From Wenzhouxiangella sp. (GTDB lineage Bacteria > Pseudomonadota > Gammaproteobacteria > Xanthomonadales > Wenzhouxiangellaceae), in NCBI GenBank assembly GCA_007694055.1, contig RECK01000112.1:1-36642 (forward strand): a DNA stretch of 36,642 nucleotides, in the 5' to 3' direction. The notes under the pieces were generated by a model. That model made no database searches, was not told the origin of the DNA, and worked only from the letters and a program-made list of their open reading frames with translations. Below, piece by piece: positions 1 to 36,642 of this stretch. Each line of letters starts with the position of its first letter. The first letter of the stretch is position 1. The translations under genes and the position numbers were made by a program.

Positions 1-581
1 CCTGATCCCGGGCCGTAAATGGCCTGTCCGCTGCGCGCATACTGCTCGAGCACGGCAGCGGCCGGGGCACGCAGCAGTCCGGTAGTCACGCGAATCCCGC
101 GGGCTCGGAGCTTGTCCGTCCATGCCTCCGGACGATCACCCTCGTCGAAACCCGCCGCCTCGGCATCGGCCTTGGTCGCCCCGCACAGGACAGACTCGAC
201 GCCGGACCAGGGGATGGCACCCAGGCACATCGCGCACGGTTCGCAGGAAGTGACCAGCTGCAGCGGCGCGGCCGGATGTTCGGCCAGATTCCAGTGGCCA
301 CTGATCTGCTGAGCCAGGCTCAGGGCCACGATCTCGGCGTGCGCCGATGAACAGGCGGCCGGTTCGACCCGGTTCACGCCCAGAGCAACAACCTGTCCAT
401 CGCGTTCACTGACCACCAGGGCACCAAACGGCCCACCCGTTCCAGCAAGTACGTTCTGTCGGGACAGGCTGATTGCCACCTCCATCCGGGCCTCCGGATC
501 CGGCAGAAGATCAGGCAGCTTGCGCCGGAATTCGCCCATCCAGGAGGGCAGATCGACGCGCAGGCTGTCTGTACCACTCAT
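1..581 (-). CDS. Nucleoside deaminase (CDA/TadA fold), 3' end outside window
   Basis: Zinc-dependent deaminase of the cytidine/guanine/tRNA-adenosine deaminase superfamily; 193 residues are visible and the frame is still open at base 1. The translation carries both active-site signatures: an HAE motif (SSAHAEIVAL, about residue 85; His as zinc ligand, Glu as proton shuttle) and CEPCAMCLGAIPWSG (about residue 115; two zinc-ligand cysteines). The surroundings of the second motif and the later GDRPEAWTDK stretch look more like guanine/nucleoside deaminases than TadA, but the substrate cannot be fixed from sequence. The ATG at 581 overlaps the rlmB stop codon (ATGA), so translation is probably coupled to rlmB. 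Family confidence is high; substrate confidence is low. Confidence 0.85.
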   Translation of the reverse strand, partial: MSGTDSLRVDLPSWMGEFRRKLPDLLPDPEARMEVAISLSRQNVLAGTGGPFGALVVSERDGQVVALGVNRVEPAACSSAHAEIVALSLAQQISGHWNLAEHPAAPLQLVTSCEPCAMCLGAIPWSGVESVLCGATKADAEAAGFDEGDRPEAWTDKLRARGIRVTTGLLRAPAAAVLEQYARSGQAIYGPGS

Positions 582-1321
582 GCCAGCCCTCTGACCCGTC
601 GCGCCTCGAACAAGGCAATGCCGGCAGCCACGGATACGTTGAGGCTCTCGATGCCGCCGGCCATGGGAATCTGGGCGAGTTCATCACATCGCTCGCGAGT
701 GAGCCGGCGCAAGCCGCGCTCTTCGCTACCCATGACCAGGGCCATCGGGCCTTCCAGATTGGCTCGATACAGGCTGGGACCCGCCTCACCAACCAGGCCC
801 AGCCGCCAGATCCCATGGTCAGCCAGCAGCGCCAGCGAACGGGCAAGATTCGTGACCTGGGCCAGTGGAACGAGCTCGGCTGCGCCCGCGGCTGCCCGTC
901 TTGCCGCCGGGGTAAGCCCGGCAGCACGATCCTTGGGGGCGATCACGGCGACCACTCCAGCGGCCGCGGCGGTGCGCAGGCAGGCGCCCAGGTTGTGGGG
1001 ATCCTGAACACCATCGAGAACCAGCAGCAAAGGCATGTCGTCGCTTGCTTCGAGCAGCTCGACCAGGCCACGATCGTCAAGCGGCTGACGCGCCTGGAAC
1101 TCGGCGATAACGCCCTGGTGACGCACCCCCTCGGCGAGCCGATCTAGGGCGCGATCATCGGCCGACTCTACCGCAACACCGACGGCGGCCAGACGCTGGG
1201 CCAGTTCGTCGAGACGGGCATTGCCGCGCTTGACCCAGGCCCTGACGAGACGCTCCGGCGCATGACGCAGCAGACCGTCGACCGCATTGATCCCCATTGC
1301 ACGCTCACGTTTCACGCTCAA
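578..1321 (-). CDS. rlmB: 23S rRNA (guanosine-2'-O-)-methyltransferase RlmB
   Basis: SpoU/TrmH-family SAM-dependent methyltransferase that in E. coli methylates the ribose of G2251 in the 23S rRNA P-loop. The SpoU motifs are present: LDGVQDPHNLGACLRTA (about residues 100-115), VMGSEERGLRRL (about 195) and IPMAGGIESLNVSVAAGIAL (about 215-235), the last forming the trefoil knot and SAM site. A short N-terminal substrate-binding domain precedes the catalytic domain; 247 aa is the normal length. The first in-frame start is a TTG at 1321 that overlaps the rnr stop (TTGA); an internal ATG at 1297 (MGINAVDGLL) aligns with the usual N-terminus of the family and may be the real start. It follows rnr as in many gammaproteobacteria. 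Confidence 0.93.
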   Translation of the reverse strand: MSVKRERAMGINAVDGLLRHAPERLVRAWVKRGNARLDELAQRLAAVGVAVESADDRALDRLAEGVRHQGVIAEFQARQPLDDRGLVELLEASDDMPLLLVLDGVQDPHNLGACLRTAAAAGVVAVIAPKDRAAGLTPAARRAAAGAAELVPLAQVTNLARSLALLADHGIWRLGLVGEAGPSLYRANLEGPMALVMGSEERGLRRLTRERCDELAQIPMAGGIESLNVSVAAGIALFEARRVRGLA

Positions 1322-3447
1322 TCCCCTTCCAGCTCCAGGTCTATCTTTCGTTCTTCGATACTGACCGCGATAACCCGCACGCGGACCCGTTCGGCAAGGC
1401 TGAAGCTCAGGCCACGGCGCTTGCCGGTCAGACTATGGCTGACCGGGTCGAAGTTGTAATAGTCGTCGGGCATGGCAGTGACGTGAACCAGGCCACTGAC
1501 CCCGAAACGGGTGATCTCGACGAACAGGCCAAAGCTGGTCACCCCTGTCACGACGCCGTCGAAGCTTTCCCCGATATGGCGCTGCATGAACTGACACTTG
1601 AGGCGGTCATCAACATCCCGCCCGGCGTCTTCGGCGCGGCGCTCGGTCCAGGAACAGTGCCGCCCCAGCTCGACCATGCGCGACTCGCTGTAGGCAAAGC
1701 GTTCTTTCGGCTGACTGCGACATATGTGTTTGATGGCACGATGAAGCAGCAAATCCGGATAGCGACGGATTGGTGAAGTGAAGTGCGCGTAATGGGCAAG
1801 GGCAAGACCGAAGTGGCCCTTGTTCTCGGGCTGGTAGACAGCCAGGCTCAGACTCCGCAGCAACACCGCGTTAAGCAGCGATTCGTTGTCACGGCCGGCC
1901 ACCTGGGCCTGCAGCGAGGCGAACTGGGCGGGCTCGGGGATGTCCTTCCAGCTGACCTTGAGGCCCTGACCGCGAAGGAAGTCCTCCAGCCCCTCCAGCT
2001 TGTCGGCCGGCGGTGGCTCGTGCACCCGGTAGAGCATGGCCAGTCCGGCGCGACCGACGAAGCGCGCAGCTTCGACGTTGGCTGCCACCATGAATTCCTC
2101 GATCAGGCGATGCGTATCGTGACGCTGGCGCCGCAGAATGTCGGCTACGCGACCCTCGGGATCAAACTGGAAATACACTTCCTGCGAGTCGAAGTCGAGC
2201 GCACCGCGTCGCTGTCGACGCTTGAACAGCGCGCGATAAGCCTCGAACAAGGCATCCAGGTTCGGCAACACCTTGGCAAAACGCGCTCGCAACTCGCTGT
2301 CGCCGGTGGTCATCATCCGCTGAACCTGATCATAGGTCAGCCGCGCATGTGAACGCATCACCGCCTCGAAGAAGCGACTGGAACGCACCTTGCCGCTCTC
2401 GTCCAGTCGCATCTCGCAGACAACGCAAAGCCGGTCCTCGTCTGGCCTGAGCGAACACAATCCATTCGACAGACTCTCCGGAAGCATGGGCAGAACACGA
2501 TCCGGGAAATAGACCGAGGTTCCGCGGCGCTGCGCTTCCTCGTCCAGGGCGGCTCCAGGCTGAACATACTCGGCCACATCGGCAATGGCCACCAACAGAC
2601 GAAAACCGGAGTCGGTGCGCTCGGCGAATACAGCATCGTCGAAATCACGCGCGTCGGCCCCGTCAATGGTCAGCAAGGGTACATCGCGCAGGTCACGACG
2701 CTTGCCGGCAATGCCCTGATCGATGCGGTCGCCAAAACTCTCGGCCTGTTCCAGTACCGCGGGCGGAAAATCAGGGTCCAGGCCGTGACTGAAAATCGCG
2801 ATATCCGTGGCCATTCCCGGTTCATCCGCCTGACCCAGTACGGCAATGATTTCGCCAACCGCAGATCGTTCCATGGTCGGCGGCTTGTCGATGCGGGCTA
2901 CGACAATCTGGCCTGGGCTGGCCTTGCCAACCCGCTCCAACGGCACCAGCACATCGTGAACCAGACGCGGATCATCCGGCACCACCATGGCCACCCCACT
3001 TTCCAGCAGCAGCCGACCCACCACTTTCTGATGAACTCGCTCCACCACTTCGACGATGCCACCTTCCTTGCGGCCGCGCCGATCCATGCCCGTGACTGCC
3101 GCCAGCACACGGTCACCGTGGAAAACCTGGCGCATCTGGCGTGGCGACAGATACAGATCGTCACCGCCATCATCCGGGATCAGGAACCCGAACCCATCAC
3201 GGTGGGCACTGATGCGCCCCCGCACCAGGTCCATGTCGGCCGCCAGGCCATAGGCTGCGCGCCGATTTCGCACGACTTCACCGGCCGCGATCAAGGTCTC
3301 CAACACCGGCTTGACCAATTCGTCCGACTGCTGCTTGTCCAGGCCCAGGGTTTCCGAAAGCGCCCGTCGGGTCAGCGGGCGACTGGCCTCGGAGAGCATG
3401 CTTCGAATCTGCTCGACGGTAACGGACGGTGTTCGACTGGATGACAT
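1318..3447 (-). CDS. rnr: Ribonuclease R (3'-5' exoribonuclease)
   Basis: RNB-family hydrolytic exoribonuclease that degrades structured RNA and takes part in rRNA and tmRNA quality control. Domain order: N-terminal winged helix (about 8-70), two cold-shock/OB domains (about 75-235; RGRISAHRDGFGFLIPDD marks the first), RNB catalytic domain (about 250-590) and C-terminal S1 domain (about 625-705; VVTGVTSFGLFVEI). The catalytic aspartates in IDGADARDFDDAV are D262, D268, D270 and D271, matching D272, D278, D280 and D281 of the E. coli enzyme. At 709 aa it stops right after S1 and lacks the long basic tail of E. coli RNase R (813 aa). It is the first gene of the minus-strand operon, transcribed away from the mltD promoter. 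Confidence 0.96.
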   Translation of the reverse strand: MSSSRTPSVTVEQIRSMLSEASRPLTRRALSETLGLDKQQSDELVKPVLETLIAAGEVVRNRRAAYGLAADMDLVRGRISAHRDGFGFLIPDDGGDDLYLSPRQMRQVFHGDRVLAAVTGMDRRGRKEGGIVEVVERVHQKVVGRLLLESGVAMVVPDDPRLVHDVLVPLERVGKASPGQIVVARIDKPPTMERSAVGEIIAVLGQADEPGMATDIAIFSHGLDPDFPPAVLEQAESFGDRIDQGIAGKRRDLRDVPLLTIDGADARDFDDAVFAERTDSGFRLLVAIADVAEYVQPGAALDEEAQRRGTSVYFPDRVLPMLPESLSNGLCSLRPDEDRLCVVCEMRLDESGKVRSSRFFEAVMRSHARLTYDQVQRMMTTGDSELRARFAKVLPNLDALFEAYRALFKRRQRRGALDFDSQEVYFQFDPEGRVADILRRQRHDTHRLIEEFMVAANVEAARFVGRAGLAMLYRVHEPPPADKLEGLEDFLRGQGLKVSWKDIPEPAQFASLQAQVAGRDNESLLNAVLLRSLSLAVYQPENKGHFGLALAHYAHFTSPIRRYPDLLLHRAIKHICRSQPKERFAYSESRMVELGRHCSWTERRAEDAGRDVDDRLKCQFMQRHIGESFDGVVTGVTSFGLFVEITRFGVSGLVHVTAMPDDYYNFDPVSHSLTGKRRGLSFSLAERVRVRVIAVSIEERKIDLELEGD

Positions 3448-3476
3448 TTGAACTTCCGATTCAGATTTAAAATAGC

Positions 3477-3482
3477 ATTGTA
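3477..3482 (-). promoter_or_regulatory. Putative -10 box of rnr
   Basis: TACAAT read on the minus strand, about 30 bases before the rnr ATG at 3447. The same hexamer precedes tRNA-Val, tRNA-Pro, mfd and thrS. No convincing -35 box lies at 16-18 bases, so only the -10 element is called. Confidence 0.45.
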
Positions 3483-3504
3483 GCGCCGCCTGCCATCAAC
3501 CTGC

Positions 3505-3532
3505 TTGACCTGAGCGCCCAGCGCAGGATAAT
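3505..3532 (+). promoter_or_regulatory. Promoter of the mltD envelope operon
   Basis: TTGACC (3505-3510), a 16-base spacer and GATAAT (3527-3532) form a near-consensus sigma-70 promoter. Transcription would start near 3539. This places the upstream ATG at 3531 inside the -10 box and argues that translation begins at the ATG at 3567. Confidence 0.7.
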
Positions 3533-3566
3533 GACGGGTTGGTTTGCCCAATCAGCAAATATTCAA

Positions 3567-5201
3567 ATGACGTTAAGGTTGAACCCGCTTCCCCTGATTA
3601 CTCGCCTTTTGCCTGCGCTGATGCTGACCACACTGCTGGCCGCATGCGGCAGTCTGGAAACGCGTCCGGACATCAAGCTGGATCAGGCTGAGTCGCCAGC
3701 GCCACCGCCCTATTTCCTGCGAGTCCATCTTGACGATCCCTTCCAGGCCATCGACGATGCCGTTCGCCGTGTCGGCAGTCTGCGCCAGGCCTTCGATCAG
3801 GAGCAGGACCAGGACCTCTGGCAACGAGTCACCGGACGCTTTGCCTTTGCCAGCTGCCCGGATGGCAGCCGTGCCCAGCAATGGGCACACTGGTTTGGCG
3901 ATCGGCCTGAGTACATGGAGCGGGTCCTCGCCCGCGCCCAGCCCTGGCTTTACGACATAGCCAACGAAATCGAGGCCCGTGATCTGCCGGGCGAGTTGGC
4001 CCTGCTGCCCATCGTTGAAAGTGCTTACGATCCATTTGCCTACTCCCATGGTCGGGCATCCGGCGCGTGGCAGTTCCTGAGCGGAACAGCTCGGGATTTC
4101 GGCATAGAAATCAACGAGTTCTACGACGGACGTCGGGACGTTTACGCAGCCACCCGCGCTGCCCTTGACTACCTGGCCTACCTGGGTAATCGTTTTGACG
4201 GTGACTGGGAACTGGCCCTGGCCGCCTACAATGCCGGCCAGGGACGCGTACACCGCTCCGTCCAGCGCAATCTCGCCCGAGGACGCCCGGCGACTTTCGA
4301 CGATATCAGCCTGCCTCGCGAAACGCGCGCCTACGTCCCCAAAATGCATGGCCTCGGCTGCCTGTTCCTTGAACCGGAACGCTACGGACTGGCCCTTCCG
4401 CAGTGGCCGGATCAACCCAGCGTTGCGCGCGTTGACCTTGAGGGCCCAACCGACATCGTCGTGCTATCGGCCCGCGCCGAGCTGGATCTGGCCGAATTGC
4501 TGGCGCTCAATGCCGGCCTCAACCGCCACCTCACCTCGCCAACCGGCCCTCATCACCTGATCGTGCCACTCGATCGCGAAGAGGCCGTTATCGGTACCCT
4601 GCCTACGCTCAATGGGCAGGACACGGTCGTCTGGCAAGAGATCTCGGTACAGCGTGGCGACACACTGTCCGGGTTGGCTCAGCGTCATAACACCAGTGTC
4701 CGCTCCCTGCGCGACGCCAACAACCTCAATGGCGACATGCTCTCCATAGGTCAGGTGCTGCGCCTTCCTGGAAATGGTGTCACTCCCGAAAACTCGGCTT
4801 ACGCCGACCGCTACCGGGAACTGGCCAGCCTGCAGCAGCGCCTGCTGCCCACGCGTCGCTTCCAGCACCAGGTCAGACCCGGTGAAAGCCTGTGGTTGAT
4901 TGCCCGCAACTACCGGGTCAGCATCTCCGATATCCAGCGCTGGAACGGGATGGGATCAAGCAGCCTGATCCGGCCCGGCCAGCGCCTGCTGATCCATATG
5001 GACAGCCCGGGCAGCGCTGCTGCTTCCGCTGCTCCGACCACCGCCACGACTCGCTACACGGTCCGCAGCGGTGATTCCCTGTGGCTGATCGCGCGCCGCC
5101 ACCGCGTCAGCCTCGCCGATTTGATGCGCTGGAACGGACTGGATGAAACCAGTGTTCTGCGCCCCGGTCAGACTCTGAACATACAACGCAATTCAAGCTG
5201 A
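3567..5201 (+). CDS. mltD: Membrane-bound lytic murein transglycosylase with three LysM domains (MltD type)
   Basis: Family-1 lytic transglycosylase lipoprotein that cleaves the MurNAc-GlcNAc bond of peptidoglycan. From the ATG at 3567 the product is 544 aa with a lipoprotein signal ending in LLAAC (Cys27). The SLT domain spans about 125-245: LALLPIVESAYDP holds the probable catalytic Glu151, followed by ASGAWQF and ALAAYNAGQGRV. Three LysM domains follow at about 360-402, 434-478 and 497-541 (QRGDTLSGLA, RPGESLWLIA, RSGDSLWLIA). The frame extends up to an ATG at 3531, but that codon lies in the -10 box. First gene of an operon with the M23 protein (6-base gap) and the CpeT-like lipoprotein. 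Confidence 0.93.
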   Translation: MTLRLNPLPLITRLLPALMLTTLLAACGSLETRPDIKLDQAESPAPPPYFLRVHLDDPFQAIDDAVRRVGSLRQAFDQEQDQDLWQRVTGRFAFASCPDGSRAQQWAHWFGDRPEYMERVLARAQPWLYDIANEIEARDLPGELALLPIVESAYDPFAYSHGRASGAWQFLSGTARDFGIEINEFYDGRRDVYAATRAALDYLAYLGNRFDGDWELALAAYNAGQGRVHRSVQRNLARGRPATFDDISLPRETRAYVPKMHGLGCLFLEPERYGLALPQWPDQPSVARVDLEGPTDIVVLSARAELDLAELLALNAGLNRHLTSPTGPHHLIVPLDREEAVIGTLPTLNGQDTVVWQEISVQRGDTLSGLAQRHNTSVRSLRDANNLNGDMLSIGQVLRLPGNGVTPENSAYADRYRELASLQQRLLPTRRFQHQVRPGESLWLIARNYRVSISDIQRWNGMGSSSLIRPGQRLLIHMDSPGSAAASAAPTTATTRYTVRSGDSLWLIARRHRVSLADLMRWNGLDETSVLRPGQTLNIQRNSS

Positions 5202-5207
5202 GTCCAG

Positions 5208-6044
5208 ATGAAGTCCACACTGATTGCGGTATTGCTCCCACTGCTGATACTGCCCGGCCTGAGCGAATCGGCTCGGGCCACTCACCCTCCCGTCGAACTG
5301 GAAGGTGCCCTGGTCCAGGGAGGGCTCGTTTTCGGCCAGGCGCCGGCGGGCAGTCAGGTAACAATGGACGATGAGCCGCTGATGATCTCTGCCGACGGTC
5401 GTTTCGTATTCGGCTTTGACCGCGATGACACCAGCGAGCGCGAATTGCTGGTCATACTCCCGGACGGTGAGCATTGGCGGAAGCAGGTGCGCCCATTGGA
5501 GCGTGAATTCGATATTCAGCGTATCGACGGCCTGGCCAGCGAGCACGTCACTCCACCGCATTCGGTGCTGGCACGCATCCGTAATGACGCGTCTCAGGCA
5601 AGACAGGCGCGCGAGCGACGCGACCAGCGTACCGACTGGACTGACGGCTGGATCTGGCCGGTCACAGGCCCCATCACCGGCGTATACGGCAGCCAGCGCA
5701 TTCTCAACGGGCAGCCGCGCAACCCCCACTGGGGCCTGGACATCGCTGCTCCTACCGGCACGCCCGTGCAGGCACCCGCCGGCGGCATCGTCACCCTGGC
5801 CCATCCCGACATGTATTTTTCAGGCGGGACCATTTTTCTCGACCACGGTCATGGCCTGGTTTCGGCATTCCTGCATCTGAGCGAGATCTCGGTCGAAGAA
5901 GGCCAGCGCATTGAACAGGGCGACTTGATTGGCAAGGTCGGAGCAACCGGCCGCGCCACCGGCCCGCACCTGGATTGGCGAATCAATATCGGCAATACCC
6001 GCGTCGACCCCTACCTGCTTCTTCCGCGGCGGAACGAGCCTTGA
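5208..6044 (+). CDS. M23-family (LytM-like) exported peptidase with HxD in place of HxH
   Basis: 278 aa with an N-terminal signal peptide (MKSTLIAVLLPLLILPGLS), a beta-rich N-terminal region (about 30-110), a short Arg/Gln-rich linker and a LytM/M23 domain (about 145-273). Zinc-site landmarks are H174xxxD178 in HWGLDIAAP, H223 in SAFLHLSEI, and GPHLDW at 253-257. In canonical M23 enzymes the last motif is HxH, whose second His binds zinc; here it is Asp256. I recall related gammaproteobacterial proteins with the same change, so it may be a subfamily trait. The protein may be an active endopeptidase with an altered site or a LytM-type amidase activator. It sits directly after mltD, which supports a periplasmic cell-wall role. 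Confidence 0.85.
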   Translation: MKSTLIAVLLPLLILPGLSESARATHPPVELEGALVQGGLVFGQAPAGSQVTMDDEPLMISADGRFVFGFDRDDTSERELLVILPDGEHWRKQVRPLEREFDIQRIDGLASEHVTPPHSVLARIRNDASQARQARERRDQRTDWTDGWIWPVTGPITGVYGSQRILNGQPRNPHWGLDIAAPTGTPVQAPAGGIVTLAHPDMYFSGGTIFLDHGHGLVSAFLHLSEISVEEGQRIEQGDLIGKVGATGRATGPHLDWRINIGNTRVDPYLLLPRRNEP

Positions 6045-6907
6045 TCCGTCCCTTTTTCCCCGCTGCCTTGGCACTGCTGCTGTCTGCCTGTGCCAGCTTG
6101 CCCGAGCAATCGACCGGCGTAACAACTGCAGAAATCAGGGCGCTGCAAGAAATCAACCGGGCCATGCCGGGTGAGTACCTGGCCAGCCGCAACCGTCAGC
6201 AGCGTGAGCGCGATGAACCGGCCCTGCGCATAAGCGTTGAAGCCCTGCCCTCGGGACAACTTGAGCAAACCGGATTCACCCTTAGCCAGTACCAGGAGGG
6301 TGGCCCGATCCGCCACTTCCTGCTCGCCATGACCGCCGGCAACGACGGCCAGGCTTCGGGCGCCTTCGCGCCCTTGGATGAGACGGGACAAGCGCAGCGT
6401 CGCTGCGACATGATTTTCACCCTGCATTACAACGGCTTCAGCGGCGAAACCAACCCTCAAACCTGCCGCTTCGGAACCGGGCAAAACACTGGCCTGCTCA
6501 AGGAAATCGCCTTCGATGGCGCCAGGCTGGTGATCGCAGACCGTCTCATCGACCTTGAGACCGGCGAGCCGATGGCTGTGGATCAGGTCCATCGATTTTT
6601 CCGTGCCCAGTCCTATTCAGGATGGGCTGGCCGCCTTGAAGGCGACAGTTGGCGAGTGGTGCAGGAATTCAGTCTGTCAGCTGGCCACCCGACCGCCCCC
6701 GTTGATGCGGCCGGGATGTCACTGGGCCTTGCCCTGGAACTGGAGTTCATCGAAATGGCAGAAGGCGACGAGGCCTTGCTGCGCCTGAATGTTTCGGACA
6801 GCGAGAGCGGAACGGTGATTGCCCAGGCCTGGGCAGATACAGAGGCCGAATCGCTGGGGGTCGCACTTCCCGACCTTCAGGTCGGGATGCGCCTTTTGCG
6901 GCGGTAG
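6041..6907 (+). CDS. CpcT/CpeT-family lipoprotein of unknown function
   Basis: Start chosen at TTG 6041, overlapping the previous stop as TTGA; this puts a clean lipoprotein signal at the N-terminus (MIRPFFPAALALLLSAC, Cys17) of a 288-aa product. The mature part resembles the CpcT/CpeT fold: an opening MPGEYLASRNRQQ-like segment, then RISVEALP, HRFFRAQSYSG and a paired-beta pattern to the end. In cyanobacteria the family attaches bilins to phycobiliproteins; nothing here suggests bilin or phycobilisome chemistry, so a lyase role should not be assumed. Lipidation and linkage to two cell-wall genes suggest an envelope function. Its end lies 25 bases from the convergent folE2; a weak 5-bp hairpin without a T-run lies between them. 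Confidence 0.75.
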   Translation: MIRPFFPAALALLLSACASLPEQSTGVTTAEIRALQEINRAMPGEYLASRNRQQRERDEPALRISVEALPSGQLEQTGFTLSQYQEGGPIRHFLLAMTAGNDGQASGAFAPLDETGQAQRRCDMIFTLHYNGFSGETNPQTCRFGTGQNTGLLKEIAFDGARLVIADRLIDLETGEPMAVDQVHRFFRAQSYSGWAGRLEGDSWRVVQEFSLSAGHPTAPVDAAGMSLGLALELEFIEMAEGDEALLRLNVSDSESGTVIAQAWADTEAESLGVALPDLQVGMRLLRR

Positions 6908-6932
6908 CAAGAGCCGATCAAGTCCGGCTGAA

Positions 6933-7904
6933 CTACTCCATCCAGCCTTTGGGGTGGCCGTCGATAGGCTGGTACCCATCCTCGACACCCTTGGTCACTA
7001 TGGCCACGGCATTGTGCGGATGCAGACTCTCGAAATGACTGCAACGTGCCCAGAAGTCGGTAATGCGATCCTCGGCCTGCAGCGCCGTTTGCACGCGACG
7101 GGCAGCGTCTTCGCAGAACATCAGGTTCTGGCCGTTGAGGAGCGCAAAAGCCTGTTCATCTTCACGCTTGACCGCTGATTGCACGGGCGTTTTGAGCGTG
7201 TTCTCGATCAGATCAATGGTTTCGACAAAGGGAAACGCCTCGAAACTGGGCGCCAGCTTGACCCGAATGTCGGCCGCACTGCGCTGACTGTGGGGCGTGG
7301 CAACGATGCCCTTTTCGGTGCCCAGCCATGCCAGGACACTTTGGGTATCGACGGCATCACGATCAGCGAAATCGTTCCGGAACTGCTGTTGAATCAGCTG
7401 CCTGGCCAGCGCTGCGGAGCATGGGCAGGTGCTCGAATAAACCACCTGAACAGCCATTTCGAGCTCGAAGGCTTTGCCCTGGAGACTCGCAATCAAGCTG
7501 ATCGGGTAACTTTTCCAACCCGTGTTGTCGCTGACCAGTGACTTGCGCCTGACCATGTAATCGAAGTCCAGTCTCACCATGGCGCGGGTGCTGAGATCCT
7601 CATGCGAGGCCAGGAAATCCCGCAGCAGGTGTCGAAGTGACAGCGGCGTCAGACTGTGCTCAGCCAACGCCCGATCCAAATGCAGGTAAAGCCGCGACAT
7701 GTGAATGCCACGCTTCTCTGCAACGGCCAGATCGACGAAGGCACTGACCAGTGCAGATGTCTGGGTTCGGCTGCCCCCGGGACCTTCCAGGAAAACCGGC
7801 AGTTCGATGTGGTTCATACCCACCCAATCCAGCTTGCCGGCAACCTGGGCCTTGGCATGACTGGCGATATCCGGCATGTTCAGTATTTTGCTTGGTTCTT
7901 TCAT
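6933..7904 (-). CDS. folE2: GTP cyclohydrolase FolE2 (type IB)
   Basis: Metal-dependent GTP cyclohydrolase IB, converting GTP to 7,8-dihydroneopterin triphosphate at the entry to folate and queuosine synthesis. From the ATG at 7904 (GGAG about 10 bases upstream) the product is 323 aa. Landmarks are GMNHIELPVFL near the N-terminus, KRGIHMSRLYLHL (about residues 65-77) and the catalytic-site STCPCSAAL (Cys160/Cys162), with a C-terminal HPHNAVAIV segment. The frame extends 35 residues further upstream but that part does not look like the family. Some bacteria express this isozyme under zinc limitation; I saw no convincing Zur box in 7905-8035. It is transcribed alone, convergent with the CpeT-like gene. 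Confidence 0.93.
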   Translation of the reverse strand: MKEPSKILNMPDIASHAKAQVAGKLDWVGMNHIELPVFLEGPGGSRTQTSALVSAFVDLAVAEKRGIHMSRLYLHLDRALAEHSLTPLSLRHLLRDFLASHEDLSTRAMVRLDFDYMVRRKSLVSDNTGWKSYPISLIASLQGKAFELEMAVQVVYSSTCPCSAALARQLIQQQFRNDFADRDAVDTQSVLAWLGTEKGIVATPHSQRSAADIRVKLAPSFEAFPFVETIDLIENTLKTPVQSAVKREDEQAFALLNGQNLMFCEDAARRVQTALQAEDRITDFWARCSHFESLHPHNAVAIVTKGVEDGYQPIDGHPKGWME

Positions 7905-8035
7905 CGACGCGTGACTCCGAGTCCGAATGTTGCCGGGCCTGGCCCGACGGAGTGCGTAGTAAATAACAAGAGAATAAATAAACCGTGAGCGTCTGGCGAG
8001 ACTGGCCACGTAATCCGGCTTTCAGGACATGAAAA

Positions 8036-8112
8036 TGGTCGGAGCGGGGAGATTCGAACTCCCGACCCCCACAACCCCATTGTGGTGCGCTACCAGGCTG
8101 CGCTACGCTCCG
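8036..8112 (-). tRNA. tRNA-Pro (anticodon GGG)
   Basis: A 77-base cloverleaf on the minus strand, 5' end at 8112. Acceptor arms CGGAGCG/CGCTCCG pair fully; the anticodon stem CCACA/TGTGG encloses loop ATGGGGT (anticodon GGG); the T arm is GGGAG-TTCGAAT-CTCCC; the 3' ACCA is encoded. It lies downstream of the merR-like gene, its usual neighbour in gammaproteobacteria. Confidence 0.97.
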
Positions 8113-8144
8113 ACCGATAACTTGCTGCGAGGCTTGAAGTGATT

Positions 8145-8150
8145 ATTGTA
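8145..8150 (-). promoter_or_regulatory. Putative -10 box of tRNA-Pro
   Basis: TACAAT on the minus strand with its 3' end 32 bases upstream of the mature tRNA 5' end. No clear -35 box was found, so the tRNA could also be processed from merR read-through. Confidence 0.4.
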
Positions 8151-8204
8151 TCGCGAAAGCAGACGCCTGGTGATGCGAATTCCCGAGCGAAAAGCCGACT
8201 GGGA

Positions 8205-8561
8205 TCAACGTCTCAGGACTTGCAGAACATCTTCCAGCTCCGTTCGAATCTGGCGCACCAGCTGCTGTGACCGTGACACGTCATCCTGCGCCTTGACCCC
8301 CTCGAGACGCTGACGCGCACCCAGGATGGTGAAGCCCTGCTCGTGCAGCAAACTTCGAATCTGCCGAATCATCAAAACATCATGGCGCTGGTAGTAGCGG
8401 CGATTGCCGCGGCGCTTGACCGGTTTGAGCTGTGGGAATTCCTGTTCCCAGTAGCGCAAGACGTGCGGCTTAACACCACACAGGTCGCTGACTTCACCAA
8501 TCGTGAAGTAGCGCTTGGCCGGTATGGGCGGAAGCTCCTGGTTACTCCCCGGATCCAGCAT
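8205..8561 (-). CDS. MerR-family transcriptional regulator
   Basis: Short MerR-type regulator, 118 aa from the ATG at 8561; a TTG at 8570 is an alternative start. The winged helix-turn-helix is clear: [20 protein letters not shown] followed by [11 protein letters not shown] and [13 protein letters not shown] (about residues 17-62). A helical dimerisation segment follows ([17 protein letters not shown]) and then a short C-terminal helix without the Cys clusters of metal-sensing MerR proteins. It overlaps ihfA by about 20 bases and is probably transcribed with it. This small regulator is a conserved ihfA neighbour; its ligand and targets are not evident from the sequence. Confidence 0.9.
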
Positions 8562-8841
8562 AAGCCTCAACTCTCGCTCTTAGTTTCTGACCTGGCTTGA
8601 AGGTGACCACGCGACGAGCCGAAATCGGAATTTCTTCCCCGGTTTTCGGGTTGCGACCCGGCCTTTGGCCCTTGTCGCGCAGCTGGAAGTTGCCGAACCC
8701 CGACAGCTTCACGGCCTCGCCGGCCTCCAGTGCTTCACGGATGGTTTCGAACCATTCATCCACGAACTCCTTGGCCTCACGCTTGTTCAGCCCCACTTCG
8801 TCGAACAAGGTTGCAGCCAGGTCGGCTTTGGTCAGTGACAT
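8542..8841 (-). CDS. ihfA: Integration host factor subunit alpha
   Basis: 99-aa histone-like DNA-bending protein of the HU/IHF family, partner of IHF-beta in DNA bending, replication, recombination and transcription control. Family marks: N-terminal [20 protein letters not shown], the beta-arm [14 protein letters not shown] with its DNA-intercalating proline, and the [14 protein letters not shown] end. The position directly after pheT (3-base gap) supports the alpha rather than the beta subunit. The SD-like AGGGGATG run precedes the ATG at 8841. Confidence 0.97.
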
Positions 8842-8844
8842 CCC

Positions 8845-11220
8845 CTATCCTCTCAATTTTGCATCAAACCGCGATTGCAGCCCTGCGATCACTTTTTCGA
8901 TCAGCGCATCCACCTCGGCGTCTTTAAGAGTGCGCGAAACCTCGCGAATAATCAAGCCAATAGACAGACTTTTGCAATTCTTTTCGACACCTGGGCCACG
9001 GTACAGGTCGAACACGATAACGCGGCGAACCGATGCGCCGCCTCGTCGCTGAACCTCTTCGACCACGTCCGCCACGGCCACGTCTTCGGCCACAACAAGC
9101 GACAAATCGCGTCGAACCGCGGGGAAGCGCGACACTTCGCGGAACTCCGGAACCTGCCGGCGGGCCAGGAACGCCATGTCAAACTCGCCAACAAAAGCAG
9201 ATTGGGGCCAGTCAAGCCGACCAACCAGTGCCGGATGAAGCTGCCCCAACCAGCCCAGCGGCTGATCGTCGAGCAGCACTTCGGCGGCCTGGCCCGGATG
9301 CAGCCAGGCCCGACTCAGCGGGCGAAACACCACCTTGCCCTTGACACAGTTGAGCTCGAGCAGGTGCTCAAGCTCACCCTTCAGGTCGAAAAAGTCCAGT
9401 TGACGCGGTTTGCCGCTGAAATGCTCGGTCCCGGCATGCCCGGTCATCAGCAATCCCACCCGGCGGGTCTCGGAGAACCCGTGACCCGTGCTGGAAAAAC
9501 AGGTACCCAGCTCGAACAACCTGAAATCATGGTGCTGGCGGCGCAGGTTGGAGCCGGCGGTATTGAGCAGACCCGGCAGCAGGCTGGTTCTGAGCACGGC
9601 CATATCCCGACTGAGCGGGTTGGCCAGCGGCTGGGCGCCGTCGAGGAGCTCAAGACGGGCCAGCTCATCCTCGCCGACAAAACTCCAGGTCATGATCTCC
9701 TGGAAACCGCGGGCAGCCAGCTGTCGACGCAACGATGCCTCCGGCAGCTCCCCTTCGCCAGGAACCCGGATACTCAGGCGTCCGCCCGGATTGCGCGAAG
9801 GCAGCCGGTCGTAGCCATAGACACGGGCCACTTCCTCGATCAAATCCTCTTCGATCTCGATATCACGCCGCGCACTGGGTGCAGTAACCTGCCAGCCATC
9901 TCCATCGGCTTTGACCGTCATGTCGAGCCGGCGCAGAATATCGACAACCTCGTCCCCGGACAGCAGGCTGCCCAGTACCCGGTTCAGACGCGCCAGGCGC
10001 AGCGGCACGGCGCGATTGACCGGCAGCCGTTCCCGATCCAGCGCCTCGATGATCGGGCCGGGTTCACCGCCGGCAATCTCGATGATCAGGGCCGTGGCGC
10101 GCTCTGCCGCACGCCGCTGCAGGGCCGGGTCTACACCGCGCTCGAAGCGATGCGCAGACTCGGTCGCCAGCCCCAGTCGCCGACCGCGGCCAATGATAGA
10201 GGCCGGGTTGAACCAGGCCGATTCGAGGAGAATATCGCGGGTAGCGTCCCCGACCCCGGAATCCTGTCCACCCATGATGCCGCCCAGGGCCAGCGGTCGA
10301 GCGTGATCGGAGATCAGAAGCATGTCCGGATCCAGCGTCACCTCGCGACCGTCCAGCAGGGTCATGCGCTCGCCCTTGCCGGCGCGCCTGACCCGGATGC
10401 CACCCTGCACCTGGGCAAGATCGAAAGCATGCAGGGGCTGGCCAAGCTCCAGTAGGACATAGTTGGTGACATCAACGATGGGACCAAGGCTTCGGATACC
10501 ACTGCGGCGCAGGCGCTCGACCATCCACAGCGGGGTCGCTGCCTTGACGTCGACACCGCGTATGACCCGTCCGATGTAGCACGGACAATCGTCCGGGCTC
10601 ATCAAGTCGATTGACACGGTGTCGTCATGCTCGGCAGCCACCGGGACGATTTCGGGACCGTCCGCCTCGGCGCCGGTCAGGGCAGCCAGTTCTCGCGCCA
10701 GACCTCTGGCGGACAGGCAATCGGCTCGGTTCGGAGTCAGATCGATTTCCAGCACCGAGTCATCCAGACCCAGCGCCGTACTCAGCGATTCTCCCGTTGT
10801 CGCAGAGTCGGGCAACTCCATCAAACCAGTGCTGTCCTCTCCGAGGCCGAGCTCGGGCTCCGAGCACAACATGCCTTCCGAGTGCACACCACGCAGCTTG
10901 GCCGGCTTGATCTTCAGACCACCAGGCAGCACCGTTCCCAGCGTAGCCAGCGGAGCCTTGAGCCCAGCGCGCGCATTCGGCGCACCGCAGACGATGGTCC
11001 GCTCTTCGGTGTCTCCGAGCACCCGGCAAACGCGCAAACGATCGGCGTCCGGATGCGGTTCGGCGGACAGGATTTCACCCACGACCACCCCATCCAGCGG
11101 GGGCGCGACCGGCTCAACCGAGTCGACTTCCAGCCCGGCCAGGGTGAACTTTTCGGCAATTTGCTCGGCATTGAGGTCGGTAGCGACCCACTGCTTGAGC
11201 CAGCGGTAGCTGATCTTCAC
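8845..11220 (-). CDS. pheT: Phenylalanyl-tRNA synthetase beta subunit
   Basis: Beta subunit of the (alpha-beta)2 class-II synthetase; it carries tRNA-binding and editing domains. 791 aa, normal for bacteria. Domain order: N-terminal fold (MKISYRWLKQWV), EMAP-like tRNA-binding domain (about 39-150; VVGEILSAEPHPDADRLRVC), B3/B4 editing domain (about 200-380), B5 domain (about 400-475; SARRDIEIEEDLIEEVARVY), a pseudo-catalytic core, and the C-terminal anticodon-binding FDX-ACB domain (about 700-791; FPAVRRDLSLVV). It follows pheS after 21 bases and precedes ihfA. No leader peptide or attenuator of the E. coli pheM type exists between rplT and pheS. Confidence 0.97.
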   Translation of the reverse strand: MKISYRWLKQWVATDLNAEQIAEKFTLAGLEVDSVEPVAPPLDGVVVGEILSAEPHPDADRLRVCRVLGDTEERTIVCGAPNARAGLKAPLATLGTVLPGGLKIKPAKLRGVHSEGMLCSEPELGLGEDSTGLMELPDSATTGESLSTALGLDDSVLEIDLTPNRADCLSARGLARELAALTGAEADGPEIVPVAAEHDDTVSIDLMSPDDCPCYIGRVIRGVDVKAATPLWMVERLRRSGIRSLGPIVDVTNYVLLELGQPLHAFDLAQVQGGIRVRRAGKGERMTLLDGREVTLDPDMLLISDHARPLALGGIMGGQDSGVGDATRDILLESAWFNPASIIGRGRRLGLATESAHRFERGVDPALQRRAAERATALIIEIAGGEPGPIIEALDRERLPVNRAVPLRLARLNRVLGSLLSGDEVVDILRRLDMTVKADGDGWQVTAPSARRDIEIEEDLIEEVARVYGYDRLPSRNPGGRLSIRVPGEGELPEASLRRQLAARGFQEIMTWSFVGEDELARLELLDGAQPLANPLSRDMAVLRTSLLPGLLNTAGSNLRRQHHDFRLFELGTCFSSTGHGFSETRRVGLLMTGHAGTEHFSGKPRQLDFFDLKGELEHLLELNCVKGKVVFRPLSRAWLHPGQAAEVLLDDQPLGWLGQLHPALVGRLDWPQSAFVGEFDMAFLARRQVPEFREVSRFPAVRRDLSLVVAEDVAVADVVEEVQRRGGASVRRVIVFDLYRGPGVEKNCKSLSIGLIIREVSRTLKDAEVDALIEKVIAGLQSRFDAKLRG

Positions 11221-11241
11221 GAGAGACTCCCTGAGTCAGGT

Positions 11242-12610
<1,369 letters not shown>

Positions 12611-12628
12611 GTCTTGACTCCTCCTCTA

Positions 12629-12826
12629 TTAAAGTTTTGGCAGCATCTGACGAACGGATTTTTCATCCGACTTCGCCACCAGCACGGTGGACCGCAAGCG
12701 CCGCTTGCGCTTGGTGTCCTTCTTGGTGAGGATATGGCTGTGGAAGGCACGCTTGCGCTTGATGCGCCCGCTGCCAGTGGCCCGGAAGCGCTTGGCCGCG
12801 CCCCGGTTGCTCTTCATTTTCGGCAT
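12629..12826 (-). CDS. rpmI: 50S ribosomal protein L35
   Basis: 65-aa basic ribosomal protein with the family opening [20 protein letters not shown] and the central [14 protein letters not shown] region. A strong Shine-Dalgarno AAGGAG lies 8 bases before the ATG, and part of it pairs with an upstream CCTTG in a hairpin at 12837-12851. Confidence 0.98.
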
Positions 12827-12836
12827 TGTAATATCT

Positions 12837-12951
12837 CCTTGTTTATCAAGGGTTTGTCATACCTTCTTGCAGCGTTTCCCAGGGTGCCGACCAAGGGAAA
12901 ACTTGTTTGGCTGCAGTCCAGCTCATTGTCGTTGCCACCCGTTCGGGCGAC
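12837..12951 (-). promoter_or_regulatory. Structured infC-rpmI spacer, candidate L20 operator
   Basis: Three inverted repeats lie in the 153-base infC-rpmI spacer (minus-strand sense). A 7-bp stem with a GAAC loop lies at 12951-12934 (GTCGCCC/GGGTGGC, two G-T pairs). A TTTCCC/GGGAAA stem lies at 12900-12875. CCTTG-ATAAA-CAAGG lies at 12851-12837, whose 3' arm overlaps the rpmI Shine-Dalgarno. None is followed by a T-run, so they are not terminators. The location matches where L20 binds rpmI mRNA in enterobacteria; assigning that role here is inference. Confidence 0.45.
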
Positions 12952-12979
12952 CGGTCTTGCCGCAGTATTTCGCCTGGAA

Positions 12980-13498
12980 TCAGGTCTTTTTCGGTGCCAG
13001 CATCATGACCATCTGGCGCCCTTCCATGCGTGGATACTGCTCCACTGTAATTTCGTCGACCATGTCAGCCTCTACGCGCTTGAGCAGGTCGCGCCCGAGC
13101 TCCTGGTGCGCCATTTCGCGTCCGCGAAAGCGCAAAGTGACCTTGACCTTGTTGCCTTCTTCGATGAAGCGCTTCAAATTGCGCATTTTGACATCATAGT
13201 CATGATCATCGGTACCCGGGCGAAACTTGATCTCCTTGATCTGAATCTGCTTCTGCTTCTTGCGCGCGGCCTGAGCCTTTTTCTGCGTCTCGAAGCGAAA
13301 CTTGCCCCAGTCCATGATGCGACACACCGGCGGATCGGCCTGCGGCGCGATCTCGACCAGGTCGAGCCCCTCTTCCTCGGCCCGGGCCAGGGCATCCCGA
13401 ACTCCCATGACACCGATCTGTTCCCCGTCGGAGCCTACGACGCGCACTTTGGAAGACGTGATGTCTTCGTTGCGCCGGGTCTGCTTTTCACTTGCGAT
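12980..13498 (-). CDS. infC: Translation initiation factor IF-3 with an AUC start codon
   Basis: IF-3 binds the 30S subunit and rejects non-canonical start codons. The frame gives 172 aa only if translation begins at ATC 13498 (then [18 protein letters not shown]). The first in-frame ATG/GTG/TTG codon is the GTG at 13447, which would remove the conserved N-terminal strand aligned with E. coli IF-3. An in-frame TAA sits 4 codons above the ATC, and no ATG, GTG, TTG or CTG lies between. AAAGGAG (13512-13506) is 7 bases upstream, ideal spacing. The rest is typical: [20 protein letters not shown], the Lys-rich linker, and a C-terminal domain ending MMLAPKKT. An AUC start fits IF-3 autoregulation as known for AUU in E. 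coli. Confidence 0.95.
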
Positions 13499-13512
13499 GA
13501 GGCTACTCCTTT
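13496..13512 (-). promoter_or_regulatory. infC ribosome-binding site with ATC start
   Basis: On the minus strand AAAGGAG (13512-13506), seven bases, then ATC (13498-13496). This signal fixes the infC start; the same frame has a TAA at 13513-13511. Confidence 0.8.
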
Positions 13513-13534
13513 AACTGATTACTGAAACAAACGC

Positions 13535-15460
13535 CTAATTATCGGCGATTTTTCCCCGACTTGCCACTTCGGCCTGCAAATTCTCTTCCAAAGCGTCTAC
13601 GCTCATGGCCCCAAGGTCGGTGCCGTCACGTCGGCGCACGGCAACCTGAGCGTTTTCAACTTCACGATCGCCGACTATGAGAAGGTAGGGGATCTTCTCC
13701 AAAGTGCGCGCGCGAATTTTATAGCCGATCTTTTCATTCCTCAAGTCTGTCTCGACGCGGAAGCCGCGCTGACGCAAATCACTGGCCACCCGATCGACAT
13801 ATTCGGCCTGGGCATCGGTAATGTTCATGACCACCAGCTGCACCGGAGCCAGCCATAGCGGCAGATTTCCCGAATAATGCTCGAGCAGAATACCGGTAAA
13901 ACGCTCCAGGGAACCCAGCAAGGCGCGGTGCAACATCACTGGACGCTGCTCGCCACCGTCGGAAGTGCGGTAGGTGGCATCGAAACGCTCGGGCAGGTTC
14001 AGGTCAACCTGCAGGGTGCCACACTGCCAGTCGCGACCGATGGCATCGCGCAGCACAAACTCGATCTTCGGCCCGTAGAAAGCACCTTCACCCGGATTGT
14101 AGGTGTATTCCAGACCCATGGCATCTATGGCGCCTTTCAGCGCGCCTTCCAGCTTGTCCCAGGTGGCATCGTCGCCAATCCGGTTTTCCGGACGATCGGC
14201 GAACTTGAGCTTGACATCCTCGAAGCCGAAGTCGCGATACACCGACAGGTTGAGCTCGATCACCTTGCGGCACTCCTCCTCCATCTGCTCTTCGGTGCAA
14301 TAGATGTGGGCATCGTCCTGGGTGAAGTGCCTTACTCGCATCAGGCCATGCAGCGCGCCGGATGGCTCGTAGCGGTGAACCTTGCCAAACTCGGCCATGC
14401 GGATCGGCAGATCGCGATAGCTCTTCAGACCCTGTTTGAACAGGGCCACAGATCCGGGACAGTTCATCGGCTTGAGCGCAAACACGCGCTCGTCCTCGGT
14501 CTGCGTGGTGAACATGTTTTCGCGGTAATTACCCCAGTGACCGGAAGTCTCCCACAGCGCCCGATCCATCACGTCCGGCGTGTTGACTTCCTCGTAGCCG
14601 GCGGCCTCCTGGCGCATGCGCACGTAATCCACGAGTTTTCTGAACAGGGTCCAGCCGCGCGGATGCCAGAACACCGCACCCGGCGCCTCTTCCTGGAACT
14701 GGAACAGGCCCAGCTGCTTGCCAACGCGCCGGTGATCCCGCTTTTCAGCTTCTTCAAGGCGCTTGAGGTAGGCCTTGAGCTGCTTCTTGTCGCCCCAGGC
14801 CGTTCCGTAAATGCGTTGCAGCATTTCGTTGCGGGAGTCACCCCGCCAATAAGCACCCGCCAGCTTGGTCAGCTTGAATGCGCCAAGCTTGCCGGTGGAA
14901 GGAATGTGCGGACCGCGGCACAGGTCGATGAAATCGCCCTGGCGATAAAGGGAAATGGGCTCATCGCTGGGAATGTCGGCGATGATACGCGCCTTGTATT
15001 CCTCGCCCTGGTCGCGGAAAAACCGGATCGCGTCGTCTCGCTCCATCAGCTCCCGGAAAACCGGAAGATCCTCGTCCACGATGCGGGCCATTTCCTGCTC
15101 GATCTTTTCCAGATCCTCAGGCCGGAAAGGCTCATCGCGGGCAAAATCGTAGTAGAAGCCATTCTCGATGACCGGCCCGATGGTGACCTGCGTTTCCGGG
15201 AACAGGCGCTTTACGGCCTGGGCCATGAGATGCGCTGTGGAATGACGAATCAGGTCCACCCCTTCCTCGTCACGGCCAGTAATGATGCGCAGGCTGGCGT
15301 CATCTTCAATCGTGAACCCGGCATCGACCAGCTTGCCGTCGACCTCTCCGGCCAGCGTTGCCTTGGCCAAACCCGGACCGATCGACGCAGCCACGTCGGT
15401 AACCGTCACCGGCTGATCAAAGGACTTGGTATTTCCGTCTGGAAGCGTAATCTGAATCAT
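13535..15460 (-). CDS. thrS: Threonyl-tRNA synthetase
   Basis: Class-II synthetase charging tRNA-Thr. From ATG 15460 the product is 641 aa, matching E. coli (642). Domains: TGS (about 1-62; [14 protein letters not shown]), editing domain (about 65-225) with the [16 protein letters not shown] zinc-like motif and [11 protein letters not shown], catalytic core (about 245-535) with zinc ligands in [17 protein letters not shown] and [13 protein letters not shown], and anticodon-binding domain (about 540-641). A 26-residue upstream in-frame extension to 15538 does not look like TGS. A TACAAT box ends only 7 bases before the ATG, so the long regulatory leader of E. coli thrS is absent and the mRNA may be leaderless. 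First gene of the translation cluster. Confidence 0.97.
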
Positions 15461-15467
15461 GATCGAA

Positions 15468-15473
15468 ATTGTA
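15468..15473 (-). promoter_or_regulatory. Putative thrS -10 box adjacent to the start codon
   Basis: TACAAT on the minus strand with a 7-base gap to the thrS ATG. If used, transcription starts at or next to the A of the ATG. The -35 region is poor, so this call is tentative. Confidence 0.35.
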
Positions 15474-15685
15474 CCGTTAACCAGCCCATCGAGTTGAGCA
15501 AAATCCGCACCACCGTTGACTCCCAGGCCACTCACCATGGCACAGCCCGGATCATTTCAAGACAGTGGCGAACCCTCTACAGATCCCTCACCCAGACAGC
15601 AAGACAGGAACAGCTTCAGGACGAAAACGGATGGATACGGAACAGCGCTCGGGACCAACCGCGCACTCCACTGAGCCGGCGTCCA

Positions 15686-15969
15686 TTCCAGCGCTTGCTG
15701 AATGCATCGATTTCAGTGACGAACGCAGCCCAGGAACCGCAGGGCAGGCAGAAGCCATTTCGCAAAGCGAAAGAAGCGCTCGGCTGTCGCCGTCGCCCGC
15801 GTACCTTGATGGTACATGAGGATTCCGACCACCGCCCGGCGCCTGTCGTTCGAAACGGGTCGAATTTGTTCCAGCGCTTTCTGAGGACGTCGATTTCGGT
15901 GACGGACGCAGCGCAGGAACCGGAGTGTACCTTGACGGTACATGAGGATTCCGAGCAGCGCCCGGCGCC
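15686..15969. repeat. Imperfect duplication beside tRNA-Val
   Basis: Two block types occur twice. Block A (57 bases) is at 15686-15742 and 15869-15925 and starts TTCCAGCGCTT. Block B (43 bases) is at 15801-15843 and 15927-15969 and contains GTACC-TTGAT/C-GGTAC, a 5-bp palindromic hairpin. In the first unit A and B are separated by 58 bases holding a second hairpin (TTTCGC-AAA-GCGAAA, 15758-15772); in the second unit they nearly abut. The array lies directly 3' of tRNA-Val on the tRNA strand. No gene is supported in 15461-16007: the long minus-strand reading frame through it starts inside the antisense of the tRNA. Confidence 0.8.
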
Positions 15970-16007
15970 GAAAGCGGCGTACTCAGGAAGGGCTGGGGCA
16001 AATTCGG

Positions 16008-16084
16008 TGGTGGGCGATACTAGATTCGAACTAGTGACCTCTGCCATGTCAAGACAGCGCTCTAACCAACTGAGCTAATCGCCC
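16008..16084 (-). tRNA. tRNA-Val (anticodon GAC)
   Basis: 77-base cloverleaf, 5' end at 16084. Acceptor GGGCGAT/ATCGCCC; D arm GCTC...GAGC; anticodon stem CTGTC/GGCAG with loop TTGACAT (anticodon GAC); T arm CTAGT-TCGAAT-CTAG type; encoded ACCA. A near-consensus promoter lies 17 bases upstream. Confidence 0.97.
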
Positions 16085-16101
16085 GCTACGTCAAGCCGGG
16101 C

Positions 16102-16130
16102 ATTGTAACCAAAAGCTCAGCGCCCAGCAA
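16102..16130 (-). promoter_or_regulatory. tRNA-Val promoter
   Basis: On the minus strand TTGCTG (16130-16125), exactly 17 bases, then TACAAT (16107-16102). Transcription would start near 16095, about 11 bases before the tRNA. The GC-rich sequence after the -10 box (GCCCGGC) resembles a stringent discriminator. Confidence 0.7.
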
Positions 16131-16197
16131 ATATTTTTCACGGCTTCCTGCGTATAAATGACTCAGGCCGGCAAGCGCAGCTTTCGCATCTCATTGC

Positions 16198-16203
16198 TAC
16201 AAT
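16198..16203 (+). promoter_or_regulatory. Putative mfd -10 box
   Basis: TACAAT followed by a GACGGGC stretch, 26 bases upstream of the mfd ATG. No good -35 box at the expected distance. Confidence 0.4.
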
Positions 16204-16229
16204 GACGGGCTGTTGCTCTGATTGCCATC

Positions 16230-19200
16230 ATGTCCGACCAATTTTCCGTTCTCAATCCGCCGCGCGCCAGCGCCGGCGCAACCACCGACTGGCCACTGCT
16301 CGAAGGCCTGAGCCTGGCGCTTGCGATCTCGACCCTGGCCCGCCGCAAGGGTGGCCCGCTGCTGGTGGCCGCTCCCGATGGTTACAGTGCGCGCCAGTTG
16401 CGCGATGATCTCAACCAGCTTGATGGTCCACGCGCCGAATTGTTTCCGGACTGGGAAACCCTGCCCTACGACCTTTACTCCCCCCACCCGGACCTGATTT
16501 CGCGGCGCCTGGATCTGCTCGCTCGCCTGCCCGGCCTTGACCAGGGTATCGTGGTGGCTCCGATCACCGCGCTGATGCAACGCCTGCCGCCGGTGGCCTG
16601 GATCCAGGGCCAGAGCCTGAACCTGAGCGTCGGACAAAACATCGACACGGCTGCATTTCGCACCACCTTGCACGAAGCCGGTTACAGCAATTCCGACCAG
16701 GTCTGGCAGCCGGGACAGTTTGCCGTGCGCGGGGCCGTGCTCGATCTCTGGCCCATGGGCCGACCCGAGCCCTACCGGCTGGAACTGTTCGACGACGAAA
16801 TCGAATCGATCCGTATCTTCGACCCGGAAAGCCAGCGCTCGACGGAGAAGATCCAGCGCATCGAGATGCTGCCGGCCCGCGAATATCCTTTCGATGAAGA
16901 CAGTCGCCAGGCATTCCGGCGTCGTTTCCGCACCCGCTTCGACGTCGATTTGCGTCGCGCCCTGCCCTACCAGGACGTGGGCGAGGGTGTTCACGGCCAG
17001 GGCCTGGAACAATACCTGCCGCTGTTTTTCGACCACACTGCCAGCCTGCTGGAGTTCTTCCCGTCCGAGCATCGTCTGCTGATCATGACCGGCGTGGCCG
17101 AAGCCGCAGTGGAATACGCAGACCAGATCCGTTTCCGGCACGAACAGCGCGGCGGTGACCGCGAGCGCCCGGCGCTGGACCCGAATGAGCTGTTCCTCGA
17201 TGCCAGCGAACTGATTGAGCAACTGAAAAACGATGCCGGTGTTCGCGTCACCCGACGCCAGCCTGCCCGGCAGACCGTATGTGCGCCCGAGTCCATAGAC
17301 CTTGATCACGGCTCGGAAGCGGCCGTGGAAAAGCTCAAGGCGCTGCCCGACCGTATTCTGCTGGCCGCAGACACCGCGGGTCGGCGTGAAATGATCCATG
17401 ACAGCCTGCGCGCCGCCGGCCTGAAGCCGCGAGTGCTCGAGTCCTGGTCAGCATTCCTGAGCGGCGAGGATCACCTGGCCTTGGCCGTGATGCCGGTTTC
17501 CGGCGGCTGCCGCCTGCCCGACCGCGGCCTGACCATTCTGACCGAGTCCGAGCTGTTTCCTGGCCATACCCGAACCATAAGGCGCCAGCGCAAGAGCGGC
17601 CAGGACCCGGAAAGCCTTGTCAAAAGCCTGGCCGATCTGCAGGCCGGCGCACTGGTCGTGCATCTCGAGCACGGCATCGGCCGCTACCTGGGCCTGGAAG
17701 TGCTGGAGATCGGAGACGGCACAGGCGAATACCTGACCCTGGAGTACGAAGGCGGCGACAAGCTCTATGTGCCCGTCACCGACCTGCACCTGGTCAGCCG
17801 CTATACCGGCGCCGATCCGGACCAGGTGGTACTCAACCGACTCGGCTCCGAGCAGTGGAAAAAAACCCGGCGCAAGGCCGCCGAGAAGATCCGCGACGTG
17901 GCCGCCGAACTGCTCAATCTGCAAGCCCGGCGCGCCGCCCGCGAAGGTTACGCTTACGGCCTGGACCGCGGCCTGTATGCCCGTTTTTCGGCTGGTTTCG
18001 AATATGAAGAAACTGATGACCAGCAAACCGCCATCGATGCCGTGCTGGCCGATCTGGCCTCGGACCAGCCCATGGATCGGGTCGTCTGCGGCGATGTCGG
18101 CTTCGGCAAGACCGAAGTCGCCCTGCGCGCGGCCTTTGCCGTTGCCGAGACCGGTCGCCAGGTCGCCATGCTGGCTCCGACCACCCTGCTGGCCGAACAG
18201 CACTATCGCAACTTCTCCGACCGTTTTGCCGACTGGCCGGTGCAGGTCGCCCTGCTGTCGAGAACCGGCAAGCAGACCAGCGCCACCCTGGAAGGCATGA
18301 AGAAGGGCACCGTCGACATTGTCATAGGCACACACAAGCTGCTCCAGAAAGATGTGGTGTTCAAGGACCTGGGCCTGGTCATCATTGATGAAGAACAGCG
18401 GTTCGGGGTGCGCCAGAAAGAGCGTCTCAAGGCGCTGAGGGCCGAGGTCGATCTGCTGACCCTGACCGCCACTCCGATTCCGCGCACGCTGAACATGGCC
18501 ATGGCGGGCTTGCGCGAGCTGTCCATTATCGCCACGCCACCGGCACGACGCCTGGCTGTCAAGACCTTCGTCTCGGAATGGGATACAGCCACCATCCGCG
18601 ACGCCATCAGCCGCGAATTCCAGCGCGGCGGCCAGGTTTATTTCCTGCACAACGAAGTCAAGAACATGCCGCGCATGGTCAGCGAGCTCGAAGAGATGTT
18701 CCCGCGCGCCCGCATCGGAATGGCCCACGGCCAGATGCCTCCCGGCGAGATGGAAAAGACCATGCGCGACTTCTACGCCCGCCGTATCAATCTGCTGGTC
18801 TGCTCGACCATCATCGAAAACGGCATTGATGTGCCCACGGCCAACACCATCATCATCAACCGCGCCGACAAGTTCGGCCTGGCCCAGCTCCACCAGCTCA
18901 GAGGCCGGGTTGGCCGCTCGCACCACCTGGCCTACGCCTACCTGGTCACCCCCCATCGGAAGGCCATGACCCGCGATGCGATCAAGCGTCTCGAGGCAAT
19001 CCAGTCGCTGGAAGAGCTCGGCGCCGGCTTCACCCTGGCCAGCCATGATCTGGAAATTCGAGGCGCCGGCGAATTACTGGGCGAAGAGCAGTCCGGCCAG
19101 ATCGAGGCAATCGGATTCTCGCTGTATTCCGACCTGCTCAACCGTGCCGTCGAGGCACTCAAATCCGGCATCGAGCCCGACCTGGACGAACCACTGGCCC

Positions 19201-19655
19201 TGACCAGCGAGGTCGACCTGCATGTCACGGCCATGATCCCTCCCGACTATCTGCCCGATGTTCATCAACGCCTGGTACTTTACAAGCGCATCAGCCAGGC
19301 TGACAGTGACCAGGCCCTGCATCTGCTCCAGGTCGAGATGATCGATCGCTTCGGCCTGCTGCCGGAGCCGGTCAAGCACTTGTTTGCCATCGCGGAAATG
19401 CGCCTGAAGGCCCGCCGGATCGGAATGCGCCGGCTCGAGGTGGGCCCGGCCGGAGGACGCGTGGAGTTCGTGGCCAAGCCCGATATCGACATCAACGAAC
19501 TGCTGCGCATGATCCAGAAGGAATCGCATACCTTCGAGCTGCCGGCCAACGACCGCCTGCGGATCAAGGGCGAGTACGAGGAGGCTGACGACCGCTACGC
19601 CCTGGCCCGGGAACTGCTTGAGCGACTGACACCGGCCCGGCAGGCAGCTGCATGA
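16230..19655 (+). CDS. mfd: Transcription-repair coupling factor Mfd
   Basis: ATP-dependent translocase that displaces RNA polymerase stalled at DNA damage and recruits UvrA. 1141 aa, close to E. coli (1148). Order: UvrB-like D1-D2 region (about 15-330; GGPLLVAAPDGYSARQL and the ELFPDWETLPYD segment), D3, the RNA-polymerase interacting domain D4 (about 475-555; LEHGIGRYLGLEVLE), the RecG-like motor D5-D6 (about 570-950) with Walker A GDVGFGKTEV (621-628) and DEEQRFGVRQKE from Asp720, and the C-terminal TRCF domain (about 980-1100). The motor shows the usual RGRVGRS motif VI. Head of a plus-strand run with csiV. Confidence 0.97.
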   Translation: MSDQFSVLNPPRASAGATTDWPLLEGLSLALAISTLARRKGGPLLVAAPDGYSARQLRDDLNQLDGPRAELFPDWETLPYDLYSPHPDLISRRLDLLARLPGLDQGIVVAPITALMQRLPPVAWIQGQSLNLSVGQNIDTAAFRTTLHEAGYSNSDQVWQPGQFAVRGAVLDLWPMGRPEPYRLELFDDEIESIRIFDPESQRSTEKIQRIEMLPAREYPFDEDSRQAFRRRFRTRFDVDLRRALPYQDVGEGVHGQGLEQYLPLFFDHTASLLEFFPSEHRLLIMTGVAEAAVEYADQIRFRHEQRGGDRERPALDPNELFLDASELIEQLKNDAGVRVTRRQPARQTVCAPESIDLDHGSEAAVEKLKALPDRILLAADTAGRREMIHDSLRAAGLKPRVLESWSAFLSGEDHLALAVMPVSGGCRLPDRGLTILTESELFPGHTRTIRRQRKSGQDPESLVKSLADLQAGALVVHLEHGIGRYLGLEVLEIGDGTGEYLTLEYEGGDKLYVPVTDLHLVSRYTGADPDQVVLNRLGSEQWKKTRRKAAEKIRDVAAELLNLQARRAAREGYAYGLDRGLYARFSAGFEYEETDDQQTAIDAVLADLASDQPMDRVVCGDVGFGKTEVALRAAFAVAETGRQVAMLAPTTLLAEQHYRNFSDRFADWPVQVALLSRTGKQTSATLEGMKKGTVDIVIGTHKLLQKDVVFKDLGLVIIDEEQRFGVRQKERLKALRAEVDLLTLTATPIPRTLNMAMAGLRELSIIATPPARRLAVKTFVSEWDTATIRDAISREFQRGGQVYFLHNEVKNMPRMVSELEEMFPRARIGMAHGQMPPGEMEKTMRDFYARRINLLVCSTIIENGIDVPTANTIIINRADKFGLAQLHQLRGRVGRSHHLAYAYLVTPHRKAMTRDAIKRLEAIQSLEELGAGFTLASHDLEIRGAGELLGEEQSGQIEAIGFSLYSDLLNRAVEALKSGIEPDLDEPLALTSEVDLHVTAMIPPDYLPDVHQRLVLYKRISQADSDQALHLLQVEMIDRFGLLPEPVKHLFAIAEMRLKARRIGMRRLEVGPAGGRVEFVAKPDIDINELLRMIQKESHTFELPANDRLRIKGEYEEADDRYALARELLERLTPARQAAA

Positions 19656-19670
19656 AGTAAACTTGCGGCA

Positions 19671-20585
19671 ATGAGAAACCTGCTTGCCGCCACAATGTTT
19701 ACCGGCCTGCTTCCCTTCATGGCGCAGGCGGAGCCGGTCGATCCCAACACCCCGATCTTCCGGGTCGAGGTGGTGCTGCTTGCGCATGCCAATGGCCAGT
19801 CCGATCGCCGCTTCATGGCTGAACTGGACGATTTCTCGGGCCTGGCCGACCCTCTTCGCCGAGCCCGCGAGCTGGCCGCCGAAGCGGCCTGGCTGGAACG
19901 CCAGCGCGATACTGAAGAAGACGAACTGGACCCGGACGATCCGCGCCAGGCGCTGCAAATGATCGACGCGCTGGATGCCCTGGTGGCGGCAGACCTGGTG
20001 GCGGCAGATGATAGCGAGCAGGACGAACTGGCCGACGAAGGACCGGTCCTGCCGCAGACTTTCCTGCAACTGGACGAGCTGTCGCCGTCCATGGCAGACG
20101 CGTGGCGGCGCCTTTCCGACAGTGCGGCATTTGAACCGTTGGGCTGGCGCGCCTGGTATCAGCCTCTCACTCGAGAGCGTCTGTCGCCCCGAGTCCGCTT
20201 GCATGACGAAGACATCATCCGCACCCTGTGGCTGCACCCCGAGCGCGTGGTCCCGAGCCTGCCCGGTGAGCCAATGGCGCGCACCTTCGATCTGGGCGCG
20301 CTGCTTCCGGAACTCAGCTATCGACTGGACGGCAGCTTGCGTCTTCGCCAACGCCAGTTCATGCATGTCGAGCTGGACCTGGTCTGGCGCGAAAAGCTTG
20401 AACCTCTGTTTGGCCCCATGGACAGCGACCATCTGGCAACCGGCGGTTACGAGGTCCATCGCCTTGTGCAATCGCGGACCGTACGCCCCGATCGCCTGGA
20501 ATACTTCGATTCAGCCTTGTTCGGCGTGCTGATCCTGATTCAGCGCTGGCAGCCGGCCGAGGCGATCGACAACGGCGCCGGCTAA
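19671..20585 (+). CDS. csiV: Peptidoglycan-binding protein CsiV homologue
   Basis: 304-aa exported protein with a signal peptide (LLAATMFTGLLPFMAQA). It resembles the CsiV family: an N-terminal FRVEVVLLAH strand, an acidic low-complexity middle (about 80-125), a WRRLSDSAAFEPLGWRAWYQ block and the C-terminal LRQRQFMHVELDLVW / VHRLVQSRTVRPDRLEYFD segment. In Vibrio cholerae CsiV binds peptidoglycan and supports LpoA/PBP1A. The mfd-csiV order is common in gammaproteobacteria. Two direct 15-base repeats (19980-19994 and 19995-20009) encode the doubled LVAAD in the acidic linker. Confidence 0.85.
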   Translation: MRNLLAATMFTGLLPFMAQAEPVDPNTPIFRVEVVLLAHANGQSDRRFMAELDDFSGLADPLRRARELAAEAAWLERQRDTEEDELDPDDPRQALQMIDALDALVAADLVAADDSEQDELADEGPVLPQTFLQLDELSPSMADAWRRLSDSAAFEPLGWRAWYQPLTRERLSPRVRLHDEDIIRTLWLHPERVVPSLPGEPMARTFDLGALLPELSYRLDGSLRLRQRQFMHVELDLVWREKLEPLFGPMDSDHLATGGYEVHRLVQSRTVRPDRLEYFDSALFGVLILIQRWQPAEAIDNGAG

Positions 20586-20589
20586 GCCG

Positions 20590-21918
20590 ATGTTCCGGCG
20601 CGAGCGTGTGCTGGCCAGCGCCCGTCTGGATCGGGCCTACCAGTTGCTTGTCAACGAGGAAGACGCGCGCGTCTGCAAGGATATCGACGACAAGGCCTGC
20701 CAGGTCGTACCGGGCAATTTTTTTCTCCAGATCCTGACCCAGTTCTTCACCAAGCTGGGTGATGCCATCGCCAATCCGAAGACGGTACTGGCCTGGATGC
20801 TCAGTGCGCTGGGGGCGCCCGGCGTATTTACCGCTTTCCTGGTACCGATTCGGGAATCCGGCTCGCTGATCCCGCAACTGGTAATTGCCAGCTACGTGCG
20901 CCTGCAACCGATTCGAAAATGGACCTTCGCGATTGGCTGCGTATTGCAAGCACTGGCCGTGTTCGCCATGGCGGCCGTCGCCGTCACGCTGACCGGTACG
21001 GCAGCCGGGTTCGGCCTGATTGGTGCCCTGATCGTGTTCAGCCTGGCGCGTGGACTGTGTTCGGTAGCTTCCAAGGATGTGCTGGGCAAAACCGTGCCCA
21101 AAACCCGACGCGGGCGGGTCAGTGGCTGGTCGGAATTCCTTGCCGGACTGGTCACCATCGGCATCGGTGTACTGCTGCTGCTGGATTTGCGCGAAGCCGG
21201 CGACATGGGCACCTATGTCATCCTGCTGGCCTGTGCCGGCGGCCTCTGGCTGCTGGCCGCCGGAAGCTACGCGCTGATCCGGGAGTTTCCCGGCGCAACC
21301 TCCGGCGGTGGCAATGCCATTACCGAGGCACTCAAGCGCCTGGCCCTGCTTGGCTCGGACCGCCCGTTCCGCAACTTCGTCATCGCCCGCTCGCTGCTGC
21401 TGTGTTCGGCGCTCAGCGCCCCGTTTTTCATCATGCTGGCGCATGAGAACACCGAGGGCGCCTTGCTGGTGCTTGGCCTGTTCGTCATTGCCGACGGGCT
21501 GGCCAGCCTGGTCTCGGCGCCGGTCTGGGGCCGATTTTCTGATCAATCCAGCCGCCAGGTCATGGTGATTGCCGGGGCCGGCGCCGGTCTGGTTGGCCTG
21601 CTGCTGGTAGCGACCGTACACTTCCTGCCAGCACTGGCCACAAGCCAGTGGCTCTACCCGCTGTTCTTCTTCTTCCTTGCCATTACCCACGCCGGCGTTC
21701 GCCTGGGACGCAAGACCTACATCGTCGACCTGGCCGGCGGCAACAAGCGCACCGACTACGTCTCGGTCAGCAACACTGTCATCGGCGTTGTACTGCTGCT
21801 GGCCGGCAGCGTGGGAGCCCTGACCGCCATCATCCCGATCTCCGGCGTGATCATCGTTCTGGCCGCCATGGGCCTGAGCGGTGCCTGGCTGAGTTACCGC
21901 TTGCCCGAGGTCACCTGA
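20590..21918 (+). CDS. Major facilitator superfamily transporter, substrate unknown
   Basis: 442-aa polytopic inner-membrane protein with about 12 hydrophobic segments. A roughly 65-residue N-terminal region precedes the first clear membrane helix (VLAWMLSALGAPGVFTAFL), and a cytoplasmic loop has the MFS-like VPKTRRGRVSGWSEF turn; a second loop motif is GRFSDQSSRQVMV. These fit MFS signatures but do not identify a substrate. It starts 4 bases after csiV and ends 2 bases before the next gene, so the three look co-transcribed. The extended N-terminus (ARVCKDIDDKACQVVPGNFF) is unusual for an MFS carrier and conserved in a family I know only as uncharacterised MFS. Confidence 0.82.
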   Translation: MFRRERVLASARLDRAYQLLVNEEDARVCKDIDDKACQVVPGNFFLQILTQFFTKLGDAIANPKTVLAWMLSALGAPGVFTAFLVPIRESGSLIPQLVIASYVRLQPIRKWTFAIGCVLQALAVFAMAAVAVTLTGTAAGFGLIGALIVFSLARGLCSVASKDVLGKTVPKTRRGRVSGWSEFLAGLVTIGIGVLLLLDLREAGDMGTYVILLACAGGLWLLAAGSYALIREFPGATSGGGNAITEALKRLALLGSDRPFRNFVIARSLLLCSALSAPFFIMLAHENTEGALLVLGLFVIADGLASLVSAPVWGRFSDQSSRQVMVIAGAGAGLVGLLLVATVHFLPALATSQWLYPLFFFFLAITHAGVRLGRKTYIVDLAGGNKRTDYVSVSNTVIGVVLLLAGSVGALTAIIPISGVIIVLAAMGLSGAWLSYRLPEVT

Positions 21919-21920
21919 GC

Positions 21921-23255
21921 GTGCGCGTCGGGCGCTGGATCATCGCGATCATCTGCTTGTTGCTGCTGGCAGCGCTGGCCGGGCACTTCTACCTGGCTCG
22001 CCAGGTGGAATCGCAGCTGGAAAAACTCGCCAGCCAGCTCGTCCTGGCCGGCCGGCTGAGCTGGGAGCGCATCCTGATCCACCCGCGAGGCGAGATCCAC
22101 ATCAGCGCCGTGCGATTTGAACCCCGCGATGCACGCGACCTGCTGCGAATCGACGCCGTCACGTTTCGCAGCCAAAATCTGGCCCAGCTTGTCCGCGCCT
22201 TGCAGGACTTCGAACGCAACGAAGTGCCCCGCGGAATACTTGTCAGCCTGCGCGGCGGACGCCTGCCGGTCGGGCCGCCCTTCAACGACTGGATGGATGG
22301 CCGCGTCAGCCCCATCCTTCCCCATGCCGGTGCCGGTTGCGACTTCGACGCAAGACGACTGACCGACCTGAACCGGCTTGACTACTGGGAACTGGCCATC
22401 GACGGTCAGTTTCACTACCAGATCGTGGTCGAAGGCGAACAGCTGGACATGGGCATGCGATTGGCTGTGGGCCAGCTTGCGGATTGGCGAGCGCGCGCCC
22501 GTCTGGAGCTGGACGAACCCCTTTCGAGTATCCATGAAGTAGCGTCAGCCCTCGCAGCATCACGCTTGCTGATGGCCGAACTCGACCTCCATGACCTGGG
22601 CTTTTACGAGCGCCTGCACAGCCATTGCGCCCAAGCGCTCGAACTTTCCCGCGAACGCTGGCTGGAACAGCATCTCAATGCCTGGCGGCGGGCCTGGGCC
22701 GAGCAAGGCCTGGCGCCCGACGACATTGCCGAGTCGGCCTACCGCACCTTTCTGAACCAGCCAGGCTCGATCAGCCTGGCAACACGAACCGCGCCCCCCC
22801 AGGCGCCGGCCCGCCTTGACGATTTCTCGAAAGCGGCGGCATTGCCAGGCCTGGATATTTTCCTGCGGATCGATGAATCGACCCCTGTGGCCCTGCGTTT
22901 TGCCGCGATCACACCCGCACGTCCTGCCCGCCTGACTGAACCGGAGCCGCCAGCACCAGCGCAGGCGCCAGTCGTGCGGGAATCGCCCATTGCGCCTGAG
23001 CTGATTGATCCGACCACACAGGCGCTGCCTGTTGTCGCGCCAAGCGGCTGGCGCGGCGTTTCTCCGGCAAGCGCCAATCAGTACATCAACCAGTCCGTAC
23101 GTCTGCTACTGCACGATGAGACTTGGGCCAGCGGCCGGCTCATCGCCGTCGACGAACAGGCGCTTTACCTGGAAATTCGCTCTCGCCACGGCCTGTTGAC
23201 CCGCCCATTCAGCCACGCCCGCATCGACAGGTTCTACGTGCGAGACCAAGGCTGA
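21921..23255 (+). CDS. Membrane-anchored protein of unknown function
   Basis: 444 aa from the GTG at 21921, two bases after the MFS stop. One N-terminal membrane segment (WIIAIICLLLLAALAGHFYL) is followed by a region with an AsmA/intermembrane-type look (LAGRLSWERILIHPRGEIHI, then INAVTF-like beta repeats), an alpha-helical middle (about 210-285), a Pro/Ala-rich linker (about 330-375) and a C-terminal small beta domain (about 380-444; QSVRLLLHDETWASGRLIAV) that resembles an Sm/SH3-like fold. Topology predicts a periplasmic body. I do not recognise the family. Close packing behind csiV and an MFS gene hints at envelope biology, which is inference only. Confidence 0.75.
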   Translation: MRVGRWIIAIICLLLLAALAGHFYLARQVESQLEKLASQLVLAGRLSWERILIHPRGEIHISAVRFEPRDARDLLRIDAVTFRSQNLAQLVRALQDFERNEVPRGILVSLRGGRLPVGPPFNDWMDGRVSPILPHAGAGCDFDARRLTDLNRLDYWELAIDGQFHYQIVVEGEQLDMGMRLAVGQLADWRARARLELDEPLSSIHEVASALAASRLLMAELDLHDLGFYERLHSHCAQALELSRERWLEQHLNAWRRAWAEQGLAPDDIAESAYRTFLNQPGSISLATRTAPPQAPARLDDFSKAAALPGLDIFLRIDESTPVALRFAAITPARPARLTEPEPPAPAQAPVVRESPIAPELIDPTTQALPVVAPSGWRGVSPASANQYINQSVRLLLHDETWASGRLIAVDEQALYLEIRSRHGLLTRPFSHARIDRFYVRDQG

Positions 23256-23354
23256 ACGAGCGACCCCGGCCATCCTGTCCCACCCGGTACAACACCGTCG
23301 TCAACCCCAACGAACATCTCTGTTGACCCTCACGAGATAGCGTCTGATCGTGGC

Positions 23355-24392
23355 TCAGTTCTGCATGGCGATGTCGTCGTCCCATCGAAAGCCGACACCG
23401 CCGGCCTGCCAGACGCCCTCACCGAACGGACTGGGCCCACGAATCCTGAGCCGGAGCGGCAACCCGAAGTCAGGCGCCAGGTCTTTCATGCCGCGAACCG
23501 TGCTGCGATGCAGGATGCGCAAACCCTGCTCGTCGGCATGCCGGTGGGCCTCGGGCGTGGCGCGATGGGCCACGGCCAGGTTGTCGATGAAAATACAGTC
23601 GCGCTCCTGGTATTCGAAGGCGATGGCATACCCGTTGCTCAGTCCGGCATCCAGAATGTCGTTGTATTCGTGGCAAAGTTGCTTCAATTCATCGGCATCA
23701 AGCAGGCGAAAGCCTTCTTCATCCTGGCGCTTTTCGATGACCGCACCGGTCATGCCCAGGTGCAGCCAGAGACTCAGGCGGCCGGAAATCGGGTGCTTGT
23801 GCACAGCCGGATGAACCACGCCTGACGCGGAATTGACCGAGGAAAGGCGCCGCCAGAATGCCTGTCGCTGCAGGGGAAGCGCATCAAAGGCGGCACCCTG
23901 GTGGGCAAAACAGGTTCCCCCGCCTTTCTCGGCCGGTCTGATGATGTGGTAGCCGGCATGCGAAAAGGTATCCGTATTGAAGCTGCCGTCGTTATGCCAC
24001 TGCGGGCCTACACCCGGAATGCCGTGTCGAGGATCGTTCGACAGTCGAAAAATATGCCGATTGCCTCCAGGCGTCGCCGGATGCACGCCATGCGTGCTGT
24101 GCAAGTCCCTCCCGCCCCACCAACTGCTGGCGCGCAGAAAATCCTGCTCTGTCAGCTGCTTTTCGTTCTTGAAGACAAGAAAACCACGCTGGGCCATCTC
24201 ACGTTCCAGCGCCTCTATGACTTCAGGCGGCGGCGGGTTCTGAGCTGACAGGTCGATGCCATGCACTTCGGCACCGATCGGGTCTATCGGCACGATCTTT
24301 CCACCAGCTTTCTCAATGACGGCGACACGCGCCGGGTCAAGCGGGTGAACGCTGGCTGATCCTGTCGTCGATGAATATGCTTTTTCAGTCAT
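23355..24392 (-). CDS. TauD/TfdA-family Fe(II)/2-oxoglutarate dioxygenase
   Basis: 345 aa from ATG 24392; a 21-residue upstream extension looks non-homologous. Double-stranded beta-helix dioxygenase using Fe(II), 2-oxoglutarate and O2. Iron ligands are visible as H133-x-D135 in WHNDGSF and H276 in NLAVAHRATP; Arg292 or Arg296 in LRILHRSTVRG is the likely 2-oxoglutarate anchor. It is about 60 residues longer than E. coli TauD, with an N-terminal extension and a C-terminal tail ending GVGFRWDDD. Taurine as substrate is not supported: no transport or sulfonate genes are near. It is divergent from the copper cluster; the 83-base gap could hold shared control, but no operator was recognised. Confidence 0.87.
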   Translation of the reverse strand: MTEKAYSSTTGSASVHPLDPARVAVIEKAGGKIVPIDPIGAEVHGIDLSAQNPPPPEVIEALEREMAQRGFLVFKNEKQLTEQDFLRASSWWGGRDLHSTHGVHPATPGGNRHIFRLSNDPRHGIPGVGPQWHNDGSFNTDTFSHAGYHIIRPAEKGGGTCFAHQGAAFDALPLQRQAFWRRLSSVNSASGVVHPAVHKHPISGRLSLWLHLGMTGAVIEKRQDEEGFRLLDADELKQLCHEYNDILDAGLSNGYAIAFEYQERDCIFIDNLAVAHRATPEAHRHADEQGLRILHRSTVRGMKDLAPDFGLPLRLRIRGPSPFGEGVWQAGGVGFRWDDDIAMQN

Positions 24393-24475
24393 GTCCCGAG
24401 GGTAACCCACTAAGAGCCGGGGCTTTCGAATCGGCCGAAAATCGCCCCTGATCACGCCTGTGCTAGGATTAAAGG

Positions 24476-24850
24476 ATGTTGATTCGTGCTGTCATCCTGC
24501 GGCTCTCCCTGGCCCTTTGCCTGGTGGTTGCCGGCATGCCTGCCCTGGCCGGCGGCCAGGGCATCGAAGCAGAAGCGAACAACCCCAACCCCCAGACCCA
24601 GGCTGAAGCACCCGGCTGCCCGTTCCATGCGGCCAAGCAAGCCCCGGCTGATCCGGTCGAATCCGACCCGCCGGATAGCGATGCCTGCTGTGGCCTGGCG
24701 TGCCAGTGCCCTTGCGCCGGCCTGCAACTACTGGTTCATCGCAGCGCCCACCAGGCACACTCGCCCCCCGCGGTTGCCCGACTGGCTCGCGATACTCCCT
24801 TGCCGGAATCCCTGGCGCCCTCCAGTCCGCTGCGTCCGCCGCAGTCCTGA
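24476..24850 (+). CDS. copL: CopL-like exported metal-binding protein
   Basis: 124-aa protein with a signal peptide (LRLSLALCLVVAGMPALA) and few but patterned metal-ligand residues: GCPFHAAKQ near residue 48, then ACCGLACQCPCAG near 71-83 and HRSAHQAH. This Cys-rich block resembles the CopL family, a short protein that precedes copper-resistance genes in Xanthomonas and is needed for their copper induction. An overlapping different-frame reading is rejected because it lacks the signal peptide. AAAGG abuts the ATG and TAGGAT lies 6 bases upstream (24464-24469), so the mRNA could have almost no leader. It precedes the cusC-type gene by 109 bases. Confidence 0.7.
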   Translation: MLIRAVILRLSLALCLVVAGMPALAGGQGIEAEANNPNPQTQAEAPGCPFHAAKQAPADPVESDPPDSDACCGLACQCPCAGLQLLVHRSAHQAHSPPAVARLARDTPLPESLAPSSPLRPPQS

Positions 24851-24859
24851 AAAACCCCG

Positions 24860-24879
24860 CTCCGCCTTATTCGGCGGAG
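24860..24879. promoter_or_regulatory. Perfect hairpin between copL and cusC
   Basis: CTCCGCC-TTATTC-GGCGGAG, a 7-bp GC-rich stem with a 6-base loop. On the plus strand no T-run follows, so it is at best a weak attenuator or mRNA stabiliser; on the minus strand it would be followed by GGGGTTTTT. Located 10 bases after copL. Confidence 0.45.
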
Positions 24880-24959
24880 GTCTGAAGCCGGTCCCTGCCA
24901 CATCCGTTTGTTGATGGCAGCGGCCCGCACCGAATCAGAAGTTTTTCAAGGATCTGGAT

Positions 24960-26222
24960 ATGAACAAAGCCCCGCTATTTTTCGTGCGACCGGGCCTCGC
25001 CGTTGCAGGCCTGCTCCTGTTGTCCGTGTCCGCCTCGGCCATGGAGCTGGATGTCGCCCTGGACCTGGCGCTCGAGCGCGACGCCGGCCTCAGTGACCTC
25101 AAGTCCCAGCGCCTGGCCGTTGAGCAGCAGGCCCTGGCCGATGCTGCCCTGCCCGATCCCGAGCTGTTCCTTGGGGCCGAGGGCATTCCCGTGAACGACC
25201 CGTTCGGTTCAGACATGATGACCATGTACATGGTCGGCGTGCGCCAGCAATGGCCAGCCGGTCAGACGCGCCGGCTGGTGGCAGAACGCGGTCAGTCGGA
25301 AAGTCACGTACTTGAATCCCGATCAAGCGCCCGCCGCCTGGAAATACAGCGCGAAGTCCGCCTTGCCTGGCTGGAGTGGGTGGCCGCAGTTCGGGTTTCC
25401 GAAATCGCCGAGCAGGGCCTGGCGGCGCTGGACGAGATGCTGGAACTGGCCACCTCGCGCTTTCGTGCCGGTACCGACCGCCAGCGCGATGTCGACCAGG
25501 CCCGGCTGGAACACGCGCTGCAGGCCGGACGCATCCTCGACCAGATCACCCGCGTCGAAGAGGCCGCCAGCAACCTGGCTCGCTGGACCGGCACCTGGCC
25601 CGAGTCCGGCAGCCAGATCGAATTGCCACGCTGGAGCGCACCGGGAAATTCAGCCGAGCTGCGCGATCGACTGAGTCGCCACCCGGCCATCGAGGCCGAG
25701 ACCAGGGGTCTGGAAACTGGCCGCATCGAGGTTGAGCTGGCACGCCAGAGCTATCGGCCCATGTGGATGGTCGAGGCCGGCTACGGCCATCAGCGCGGCA
25801 GCGACCCGATGGGAGGGCGCATGTCGGACAAGCTGTTCGGCATGGTATCCATGAGCCTGCCCCTGTTTACCGGCAATCGCCAGGACCGGCGCCTGGCGGC
25901 CGCCGAGGCCGAGGCTGACGCCCGCATTCACCAGCGCCACTACCGGCTGCAGGAATGGGAAGGCAACCTGCGGCGCCAGCTCGCCGCGCTGGCCAACCAG
26001 CAGCGTCGCCTGCAGTTACTTGAAGAAACCATCCTGCCGCAATCCGAGCGCACCCTGGAATCCACCCTGCAGGCCTATCGCAGCGACCGGGCCAGCTTCG
26101 ATGAGCTGGTCCGCGCCCGCCTGGCCGAACTTGACCAGCGCATATCCATCATCGAGACCCGCCTGGCCTGGCTGCAAGCCCGCGCCGAACTGGCCTGGCT
26201 GATCGCGGAGGAAAAGCCATGA
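24960..26222 (+). CDS. cusC: TolC-family outer-membrane efflux protein (CusC type)
   Basis: 420 aa with a signal peptide ending [10 protein letters not shown]. Outer-membrane channel of a tripartite heavy-metal exporter: long helices with the repeated OEP pattern, for example [11 protein letters not shown]-like N-terminus ([20 protein letters not shown]), the [15 protein letters not shown] strand, the first helical hairpin (about 100-200), and the second half with [19 protein letters not shown] (about 300) and a final helical pair. No lipobox Cys, unlike E. coli CusC, so more like CzcC. AAGG lies 9 bases before the ATG. Its TGA overlaps the next ATG (ATGA). Symbol is by operon analogy. Confidence 0.87.
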
Positions 26223-27568
26223 GCATTTGCAAACACATGCTGTTAATCGCCGGCATTGCCGGTCTGTTGCTGGTCGGTTGCGGTGACTCGGGCCACGATC
26301 ACAATGGTCATGCCCTTCACAACAACAATGACAACCATGGCGACCACCATGATCGCGAGCATCACGATCATGACCACCATGACCATGATCATGACCACCA
26401 TGACCATGACCACGATCATGATCACGATCATGATCACGACCATCACGACGACTCCATCGCCGACCGGGCCCTGGGTCAGGGCAGCGTCTATACCTGCCCC
26501 ATGCACCCGCAGATCGTGCGCGATGAACCAGGCCGCTGCCCGATCTGTGGCATGAACCTGGTCCAGCGCCAGCGCGATGACAATGGAGAGGTGACCGTGA
26601 CAGTCGACCGCTCGATCCTGCAGACCATGAACCTGCGCACTGCCGAAGTCCGCCGCAGCCGCCTGTTCCGCCGCATCGACACCCTGGGCCGTATCGAAAT
26701 CGACCCCTCGGGCCTGAGTCACGTTCACCCCAGGGTAGAAGGCTGGATCGGCGAGCTGGATTTCAATACCGTCGGCGAAAGCATTGCCCAGGGGCAGCGC
26801 CTGTTTACCTTGTATTCGCCCGAACTGGTCAATGTCCAGGAAGAGCTGCTGCAAGCCGTGCGCTCGGGACGTGAGCCCATGATCCAAGCCGCCCGAAAGC
26901 GCCTGGAAACGCTGGACGTGCAGCCCCGGGTCATCGAGCGCATCGAGCGCGACGGTCGGGTCCTGACCTGGGTGCCCTGGCATGCCGAGCGCAGCGGCTA
27001 TGTCTCGGCCATGGATGCCCGGCGCGGCATGTTCGTCGGCCCGGGCACGGAAATCGCGCAAATCGCCGATCCCGCATCCGTCTGGCTGATCGCCGAGGTT
27101 ACCGGCGGCCAGATCGAGTGGCTGGCCAACGAGCAAGTTGTCGAAATCCAGCGCAGCAGCCACCCCGAAGAACGCCTGCGTGGCCGGGTTGACTTCATTT
27201 ACCCGGAGCTGTCCCCGCAAACCCGCACGGCACGCGTCCGAGTCGTACTCGACAATGATAACGGCAGCCTGCGCCCCGGCGACTGGGCCCGTGTCGCCAT
27301 CTTCGCCGGCCCGCGCCCCGACCTCCTCATCATCCCCACCGAAGCCATCATCCGCACCGGCAGCGAAGAACGCGTGGTCATCCGCGAAGCTGACCATCGC
27401 TTCAGCGTCCGCGAAATCCATGCCGGCATGGAATCCGGCCCCTACACCGCCATCATGCACGGCCTGGAAGAAGGCGAAACCGTGGTCACCTCGGGCCAGT
27501 TCCTGATCGACTCCGAAGCCAGCATCCGCGCCGGCCATGGGCGCATTGGGGGGCAACATGATCATTGA
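26219..27568 (+). CDS. cusB: RND periplasmic adaptor with long His/Asp tract (CusB type)
   Basis: 449-aa lipoprotein (GLLLVGC, Cys21). Residues 26-77 are almost only His, Asp and Asn, a strong transition-metal sponge. Next is a heavy-metal-binding domain [10 protein letters not shown]...[10 protein letters not shown] (91-115), then the usual adaptor parts: beta-barrel/lipoyl/helical hairpin (about 150-330; [32 protein letters not shown]) and a membrane-proximal domain (about 340-435). It ends with HDH and lacks a CusF-like C-terminal domain. Methionines are few in the N-terminus, unlike E. coli CusB, which uses Met to take Cu(I). Overlaps cusC by 4 bases; separated from cusA by a 217-bp repeat element. 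Confidence 0.92.
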
Positions 27569-27597
27569 GGAAAGGATCGAGGAACAAGGTTCAAGGA

Positions 27598-27814
27598 CTG
27601 AAAAGCCTCTCGCAGAGACGCGAAGGTACAGAGGGCGCAAGGGAACAAGAATCCCATATGAAATGAGATATGGGTTCGAGAAGCAATCACCACGGGTTGA
27701 CCGAGAAACATCAAGCTACCGGAATGATGTCCGGCATCCCCATTCAAGGCTCTTGAATTCATTTTCACCTTGGCGCCCTTCGCTCCTTTGCGCCTTTGCG
27801 AGAGGCTTTTTCAA
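27598..27814. mobile_element. MITE-like structured element between cusB and cusA
   Basis: About 217 bp bounded by imperfect inverted repeats of about 45 bases: left arm 27598-27642 (GAAAAGCCTCTCGCAGAGAC...), right arm 27768-27813 (reverse complement starts GAAAAAGCCTCTCGCAAAGG...), differing at roughly 8 positions. The interior has three further perfect hairpins: CCCATAT/ATATGGG (27653-27674), CCGGA/TCCGG (27719-27734) and ATTCAAG-GCT-CTTGAAT (27742-27758). No open reading frame of note is inside. The right arm ends 27 bases before the cusA ATG. The arm sequence resembles CTCGCAAAG-type intergenic repeats common in Proteobacteria (recalled, not searched). Confidence 0.75.
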
Positions 27815-27840
27815 GATCAGCAACTCCAGCGGAGCGCCCC

Positions 27841-30800
27841 ATGATTGACGCCCTCATTCGCTGGTCGATTGCCAATCGGCTGCTGGTGGTGATCCTGACC
27901 ATCGTCACCGGTGTTGCCGGGCTGTATGCGGTGCGTAACACGCCGGTCGATGCCATTCCGGATCTGACCGATACCCAGGTGATCGTGCGGGCCATGTTTC
28001 CGGGTCAGGCGCCACAGGTGGTCGAGGACCAGGTGACCTACCCGCTGACCACGGCGCTGATGGCCGTGCCCGGTGCCCATACCGTGCGCGGTTTCTCCAT
28101 GTTCGGCGACAGTTTTGTCTACGTGCTGTTCGACGACGGCACCGACCCCTACTGGGCGCGCTCGCGGGTGCTGGAGTACCTGTCCCAGGTCGAGGGCCGC
28201 CTGCCCGAGGGGGTGTCGGCCGAACTTGGGCCCGATGCCAGCGGCGTGGGCTGGATTTACAAGTACGCCCTGGTCGACCGAACCGGCAACCATGACCTGG
28301 CCCAGCTCCGCGCCTTGCAGGACTGGTTTCTGAAATTCGAGCTGCAGTCGCTGCCCGGCGTCTCGGAGGTCGCCACCGCCGGCGGCATGGTCCGCCAGTA
28401 CCAGGTAGTGGCAGACCCGATCGCGCTGCGTGCGTATGGGCTGACCTTGAGCCAGCTGGAAAGGGCCATCCGCAGAGGCAACGCCGAAGCCGGCGGCTCA
28501 TTGATTGAGCTGGCCGAGGCCGAGTACATGGTCCGGGCAACGGGCTACATTCAGTCGCTGGATGATCTCAGGCAGATCCCGGTTGGAGTGCTCGAGGATG
28601 GCATTCCGGTGCTGCTCGATCAGGTTGCCGAGATCCGCCGCGGCCCGGCCCAGCGGCGCGGCATCGTCGAACTCGACGGTGAAGGCGAAGTGGTCGCAGG
28701 CATCGTGGTCATGCGCACCGGCGAAAACGCGCGCGCGGTCATCAATTCGGTCAAGCAGCGCCTGGAAGAACTGCGACCGGGCTTGCCCGAAGGCGTGGAA
28801 ATCGTCGAGACCTACGACCGCTCGGCCCTGATCGATCGCTCCATCCGCACCCTGTGGGAAAAGCTGGCCCTGGAATTCCTGATCGTGGTGCTGGTCATCG
28901 GCCTGTTCCTGTGGCACCTGAGATCCTCGCTGGTGCTGTTGATCAGCCTGCCCATGGGCGTGCTGGTGGCCTATCTGGTCATGTACTTCCAGGGCATCAA
29001 CGCCAACATCATGTCCCTGGGCGGCATCATCATTTCCATCGGGGTAATGGTGGATGCCGCCATCGTGCTGATCGAGAACGTCCACAAGCACTTCGAGCGC
29101 GATCCGCCGCAGTCAGAAGAAGAACGCTGGCAGAAGATCGCCGAGGCCACCCAGGAAGTCGGCCGGCCTATCTTCTTCTCGCTGCTGATCGTGGCCTTTT
29201 CCTTTTTGCCGGTATTTGCCCTGCAGGCCCAGGAAGGCCGGATGTTCAGCCCGCTGGCGTTTACCAAGACTTATGCGATGGCGGCTGCGGCCGGCTTGGC
29301 GGTGACCTTGGTGCCGGTGTTGATGGGTTACTTCGTAACCCCGGTGAGAGGGGGAGAGGGGAGAGGGAAGAGGGGGAGTCCGGTGGCGCGGTGGTTGGAG
29401 GCGGGGTATCGGCCGTTGGTGCGGTTTTCGGGGGATCATCCGTGGGTGGTGAGCGTTCTGGCGTTGTTGCTGGTGGTATCGATGCTGTTTCCGATGTCGC
29501 GGCTGGGGACGGAGTTCATGCCCGAGCTGGATGAGGGGGATCTGATGTATATGCCGACCACCCTGCCCGGTCTTTCACCGGACAAGGCGCGCGAGCTGTT
29601 GCAGCAGACCGATGCCCTGATTGCCAGCCATCCGGAAGTCCAGCGCGTGATGGGCAAGGCCGGGCGGGCCGAAACCGCGACTGACCCGGCACCGCTGACC
29701 ATGATCGAGAGCTTTATCACCTTGAAACCCAGATCCGAGTGGCGGCCCGGCATCACCACCGCCGATATCAAGCGCGAGCTTGACGAGCTGGTCCAGTTTC
29801 CGGGCCTGACCAACGCCTGGGTCTATCCCATCCAGACCCGCATCGACATGCTCCAGACCGGTATACGCACCGATGTCGGCATCGAAGTCAGTGGACCGGA
29901 CCTTAGTGTGATCCAGGAAATTGCCGGGCAGGTCGAGGCCGCGGTGGCCGACATTCCTGGCACCACCAACGCATTTGCCGATCGCCCGGCCTCGGGTCGC
30001 TATATCGAGATTGTGCCCGACCGTCGCGCAGCTGCCCGCCATGGCATGAACATCGCCGATGTGCATGACATCGTTCGATTCGGTATCGGTGGCATGAACG
30101 TCACCGAGACTGTGGAAGGGCTGGAGCGATTTCCGGTCAACCTGCGCTTTGGCGCCGACTGGCGCGACTCACCGGAAAAACTGCGCCAGCTGCCTATCGT
30201 CACACCGGCCGGCACCCATATTGCTTTAGGCGAGATTGCGGCCATCGATATTGCCGATGGCGCGGCCATGATCCGCACCGAAAATACCCGCCCGGCCGGC
30301 TTCGTGTTCGTCGATATCGCCGGTCGCGACCTGGCCGGCTGGGTAGGCGAGGCACGCTCGGTGCTGGCCGATCAGGTCGAACTGCCTGCCGGCTACTCGA
30401 TCGGCTTTGCCGGTCAATACGAGTACCTGGAGCGTGCCCGCGAGCGCCTGACTGTACTGATTCCGCTGGTCATCGCCATCATCATCGTGCTGCTGTTGAT
30501 GATCTTCCGTTCCCTGTTCGAGGTTGCCCTGGTGCTGGTCACCATTCCACTGTCACTGGCCGGCGGTATCTGGCTGATGTGGCTGCTGGACTTTCAGATG
30601 TCGGTGGGTGTTGCCGTGGGCTTTATTGCCTTAGGCGGCCTGGCCGCCGAAACCGGGGTGATCATGCTGGTCTATCTCAACAATGCCTATGAAAAATTCA
30701 GAGAAGAGATCGGTGAGCGCAGTTTCACCCGCTCAGACCTGCGCGATGCCATTGTCGAAGGCGCCTGCCAGCGCGTGCGCCCCATCACCATGACCGAAAC

Positions 30801-31017
30801 CACGGTATTCCTGGCCCTGCTGCCGGTGATGTTCTCGACCGGCACCGGTGCCGAGATCATGCAGCGCATCGCCGCCCCCATGGTCGGCGGCGTGTTCACT
30901 GTCTGGCTGGTTGCCCTGCTGGTCATGCCGGCGCTTTACTACCTGTGGCACCGGCGCGGCCTGCCCAGGCAGGCCGACATGGAAACGCAATCAATTCACA
31001 ACGGAGACTCATCATGA
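27841..31017 (+). CDS. cusA: Heavy-metal efflux RND pump (CusA/SilA type)
   Basis: 1058 aa from ATG 27841 (GGAG 8 bases upstream); an upstream in-frame extension enters the repeat element and is rejected. HME-type RND proton antiporter with 12 membrane helices and two periplasmic loops. IDALIRWSIANRLLVVILT opens the protein. The helix-4 segment GVMVDAAIVLIENVHK (about 401-416) matches the Cu(I)/Ag(I) class rather than the DGA motif of Zn/Co/Cd pumps. The second half repeats the fold (GLAAETGVIMLVYLNNAYEK, about 940). Bases about 29330-29545 show different codon use and a homopurine run (see findings). Its TGA overlaps the cytochrome ATG. Copper/silver specificity is inferred. Confidence 0.94.
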   Translation: MIDALIRWSIANRLLVVILTIVTGVAGLYAVRNTPVDAIPDLTDTQVIVRAMFPGQAPQVVEDQVTYPLTTALMAVPGAHTVRGFSMFGDSFVYVLFDDGTDPYWARSRVLEYLSQVEGRLPEGVSAELGPDASGVGWIYKYALVDRTGNHDLAQLRALQDWFLKFELQSLPGVSEVATAGGMVRQYQVVADPIALRAYGLTLSQLERAIRRGNAEAGGSLIELAEAEYMVRATGYIQSLDDLRQIPVGVLEDGIPVLLDQVAEIRRGPAQRRGIVELDGEGEVVAGIVVMRTGENARAVINSVKQRLEELRPGLPEGVEIVETYDRSALIDRSIRTLWEKLALEFLIVVLVIGLFLWHLRSSLVLLISLPMGVLVAYLVMYFQGINANIMSLGGIIISIGVMVDAAIVLIENVHKHFERDPPQSEEERWQKIAEATQEVGRPIFFSLLIVAFSFLPVFALQAQEGRMFSPLAFTKTYAMAAAAGLAVTLVPVLMGYFVTPVRGGEGRGKRGSPVARWLEAGYRPLVRFSGDHPWVVSVLALLLVVSMLFPMSRLGTEFMPELDEGDLMYMPTTLPGLSPDKARELLQQTDALIASHPEVQRVMGKAGRAETATDPAPLTMIESFITLKPRSEWRPGITTADIKRELDELVQFPGLTNAWVYPIQTRIDMLQTGIRTDVGIEVSGPDLSVIQEIAGQVEAAVADIPGTTNAFADRPASGRYIEIVPDRRAAARHGMNIADVHDIVRFGIGGMNVTETVEGLERFPVNLRFGADWRDSPEKLRQLPIVTPAGTHIALGEIAAIDIADGAAMIRTENTRPAGFVFVDIAGRDLAGWVGEARSVLADQVELPAGYSIGFAGQYEYLERARERLTVLIPLVIAIIIVLLLMIFRSLFEVALVLVTIPLSLAGGIWLMWLLDFQMSVGVAVGFIALGGLAAETGVIMLVYLNNAYEKFREEIGERSFTRSDLRDAIVEGACQRVRPITMTETTVFLALLPVMFSTGTGAEIMQRIAAPMVGGVFTVWLVALLVMPALYYLWHRRGLPRQADMETQSIHNGDSS

Positions 31018-31697
31018 ACCTGATCAAGACCATCCTGATCCTCGTCGGCATTGTCACCCTGCTGGTCGGCGGCTTCTGCGCCTTCCAGGCATTCAGTGGA
31101 CGCATGGATGTCTCCGCTACCGGTGAACACGGCACGCTAAGCGCCAGGCTGCTTCAAGGCACCCGCGAAGCAGCCGTGCGCCGCGCCTCGAGGGAAGAAG
31201 CCACGCAACTGCCTGACCTCAATGACCAGGACATCCTGTTCGAGGCCATCGTCGGCTACCAGGACATGTGCGCGGCCTGCCACACCCCGCCCGGCGGTTC
31301 GCCCACGGCCATGAGCCGCGGCCTCAACCCGCCGGCCACCGACCTGGCCTGGGCCGGTGCCAACCGCAGCCCCGAAGAGTTGTTCTGGGTCACCAAGCAC
31401 GGCATTCGCATGACCGCCATGCCAGCCTGGGGACCCACCCACAGCGATGCCGAACTGTGGCCCATCGTCGCCCTGATCACCCGCTTCCCGGACTTCGCCG
31501 AAGCCGATTACGGCAACCTGCTCGAAGCCGCGCAAGAAGCCGGTGTCGAACATCACCATCATCACGATGATCATGATCATGGCCACGAGCATGAGCATGA
31601 GCATCAGCATCACCATGACCATGAAGACGATGATCATCATTCTGACGGTCACTCGACATCGCGGATGTCGACAACCCTGAGCGTGTCGCCTCGATAG
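31014..31697 (+). CDS. Membrane-anchored c-type cytochrome with His-rich tail
   Basis: 227 aa. An N-terminal anchor (TILILVGIVTLLVGGFCAFQAF) precedes a cytochrome c domain with C86-A-A-C89-H90 haem site; Met133 or Met136 in GIRMTAMPAWG is the likely axial ligand. Residues 180-213 hold about 17 His alternating with Asp/Glu, matching the style of the CusB N-terminus. The last 14 residues (STSRMSTTLSVSPR) are encoded on the complement of the neighbouring minus-strand gene, which overlaps the end by 49 bases. ATGA overlap with cusA and SD GGAG upstream show co-expression. A cytochrome in a copper RND operon could oxidise Cu(I) or report respiration-linked metal handling; this is speculation. Confidence 0.88.
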   Translation: MNLIKTILILVGIVTLLVGGFCAFQAFSGRMDVSATGEHGTLSARLLQGTREAAVRRASREEATQLPDLNDQDILFEAIVGYQDMCAACHTPPGGSPTAMSRGLNPPATDLAWAGANRSPEELFWVTKHGIRMTAMPAWGPTHSDAELWPIVALITRFPDFAEADYGNLLEAAQEAGVEHHHHHDDHDHGHEHEHEHQHHHDHEDDDHHSDGHSTSRMSTTLSVSPR

Positions 31698-32074
31698 ATG
31701 ACGGCGAGCTGCTTTTCGCCTTCGGACGTGGCGACATGGCAAACGACCATGTCAATGCCCTTGGGGCGGTTGTTGTTGCAGTCTACCCGTGAGAAACCCC
31801 AGCCCAGCATACGCTCTGAGCCGGTCGACTGCCGGCCAAGGCGCGCGCTCAGGCTTGCAGACACCCTGATATTGATGGTCTGATCGTCGCCAACGATAAT
31901 CCAGGCGTCCACTGACTGACCCCAGAGTTCCAGCTCACAAGGGTACTCATTGCCAACCTTGCTCATGTCAATTTCCGGGCAGTGAAGCTGCATCTGCGGA
32001 TCGGGATCGGTGCTGATGAGATGCGGTCGAGCCGTGCCCAGAGCAGTGAGGCCTTCAGTCCGGGCACTGTGCAC
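31649..32074 (-). CDS. Hypothetical protein, possible downstream part of a split gene
   Basis: 141 aa. The frame is exactly continuous with the upstream 290-aa frame: a TAA (32077-32075) is immediately followed by GTG (32074), with no Shine-Dalgarno for the GTG. A later ATG at 31993 (MQLHCPEIDMSKVG) is an alternative start. The readable core (NEYPCELELWGQSVDAWIIV, RMLGWGFSRVDCNNNRPKG, EKQLAVIYRGDTLRVVDIRD) has four Cys and a beta-rich pattern, consistent with a small periplasmic protein, but no signal peptide is in frame. I do not recognise the family. Its 3' end overlaps the cytochrome gene tail-to-tail. It may be an independent gene or the remains of a longer one. Confidence 0.5.
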   Translation of the reverse strand: MHSARTEGLTALGTARPHLISTDPDPQMQLHCPEIDMSKVGNEYPCELELWGQSVDAWIIVGDDQTINIRVSASLSARLGRQSTGSERMLGWGFSRVDCNNNRPKGIDMVVCHVATSEGEKQLAVIYRGDTLRVVDIRDVE

Positions 32075-32947
32075 TTACAGCATGTGCTCGCCGGCCACCA
32101 GATACAGCTCGATCCTGGCGCTGGAGCGCTCAAAGTCCAGCTTGAACAGATAGGCAGCAGGCAAGCGTCCAGGGTTGAGCTGTTCACCAATTTGAGAAAT
32201 GCTCTGCAGCGGACCACGATCCGCGGCCAGGTCCCTGGCGATCTCTCTGAGCGCAAGGCGGCTGACAGGGTCAGCAAAGCCTGCACCGGTATGACGCAGA
32301 GCCTGGTCAAGATCGCCTGCCAGTAGCGGCTGAAGAAAGCCGCATGCTGCGCTGATCACCTGCTCATTCGTTGGCGGACCATCCTCTCCTGCGATTTCAA
32401 CTGTCACAACTTCCAGCCGGTTATCGTCGTGCACCCTCAAGCCGAAAAGCGCGGTTTCACGGTTTACAAAGCCGGCCTCACAAAGCAAAACGTCGCCCTT
32501 GTCGAGATATCGGTCATCTTCGCAGAGGAAATAGACGGCCGGAATGCCCAACGCCTCTGCCATTTGGGACTCAAACATGAACCGGGCGGTCAGCGCTGGA
32601 GCGGGCGTGAATGACAGATGGGTCCAACGCCATCCATCGTCGAACGGACAGACCTGCAGAACGATACGCCCCTGGGCGGTGCCGGAACGAATTGCATATC
32701 GTCTTTCCTGATACCCGTTTGCTACCGGGAACCGTTGAGCCAGGGTGAAGTGCAGCGGCTCGCTGAACATCTCACGAATGACTTGCAAAAGCTCGACCTC
32801 CATGCTGCCACCGGGTTCCCGCTCCAGGTTGCCGATGACGTCCCATTGCCGGTTTTCAAAGGCGTTGAGTACCCGCTCCGCCAGAAGAACAGGCTCCATG
32901 GCCTGTTCCAGGTCGTCAGATTCGCTGTGGCCGGCCAAAGGCCACAT
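32075..32947 (-). CDS. Hypothetical protein, apparently frameshifted at its 5' end
   Basis: 290 aa from ATG 32947; no recognised family. A strong start signal lies further upstream in another frame: GGAGG (33015-33011), 8 bases, ATG 33002, reading MSSVICRSQLPFLF. If the T5 run at 32965-32961 is read as four T, this joins the main frame as MSSVICRSQLPFLFLLGAMWPLAG, a plausible signal peptide. The gene therefore looks frameshifted, or the T-run length is a sequence error. The body has a WDVIGNLEREPGGSMEVELL segment and VYFLCEDDRYLDKGDVLLCE. It ends at TAA 32077-32075, after which the same frame continues as the next gene. Confidence 0.55.
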   Translation of the reverse strand: MWPLAGHSESDDLEQAMEPVLLAERVLNAFENRQWDVIGNLEREPGGSMEVELLQVIREMFSEPLHFTLAQRFPVANGYQERRYAIRSGTAQGRIVLQVCPFDDGWRWTHLSFTPAPALTARFMFESQMAEALGIPAVYFLCEDDRYLDKGDVLLCEAGFVNRETALFGLRVHDDNRLEVVTVEIAGEDGPPTNEQVISAACGFLQPLLAGDLDQALRHTGAGFADPVSRLALREIARDLAADRGPLQSISQIGEQLNPGRLPAAYLFKLDFERSSARIELYLVAGEHML

Positions 32948-33027
32948 GGCTCCCAGAAGGAAAAAGGAAAGGCAGCTGACTACGGCAGATTACTGAGCTC
33001 ATTGGTTTGGCCTCCGTCGTGTCCCTA

Positions 33028-33318
33028 CCCTACATTCGAAACAGAAGCGAATAAGATGCCACGTGCGCCGCTTGGCCGTGTCAAGTCAAGGAGCAGCGGC
33101 CTGTGCCGTCGCAACATTCGGGCAACCCGTTTCATCGGCTCTATTCTCGATCGCAGGGTCTTTGTGCACCAACAGTCCAGGGACCGACCGGCCCAGTACG
33201 GGGAGACATAGCTCCAGAAGAGTTGGAACTCCTCCTTGAGGAGATAGGCGCGGACCGATTTGAGGTTGTATTTGAGCAGGTCGGCCAGGCACGATTCCTG
33301 CTTGTCGGTCCCTGTGTG
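33028..33318 (-). pseudogene. ISL3-type transposase remnant
   Basis: An open minus-strand frame with no start encodes a fragment strongly reminiscent of ISL3 transposases: CLADLLKYNLKSVRAYLLKE, EFQLFWSYVSPYWAG, WCTKTLRSRIEPMKR and VARMLRRHRPLLL. The similarity stops near 33090, where the family would continue into the conserved GVVEGFNNKAK region; it is replaced by unrelated codons up to TAG 33027-33025. Both ends are lost, no inverted repeats were found, so this is a dead internal fragment. Confidence 0.72.
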
Positions 33319-33387
33319 TCAACATCCTTCCCAACAGCACCTGATCGGTTTCATCTGTAAAATTCAGGGCGCTCACGGAGTGGAAAA

Positions 33388-33633
33388 ATGTCTGATTCCA
33401 ATGAAGTTATCACCGACCCGAAGCTTGAGAAGCGCGCTCGTCGTCGGTTCAGTGTGGCCGAGAGAAAGCGCTTATCGGAGTATAGGAACTATAACCGCCC
33501 CATTTGCCGATTTCCAGCAATAGCTGGAGCCGCGCCAGCCCTGCGTTCGGCCTTGGTTGGTGCCGCCGAGAGCCGCCAGAGGCACGGATTTCGTCAGACT
33601 CGACGCGCGCAATCTGGCCTCGCAGCTCAGTGA
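33388..33633 (+). pseudogene. Possible transposase N-terminal fragment
   Basis: Reading frame of 81 aa. Its first 30 residues (MSDSNEVITDPKLEKRARRR, then FSVAERKRL) resemble the opening of transposase/IS-encoded helix-turn-helix proteins; after about 33480 the sequence turns into unrelated residues (YRNYNRPICRFPAIAGAAPA). GGAG precedes the ATG by 9 bases. It is probably a truncated insertion-sequence gene next to the ISL3 remnant. The rest of 33003-33735 holds no other feature I can support. Confidence 0.35.
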
Positions 33634-33735
33634 TTTGTCAAGTTTCTGATGTTGGTGGATTTGTGCTACTATTTTTGTCGTTTGTCCGAATAAAAATCAA
33701 CGGATCCTGCACGGCTTGCGAGAACAGGATTGAGC

Positions 33736-35853
33736 GTGTCGAAAAGTGCCCTTGTCAAATTGCTGGTCGCGCTCCTGCTTGGGTCGGCAGCACTGCTTGC
33801 CCAGGCGCAACGCGCGGTTCCCGTTGAATCGCCTAGCACGCTGCCCTTGCTACCGCGCGGACTGGTTCTGGGGACGACCCTGTACGGTAGCGCCAGCCTT
33901 GCTGCTTTGAACGACAAGACTTTGGAGCGCTTTGAAAACGCCGCTGCAAACGGATTGAGCGGATTTACCCTGTACCTGGACTGGCCGGACCTGGAAGCAG
34001 CGCCTGGCCAGCTCGATGTCGAGGCATTGGTCAGCCAACTCGATCCGCTGGCGGAGCGCGGTCTGGCTGTTTTTGTCAACATTACCATCGGCAACATTGG
34101 CCACTACAGCGTGCCTGCCGACTTGTCCAACGGTGTGGGGGGGCTGGCTGTCGGAGTCAACCTGAACGATTCCGATGTGGTCGCGCGTTTTCTCGCCCTC
34201 CTTGACCAAGTCGTTCCGCTGCTGGCCGAGCGCGGAAGCTTTCTGCTGGGCCTGGGCAACGAAATCGACGAGCGGCTCGATGACGCCCCAGAAAGTGAGC
34301 TCGCGGCTTACGCCGAATTGGTCGCTGCGGCGCGCGAGCATATGCAGACTCTGCGTCCGGATCTGCCGGTGGCAGTGACGTTGACCTCCTCAGCCGTTCG
34401 CGAGCAAACCATGACCTGGCAGGTCATGCGTGAGGTCGCCGATCATGTGGCGATCAACTATGCACCGATCGATGCCGAATGGCGCGTGCTGGCGCCTGAA
34501 TTGATCGCCGATGACTTCGACAAAGTACTGGACGCTTTTGGCAACGGTGTGCTTGTCATTCAGGAGCTGACCTGTCCGTCCGCTGAGTCGATGGGAGCAT
34601 CACCCTGGTGGCAATCCCAATGTCTGGCCGTCCTGCTGGAGCGGTTGCGCGCGCATCGCCAAACACGGTTTGTCTCCCTGTTTTCGCTTGAGGATCTGGA
34701 CGGAGCCACCTGCCAGGCCGTGCAAGCGGTCTTCGAGCCCCTCCTGACTGACGCGCCGGCGGATTTTTCAGAGCGCTTTCGCGAGTACCTTTGTACACTG
34801 GGAATTCTGGATTCAGACGGCAAACCGAAACCCGGTTGGGGCATTGCGCTCGATTGGGTCGCCAAGTTTCGCGCAAGCCAAACTCGTTTGCAGATGCTGG
34901 GGCGCCACGACGAGGGCTCGAATCGCAGACTGTTGCTGAGGCCGCCGCCGAGCGGACGGCAGGAGCGCTTTCTACCCTTGACCGCCACCACCGGTGAGCA
35001 GCGACGCTATCAGGTCCATGTTCCGGCTGATCTACCCCCTCCGGGCGGGTGGCCGGTCGTGCTCATTTTTCACGGTGGTGGTGGCCGTGGCGATAGCTTT
35101 CGGGAAGAGTCGCGCTGGGACGAAGTCGCCGAAAGCCAGAATTTCGTCGCGGTCTTCGCCGAAGGTACCCGACCGGATCCGGAGAGTCCGCCGGCGTTTA
35201 GCGCCAACCCGCAGACCTGGAACGACGGCACCGGCCGCTCGGCCATTGGCGCGGTTGATCGAGGTGAAGACGACTTGGCCTACGTTCATGCTGTGCTCGA
35301 AGACCTGGCAGGCTGGATGCCGATCGCATCTGATCGGATCTATGCCACCGGGTTTTCGAATGGTGCCGGCATGACGCTTCATCTGGCGCGCAACATGCCG
35401 GAACGACTGTCTGCCGTGGCGGCGGTGGCCGGCAAGGATATCCAGATGCCTTTACCGGATGTCGATGAGTTGCCTTCAATCCTATACATGACCGGTACCG
35501 AAGACCCCCTCAACCCGATTGATGGTGGGGACGTGTTCCTGTTCTGGAATTTCCTCGGCAACTTCCCGCCCATCGAGACCCTGTTTGAACGTTGGCGGAC
35601 GGGTCTCGATTGCCCTATTATGCCGACCTCTATCGAAGCGTCATTAGCGGATACTGAAGCGCGCCGATATTTTCCGTGCCACGCCAACACCACGGCTGAA
35701 TTCTGGCTGCTGGAAGGCCATGGCCACCACTGGCCAGGCGGCAGAAATCTTCTGGCACCGTCTTTCTGGATCGGTCCCGACGCCAGCGAGCTTGACGCTA
35801 CCAGAACCATCTGGTCTTTTTTTGTCCAGAGCCGGCGAGTTGGAGTCCGGTAG
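33736..35853 (+). CDS. Secreted fusion: glycoside-hydrolase-like barrel plus CE1/LpqC-like esterase
   Basis: 705 aa from GTG 33736 (AGGA 6 bases upstream; TTG 33730 is an alternative). Signal peptide: SALVKLLVALLLGSAALLAQAQ. Residues about 40-380 look like a clan-A TIM barrel: GLVLGTTLYGS, FTLYLDWPDLE, VFVNITIG, GLGNEIDER (E176, acid/base position) and VLVIQELTCPS (E277, nucleophile position). Residues about 420-700 are an alpha/beta hydrolase of the LpqC/feruloyl-esterase/PHB-depolymerase type: IFHGGGGRGDSF oxyanion loop, Ser541 in GFSNGAG, Asp590 in GTEDPLNP and His664 in GHGHHWPGG. Together this suggests a two-activity polysaccharide enzyme. Substrate unknown. It stands alone between mobile-DNA remnants. 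Confidence 0.82.
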   Translation: MSKSALVKLLVALLLGSAALLAQAQRAVPVESPSTLPLLPRGLVLGTTLYGSASLAALNDKTLERFENAAANGLSGFTLYLDWPDLEAAPGQLDVEALVSQLDPLAERGLAVFVNITIGNIGHYSVPADLSNGVGGLAVGVNLNDSDVVARFLALLDQVVPLLAERGSFLLGLGNEIDERLDDAPESELAAYAELVAAAREHMQTLRPDLPVAVTLTSSAVREQTMTWQVMREVADHVAINYAPIDAEWRVLAPELIADDFDKVLDAFGNGVLVIQELTCPSAESMGASPWWQSQCLAVLLERLRAHRQTRFVSLFSLEDLDGATCQAVQAVFEPLLTDAPADFSERFREYLCTLGILDSDGKPKPGWGIALDWVAKFRASQTRLQMLGRHDEGSNRRLLLRPPPSGRQERFLPLTATTGEQRRYQVHVPADLPPPGGWPVVLIFHGGGGRGDSFREESRWDEVAESQNFVAVFAEGTRPDPESPPAFSANPQTWNDGTGRSAIGAVDRGEDDLAYVHAVLEDLAGWMPIASDRIYATGFSNGAGMTLHLARNMPERLSAVAAVAGKDIQMPLPDVDELPSILYMTGTEDPLNPIDGGDVFLFWNFLGNFPPIETLFERWRTGLDCPIMPTSIEASLADTEARRYFPCHANTTAEFWLLEGHGHHWPGGRNLLAPSFWIGPDASELDATRTIWSFFVQSRRVGVR

Positions 35854-35864
35854 GCGACAACAAC

Positions 35865-36089
35865 AAAAACCAGGACACACTGAGCGCCAAAAACCGGGAC
35901 ACACATTATTTGAAGCCCTCGCAGCCGACGCTGAATGGATGTGAAGTCGGATTCGGCCAGGGGAAAAACGGGAAAAACCGCAAAAACCGGGACACAAAAA
36001 CCGGGACACACAAAAACCGGGACACACATTATTTAAAGCCCTCACAAAAACCCTCACAAAAACCGGGACACACATTATTTGAAGCCCCT
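35865..36089. repeat. Cluster of GTGTGTCCCGGTTTTT repeats
   Basis: Six copies of AAAAACC(G/A)GGACACA(C) on the plus strand start at 35865, 35889, 35982, 35996, 36012 and 36058; the first has CCAGG. Copies at 35889, 36012 and 36058 extend into ATTATTT(G/A)AAGCCC, a longer 30-base unit. Copies at 35982, 35996 and 36012 are in direct tandem at 14-16 base steps. Spacing is irregular, so it is not a CRISPR. It lies 3' of the transposase at 36263. No gene is supported in 35854-36262; 36090-36262 shows nothing recognisable. Confidence 0.85.
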
Positions 36090-36262
36090 CGCACGCCGCC
36101 CCCGTCCACTTTCCGCTCAGAATCCCCCGCCAGCACTGCCTGATTCACCCGAAATCGCCTCTTGGCGCCAAACAACACGCCTCGCGCCTGAAAATCCCAA
36201 ACGCCAGACACGCCAAATCCCGGAACAAGCCGGTCAACTCGTCAATCTCTTGAGGGCTTGGT

Positions 36263-36642
36263 TCAGGTCGGTCGTTCGCGCAGGATCTTTTTCGCCACTT
36301 CGCTGGCCACTCCCTTCATCCAGACCTGGCCCAGGGACTCGGCCTTGGCCATCAGGGCTTCAGCAGAACCGATGGCGCGGTAGTAGAAGCTCTCGGTACC
36401 CTGGACCTGCCGGACCCAGGCTTTGTGGTGATCGGCTACGTCCCAGATCGCGGCCGGCGGTGCGCGATGGTTGCTTGCAATGGGCTTGAGCGTGCCGCGC
36501 TTGTCGGGCCGAGATTGCTCGCCGGTCCACTGCACCAGCTCGATGTAGCTCGATTCGGTCATGCCCATCAGCGCATCGGCATCCAGGCCGGCGACCGGTT
36601 TCAGGGGGCGGTCCAGCAGTGTCCGGCCCGGCTTGATCTTTG
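36263..36642 (-). CDS. Y1/REP-type transposase, C-terminal part
   Basis: The frame is open to the window end; 125 codons are visible and the start lies outside. The tail has the signature of IS200-like Y1 (REP-associated) transposases: SYIELVQWTGEQSRPDKRGT followed by a helical AIWDVADHHKAWVRQVQGTE segment and FYYRAIGSAEALMAKAESLG. The HUH catalytic motif and tyrosine would be upstream, outside the window. The repeat cluster just downstream fits the REP/transposase pairing. An internal ATG at 36568 is not the true start. Confidence 0.65.
   Translation of the reverse strand, partial: KIKPGRTLLDRPLKPVAGLDADALMGMTESSYIELVQWTGEQSRPDKRGTLKPIASNHRAPPAAIWDVADHHKAWVRQVQGTESFYYRAIGSAEALMAKAESLGQVWMKGVASEVAKKILRERPT

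Follow-up and report, generated by a model that had tools for sequence, protein, structure and literature searches.

A clan GH-A-type barrel joined to a PHA-depolymerase-like serine esterase in Wenzhouxiangella: a candidate secreted bifunctional enzyme

A gene found near the end of a Wenzhouxiangella contig probably encodes a secreted two-enzyme protein, in which a barrel of the retaining clan GH-A type and a serine esterase would jointly attack a single ester-substituted glycan. According to this proposal, the protein would leave the cell by means of an N-terminal segment resembling a signal peptide, and the barrel would be a beta-glycosidase of the retaining type, representing a small lineage beyond the glycoside hydrolase (GH) models of Pfam and NCBIfam, with E176 acting as the acid/base and E277 as the nucleophile. 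The esterase, through the residues S541, D590 and H664, would take acyl or other ester substituents off the glycan, and the barrel would cut the backbone of that same glycan. The folds and the catalytic residues are supported by structure modelling, homology and conservation; we infer that the protein is secreted and active, that its two activities are coupled, and what kind of substrate it acts on. The protein is thus put forward as a real candidate for a bifunctional enzyme with a GH-A-type barrel. The window, that is, the whole stretch of DNA analysed here, comprises 36,642 nucleotides and corresponds to the entire contig. The features considered are as follows:

33736..35853, + strand: complete gene encoding 705 aa, with a GTG start (open frame; fused orthologue L003/L010)
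33736..33810, + strand: signal-peptide-like N-terminus, aa 1-25, ending in AQAQ (judged by eye)
33811..34875, + strand: (beta/alpha)8 barrel of the clan GH-A type, spanning about aa 26-380 (model, fold search and profile)
34261..34263, + strand: codon of E176, candidate acid/base in the GNE motif, just past beta-4 (model, alignment and conservation)
34564..34566, + strand: codon of E277, the proposed nucleophile, located in beta-7 (model, alignment and conservation)
34876..34965, + strand: linker, about aa 381-410 (comparison of the two fused proteins)
34966..35835, + strand: serine esterase domain of the alpha/beta-hydrolase family, about aa 411-700, with S541, D590 and H664 (family models, solved relatives and alignment)

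Two in-frame starts can be considered for this gene, the GTG at 33736 and an alternative TTG at 33730. Since an AGGA, recognised by eye, ends six bases upstream of the former, GTG 33736 fits the start adopted in a first-pass annotation of this DNA, which had described the product as a secreted glycoside-hydrolase-like plus esterase protein. The five catalytic residues named there were found in the translation exactly where they had been placed, E176 in the context GLGNE, E277 in VIQE, S541 in GFSNG, D590 in GTED and H664 in GHGH.

In the source draft genome (4.15 Mb), the window gene was the sole match found, and a fused gene encoding 720 aa (L003/L010) was identified in a second Wenzhouxiangella metagenome-assembled genome (MAG). 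The barrels of the two proteins are 69% identical and the esterases 72% identical, and the linker, at 50% identity, is more divergent than either of them. Between the two fused genes, 29% of the barrel residues and 27% of the esterase residues differ. By the Nei-Gojobori method, their comparison gave a dN of 0.20 and a dS of 1.00 for the barrel (dN/dS of about 0.20), and a dN of 0.18 and a dS of 1.08 for the esterase (dN/dS of about 0.17), a pattern consistent with purifying selection acting on both domains. The existence of the second fused gene and the low dN/dS indicate that both halves are maintained and that the fusion did not arise by misassembly of a single MAG; on the same two grounds, a chance or wrong-strand ORF was ruled out.

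The N-terminal half had been assigned to a TIM barrel on motif spacing alone, a weak point that is now answered by a structure model and by profile comparison, both of which uphold the barrel. In the AlphaFold2 model, built from three sequences (pLDDT 69, pTM 0.72), eight strands alternate with helices. Residue E151 of the model, corresponding to E176 of the protein, lies two residues past strand 4 (144-149), and E252, corresponding to E277, lies on strand 7 (248-253), so that the predicted positions of the glutamate pair agree with those expected when the pair was first proposed. This placement on strands 4 and 7 is the arrangement of clan GH-A, and the predicted model displays the features of that clan: a (beta/alpha)8 fold, an Asn-preceded Glu at the end of beta-4 and a Glu on beta-7. 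The last 73 residues of the model (293-365, after strand 8, corresponding to protein aa 318-390) have pLDDT below 50, and the model is of low confidence from helix 8 onward. The model of the full-length protein (pLDDT 49) is too poor for the two domains to be placed relative to each other.

A Foldseek search with the barrel model returned 613 PDB matches at E <= 0.001, the best 50 of which were mostly GH1, GH5, GH35, GH53 or PslG structures, together with three Cwp19 rows. GH1, GH5, GH35, GH53 and PslG all belong to clan GH-A. Across the best 50 matches, the VIA-align Z values ranged from 19.5 to 20.8 and were tied over GH1, GH5, GH10 and others, for which reason the assignment of the barrel to one named GH family was set aside; the absence of a family among the VIA-align matches listed excludes nothing. 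The first VIA-align row was alpha-Klotho, and beta-Klotho was also near the top. Both are GH1-like proteins that are mainly non-catalytic and, because they head these matches, the fold alone is no proof of catalysis. The N and the E of the GNE motif and the second glutamate are, for their part, invariant in all 11 aligned barrels, stand-alone ones included. This 11-row alignment left out L016 (the same protein as L011), the GH53-like L018 and L019, and the partial-length matches. Altogether, the barrel is regarded as a candidate member of clan GH-A and a putative retaining beta-glycosidase.

The first-pass annotation had left the barrel without a named GH family, and this agrees with the Pfam and NCBIfam searches, in which no GH model matched the barrel half; neither PF07745 (GH53) nor PF00332 (GH17) was matched by the window protein. 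The sole Pfam match in this half was RskA_N (17.5-18.5 bits, cut-off 27), which was dismissed as chance. Compared with the PDB, the profile of 11 barrels matched 7bob at 2.5e-5, over the acid/base half, the GH53 enzyme 1r8l at 1.6e-4, a beta-galactosidase at 2.0e-4 and PslG at 0.0015, these matches being mostly partial. Weak hits outside the clan were also obtained with a seven-row profile, namely beta-amylases at 0.087 and IFT20, a non-glycosidase, at 0.37. Among the relatives of the barrel, scores against PF07745 (cut-off 24 bits) reached 26.2 in L018, 23.6 in L046 and 21.6 in L047, and one of the 11 barrels hits TIGR03356, a GH1 model, with an E value of 7.1e-7. Considering these profile matches and the GH53 and GH1 scores of its relatives, the barrel is best described as a GH-A relative outside the Pfam and NCBIfam families.

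Two of the proteins encountered, L018:1390-3006 and L019:1078-2142, which come from genomes of the same family (G032 and G036), are GH53-like and carry an extra N-terminal region before the barrel; the former lies just above the PF07745 cut-off. Three related loci (L007:1501-1872, L008:1334-1708 and L009:1501-1857) gave weak barrel matches in a single-sequence search, with E values from 8e-6 to 3e-4 and 33-36% identity over about 111-116 aa, in a frame that presumably encodes an EgtD-like methyltransferase. Being absent from the profile search, these matches were treated as probable chance hits.

The survey of other genomes that had been proposed for this architecture was carried out at several taxonomic levels. 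With a five-row barrel profile, 7 of the 43 genomes of the family gave matches at E <= 0.001, five of them long (G000, G028, G030, G034 and G065); G036 contained a remote barrel and a partial match, and G032 a partial match only. Judging from the lengths and translations of the ORFs, 2 of these 43 genomes (the window and L003) carry the fused form, and three more (L004, L005 and L011/L016) carry the barrel alone, encoded in frames of 406-412 aa. Over the aligned regions, barrel identities to the window protein were 68% for L003/L010, 52% for L004, 49% for L005 and 40% for L011, and fell to 19-29% for the wider relatives L006, L020 and L044-L047. In a phylum-wide sample, the five-row profile matched 2 of 398 genomes, the source genome and G360, and in a class-wide search the seven-row profile matched 21 of 369 genomes, the source genome included. 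The class-wide search added four full-length barrels, in frames of 520, 418, 373 and 632 aa, and no Pfam esterase family was found in these four frames. A scan of public genomes recovered two loci, one fused (L010) and one with the barrel alone (L011). The fusion having been seen in two genomes only, functional coupling of the two domains is not broadly conserved. A mobile or phage origin was rejected, as no barrel match was found in plasmids or phages and none of 10 pattern matches in viral contigs was confirmed.

The C-terminal half is, judging from family models and solved relatives, a serine esterase of the PHA-depolymerase/feruloyl-esterase-like type. Its nearest family model was NF050058, matched over nearly its whole length (positions 4-276 of 276; 4.6e-36) with 124.7 bits against a cut-off of 150, and the fused orthologue L010 scored likewise below that cut-off (124.6 bits). 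Other specific models also stayed below their cut-offs in the window protein: TIGR01840 with 30.8 bits (cut-off 107.85), PF10503 with 16 bits (cut-off 23) and PF00756 with 21 bits (cut-off 22), the last of which is exceeded in the orthologue L003 (23.7 versus 22). PF02230, a general model, was above its cut-off (27.2 versus 23 bits). Among solved chains, the nearest were 8daj, an esterase of the PHB depolymerase family (9.4e-11), and the feruloyl esterase 9j07 (9.1e-10). The complete Ser541/Asp590/His664 triad that had been proposed was borne out, since these residues align, by eye, with residues of 9j07 and the triad is invariant in the five sequences aligned, taken from 18 places at which the domain was matched in 15 of 61 genomes of relatives. 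The order of the triad of type 1 PHA depolymerases, lipase-box Ser, then Asp, then His, is kept. The label of CE1/LpqC type initially given to this domain stands only in part: TIGR01840, PF10503 and PF00756 have sub-cut-off scores, NF050058 is the nearest model, and feruloyl esterase 9j07 is one of the nearest solved chains. Weaker esterase relatives were detected in 16 plasmid records, all below 60% identity, several of them annotated as PHB depolymerase family esterase.

The affinities of this domain raise the question of whether the esterase, acting like a secreted depolymerase of polyesters or PHA oligomers, is the working enzyme and the barrel a degenerate clan GH-A domain that serves for binding only. 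It is true that a PHA depolymerase is the best family model for the C-terminal domain, that the ORFs of the related esterases L028, L029 and L033 continue past the esterase domain at the C-terminus and lack a barrel, and that alpha-Klotho, a mainly non-catalytic GH1-like protein, tops the VIA-align rows of the barrel. However, the two glutamates proposed as catalytic do not vary among the 11 aligned barrels, including those that occur free of an esterase, and the barrel and the esterase have similar dN/dS values (0.20 and 0.17). Moreover, extracellular short-chain-length PHA depolymerases carry a linker and a substrate-binding domain at their C-terminus, whereas the sub-cut-off match to NF050058 ends at residue 696 of 705, and a protein that ends so soon after its esterase domain has no room for a C-terminal PHA-binding domain. 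For these reasons, we consider a binding-only barrel unlikely and keep to the reading of two cooperating enzymes. The C-terminal extensions of L028 and L029 contain a W(F/Y)DP...GEG motif, which illustrates a different architecture for the same esterase.

A further proposal, which also seems improbable, retains catalysis in the barrel and makes it a transglycosylase or remodeller, of the GH17 or PslG type, of the bacterium's own glucan or exopolysaccharide, with the esterase trimming acyl groups. The barrel profiles do pick up the beta-1,3-glucanosyltransferase 4wtp (E value of 0.0019 with the 7-row profile and 0.0056 with the 11-row profile) and PslG. When the 11-row profile was applied to the phylum-wide sample, 65 of 398 genomes matched, nearly all partially and at the clan level. 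The profiles also gave many partial matches located in open frames of about 900 aa; the two of these examined for fusions, L048 and L049, both prove to be GT2 proteins that include a GH17 region, with PF00332 exceeding its cut-off in L048 but not in L049. Nevertheless, the similarities to 4wtp, PslG and the GT2-GH17 proteins are partial and of clan level, and the window yielded no recognisable exopolysaccharide gene, although the contig stops shortly after the fused gene.

Under the preferred reading of a glycosidase and an esterase directed at one glycan, the nature of that glycan can be approached from the genome. The first-pass annotation had pointed to acylated xylans or mannans, a claim weakened by the source genome (96.86% complete, 459 contigs), in which the three hemicellulase families searched, GH10, GH43 and GH5, gave no match at E <= 0.001, although they were matched in 4, 5 and 6 of 14 control genomes, respectively. 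An enzyme for plant hemicellulose, acting on acetyl- or feruloyl-xylan or mannan, is therefore hardly to be expected, even though one of the closest structures to the C-terminal domain is a solved feruloyl esterase and a Flavimarina protein combining a xylosidase with an acetylxylan esterase is described (PMC12247016). Nor could any xylan or mannan gene be made out in the window, although the contig ends about 0.8 kb past the gene. A cultured soda-lake Wenzhouxiangella of a different strain, AB-CW3, is described as proteolytic and preying on Gram-positive cells; it failed to grow with 18 sugars and with starch, slight stimulation by maltose and dextrin being the sole exception (PMC7691419). 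Taking these growth data together with the absence of GH10, GH43 and GH5 matches, an ester-substituted microbial or environmental glycan is favoured, and a microbial exopolysaccharide or another environmental glycan is the more likely substrate, as compared with plant xylan.

The contig continues for only about 0.8 kb past the gene, which truncates the gene context. Upstream, positions 24960-31697 harbor a metal-efflux-type set formed by an outer membrane factor, an HlyD-type fusion protein with a heavy-metal-binding domain and an AcrB-family pump; after this set comes an ORF resembling cytochrome c, whose tail is very rich in His (HHHHHDDHDHGHEHEHEH...). Between this set and the gene, the ORFs 32078-32947 and 31652-32074 (minus strand) had no Pfam match. 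Just downstream of the gene, the stretch 35863-36092 contains an 18-nt unit (CAAAAACCGGGACACAC-type) in six copies, three of which are extended to 36 nt with ATTATTT(G/A)AAGCCC (86-100% identity); these repeats are presumably REP-type or transposon-linked. Beside them, the minus-strand ORF 36266-36640 showed a weak DUF2255 match below the cut-off and no NCBIfam match. In the second fused locus, a fragment resembling a TonB-dependent receptor (L010:1090-2010; PF00593, 306-aa ORF) lies on the same strand as the fused gene and shares a few bases with its beginning, which could hint at the uptake of a breakdown product; nothing TonB-like was seen by eye before the window gene. The neighbours in L010 also include pirin and DUF6607, and L021 carries a BNR-repeat protein and a photolyase-like ORF. 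The gene neighbours scanned point to no single pathway.

A bolder proposal, advanced only tentatively, is that the barrel founds a new GH-A family, small and mostly stand-alone in the proteobacterial genomes searched, which was joined to a depolymerase-type esterase in two genomes, at least one of them a Wenzhouxiangella. There the two domains would deacylate a microbial exopolysaccharide and cut its backbone in a coupled attack. If the barrel is active, it would represent a further, unassigned branch of clan GH-A that carries its own hint about the substrate, since the fused esterase implies an ester-substituted glycan, and the fusion could then help to name the substrate of the stand-alone relatives. 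An active barrel would also mean that glycans are attacked within a genus of which the cultured strain, AB-CW3, is described as proteolytic (PMC7691419). There is a precedent for such a family, as GH148 was defined earlier within clan GH-A from an unassignable protein (PMC5725463).

Several known systems resemble parts of this protein. On the side of the barrel, the GH53 endo-beta-1,4-galactanases, such as that of Bacillus licheniformis (1r8l/2gft), share the clan GH-A fold. In the alignment with 1r8l obtained from the 11-sequence profile, E176 corresponds to E165, which we take to be the acid/base, and E277 to E263, named as the nucleophile in the title of the 2gft entry. In contrast, the galactanase chains have no fused esterase, and PF07745 is not matched by the window protein. 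In the GH17 glucanosyltransferase 4wtp, GSE and SETGWP motifs align at the two glutamates of the barrel, but the profile overlap with 4wtp and with the GT2-GH17 membrane proteins is only partial, and PF00332 does not match the window protein. PslG, which is presumably a GH39 enzyme, and the exo-beta-1,4-mannosidase 7bob share the fold and are leading Foldseek matches, although their profile matches are weak, their rows are 16-18% identical to the barrel and the window protein has no Pfam GH assignment.

Regarding the other half, NF050058, which describes the type 1 catalytic domain of extracellular short-chain-length PHA depolymerases, matches the window esterase over nearly the full length of the model at a sub-cut-off score, and differs in that the window esterase is fused to a GH-type barrel. 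The solved esterases 9j07/9j08 and 8daj have low similarity to the window protein, and their chains, of 326 and 302 residues, are too short to hold a fused barrel. Polypeptides uniting a glycosidase and an esterase are already known (PMC12247016, PMC8040265). Among them, Fll1 joins a xylosidase to an acetylxylan esterase on one polypeptide, like the window protein, but its esterase belongs to family CE3 and its context is xylan (PMC12247016). Among the papers listed on GH-esterase fusions (GH53, unassigned clan GH-A with CE, CE1-GH10 and CE1-xylanase), none was seen to describe the present architecture. The novelty lies in this lineage of barrels and in its combination with an esterase resembling PHA depolymerases, the fusion of a glycosidase with an esterase being itself known from other systems.
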